This document shows positions 1 through 14,154 of a stretch of 14,154 nucleotides of DNA, piece after piece. The DNA comes from Candidatus Auribacterota bacterium (lineage in GTDB: Bacteria; Auribacterota; Tritonobacteria; UBA1439): NCBI GenBank assembly GCA_026391995.1, contig JAPLCY010000132.1:1-14154 (forward strand), given 5' to 3'. The notes beneath the pieces are model-generated. The model was not told the origin of the DNA, did no database searches, and was given only the letters and a program-made list of their open reading frames with translations. Made by a program: the position numbers and the translations under genes. The stretch's first letter is position 1; every line of letters begins with the position of its first letter.

Positions 1-1053
1 GACAAGCCGGTTTCCGTTTCCGATTCCACTCTACTGTTCACCCTCGAGGCGCTCGGAAAGCGGCGATACCGTATCGCCCAGGCCGCGCACCTCTCCGAGG
101 CCGCCCGCCAGAACATCTTGGGCGCGGCATGGCATGTGCGGAGTTCGGTCCGCGCAGCGATGATCAATCTCTACGAGGCGTCCCAGACAGGGAAATTGCT
201 GGAACAGCTGGCGGCGCTCCAGGAGGAGAACGGGAAAATAGTCGAGCAGCGCATGAGCTCGGGCATGCTCTCCCCCCTCGAGGCGACCCGGTCGCGGGTC
301 TCTCTCAATGAATCCAGACTCGCTCTTGCCAGCGGCGCGAAGCGGATTGCCGACGCGCGCGTTCAGCTCGCGCAAGCGCTCGGCCTCCCCTCTCCCGCCG
401 TGGAGGGCATCGCCCTGTCCTTTGATTTTCCGGAGAATCCCGGGATGAAGCTGTCCCGTGGCGATATCCAGCGCCTCGCGCTGCGCAACCGGCCGGATAT
501 TCTCGCCGCCCTATCCGAGTACGCCGCGAGCCAGTCAGCGTTGCAGACGGAGCTCGCGGCGCGGTATCCGGACATCCAGCTGGGGCCTGGCTTCGAATGG
601 GACCAGGGTTCGGACAAGTGGGGCATTGCAGCCGCCATGCCCCATCCGGTCTTCGACCGCAATCAGGGCCCCGTGGCCGAAGCCCGCGCCGCCCTCGAGG
701 TGGAGGCGGCCAGATGCACAGCCCTTCAGGCGCAGGTCATCGGGGAAATTGACCAGGCGCTCGCGGCATACACGAGCGGACTCCGCGAGCTTGAGGCCGC
801 GCGGGGAACCCTCAGGGAACAGGAACGGCAGTACGACTTCATCCTCACGATGACCAGGGGGGGGGAGGTACAGAGGGTCGCGCTTTTAAACGCGCGGCAG
901 CAGTTCGACTCCGCCGCCCTTTCAGAGCTCGGCGCGTTCACCAAGATGCAGCGCGCGATGGCCCAGGTGGAGGACGCCGTGCAGCAGCCCATCCTCCCGC
1001 CCGGCGCTTCACCCCAGGGATTCGAGGCAAATCCCAGAAAAAGGAGATGGTGA
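1..1053 (+). CDS. TolC-family outer-membrane efflux protein, 5' partial
   Basis: The frame is open from base 1 to a TGA at 1051-1053 (350 codons visible), so the true start lies upstream. Long amphipathic helical stretches rich in Ala, Glu, Arg and Leu, with a segment reading LSPLEATRSRVSLNESRLAL near visible residue 90, fit the periplasmic alpha-barrel of TolC/CusC-type trimeric outer-membrane channels. The second half repeats the helical pattern (PVFDRNQGPVAEARAALEVE), as expected from the internal duplication of this family. The family forms the outer-membrane exit duct of tripartite efflux pumps. The adaptor gene starts 3 bases downstream and an RND pump follows, so a three-gene efflux operon is the natural reading. 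A run of nine G lies at 857-865 without breaking the frame. Signal peptide and lipobox cannot be judged because the N-terminus is missing. Confidence 0.88.
   Translation, partial: DKPVSVSDSTLLFTLEALGKRRYRIAQAAHLSEAARQNILGAAWHVRSSVRAAMINLYEASQTGKLLEQLAALQEENGKIVEQRMSSGMLSPLEATRSRVSLNESRLALASGAKRIADARVQLAQALGLPSPAVEGIALSFDFPENPGMKLSRGDIQRLALRNRPDILAALSEYAASQSALQTELAARYPDIQLGPGFEWDQGSDKWGIAAAMPHPVFDRNQGPVAEARAALEVEAARCTALQAQVIGEIDQALAAYTSGLRELEAARGTLREQERQYDFILTMTRGGEVQRVALLNARQQFDSAALSELGAFTKMQRAMAQVEDAVQQPILPPGASPQGFEANPRKRRW
1042..1046 (+). promoter_or_regulatory. Ribosome binding site of adaptor gene
   Basis: AGGAG lies 10 bases before ATG 1057 and inside the last codons of the TolC-like gene. 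It supports this start and translational coupling of the two efflux genes. Confidence 0.6.
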
Positions 1054-1056
1054 GGC

Positions 1057-2121
1057 ATGGAGCGAACACCGTACCGGAGGAGAATAGCTGCATATGCCGT
1101 GTCGGCGCTTGTTGCCGTCCTTCTCATCCGCGGACTGTCCGGGCGTCGGTCGGGGAGCGCGCGGGAGGAAAAGTCCGATGTATCCGCCGGGAGGTCTTCC
1201 ATGGTTTCCGTCGAGAACGGTGTGAGCGTCCTCGCCATGGACAGCGATACAAGAATGAGGAGCGGGATCGTCGTGGGAACGCCGGTTTCCGGAGCGCATG
1301 GCAATGACCGCAGCATCTACGGGATTGTCATGGATCCGCGGTCGCTTCGCGAGCTGCGCGACCGCCATCAAAAATGCTTTGCGGAGCTGGAAAACGCCCG
1401 CCTGATCCTCGACTCTTCGCAACAGGCCCTGCAACGGGTGAAAAGCGCCGGAGAAGGTGATGGCGCGGCGGACCGCAAGCATTTGCTTGCAGCCGAGGAC
1501 AAATTGCGCCTCCAGGACGGCAGCCTGCGCGCCGCCGAAGAGCATCTCCGCGCCATCGGGCATGAGGCCCGCGCGCGGTGGGGAAAGGGAGTGGTGAGCT
1601 GGATGTGCGATCACCGCCAGCGCCTCGACAGCCTTGTCGAAGGGAGGGACGTGATCATAGAGATTGCCGCGCCCGCCGGACAGCTTTCGCCCATGCCGCT
1701 CACGCCGGCCGGGATCAACGTCGCCGGGGATACGACCGTTCCGCTGGAGCTGATCTCCCCCGTCCCGCTCATCAACCCCATGTCCGGCTCGGCGAGCTTT
1801 TTTTATCTGGCTCCGGCATCCGCATCCGGCCTGGTCCCCGGAATGACGGTATCCGTGCATCTGCCGGCCGGTCAGGAAAAGCCGGGCGTTTTCATCCCCG
1901 AATCGGCGGTCGTCTGGTCGGAAGGCAGGGCATGGGCGTATCTGGAAAAAGATAAAAATAAATTCTCCCGACGCGCGGTGAGCGGGGAACCCGCCCCCAA
2001 CGGAGGGTGGTTTGCGTCGAGTGGTTTCGAGCCGGGGGAGCGCGTCGTGATCGAGGGGGCGCAGCTTCTCCTGTCGGAGGAGTTTCTCTCGCAGTACTCA
2101 CTCATTGAAATAGCGGAATAA
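1057..2121 (+). CDS. Periplasmic adaptor (membrane-fusion) subunit of RND efflux pump
   Basis: This 354-residue protein has an N-terminal hydrophobic anchor (about residues 9-25), a coiled-coil-like helical hairpin (about 90-170, including RELRDRHQKCFAELENARLI and a second Glu/Ala/Arg-rich helix), a beta-rich region with GLVPGMTVSVHLPAGQ (about 249-264) and a C-terminal membrane-proximal part with GFEPGERVVIEGAQLLLSEE. GMxVxVxLP followed by a VFIPESAVV strand is the usual beta-barrel signature of HlyD/CusB-type adaptors, which link the inner-membrane pump to the TolC duct. ATG 1057 is preceded by AGGAG at 1042-1046, and the start lies 3 bases after the TolC-like stop, so coupled translation is likely. 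It is shorter than typical CusB/CzcB (about 400 residues) and I cannot see clean lipoyl half-motifs. It is probably a divergent adaptor, assigned mainly from its C-terminal part and context. Confidence 0.78.
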   Translation: MERTPYRRRIAAYAVSALVAVLLIRGLSGRRSGSAREEKSDVSAGRSSMVSVENGVSVLAMDSDTRMRSGIVVGTPVSGAHGNDRSIYGIVMDPRSLRELRDRHQKCFAELENARLILDSSQQALQRVKSAGEGDGAADRKHLLAAEDKLRLQDGSLRAAEEHLRAIGHEARARWGKGVVSWMCDHRQRLDSLVEGRDVIIEIAAPAGQLSPMPLTPAGINVAGDTTVPLELISPVPLINPMSGSASFFYLAPASASGLVPGMTVSVHLPAGQEKPGVFIPESAVVWSEGRAWAYLEKDKNKFSRRAVSGEPAPNGGWFASSGFEPGERVVIEGAQLLLSEEFLSQYSLIEIAE

Positions 2122-2158
2122 AGATGCGGTAAGCAAAAGTGTGTACTTCCCCAGCATC

Positions 2159-2186
2159 CGTAGCGCACCCTTCAGGGTGCGCTACG
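2159..2186. repeat. Perfect hairpin 1 in efflux-operon spacer
   Basis: Twelve bases at 2159-2170 (CGTAGCGCACCC) pair perfectly with 2175-2186 around a TTCA loop. No T-run follows, so it is not a classical intrinsic terminator. It is the first of a string of hairpins filling the space between adaptor and pump genes. Confidence 0.85.
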
Positions 2187-2219
2187 ACGAGAAGGGAAAA
2201 GTCCGCACTTTATGGAGCC

Positions 2220-2237
2220 CCACGCGCAAGCGCGTGG
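2220..2237. repeat. Perfect hairpin 2 in efflux-operon spacer
   Basis: CCACGCGC at 2220-2227 pairs with GCGCGTGG at 2230-2237, leaving only AA as loop. A loop of two bases is strained in RNA, so the outer 6-7 pairs would be the stable part. No T-run follows. Confidence 0.8.
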
Positions 2238-2274
2238 TTCCTAAACTGACTACGGGCTTCCGTCCCGCTTGCGT

Positions 2275-2292
2275 CCCGAGCGTAACCTCGGG
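2275..2292. repeat. Hairpin 3 in efflux-operon spacer
   Basis: CCCGAG at 2275-2280 pairs with CTCGGG at 2287-2292 around a 6-base loop. A smaller ACGG/CCGT stem lies just before it at 2252-2263. Confidence 0.65.
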
Positions 2293-2313
2293 AAACCCAG
2301 CTGCCCATTCATC

Positions 2314-2347
2314 CCTGCCTGCCGGCAGGCAGGCACGGGCAAGCCCG
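2314..2347. repeat. 20-bp perfect palindrome plus adjoining hairpin
   Basis: CCTGCCTGCCGGCAGGCAGG at 2314-2333 is a perfect 20-base palindrome with no loop. It is followed by CGGGC (2336-2340) pairing with GCCCG (2343-2347). From memory, palindromes with this GCCTGCC/GGCAGGC core recur in genomes of several uncultured bacterial phyla and leave the peptide string LPAGRQ in spurious gene calls, as one frame does here. Whether it is repeated elsewhere in this genome cannot be seen from one window. Confidence 0.75.
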
Positions 2348-2387
2348 CGGTTTTCTGGGAGTCGGGATAAATGCATGATCGGAATAA

Positions 2388-5300
2388 ATGGAAACGGTGC
2401 ATAGCGGTGTAATAAATAGCATAGTCAGGTTTTCACTCCGATTCAGGGGAGTGATCATCGCGCTCGCCTGCGTCTGGCTCGGCTATTGCGTCTATACCCT
2501 GTCCAGGGCGAAGTACGACGTCTTCCCTGAGTTCGCGACGCCGCAGATCGCCGTACAGACGATGGCACCGGGGCTGGCCCCGGAGCAGGTGGAGGCCCTG
2601 GTGACACAGCCGATCGAAAACGCCGTCAACGGCGTGCCGGGGCTCGAATCGCTGCGGTCGGATTCGATTCAGGGGCTCTCGGTGATTACGATGTACTTTT
2701 CCCCCCGAAGCGATATCTACCTGAATCGCCAGGTGATTGCCGAACGTCTGACGACCCTTGTGGGGAAACTGCCGGAAGGGATCCCCGCCCCGGCGATGGT
2801 TCCGCTGACTTCGTCCACGGGAGACCTGCTGACGATCGGGTTGACCTCGGAGACGCGCTCGCTGATGGATCTCAGGACGTTGGCCGATTGGACCGTCAAA
2901 CAGCGCATCCTGGCGGTCCCCGGCGTCGCCAAGGTAGCCGTATTCGGCGGCGACGTGAAACAATTCCAGATCCAGCCTCTCCTCGATCGACTGAAGCTGT
3001 ACAACCTGAGCATGGACGATCTGGTGCTGGCCGCGCACAAAGCCACGGGCGTGAGGGGGGCCGGCTTCATTGATACACCCAACCAGCATATTATCCTTCA
3101 AACCGAAGGCCAGTCGCTCGACGCGGACCAGCTTGCAAAGTGCGCGCTTGTGGGGGGCAAGGATTCGGGCGCGCTGATAAACATCACCCTGGGCGACGTC
3201 GCCCGCGTCACCGAAGCCCCTGCTCCTCCCATCGTGATTCTCAATATATGGGTACAGTACGGCGCCAATACCCTTGATGTAACAAAAGGAGTTGAGTCTT
3301 CTCTGGAAGAGTTGCTCCCCATGCTTCGCGCGCAGGATGTTGCCATTCATCCGAAGCTCTTCCGCGCCGCTAATTTCATTGAGACGGCGATGCACCGGCT
3401 AAAAATCTCCATCTTCCTCGGCGCGGCCCTCGTCGTTGCGGTGTTGTTCCTCTTCCTGGCCAACCTGCGGACCGCGTCCATCTCGGTCGTGGCCATCCCC
3501 TTGTCACTCCTGACCGCGGTGACGGTGCTTGAATATTACGGTCTCAGCCTGAATATCATGACGCTGGGAGGTCTGGCCATCGCTATAGGTGTGGTGGTGG
3601 ACGATGCTGTTATCAACGTGGAGAACACCCTGAGGAGGCTGAGAGAGAACCGCCATCTGGCCAACCCGCGGCCTGTCTTTCATGTAATATTTGACGCGTC
3701 CCTTGAGATGCAAGGGTCGGTCGTGTACGCGACATTCGCGGTGGCGCTTGTCTTCATTCCCGTGCTCACGATGTCCGGCCTGGCGGGGCGGCTCTTCTCC
3801 CCGCTCGGTATCGCGTATATCCTCGCGATACTCTCCTCCCTGCTTGTCGCCCTCACCGTTACCCCTGTCATGTGCTACCTCCTGCTGGGGAGCCACGAGC
3901 TGGAACGTAGAGAGCCTCCCTTGGTCCGCTGGTCAAAAGAGAGGTATCGCGCCCTCCTTCTCCGTGTCGAACGCTCGCCGCGAGCGGTCGTCTGGACTGT
4001 GGGAGTCGGTTCGATCATAGGCGCCGCGGGGCTGTTTTCCCTGAAGGGTGAGTTCCTCCCCGAGCTCAGAGAAGGACATTTCCTGGTCCACATGACCGCC
4101 GCCCCTGGGACTTCAATCGAACAGTCACTTCGAATAGGAAGGCAGGCGACTCTCGGGCTCCTCAAAAGCCCCTCCGTGGCGACGGTCGCCCAGCGCATCG
4201 GCAGGGCGGAGGCGGACGATATCTTCGGGACTCATTCAAGCGAGCTTGAGGTGGATTTGAAACAGCTAAGTGCCGGACAGGCGGAATCCGCCCAGGATGA
4301 GATACGGAAGGTGCTCTCGGAGTTTGTAGGAGTAAATTTCGTGGTGAACACTTTTCTCACCGAGCGCATCGAGGAGACCCTCTCTGGATATACTGCCGCT
4401 GTGGTGGTCAATATTTTCGGGGATGATTTTTCAGTGCTGGATGGGAAGGTAAAGGAAATAGTGAAAGAGCTTGGCGCCATTCGGGGCGCCGCCGATGTCC
4501 AGGCTCAGTCTCCGCCGGGAACCCCCCAGCTCTCCATCCGTCTCCGGCATGAGGATGTCACGCACTGGGGATTCGATCCCGTGGATGTCCTGGACGTCAT
4601 CCAGATGGCCTACCAAGGGGCGACCGTAGGCCAGATATATACCGGGAATCGGGTCTTCGACGTCTCAGTTATCCTTGACCCGCGTGACCGGAACAACATC
4701 GCCAAGGTAAGTAACCTGCCCCTCCGCAGCCCGACCGGCAGCTTTGTCCGACTGAGCCAGCTTGCGGATATCCGGGAGACGTCCGGGCGCTATGTGATTC
4801 AGCATGACGCCGCCCGGCGCGTGCAGGCCGTGACCTGCAACGTCTCCGGGAGGGATGTGCATTCCTTCGTCGATGAAGCGAAGAAGAGAATTGCCGCCGT
4901 CGTTAAGATGCCTGCGGGGACCTATATCGAGTTCACGGGCACGGCGGAGGCGGAGGCGGCTTCGAGGCGCGACCTCATAATGCACTCGCTGCTGGTGGGC
5001 GTAGGGATTGTCCTGCTGCTCTCCATCATGTTCGCCAGCCCCCGCAACCTCGCCCTCATCCTGGCAAATCTTCCTTTCTCCTTTGTGGGGGGGGTGCTTG
5101 CTCTTCTGCTGTCAGGCAACGGCTTGTCAATCGGCTCGCTGGTCGGCTTTGTGACGCTCTTCGGGATCACGCTGCGCAACTCGATCATGATGATCTCGCA
5201 TTATGAGCATCTGGTCTCTCTTGAAGGGATGAGCTGGGGCCTGGAAGCGGCCCTCCGCGGCGCCTCTGAGCGGCTTACTCCCATTCTCATGACCGCCCTG

Positions 5301-5480
5301 GTTACGGGGATGGGCATTTTACCTATTGCACTCAGCAGCGGGGCGCCGGGACATGAGATCGAGGGCCCCATGGCGATAGTGATCCTGGGCGGTCTCGCCA
5401 CGTCCACCCTTCTCAACCTCCTGGTGCTGCCGACCCTCGCCCTCCGATTCGGCGCGTTTGCAAAAAAGCAACTTCGATAA
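2388..5480 (+). CDS. RND efflux pump, heavy-metal (CusA/CzcA) type inner-membrane subunit
   Basis: At 1030 residues this is full length for an RND pump. It has an N-terminal membrane helix, porter domains, the TM4 segment GLAIAIGVVVDDAVINVENT with Asp405-Asp406 (numbering equal to the proton-relay Asp405 of CusA), and a second half beginning near FSLKGEFLPELREGHFLVHM. The QIYTGNRVFDVSV stretch is typical of the metal-efflux (HME) branch. Such pumps export cations using the proton gradient. By manual alignment to CusA from memory, Met569 matches Cu/Ag ligand Met573, but the positions of Met623 and Met672 are not Met, and the TM10 Glu939 position is Arg930. Copper/silver specificity is therefore not supported and the substrate is open. 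ATG 2388 is fixed by a TAA directly upstream; its ribosome site is weak (GGA 2381-2383). An eight-G run lies at 5087-5094. Confidence 0.9.
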   Translation: METVHSGVINSIVRFSLRFRGVIIALACVWLGYCVYTLSRAKYDVFPEFATPQIAVQTMAPGLAPEQVEALVTQPIENAVNGVPGLESLRSDSIQGLSVITMYFSPRSDIYLNRQVIAERLTTLVGKLPEGIPAPAMVPLTSSTGDLLTIGLTSETRSLMDLRTLADWTVKQRILAVPGVAKVAVFGGDVKQFQIQPLLDRLKLYNLSMDDLVLAAHKATGVRGAGFIDTPNQHIILQTEGQSLDADQLAKCALVGGKDSGALINITLGDVARVTEAPAPPIVILNIWVQYGANTLDVTKGVESSLEELLPMLRAQDVAIHPKLFRAANFIETAMHRLKISIFLGAALVVAVLFLFLANLRTASISVVAIPLSLLTAVTVLEYYGLSLNIMTLGGLAIAIGVVVDDAVINVENTLRRLRENRHLANPRPVFHVIFDASLEMQGSVVYATFAVALVFIPVLTMSGLAGRLFSPLGIAYILAILSSLLVALTVTPVMCYLLLGSHELERREPPLVRWSKERYRALLLRVERSPRAVVWTVGVGSIIGAAGLFSLKGEFLPELREGHFLVHMTAAPGTSIEQSLRIGRQATLGLLKSPSVATVAQRIGRAEADDIFGTHSSELEVDLKQLSAGQAESAQDEIRKVLSEFVGVNFVVNTFLTERIEETLSGYTAAVVVNIFGDDFSVLDGKVKEIVKELGAIRGAADVQAQSPPGTPQLSIRLRHEDVTHWGFDPVDVLDVIQMAYQGATVGQIYTGNRVFDVSVILDPRDRNNIAKVSNLPLRSPTGSFVRLSQLADIRETSGRYVIQHDAARRVQAVTCNVSGRDVHSFVDEAKKRIAAVVKMPAGTYIEFTGTAEAEAASRRDLIMHSLLVGVGIVLLLSIMFASPRNLALILANLPFSFVGGVLALLLSGNGLSIGSLVGFVTLFGITLRNSIMMISHYEHLVSLEGMSWGLEAALRGASERLTPILMTALVTGMGILPIALSSGAPGHEIEGPMAIVILGGLATSTLLNLLVLPTLALRFGAFAKKQLR

Positions 5481-5762
5481 GTTTGTAATTATAGGTGACA
5501 TCTTACCTAATCCATTCCTATGAAATATGATACATCTAGAATATGTTGGCAAGTATTCAAGCATGTATCCATTGACAACATATTTGTTATGCGCTCTCCT
5601 ACACCGCAGCATATTAGATAAGATATCACCGAGGCACTGATATACTCAGGTACATATGTGCAAAAGTTCCGCGCCAACCTCTCAGGTGAAGGACAGATTC
5701 AAACCATGCTTTTTGACCCGATTTGAAAAAACTGGGGATAGTCCAAAAAAATGAGTTTATGC
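5481..5762. other. AT-rich intergenic stretch without a recognised gene
   Basis: Between the pump stop and the next promoter I find no convincing coding frame. The DNA is clearly richer in A+T than its neighbours. It contains an inverted repeat listed separately and a short TAGGT/ACCTA dyad at about 5493-5511. No terminator with a T-run is visible after the pump gene. Confidence 0.5.
5540..5584. repeat. Inverted repeat, 9-bp arms
   Basis: AATATGTTG at 5540-5548 is the exact reverse complement of CAACATATT at 5576-5584, with 27 bases between. It could be an operator, a remnant of a mobile element end, or chance in AT-rich DNA. No transposase fragment is present nearby. Confidence 0.45.
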
Positions 5763-5792
5763 TTGACACGACTGCGCGCCATTGTGTATACA
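5763..5792 (+). promoter_or_regulatory. Sigma70-type promoter of membrane protein gene
   Basis: TTGACA at 5763-5768 is a consensus -35 box. TATACA at 5787-5792, 18 bases further, is a good -10 box. Transcription would start near 5799, giving a short leader with a strong ribosome site before ATG 5834. Confidence 0.6.
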
Positions 5793-5820
5793 GGAACATA
5801 CAGTTGCGCTGCAACAAAAA

Positions 5821-5826
5821 AGGAGG
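5821..5826 (+). promoter_or_regulatory. Ribosome binding site deciding start 5834
   Basis: AGGAGG lies 7 bases before ATG 5834. An upstream in-frame ATG at 5723 lies before the promoter and has no such site, so 5834 is the start. Confidence 0.75.
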
Positions 5827-5833
5827 AATCGTC

Positions 5834-6800
5834 ATGGGTGAGTTAGATGCGGGCATCAGGACATTCTCGAGGATATTCGGCCTCTCGCTGAATGCAAAAA
5901 AAATCGCCATTCAGATACTGGGGATACTCGCCCTGGTGATCGCCTGGCACGTAATCCACGGGATCGGCGCATTGATCCTGGGGGACCGCCTCCCATGGCT
6001 CGTCGAGATTGCGGGCTGGATTGCGGTCATCTTCATCCTCTTCTTCAGCTGGGGCGCCATTGCGCGCGTGACGGTCGGCGAGGTAGCCGGCCTTCCGGCC
6101 GTAGATATCGGCGGCGCACTCCGTTCCGCTAGGAAGGCCTGCGCGGCCCTCGTGATGGCGCCGCTCAAGATCGTGGCGATCATCCTGATCCTCGCCCTCA
6201 TCCATGCCGTCGTCGATTTGGTCGGCAAAATCCCATTCCTCGGCGAAATTGTCTGGCCGTTTTTCGCCATACCGCTCTTCTTCCTGAGCGCCCTCATGGT
6301 CGCGGCAAAGATCATCCTCGTCTGCGGCGCGCTGCTGCTGCCCTCGATCATCATGGCCGGCAAGCAGAGCCCGGTGAGCGAGCTGAATGACTTCCTGCGC
6401 GAGCACGCCCTCCGCTTCATCGGCTACCTGATCGCCACGCTCGTGGTGGTATTCCTGGTCTTCGCCTTCCTCAATATGGTGGTGGCGCAGAACGACTCGC
6501 TCTCCATGCGCGTCATGGGAGACAAGTACACCACCATCGCGACCTCGGTAGATTTTCTCAAGGAGCTGGCTCTATACGCAGGAGACACTCGCCGAGCTGA
6601 GGGCGATGCTCCAGGGCACGGTGGCCTCCGGGGGGCCGGCGGCGGGCGTACGGTTCACCTTCCGTATCGGCGGATTGGTCTGGGGGCTCTTAATGCTCCT
6701 GATCTACCTTTCGATCCTGTCCCTGCCATTCGTCATCTGGTGCGTCGCGGGAACGCTGATCTATCTCGGACTGAAGCCGGAGGCGGCCCCCAAGGCCTGA
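5834..6800 (+). CDS. Multi-pass membrane protein of unknown function, frameshifted near 6570
   Basis: From ATG 5834 the frame encodes about five hydrophobic segments (around bases 5905-5975, 6000-6070, 6145-6215, 6250-6365 and 6415-6485), then DSLSMRVMGDKYTTIATSVD and FLKELAL. After that this frame turns into Gly/Arg-rich sequence without membrane character and runs on to 6862. In the +1 frame the protein resumes as YTQETLAELRAML and two more membrane helices (about bases 6670-6775, IGGLVWGLLMLLIYLSILSL), ending at TGA 6798-6800. A protein of about 320 residues with roughly seven membrane segments was therefore split by one extra base, or two missing, near 6560-6575. I do not recognise the family. 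Its own promoter and strong ribosome site suggest independent expression. The shift may be a sequencing indel, a real mutation or a programmed event. Confidence 0.72.
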
Positions 6801-6848
6801 TCGCCCCCCTGCGGTGTGGCGCAGCGCATCCGGAACGAATGACACCCT

Positions 6849-7037
6849 ATGCCTACCTATGAGTATGAGTGCCTGAAATGTGGACGCCCGTTTGAGCGTT
6901 TCCAGGTCATCAGCGCCGCCCCGTTGAAAACATGTCCCCGTTGCCAGGGAAAGGTGCGGCGCCTGATCAGCGCGTCTCCGCATTCAAGTCCCTCGCGCGC
7001 ATGCTCTGCGAGGACCGGCAGTACCGCGAAGCCCTGA
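6849..7037 (+). CDS. FmdB-type zinc-ribbon protein (possibly N-terminus of the following TPR gene)
   Basis: The first 40 residues (MPTYEYECLKCGRPFERFQV, then a TCPRC knuckle and KVRRLIS) match the FmdB putative regulatory zinc ribbon closely. Cys8, Cys11, Cys29 and Cys32 form the two CxxC zinc knuckles. FmdB-like proteins usually run to 60-110 residues; the tail here after RLIS is Ser/Arg-rich low-complexity sequence that looks like a wrong frame. The TPR protein frame takes over convincing coding character at about 6975 in the -1 frame. Either this is a short FmdB gene overlapping a TPR gene by 106 bases, or a zinc ribbon-TPR fusion broken by one missing base around 6970-6985. The ribosome site is weak (GGAACGA, 6834-6840). 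The function of FmdB ribbons is not firmly established. Confidence 0.65.
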   Translation: MPTYEYECLKCGRPFERFQVISAAPLKTCPRCQGKVRRLISASPHSSPSRACSARTGSTAKP

Positions 7038-8224
7038 ACGTCCTGCGGTCGGCGCTGCGCCGGCACCCCGACGACCCGGACCTGCCGCTGCATCTTGCCA
7101 GGACATACCATGAGTCGGGGAATGCGCGGGCCGCCGTCGCGCTCTACCGCCGGCTCATCGCCCGCAGGCCCGACGACCCCCTCCCCTACGAGAAGCTCGA
7201 AAGGCTTTACCGGGATGCTGGAAAACACGGCGATGCCGTGGCCCTCTACGAGAGGATCCCCTGCGGCAGTCCCCTGAAGGAAAAGAGCCACAGCCGGCTC
7301 CACTACCTGCTCGTCGAGAAGATGCGCGATTTTAAACGCGGGGCGCGCAACCTCGCCGAGGCGATCAAAAAGTTCGGGCCGAACTACCGCCGCTGCAAGG
7401 ACCTGGGCAGGATCTACGGCAAGCTTGGAAAGTGGCGCGACGCGGCGGAATGCTACCGGAAGGCCCTCGATCTCAAGAAGGACGACGCCGACCTCATCGG
7501 CCTCCTTGGCTGGACCTATCTCGAGGCCGGCGAGCACGGGCGCGCAGAGGAGTGCTTCACCAGAATCAAGGGCACCTTCCAGGGCGCCATCAGCCTGGCC
7601 GAGCTCTCCCTCAAGCAGCACCGCGCCGACAAAGCCGGGGAGCAGTTGAAATCGCTCGCCCAGCGCTACCCGGACAACTCGCGCGTGGCCATCGCCGCGG
7701 CCGAGCTCGCCCTCATCCGCGGCGACGCACATGGGGCGCGCGAACGCTGCTGCGCAGCGCTTCCCCGCATACCGCCCTATTTCGCCTTCGAGCAGGCCCA
7801 CGCCCACGAGGTGCTCGCCGGGGCAGGCAAAAAGCTCGGCGACACGACGGCGGCGCGCCACCACGCGGCGCTCGCTTGCGCGCTCAAGAAGGGCCCGGAC
7901 ACCTATACCGCCCTCATCACGCTCGCGGAGAAGAGCATCACGGCACGCCGTCTCGACCTCGCTGAGGCCGCCCTGGCGCGTGTGCTCGAGCTCTACCCGG
8001 GCAACGCACGGGCGCTCCTGGGCCGTGGCGGGGTGGCGCTCGCCCGGAAGAAACCGCGGCAGGCAGCGCACTGGGGGGAGGAGGCGTTGCGCGGCTCGGC
8101 CACAAAATATCCGGATGAACAGCTCAAGGCCCACACCCTTCTCGCGCAGGCCTATCGGGTCATGAATGATGCGTCGCGCTCACGGCGGCACCGGACACTC
8201 GCCGGCAGGCTGGCGAAGGGATAA
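6932..8224 (+). CDS. Tetratricopeptide-repeat protein
   Basis: This 430-residue frame contains at least five TPR-like helix pairs. Examples are the pairs around YREALNVLRSALRRHPDD, AAVALYRRLIARRPDDP, WRDAAECYRKALDLKKDD, ADLIGLLGWTYLEAGEHGRA and DLAEAALARVLELYPGN. TPR arrays form superhelical scaffolds for protein binding, and no catalytic domain is visible. There is no signal peptide, so it is probably cytoplasmic. The start is uncertain. ATG 6932 lies inside the zinc-ribbon gene without a ribosome site, and the first 14 or so residues read like a shadow of the ribbon. ATG 7001 is an alternative, also without a ribosome site. The best explanation may be that translation begins at 6849 in the zinc-ribbon frame. 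An intrinsic terminator follows at 8279-8324. Confidence 0.75.
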   Translation: MSPLPGKGAAPDQRVSAFKSLARMLCEDRQYREALNVLRSALRRHPDDPDLPLHLARTYHESGNARAAVALYRRLIARRPDDPLPYEKLERLYRDAGKHGDAVALYERIPCGSPLKEKSHSRLHYLLVEKMRDFKRGARNLAEAIKKFGPNYRRCKDLGRIYGKLGKWRDAAECYRKALDLKKDDADLIGLLGWTYLEAGEHGRAEECFTRIKGTFQGAISLAELSLKQHRADKAGEQLKSLAQRYPDNSRVAIAAAELALIRGDAHGARERCCAALPRIPPYFAFEQAHAHEVLAGAGKKLGDTTAARHHAALACALKKGPDTYTALITLAEKSITARRLDLAEAALARVLELYPGNARALLGRGGVALARKKPRQAAHWGEEALRGSATKYPDEQLKAHTLLAQAYRVMNDASRSRRHRTLAGRLAKG

Positions 8225-8278
8225 TCCGCACAACGGCACAATTCGCGGTGAGAAGCACTGAATGAACCATCGGGGGCT

Positions 8279-8324
8279 CTGAGAACACCGGGGTAACGTG
8301 TGTGTGGTGTTCTCAGTGGTTTTT
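8279..8324 (+). terminator. Intrinsic terminator after the TPR gene
   Basis: CTGAGAACACC at 8279-8289 pairs perfectly with GGTGTTCTCAG at 8306-8316 (11 bp, 16-base loop), followed by TGG and five T at 8320-8324. The T-run overlaps the stop codon of the convergent nadE (8323-8325). On the minus strand the hairpin is followed by C-rich DNA, so it acts mainly on plus-strand transcription. Confidence 0.75.
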
Positions 8325-9057
8325 AGTAATACCTCTGCGCGAGCGGCATCCGCCGTCCCAGGCCGAACGCCTTTGAGGTGATCTTGAGTCCGGGGGGCGC
8401 CTGCTCCCGCTTGTACTCGTTGTGCTCCACCCGCCTGACAATCTCGCGCACCAGCCTGCGATTGAATCCCGCGGCGATGATCGTTTCCGGCTTTTCCCTC
8501 TTCTCTATGTAACGCGCAAGGATCGCGTCGAGGACCTCGTAGGGGGGCAGGCTGTCCTGGTCGGTCTGCCGGGGCTTCAACTCGGCGGACGGTGCGCGCG
8601 TGATGCAGTGGGCGGGGATGATCTCTTGAGAGCGGTTGATGTAGTGCGCAAGGGCGTAGACGAGCGTCTTGGGGACATCCGAAAGGGCGGCGAGCCCCCC
8701 CGACATGTCGCCGTAGAGCGTACAATACCCCACGGCGAGCTCGGACTTGTTCCCCGTGGAAAGGACGAGGCAGCCGAACTTGTTCGAGAGGGCCATCAAA
8801 ATATTTCCGCGGATACGGGCCTGGATGTTCTCCTCCGTCTCATCCGGCCGGCGACGGCAAAAGTGTGGCGTGAGGGTGGCGAGATACACACGGTACAACG
8901 GCGCGATGGGAACAACGGAGAGCTTGATCCCGAGATTGGCCGCCAGCGCCCGCGCGTCGCGGAGGCTCGCCGGGGAGGAGTACGGCGACGGCATGGCCAC
9001 GCCGTGGACATTCCTTGAGCCCAGCGCACTCACGGCGATGCACGCGGTAACCGCAGA
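8323..9057 (-). CDS. nadE: NAD+ synthetase, C-terminal synthetase domain (3' part of frameshifted nadE)
   Basis: Reading from 9057 to 8323 gives SAVTACIAVSALGSRNVHGV, then MPSPYSS, then the LSTGNKSELAVGYCTLYGD block. These are hallmarks of the ATP-pyrophosphatase synthetase domain that adenylates nicotinic acid adenine dinucleotide and amidates it to NAD+. The C-terminus (EYKREQAPPGLKITSKAFG, then GRRMPLAQRYY) is also typical. No start codon or ribosome site is present at the front of this part. It is the direct continuation of the frame ending at Ile301 of the upstream half, displaced by one base. Joined, the protein would be about 545 residues, normal for a glutamine-dependent bacterial NadE. 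The tail meets the terminator of the convergent TPR gene. Product identity is secure; whether the gene works in the organism is not. Confidence 0.85.
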   Translation of the reverse strand, partial: SAVTACIAVSALGSRNVHGVAMPSPYSSPASLRDARALAANLGIKLSVVPIAPLYRVYLATLTPHFCRRRPDETEENIQARIRGNILMALSNKFGCLVLSTGNKSELAVGYCTLYGDMSGGLAALSDVPKTLVYALAHYINRSQEIIPAHCITRAPSAELKPRQTDQDSLPPYEVLDAILARYIEKREKPETIIAAGFNRRLVREIVRRVEHNEYKREQAPPGLKITSKAFGLGRRMPLAQRYY

Positions 9058-9962
9058 GTAATGCCGCCGCTCAGGCCGATGACGGCCGCCCTGAAGCCGC
9101 ACTTCCGGGCATAATCGCGCACCCCCAGAGCGAGGGTGTCATACACCGTTTCCTGGAGCGGCTCCTCGACCCATGGCCCGCGCAACGGTGCCGCGCCGGT
9201 GTCGACAATAATCAAATCCTCCCCGAACGCCCGGCCCGCGGCGAGCAGCTCGCCATCGCGGTTCACGGCGAGGCTGCACCCGTCGAACACAAGCTGGTCG
9301 TTCCCCCCCACCTGGTTGACATAGACCACCGGCATCTGGTATTTGGCGGCGATGTTCTTCAGGATGGACCGCCGCATTGACCTGCGACCGATCGTGAACG
9401 GGGATGCCGAGATCGTCACGAGGAGTTCCGCCCCCTCGCGGGCCAGCAGCTCGACCGGGTCGACCGTGTAGAACCTCTGCTTCCAGAGAGCGGGGTCGTT
9501 CCATATATCCTCGCAGATGCTCAACCCCAGCCGCGTCCCCTTGAGCGAAGCCGTCGTCACATGGTCGGCGGGATCAAAGTAGCGGTCCTCGTCGAACACA
9601 TCATAGGCCGGCAGCAGCATCTTGTGAAACACCTTCCTGACCTTCCCCTCACGGATGAAGGCCCCGGCGTTGAAGAGCCCCTTGCCGGTGGTCGAACTGC
9701 TGCGCGCGGCGTATCCCACGATGACCGCCATCCGGCCGACCCGACCAGCGAGGCGATCGAGGGTTTTAAGATTGTCATCGATAAAGTCGCGGTTGAGGAG
9801 CAGGTCGCGGGCCGGATAGCCGGTGATCGCCATTTCGGGAAAGATGCAGAGATCGGAGCTGCGGCGCTCGGCCTGCTTCGTGAACGAGAGGATCTTGGCG
9901 AGATTGCCCTTGAAATCACCGACCGTCGGATTGACCTGCGCGAGGGCTATTTTCACACGCAC
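9030..9962 (-). CDS. nadE: Glutamine-dependent NAD+ synthetase, N-terminal nitrilase domain (5' part of frameshifted nadE)
   Basis: The N-terminus (MRVKIALAQVNPTVGDFKGN) and the Glu43 (FPEMAITGYP), Lys114 (VFHKMLLPAYDVFDEDRYFD) and Cys150 (SICEDIW) motifs form the complete Glu-Lys-Cys triad of the nitrilase-fold glutaminase. This domain supplies ammonia to the synthetase domain, which makes NAD+ from deamido-NAD, the last step of NAD synthesis. The frame reaches GLSGGI (298-301), the ATP P-loop, then breaks. Adding one G between 9059 and 9060 (minus-strand reading ATT-GAC-TCT) restores SGGIDSAVTA exactly. The given start is GTG 9960-9962; GTG 9954-9956, two codons later, has the better spacing from AGAAGG. 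Six bases separate it from the thioesterase stop, so the two genes are probably cotranscribed. Confidence 0.87.
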   Translation of the reverse strand: MRVKIALAQVNPTVGDFKGNLAKILSFTKQAERRSSDLCIFPEMAITGYPARDLLLNRDFIDDNLKTLDRLAGRVGRMAVIVGYAARSSSTTGKGLFNAGAFIREGKVRKVFHKMLLPAYDVFDEDRYFDPADHVTTASLKGTRLGLSICEDIWNDPALWKQRFYTVDPVELLAREGAELLVTISASPFTIGRRSMRRSILKNIAAKYQMPVVYVNQVGGNDQLVFDGCSLAVNRDGELLAAGRAFGEDLIIVDTGAAPLRGPWVEEPLQETVYDTLALGVRDYARKCGFRAAVIGLSGGITLRLPRASP

Positions 9963-9968
9963 CCCTTC

Positions 9969-10376
9969 TCATTTCATCACCAGGCACTTCGCCGTGGCGG
10001 TGGCGACGACCGCTCCTTCCCCGTCGCGCGCGTCGGCCTCCGCGGTGAGCAGCCGCCCCTTCTCCCCGGTGATCCGTCCCGCGAAAAATATCCTCTCCCC
10101 CACGCGGACCGGCTTCCTGTACCGCAGCTCGAGCCCCGCGGTCACCGCGTGATGGCCGAGACGCCAGGCGAGGTTGAGCATGACCTCGTCGAGGATCAGC
10201 CCCACGAGGCCGCCGTGCACGATACCGGCGTACCCCTGGTGCTCTTTGCCGAAGGTGAAGGCGGCCCGCAGGGTCCTGTCCGGGCCAAGAGTAAAGCTGA
10301 GTTTCAAACCGATGGGGTTTTTCTCGCCGCAGGCAAAACACCACCGGTCATCGGCTAGTTCGATCTGCGCGCTCAT
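9969..10376 (-). CDS. PaaI/YigI-like hotdog-fold thioesterase
   Basis: This 135-residue protein has the layout of a small acyl-CoA thioesterase. It opens with a CFACGEKNPIGLKL segment (about residues 13-26) typical of a PaaI-like subgroup. The hotdog-helix motif HGGLVGLILDEVM follows (about 54-66), with the His-Gly-Gly turn and the acidic Asp/Glu used in catalysis, then beta strands such as VTAGLELRYRKPVRVGERIF. The family hydrolyses acyl- or aryl-CoA thioesters in the cytoplasm; the substrate cannot be told here. ATG 10374-10376 has only a weak ribosome site (GGGAT/AGAG). It ends 6 bases before nadE on the same strand, so it is probably in one transcript with it, without an obvious functional link. 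Confidence 0.8.
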   Translation of the reverse strand: MSAQIELADDRWCFACGEKNPIGLKLSFTLGPDRTLRAAFTFGKEHQGYAGIVHGGLVGLILDEVMLNLAWRLGHHAVTAGLELRYRKPVRVGERIFFAGRITGEKGRLLTAEADARDGEGAVVATATAKCLVMK

Positions 10377-10409
10377 CTCTATTATCCCGGCGGGAATATC
10401 CCCCGCTCC

Positions 10410-10826
10410 TCATGCATGGGGAGGGGGCTGCTGCACCGGGCTGGCCTGCTGTACGCGGAACGGGTAGCGGGTGACAAGCATGTCGCCCAGTTTGAGCTCC
10501 ACCCAGTAAATGCCAGGCCCGGTGAAGCGGACGTTCTGGAAAAAGTTCACCACGATGGAGCCCTTGTTCACCTCGGTGAGCGAGATCTTCACCGGGACGC
10601 TCTCGATTATCATGGTCTTCTTGTCCGGCGCAATGATCACCGAACGCGCGCTGAACTCGCCGATCCCGTTATACCATGCGTTGGCGATGCATATCCGATG
10701 ATACACGGCCGGGAATCGCTGGGCCCATAGGGTCTGGAAGACCCCGATAAAGATAAACTTGCCGTTTACCTCCTGGCGCACGTCGTCGCACAGGACCGAA
10801 TAGACCAGGTCAGGCTTCATTTGCAT
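10410..10826 (-). CDS. DUF6941-like protein of unknown function
   Basis: The sequence MKPDLVYSVLCDDVRQEVNG, followed by KFIFIGVFQTLW, resembles a family of about 130-150 residues that I recall as DUF6941 (LVY..LCDDVRQE.NGK..LIG.F). That name is from memory and should be confirmed. The rest is predicted beta-rich (SARSVIIAPDKK, GSIVVNFFQNVRF, PGIYWVELKLGD) with a Gln/Pro-rich tail. There is no signal peptide or membrane helix. I chose ATG 10824-10826 because AAAGGA lies 7 bases before it; ATG 10842-10844 is in frame but lacks such a site. The gene is on the strand opposite to the cassette array and ends 33 bases before the thioesterase gene. It could form the head of a DUF6941-thioesterase-nadE transcript. 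Confidence 0.7.
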   Translation of the reverse strand: MQMKPDLVYSVLCDDVRQEVNGKFIFIGVFQTLWAQRFPAVYHRICIANAWYNGIGEFSARSVIIAPDKKTMIIESVPVKISLTEVNKGSIVVNFFQNVRFTGPGIYWVELKLGDMLVTRYPFRVQQASPVQQPPPHA

Positions 10827-10907
10827 CTGATCGTCCTTTTGCATGGTGTGAGCGTACTAAAAATGGCGCGGCCGAACAACAGCTATCATAACTTGCCGCG
10901 CCTAGCG

Positions 10908-10956
10908 GCGCGAACAAGTCGTTCGAGCGGGCACCGCTCAATTCCGTCGTTCGCTC
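10908..10956 (+). other. attC recombination site 1
   Basis: R'' GCGCGAAC (10908-10915), L'' TTCGAGCGG (10922-10930), a GCA loop only three bases long, L' CCGCTCAA (10934-10941) and R' GTTCGCTC (10949-10956). L'' pairs with L' leaving one unpaired G, the extrahelical base by which integrase picks the strand. Crossover would fall between G10949 and T10950. An independent hairpin (CGCGCC 10897-10902 with GGCGCG 10907-10912, extended by ACTTG/CAAGT) overlaps R''. Confidence 0.85.
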
Positions 10957-10979
10957 AAAAAATGGAATGAAATAACCGT

Positions 10980-10999
10980 ACTTTTGTAGTATCATAAGT
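10980..10999. promoter_or_regulatory. Possible operator/promoter dyad upstream of hicB
   Basis: ACTTTTG (10980-10986) and CATAAGT (10993-10999) form a 7-bp dyad with one mismatch, around a -10-like TATCAT (10990-10995). No clear -35 box is visible. Toxin-antitoxin cassettes usually carry their own promoter, so one is expected here, but the assignment is weak. Confidence 0.3.
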
Positions 11000-11015
11000 G
11001 TTGGAGGATCTTGAA

Positions 11016-11225
11016 ATGATCCAGGAGTTCAACGTTGTTATCGAAAAAGATGGAGACGGCTACTTCGTCGCCAGCGTCCCCGCGCTTAGGGGCTGCCACA
11101 CGCAAGCCAAGTCGCTGGATGTGTTGATGAAGCGTGTTCGCGAAGCCATTGAGCTATGTTTAGAGGTTGAAAAGCCGATATCAAATGAGTTTGTCGGCGT
11201 ACAGCGCGTGGCAGTAAGAATATGA
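11016..11225 (+). CDS. hicB: HicB-family antitoxin
   Basis: The 69-residue protein MIQEFNVVIEKDGDGYFVAS, followed by VPALRGCHTQAKSLDVLMKR and VREAIELCLEVEK, is the compact partial RNase H-like HicB fold. The family binds and inhibits HicA mRNA interferase. ATG 11016 is chosen because GGAGGA (11003-11008) lies 7 bases before it; a GTG at 10998 is in frame but overlaps the putative promoter. There is no C-terminal ribbon-helix-helix or HTH extension, unlike the longer HicB of E. coli, so autoregulation by this short form is doubtful. The stop overlaps the toxin start as ATGA (11222-11225), giving tight antitoxin-first coupling. The pair fills one integron cassette, a known setting where toxin-antitoxin pairs can stabilise an array. 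Confidence 0.9.
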   Translation: MIQEFNVVIEKDGDGYFVASVPALRGCHTQAKSLDVLMKRVREAIELCLEVEKPISNEFVGVQRVAVRI

Positions 11226-11446
11226 GTAGAATTCCTGCAATCGCAGGAGGCCAGCTCATTAAGGCGCTACAGCGACTCGGTTTTGAAGTCATCCGTATCA
11301 AGGGTAGCCATCATTTCCCTCGGCATCCTGACGGGCGGTGTACTGTAGTGCCGGTTCATCGAAAAGAAACAATCGGTCGAGGGCTCCTCGCCCAGATATT
11401 TCGCGACTGCGAAATTACCCGTGAAGAATTTAAAGACCACCTCTGA
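11222..11446 (+). CDS. hicA: HicA-family mRNA interferase toxin
   Basis: The 74-residue double-stranded-RNA-binding-like fold is recognisable from the order GGQLIKALQRLGFEVIRIKG, SHHFPRH, TVVPVHRKETIGRGLLAQIF and the acidic C-terminus. His30 in the GSHHF motif is the catalytic residue of the family, which cleaves mRNA and halts growth when HicB is lost. The ATG overlaps the hicB stop by ATGA. The stop TGA (11444-11446) overlaps the first bases of attC site 2, so the cassette has no spare sequence at its 3' end. All family residues I know are present, so the toxin looks intact and the pair probably functional. It reads in the cassette direction. Confidence 0.9.
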   Translation: MSRIPAIAGGQLIKALQRLGFEVIRIKGSHHFPRHPDGRCTVVPVHRKETIGRGLLAQIFRDCEITREEFKDHL

Positions 11447-11512
11447 GCGAACAAGCCATTCGAGCGGACACTCCCGCAGGGCGGGACTGCCGCTTAATTC
11501 CATCGTTGGCTC
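11445..11512 (+). other. attC recombination site 2
   Basis: R'' GAGCGAAC (11445-11452), L'' TTCGAGCGG (11459-11467), L' CCGCTTAA (11490-11497) and R' GTTGGCTC (11505-11512). The variable part carries a small hairpin, TCCCGC/GCGGGA (11472-11486). L''/L' pair with one G unpaired and one G-T wobble. R'' is the exact complement of the start of the hicBA cassette at 10949-10956. Confidence 0.88.
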
Positions 11513-11536
11513 TATCTACAGATTGCGAGGATAAAT

Positions 11537-12169
11537 ATGAATACACCCGTTCTAGAAGGTTTGAAGATTGTCGCTAATCTGATGGCTGTGTCTGTTTGTA
11601 CGGCCCCAAAAGCCGGTGGGGCAGATTGGATTCAATCAAAACTCACAACAGGTGAAGAAAAAAATAATATTTCTAGAATAATGCAAGAAATAGGTGAGTC
11701 AAAAGAAAAAGCCATTTCCAAATCAAGCAAGGACAGAGGCGCTGCAATACGGATGGATTGGATGAGTGATGCAAAATCTGTTGAGTCCTCAGCCCTCTTG
11801 TTTCTCATAGGAATCCAAGGTCGTAAGGTAGTTGGCATTAATTGCGGAGGGTGTGGTTTTTCAGCTTGTTCTGAAATGCTTAAGCAAAATCCTCTTTCAA
11901 CGAACGAAGGCGATTTTCCAGGTCCCTTTTGTATGTTTAGGATCATGGATTTAAGTATTGCAGCAGGTTCTGCTATTAAGACTGCTATGGATCATAACGT
12001 TGATAATCGAATGATGCAGAAAATCGGAGTGGCAGCACTGAAATTGGGATTATTAAATCCGTGCAATCTCATATTAGGGATACCTCTTGCTGCAACAAGT
12101 AAAAACATATTCTTTGATCGTCCGGAAAAGTTAGAAGCCTGGAAGATCCTTAATTCAAAAAGAGACTGA
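11537..12169 (+). CDS. DUF2148 ferredoxin-domain protein in an integron cassette
   Basis: At 210 residues this matches the DUF2148 family along its length: an N-terminal TAPKAGGAD segment with TTGEE, a central NCGGCGFSAC block, then CMFRIMDLSIAAGSAIKTAM, VDNRMMQKIGVAALKLGLL and a KNIFFDRPEKLEAW end. Cys103, Cys106, Cys111 and Cys132 (CX2CX4CX20C) could hold a 4Fe-4S cluster. The biochemical role of the family is unknown. From general knowledge it is most common in anaerobes and archaea, so the cassette setting is unexpected. The start is supported by GAGG at 11527-11530. The stop lies just before attC site 3. Composition is clearly richer in A+T than the flanking chromosome, in keeping with transfer. 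Confidence 0.82.
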   Translation: MNTPVLEGLKIVANLMAVSVCTAPKAGGADWIQSKLTTGEEKNNISRIMQEIGESKEKAISKSSKDRGAAIRMDWMSDAKSVESSALLFLIGIQGRKVVGINCGGCGFSACSEMLKQNPLSTNEGDFPGPFCMFRIMDLSIAAGSAIKTAMDHNVDNRMMQKIGVAALKLGLLNPCNLILGIPLAATSKNIFFDRPEKLEAWKILNSKRD

Positions 12170-12170
12170 T

Positions 12171-12266
12171 TAGCCGAACAAGCGCATGCAGGCGGATGCG
12201 GGTTGTCGCTCGCGCATTCCCGCGTCCCGCTAAGCGGGATCGCCGCTCAATTCCGTCGTTATGTGC
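12171..12266 (+). other. attC recombination site 3
   Basis: R'' TAGCCGAAC (12171-12179), L'' TGCAGGCGG (12187-12195), a long structured variable part with TCCCGC/GCGGGA (12225-12239), L' CCGCTCAA (12243-12250) and R' GTTATGTGC (12258-12266). The 18 bases at 12243-12260 are identical to attC site 1 at 10934-10951. L''/L' pairing is weaker than in the other sites, and R'' matches the start of its own cassette with one bulged base. Confidence 0.8.
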
Positions 12267-12294
12267 AATAAATACACAGAACTACTGATGAAAC

Positions 12295-12687
12295 ATGAAT
12301 AACTCATTGAAAGGTGCTTGTCTTTCGGGCCTTGTATACCCAGGCATGGGTCAGATTGTTCAGAAACACTATTTGAGAGGACTTGCGCTAATCGGTATCG
12401 TCACAGTAAATTTATCAGTAATTATACTTACTACATCAAAGCAAATAGAAACAATTCTTACCAATATTGAGTCAAGTGGTGGCGAATATGACGTGACAAC
12501 AATTTTACATGAGGCTACCAAGTTCTCTATAAGCCCATACAATGGAATAATGAAAATATCATCGGCGTTGATATTGTGTTGTTGGGCGATCGGAATTGTT
12601 GACGCGTATCTGTCAGGGAAGAGAATGGACTTAGAAAATAAAGCACATAACCAGGCAATGCAGCCGACCGACAGAGCCGGCGGCTGA
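12295..12687 (+). CDS. Small membrane protein in an integron cassette, frame running into attC
   Basis: This 130-residue protein opens with MNNSLKGACLSGLVYPGMGQ. The PGMGQ turn, followed by a first hydrophobic helix (about residues 28-46, LRGLALIGIVTVNLSVIIL) and a second (about 85-103, MKISSALILCCWAIGIVDAY), recalls small TM2/DUF5683-like membrane proteins; the exact family is not certain. A polar loop of about 40 residues lies between the helices. The last 13 residues, HNQAMQPTDRAGG, are translated from attC site 4, and the TGA lies in its L' arm. From memory, NQAMQPT tails are common in cassette-encoded proteins for this reason. ATG 12295 has no clear ribosome site, so the start is less sure. 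The function is unknown. Confidence 0.7.
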   Translation: MNNSLKGACLSGLVYPGMGQIVQKHYLRGLALIGIVTVNLSVIILTTSKQIETILTNIESSGGEYDVTTILHEATKFSISPYNGIMKISSALILCCWAIGIVDAYLSGKRMDLENKAHNQAMQPTDRAGG

Positions 12688-12704
12688 TTGATGACGTCAG
12701 GCAC
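12643..12704 (+). other. attC recombination site 4, degenerate 3' core
   Basis: R'' GCACATAAC (12643-12651) is the exact complement of the start of this cassette (12258-12266). L'' ATGCAGCCG (12658-12666) pairs with L' CGGCTGAT (12681-12688), leaving a single unpaired G. The expected GTT of R' reads GTC (GTCAGGCAC, 12696-12704). Its sequence type differs from sites 1-3. Confidence 0.78.
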
Positions 12705-12757
12705 AAGACATTTAAGATTAGAGACGATGGCAAATTGGATAGGGGACGGGAGCGATC

Positions 12758-13645
12758 ATGAGCATAACGATAGTTTTATCAATGTGTATGGCCGTACTAT
12801 TAACACCTGCCTTGTCTTCGGCATCTGATAAGACATTGGAAACCTCTCACCTTATAGTGAGTGACGCCACGGGCAATCTTTCAGATGAGCAACTAAAACG
12901 ATTAGCAGACCAGGCGCAGGAAACACTGAGTAGAATCCTTGCATTCTGGTCTGCTGATCCCGGAATAGCACGATTTGGAAAGATAAGGGTGGTTTTTGAT
13001 GTACCGCGCAGGGATGTCTACTCGAGTGTTTTTTATTGGGACAAGAAGGGAGATCAAAGAATACGCGTCGTTCGGGTTTTCGGCACTGATGGAGCACCGC
13101 AAATGATGGCACACAAGCTTACGAGTGCCGTATTTCCCCAAAAGGATAAATTGATTCGCAACATGATGGGTATTCTTACAGAGGCGCAAGTTGGCAATCC
13201 ATTAACTTTCCCCATGTGTGGATTCAGCAGTGACGACTGGGTATTGGCTCTCTTGAAAACAAAATCATACATCCCTCTGAATGAATTGGGACCGGATCAT
13301 GAGTCATGGGGTATGAAGGACGCGGGCGGCGGCAGGCTCTCGATTCACGACAAAGCCAAACAACACAAGGCCTATGCCGAAACAGGGTCCTTCGGCAACT
13401 ATCTGTTTCAGACCTACGGAATCAACAAGATAAAGCAGTTCCAACGGCTCTCCCATGAGAAGGATCGGCCATGGCAGGACGTGTTCGGGATCAGCCTGCA
13501 AGAACTTGAGACGAATTGGCTCAAGACTCTGAGGGCGAATGAAAAAACAAAAGAGGAAAATATTTCGATAGTATCGAAGTTGATTAAAAGGAACCCGAGT
13601 ACAGCCTGTGCGGAGGCGCAGCAACACGTAACGAGCAAACGGTAA
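12758..13645 (+). CDS. Secreted gluzincin-like protein with degenerate HExxH (putative pseudopeptidase)
   Basis: A signal peptide is clear (MSITIVLSMCMAVLLTPALS, cleavage near SSASDK). The order of motifs recalls the peptidase-MA-like metallopeptidases often found in bacterial secreted proteins: an N-terminal LIVSDATGNLSDEQLKRLAD part, a zinc-site helix, a GILTEAQ helix, and the C-terminal block ETGSFGNYLFQTYGINKIKQ, with WQDVFGISLQELETNWLKTL. The zinc-site helix reads AHKLTSAVF (His119-Lys-Leu-Thr-Ser123) where HExxH is expected, so the catalytic Glu and second His are missing. Glu142 sits where a third ligand would. It should be inactive if this homology is right. GGGAG at 12747-12751 supports ATG 12758. 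It follows the last attC, but no attC closes it, so cassette membership is unproven. Its first half is richer in A+T than the chromosome. Confidence 0.65.
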   Translation: MSITIVLSMCMAVLLTPALSSASDKTLETSHLIVSDATGNLSDEQLKRLADQAQETLSRILAFWSADPGIARFGKIRVVFDVPRRDVYSSVFYWDKKGDQRIRVVRVFGTDGAPQMMAHKLTSAVFPQKDKLIRNMMGILTEAQVGNPLTFPMCGFSSDDWVLALLKTKSYIPLNELGPDHESWGMKDAGGGRLSIHDKAKQHKAYAETGSFGNYLFQTYGINKIKQFQRLSHEKDRPWQDVFGISLQELETNWLKTLRANEKTKEENISIVSKLIKRNPSTACAEAQQHVTSKR

Positions 13646-13725
13646 ACAGAGGCAATACGATTCTGTCATCTACTCGCATCGAGCTGGTCATCGACCGGTA
13701 GCACGCGGCCGGTGAAAGGGACAGT

Positions 13726-14154
13726 ATGAAGTGCGTGCTCTGGATGATGCTCGCCTTGGCGTTCGTCGGCGCCGTGCTTGTCGCCATGCGTCCGGCCGCG
13801 ACGCCGTCCCGTGCATCCGCGGATCAGCCTCCCGTCATACCGCTCATTGATGCGGCCATGAAGGCACGGCTACGCGAAGTATATCTGCGCGGGCAGGCGA
13901 CGGGGAACCATCCAGATACCTTCAGCAAGATCGGCGACAGCATCACCGCCACCTACTCGTTCCTTGCCGTCACCATCGGCTGCGACGACTACAACCTCGC
14001 CGGGCATGCCGAACTCCAGGCGGCAATTGACTATTTCAAAACCCGCGAATTCACTCCCGATACCACCGATGTCTGGTGCGGGGTGTCGAACTCATTTTCG
14101 CGCGTGAGCAGGAGTGCGGAGAGCGGCTGGAGCGCCGCCTCGGCCCTCGAAACG
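13726..14154 (+). CDS. Secreted protein with GDSxT (SGNH-like) motif, 3' partial
   Basis: The frame from ATG 13726 stays open to the window end (143 codons). It starts with a signal peptide or anchor (MKCVLWMMLALAFVGAVLVA). After a Pro/Ala linker it reads VYLRGQATGNHPDTFSKIGD-SITATYSFLA. The Gly70-Asp71-Ser72 motif resembles block I of SGNH/GDSL hydrolases, whose Ser is the nucleophile. The later NLAGHAELQAAIDYFKTREF and NSFSRVSRSAESGWSAASAL stretches recall a family of extracellular proteins from metagenomes that I cannot name. The catalytic Asp/His block lies beyond the window, so activity cannot be judged. AAAGGG at 13715-13720 gives a fair ribosome site. Composition returns to GC-rich, so this is probably resident chromosome after the accessory segment. 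Confidence 0.6.
   Translation, partial: MKCVLWMMLALAFVGAVLVAMRPAATPSRASADQPPVIPLIDAAMKARLREVYLRGQATGNHPDTFSKIGDSITATYSFLAVTIGCDDYNLAGHAELQAAIDYFKTREFTPDTTDVWCGVSNSFSRVSRSAESGWSAASALET

What the first reader, a model, noticed from the sequence alone, without database searches (positions are those of the whole stretch)
10908..12704. Integron cassette cluster without an integrase in an otherwise housekeeping chromosomal region
Four attC-type sites with R''-L''-L'-R' order, paired arms and (in three) an unpaired G enclose three compact cassettes in one orientation. Exact end complementarity of the hicBA and membrane-protein cassettes is hard to explain otherwise. Upstream genes are nadE, a thioesterase and a DUF6941-like protein, with no intI. 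This looks like a cassette cluster lacking integrase or the tail of a longer array.
Basis: partly seen in the sequence, partly recalled or inferred. Interest (0 to 1): 0.85.

Follow-up and report, generated by a model that had tools for sequence, protein, structure and literature searches.

The report
Integron gene-cassette cluster without local integrase
A small cluster of captured genes, bounded by the folded recombination sites that integrons use, sits between two ordinary chromosomal genes of an uncultured Auribacterota bacterium; it is a known kind of element, and an enzyme of the type that moves such genes is encoded elsewhere in the same draft genome.

Summary
The cassette cluster is real. 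A covariance model built only from 14 attC sites of plasmid class 1 integrons hits three of the four claimed sites in the window (31.9, 26.4 and 17.6-24.8 bits; next best 6.7). It has no match at E<=10 in 780,931 bases of 54 other loci. The third site (12173-12264) is not hit by that model and scores 9.2 bits (E 1.1) with a second one. I accept it only from position, shared right arm and partial end pairing. The ends of the hicBA and membrane-protein cassettes are the only two 9-bp matches among 867 GTT/AAC pairs. One same-family genome has both flanking genes side by side, about 0.36 kb apart, without attC. The cassettes are AT-rich (44% against 62% GC). No integrase match lies on the contig, but the MAG encodes a complete integron integrase on contig C368 and further attC sites on C123, C242 and C388. 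A same-genus genome has IntI beside a cassette array. This is a CALIN, a known kind, in Candidatus Auribacterota.

The parts
   Evidence: PF22091 78.7 bits; same neighbours in relatives
10909..10955 (+). attC site 1 (47 b), bounds cassette 1 on the left; no cassette gene upstream of it
   Evidence: R1 31.9 bits E 5e-6; R2 39.3 bits
10950..11505 (+). cassette 1 (hicBA), from the TT of the GTT at 10949 to the G of the next GTT
   Evidence: 9-bp complementary ends GTTCGCTCA / TGAGCGAAC
11016..11225 (+). hicB antitoxin gene (ATG chosen by eye from a Shine-Dalgarno-like GGAGG; the listed ORF starts GTG 10998)
   Evidence: PF15919 27.1 bits, at the cut-off of 27; ORF
11222..11446 (+). hicA toxin gene
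   Evidence: PF07927 63.3 bits
11446..11511 (+). attC site 2 (66 b), belongs to the hicBA cassette
   Evidence: R1 17.6 bits E 0.015, 24.8 bits; R2 40.1 bits
11506..12258 (+). cassette 2 (DUF2148 ferredoxin-like protein)
   Evidence: lies between sites 2 and 3; ends GTTGGCT / AGCC(G)AAC pair only with one bulged base (sequence)
11537..12169 (+). DUF2148 ferredoxin-domain protein gene
   Evidence: PF09918 100.7 bits; relatives up to 92% in unnamed proteins, 76% in a Thermodesulfobacteriota record
12173..12264 (+). attC site 3, degenerate: conserved right arm, diverged left arm
   Evidence: no R1 hit; R2 only 9.2 bits E 1.1; right arm 20 of 24 identical to site 1
12259..12696 (+). cassette 3 (small membrane protein)
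   Evidence: 9-bp complementary ends GTTATGTGC / GCACATAAC
12295..12687 (+). small membrane protein gene (DUF5683-like); its C-terminus is encoded by attC site 4
   Evidence: PF18935 21.2 bits, below cut-off 26.7; two of six relatives read share the attC-encoded ending
12645..12702 (+). attC site 4 (58 b), last site, degenerate R' (GTCAGGC)
   Evidence: R1 26.4 bits E 1e-4; R2 29.5 bits
12758..13645 (+). 295-aa ORF of unknown family, AT-rich, between the last attC and the right flank; may be a former cassette or a separate insert
   Evidence: no Pfam or NCBIfam hit; GC 0.473; no match in the five syntenic loci
13726..14154 (+). right flank: chromosomal gene (partial), next to DUF6941 in relative G003
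   Evidence: 59% identity over 112 aa to L122 7621-7289; no Pfam hit

Best explanation
This is a CALIN: three integron gene cassettes (hicBA toxin-antitoxin, a DUF2148 ferredoxin-like protein, a small membrane protein) with their attC sites, in one orientation between two chromosomal genes of a Candidatus Auribacterota bacterium. Shown: attC identity of sites 1, 2 and 4, the borders of cassettes 1 and 3, deviant base composition, and a locus without the insert in one relative. Inferred: the cassettes were assembled by an IntI acting on the folded bottom strand of attC at the G/TT bond, then either moved here as a block or captured here in trans by the IntI encoded on another contig, with later decay of the outer sites (site 4 R', site 3 left arm). 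The hicBA pair would help keep the cluster by addiction, as proposed for other chromosomal integrons.
For: The class-1-integron attC model hits 3 of 4 sites with clear separation from the next hit and has no match at E<=10 in 780,931 bases of 54 loci. Nine-base end complementarity occurs exactly at the borders of cassettes 1 and 3, the only two among 867 pairs. G003 lacks the insert and R1 finds no attC in the five syntenic loci. GC is 0.443 in the cassettes against 0.617 and 0.627 in the flanks. A complete IntI is encoded elsewhere in the genome with all six catalytic residues. Further attC sites lie on C123 (R1 34.1 bits), C242 (R1 19.4 bits E 0.063) and, weakly by R1, C388 (16.8 bits, E 2.9 in the genome scan). 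A same-genus genome has IntI with a divergent cassette array. hicAB cassettes have precedent (PMC4909258, passages).
Against: Site 3 is not supported by either covariance model on its own. A complete attC stands at the left edge with no cassette gene before it, which simple one-by-one insertion at a secondary site would not leave. The draft assembly (395 contigs) cannot link this cluster to the IntI contig, and C368 shows no attC hit in its 4,032 bases. The filled/empty contrast rests on one relative.
Confidence: 0.93

Rival explanations
1. The cluster belongs to one long chromosomal integron whose IntI (C368) and other arrays (C123, C242, C388) were separated only by assembly breaks at the repeated attC sites.
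For: C123 starts inside an attC arm (by eye) and the first 98 bases of C242 match R2 weakly, cut off by the contig end (12.2 bits, E 0.86), as breaks at repeats would give. IntI lies on a short 4,032-base contig. Draft genomes are known to split integrons (PMC9024848, passages).
Against: The window has chromosomal genes on both sides of the cluster, in an order conserved on the left in relatives and on the right in G003, so IntI is at least 10.9 kb away on the left; on the right only 1.45 kb is visible. C368 has no attC hit in the 631 bases upstream or 2.1 kb downstream of intI.
Confidence: 0.12
2. The repeats are not attC sites but a family of intergenic palindromic repeats (REP/MITE-like) that happen to sit between small genes.
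For: Similar copies occur on several contigs, some as halves (C235, C72), and one head-to-head inverted pair occurs on C242.
Against: An attC model trained on plasmid integrons recognises them. The outer boxes of cassettes 1 and 3 are complementary to their own ends and differ between cassettes, which a dispersed repeat family would not produce. The genus has IntI beside such arrays.
Confidence: 0.03
3. The cluster is a relic of a complete integron that once stood here and lost its own intI.
For: The full attC at the left edge with no gene, a degenerate last site, and a possible reversed attC end just upstream (about 10889-10900, by eye) suggest deletion at the edges.
Against: The integrase-family search found no match on the window contig, and R1 finds no attC at the syntenic locus of G003.
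Confidence: 0.25

Closest known systems
CALIN (cluster of attC sites lacking integron-integrase; IntegronFinder terminology)
   Same: At least two attC sites close together, cassettes in one orientation, no intI on the contig
   Different: None in kind; small (3 cassettes) and with one degenerate site
Integron of the same genus (G001, contig C61, locus L090)
   Same: Same genus, attC-bounded cassettes and an IntI with an N-terminal extension like that of the IntI in this genome
   Different: There IntI and array are on one contig and divergent; here the cluster has no IntI beside it
Class 1 integron cassettes of plasmids (source of model R1)
   Same: R''-L''-L'-R' layout and structure, recognised by the same model
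   Different: Genes here are toxin-antitoxin, ferredoxin-like and membrane proteins in a chromosomal setting, not drug resistance on plasmids

Membership tests
CALIN | at least two attC sites less than 4 kb apart | tested here: met
   three sites by covariance model within 1.8 kb, plus one degenerate site; definition from passages of PMC9024848 and PMC9668308
CALIN | no integron integrase beside the cluster | tested here: met
   no integrase-family match on the window contig; the only over-cut-off match in the genome is on C368; only 1.45 kb is visible on the right
integron gene cassette | cassette ends complementary (TTRRRY start pairs with its own attC R'' box) | tested here: met
   cassettes 1 and 3: 9 of 9 bp; cassette 2 only with one bulged base
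integron gene cassette | attC secondary structure with paired L boxes and an extrahelical base | tested here: met
   sites 1, 2 and 4 align to the models with L boxes paired; site 3 only partly
integron gene cassette | site-specific recombination by IntI | not testable with these tools
   needs an excision or attC x attI assay
complete integron | intI adjacent to attI and array | tested here: not met
   no intI match in the window; no attC hit on the IntI contig; attI was not searched for
HicAB toxin-antitoxin | HicA and HicB homology in adjacent genes | tested here: met
   PF07927 63.3 bits; PF15919 27.1 bits, just at the cut-off of 27

The most novel reading that the evidence does not exclude
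This genome keeps several small cassette islands dispersed among housekeeping genes, served in trans by one integron integrase of a lineage with an extra ~110-residue N-terminal domain. In 3 of the 6 extended IntIs examined here (G001, G021, G031) attC hits do lie divergently upstream. The extra domain might change site choice and favour insertion outside attI.
Probability: 0.15. Interest if true: 0.55.

Novelty: new member of a known kind. Interest (0 to 1): 0.3.

Why it matters
It adds an integron-bearing lineage in Candidatus Auribacterota, for which two searches of the held library (integron with Aureabacteria; integron with Auribacterota) found no paper; papers outside that library were not searched. 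It also gives a filled/empty locus pair showing a cassette cluster away from any integrase. The kind of element is well known, so the gain is modest; the extended IntI is the part most worth following.

Tried and rejected
A home-made attC finder (script) could not separate real sites from chance hits and was dropped in favour of covariance models; I used it only to pick out sites inside known cassette intergenic regions. Of 18 such regions, 3 gave no candidate (aadA1, OXA-10, gcuF), the second catB2 copy and arr-3 were dropped as near-duplicates or mis-bounded, and one row was added from the second candidate in the dfrA1 region, leaving 14 rows. Rfam has no gathering-threshold hit in the window. 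Loci L096 (Kovacikia), L098 and L099 were fetched but gave no rows. A reading frame with stops was used by mistake for the right flank and corrected. Apparent head-to-head attC pairs on G031 look like parts of one larger palindrome and were not pursued. A promoter/terminator scan found 8 promoter-like sites (shuffles: mean 4.7, sd 2.4) and no terminator-like site; no use was made of it. Model R2 contains 3 own-genome sites (C123, C242:160-216, C388) among its 17 rows, so its hits there are by construction; none of its rows is from the window. R1's scan of the own genome scored only 150 of 861 candidate places and R2's 150 of 1160, so attC counts there are lower bounds. The R1 scan of relatives used E <= 0.1 per genome, stricter filters and at most 140 scored candidates per genome; single weak hits such as those of G020, G038 and G041 may be chance. 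Against a simple link of IntI and arrays: of the 12 genomes in that scan with an integrase over the cut-off, 7 had attC hits and 5 (G008, G021, G022, G033, G034) had none, although G021 and G022 had hits in the contig-level search.

Full report
What was checked. The window is a whole contig (C376, 14,154 bases) of a 395-contig draft genome, 83.9% complete. That record's contig is letter for letter the contig of the same-genus genome G001 (L028 equals L121), so the genome belongs to Candidatus Auribacterota, PVC group.

attC sites. To avoid circularity I built a covariance model (R1) from 14 attC sites of class 1 integron plasmids (loci L097, L100-L104). On the window with filters off it gives 10909-10955 (31.9 bits, E 5e-6), 12645-12702 (26.4 bits, E 1e-4) and 11450-11507 (17.6 bits, E 0.015); the next match has 6.7 bits. 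In the genome-wide scan the second site is scored over its full length with 24.8 bits. As a control, R1 (default filters) has no match at E <= 10 in 54 loci of 780,931 bases, one of them from this genus and the rest from other lineages; by comparison this corresponds to roughly 13 bits or more. Site 3 fails: R1 gives at most 1.8 bits on overlapping stretches. A second model R2, built from 17 sites outside the window, 3 of them from other contigs of this genome, gives 9.2 bits, E 1.1, ranking fifth, while the other three sites rise to 29.5-40.1 bits. I keep site 3 as a degenerate attC because it stands exactly between two cassettes, its right arm matches site 1 in 20 of 24 bases, and its R'' box pairs with the start of its own cassette if one base is bulged (sequence).

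Cassettes. The start and end of cassette 1 (hicBA) and of cassette 3 (membrane protein) are complementary over 9 bp. Among all 867 GTT/AAC pairs 300-900 bases apart in the window, two reach 9, and these are the two; seven reach 7, none 8. Cassette 2 has only the 3 anchored bases without a bulge. Contents: HicB (27.1 bits, at the cut-off of 27) and HicA (63.3 bits), DUF2148 ferredoxin-domain protein (100.7 bits), and a DUF5683-like membrane protein (21.2 bits, below the cut-off of 26.7). The last residues of the membrane protein are encoded by attC site 4. Of 38 proteins listed (one of them this protein) I read six: two of 68-69% identity (P0071, P0072) end almost the same way, which suggests that they too are cassettes, and four (P0075, P0077, P0084, P0100) do not share that ending in full. 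DUF2148 relatives reach 92% in unnamed proteins and 76% in a Thermodesulfobacteriota record.

Insertion. GC is 0.617 left of the cluster, 0.443 across the cassettes, 0.473 in the following 295-aa ORF and 0.627 in the right flank. nadE, thioesterase and DUF6941 genes stand in the same order in five of five relatives' loci; the TPR-like gene beyond nadE was matched in four, and not in G001, whose contig ends about 0.5 kb past nadE. In G003 the gene next to DUF6941, divergently oriented, is the homologue of the window's right flank (59% over 112 aa), with roughly 0.36 kb between the starts (read by eye) against about 2.9 kb in the window. R1 finds no attC in these five loci (54,069 bases, default filters). 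So about 2.5 kb, cassettes plus the 295-aa ORF, is extra in this genome, or lost from G003. The right-flank gene was not found in the other four loci, so the filled/empty contrast rests on one relative.

Integrase. The integrase-family search finds no match on the window contig. The genome has one complete integron integrase: C368, 411.8 bits against a cut-off of 265; the other two integrases (C53, C317) score 84 bits or less, and the 14 control genomes all match the family but none above the cut-off. It carries R, K, H, R, H and Y at the positions of IntI1 R146, K171, H277, R280, H303 and Y312 (position numbers recalled, alignment) and, by eye, the IntI-type insertion before the H-R motif. 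Its contig has no attC hit. Other attC sites of this genome: C123:784-843 (R1 34.1 bits) beside a methyltransferase cassette whose ends pair in 9 of 10 bases by eye; C242, R1 19.4 bits at 160-216 and R2 23.2-39.6 bits near 813-939, around a ParE-like toxin-antitoxin pair; and C388 (R1 16.8 bits, E 2.9 in the genome scan; it was a training row of R2). An attC-arm pattern occurs 5 times without mismatch, each time in one of these sites or the window's; with up to 2 mismatches there are 16 matches against 7 for the reversed pattern.

The phylum. An integrase over the cut-off occurs in 13 of 59 genomes searched, this one included; all 13 are among the 44 genomes of the phylum. R1 finds attC-like hits at E <= 0.1 in 18 of 43 genomes, this one included, up to 34 in G012; a few single weak hits are expected by chance. 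In G001 (same genus) the IntI at 6430-7683 of L090 has attC hits on its 5' side in the divergent, canonical orientation: two by R1 and three more by R2, for which the first two were training rows. With filters off R1 kept only one of the two and two weak ones. Six of the 12 phylum IntIs aligned (own, G001, G008, G021, G031, G034) carry an N-terminal extension of roughly 100 residues before the usual SAM-like domain; three more integrase matches (G022, G043, G006:C24) were left out as incomplete. Three of the six have attC hits divergently upstream (G001, G021, G031); own C368, G008 and G034 do not. G031 lacks the first catalytic arginine (Q). The first 115 residues of the own IntI have 69 relatives among public proteins. 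I found no paper on the extension: the phrase pair 'integron integrase' and 'N-terminal extension' returned one paper, whose passages concern other recombinases.

Verdict. This is a CALIN, a frequent kind of element: IntegronFinder 2 counts 2961 CALIN against 2760 complete integrons and notes that draft genomes tend to overestimate them (PMC9024848, passages seen). In archaeal MAGs, IntI genes without adjacent attC were found together with attC clusters on other contigs (PMC9668308, passages seen). HicAB cassettes are described from a saliva metagenome and the Treponema denticola integron (PMC4909258, passages seen). The finding is sound and mostly ordinary. How the cluster reached this place (capture in trans, block transfer, or decay of an integron) is inference.

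Noticed in passing
G000:C368, L025:632-1921: Integron integrase of 429 aa with a ~110-aa N-terminal extension; 69 public proteins match its first 115 residues and five other Auribacterota IntIs carry a similar extension; function unknown.
   Followed up: partly
G000:C242, L142:72-146 and window about 10889-10919: Two attC-like stretches head to head (inverted) on C242; the window has a short reversed attC-like end directly upstream of site 1, with a similar stretch on C72.
   Followed up: partly
window 12758-13645: AT-rich 295-aa ORF of no known family between the last attC and the right flanking gene; could be a cassette that lost its attC.
   Followed up: partly
window 8323-9962 (-): The gene read as nadE is split into two overlapping reading frames (310 and 259 aa), a frameshift or assembly error; in the relatives the two matches follow one another.
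   Followed up: no
G012, contigs C22, C53, C58, C64 and others: 34 attC hits in one Auribacterota genome over many contigs, with IntI genes over the cut-off on C28 and C23: probably a large chromosomal integron.
   Followed up: no
G031:C364, L088:6405-8594: Cassette borders made of one very large palindrome that the attC model matches on both strands.
   Followed up: partly
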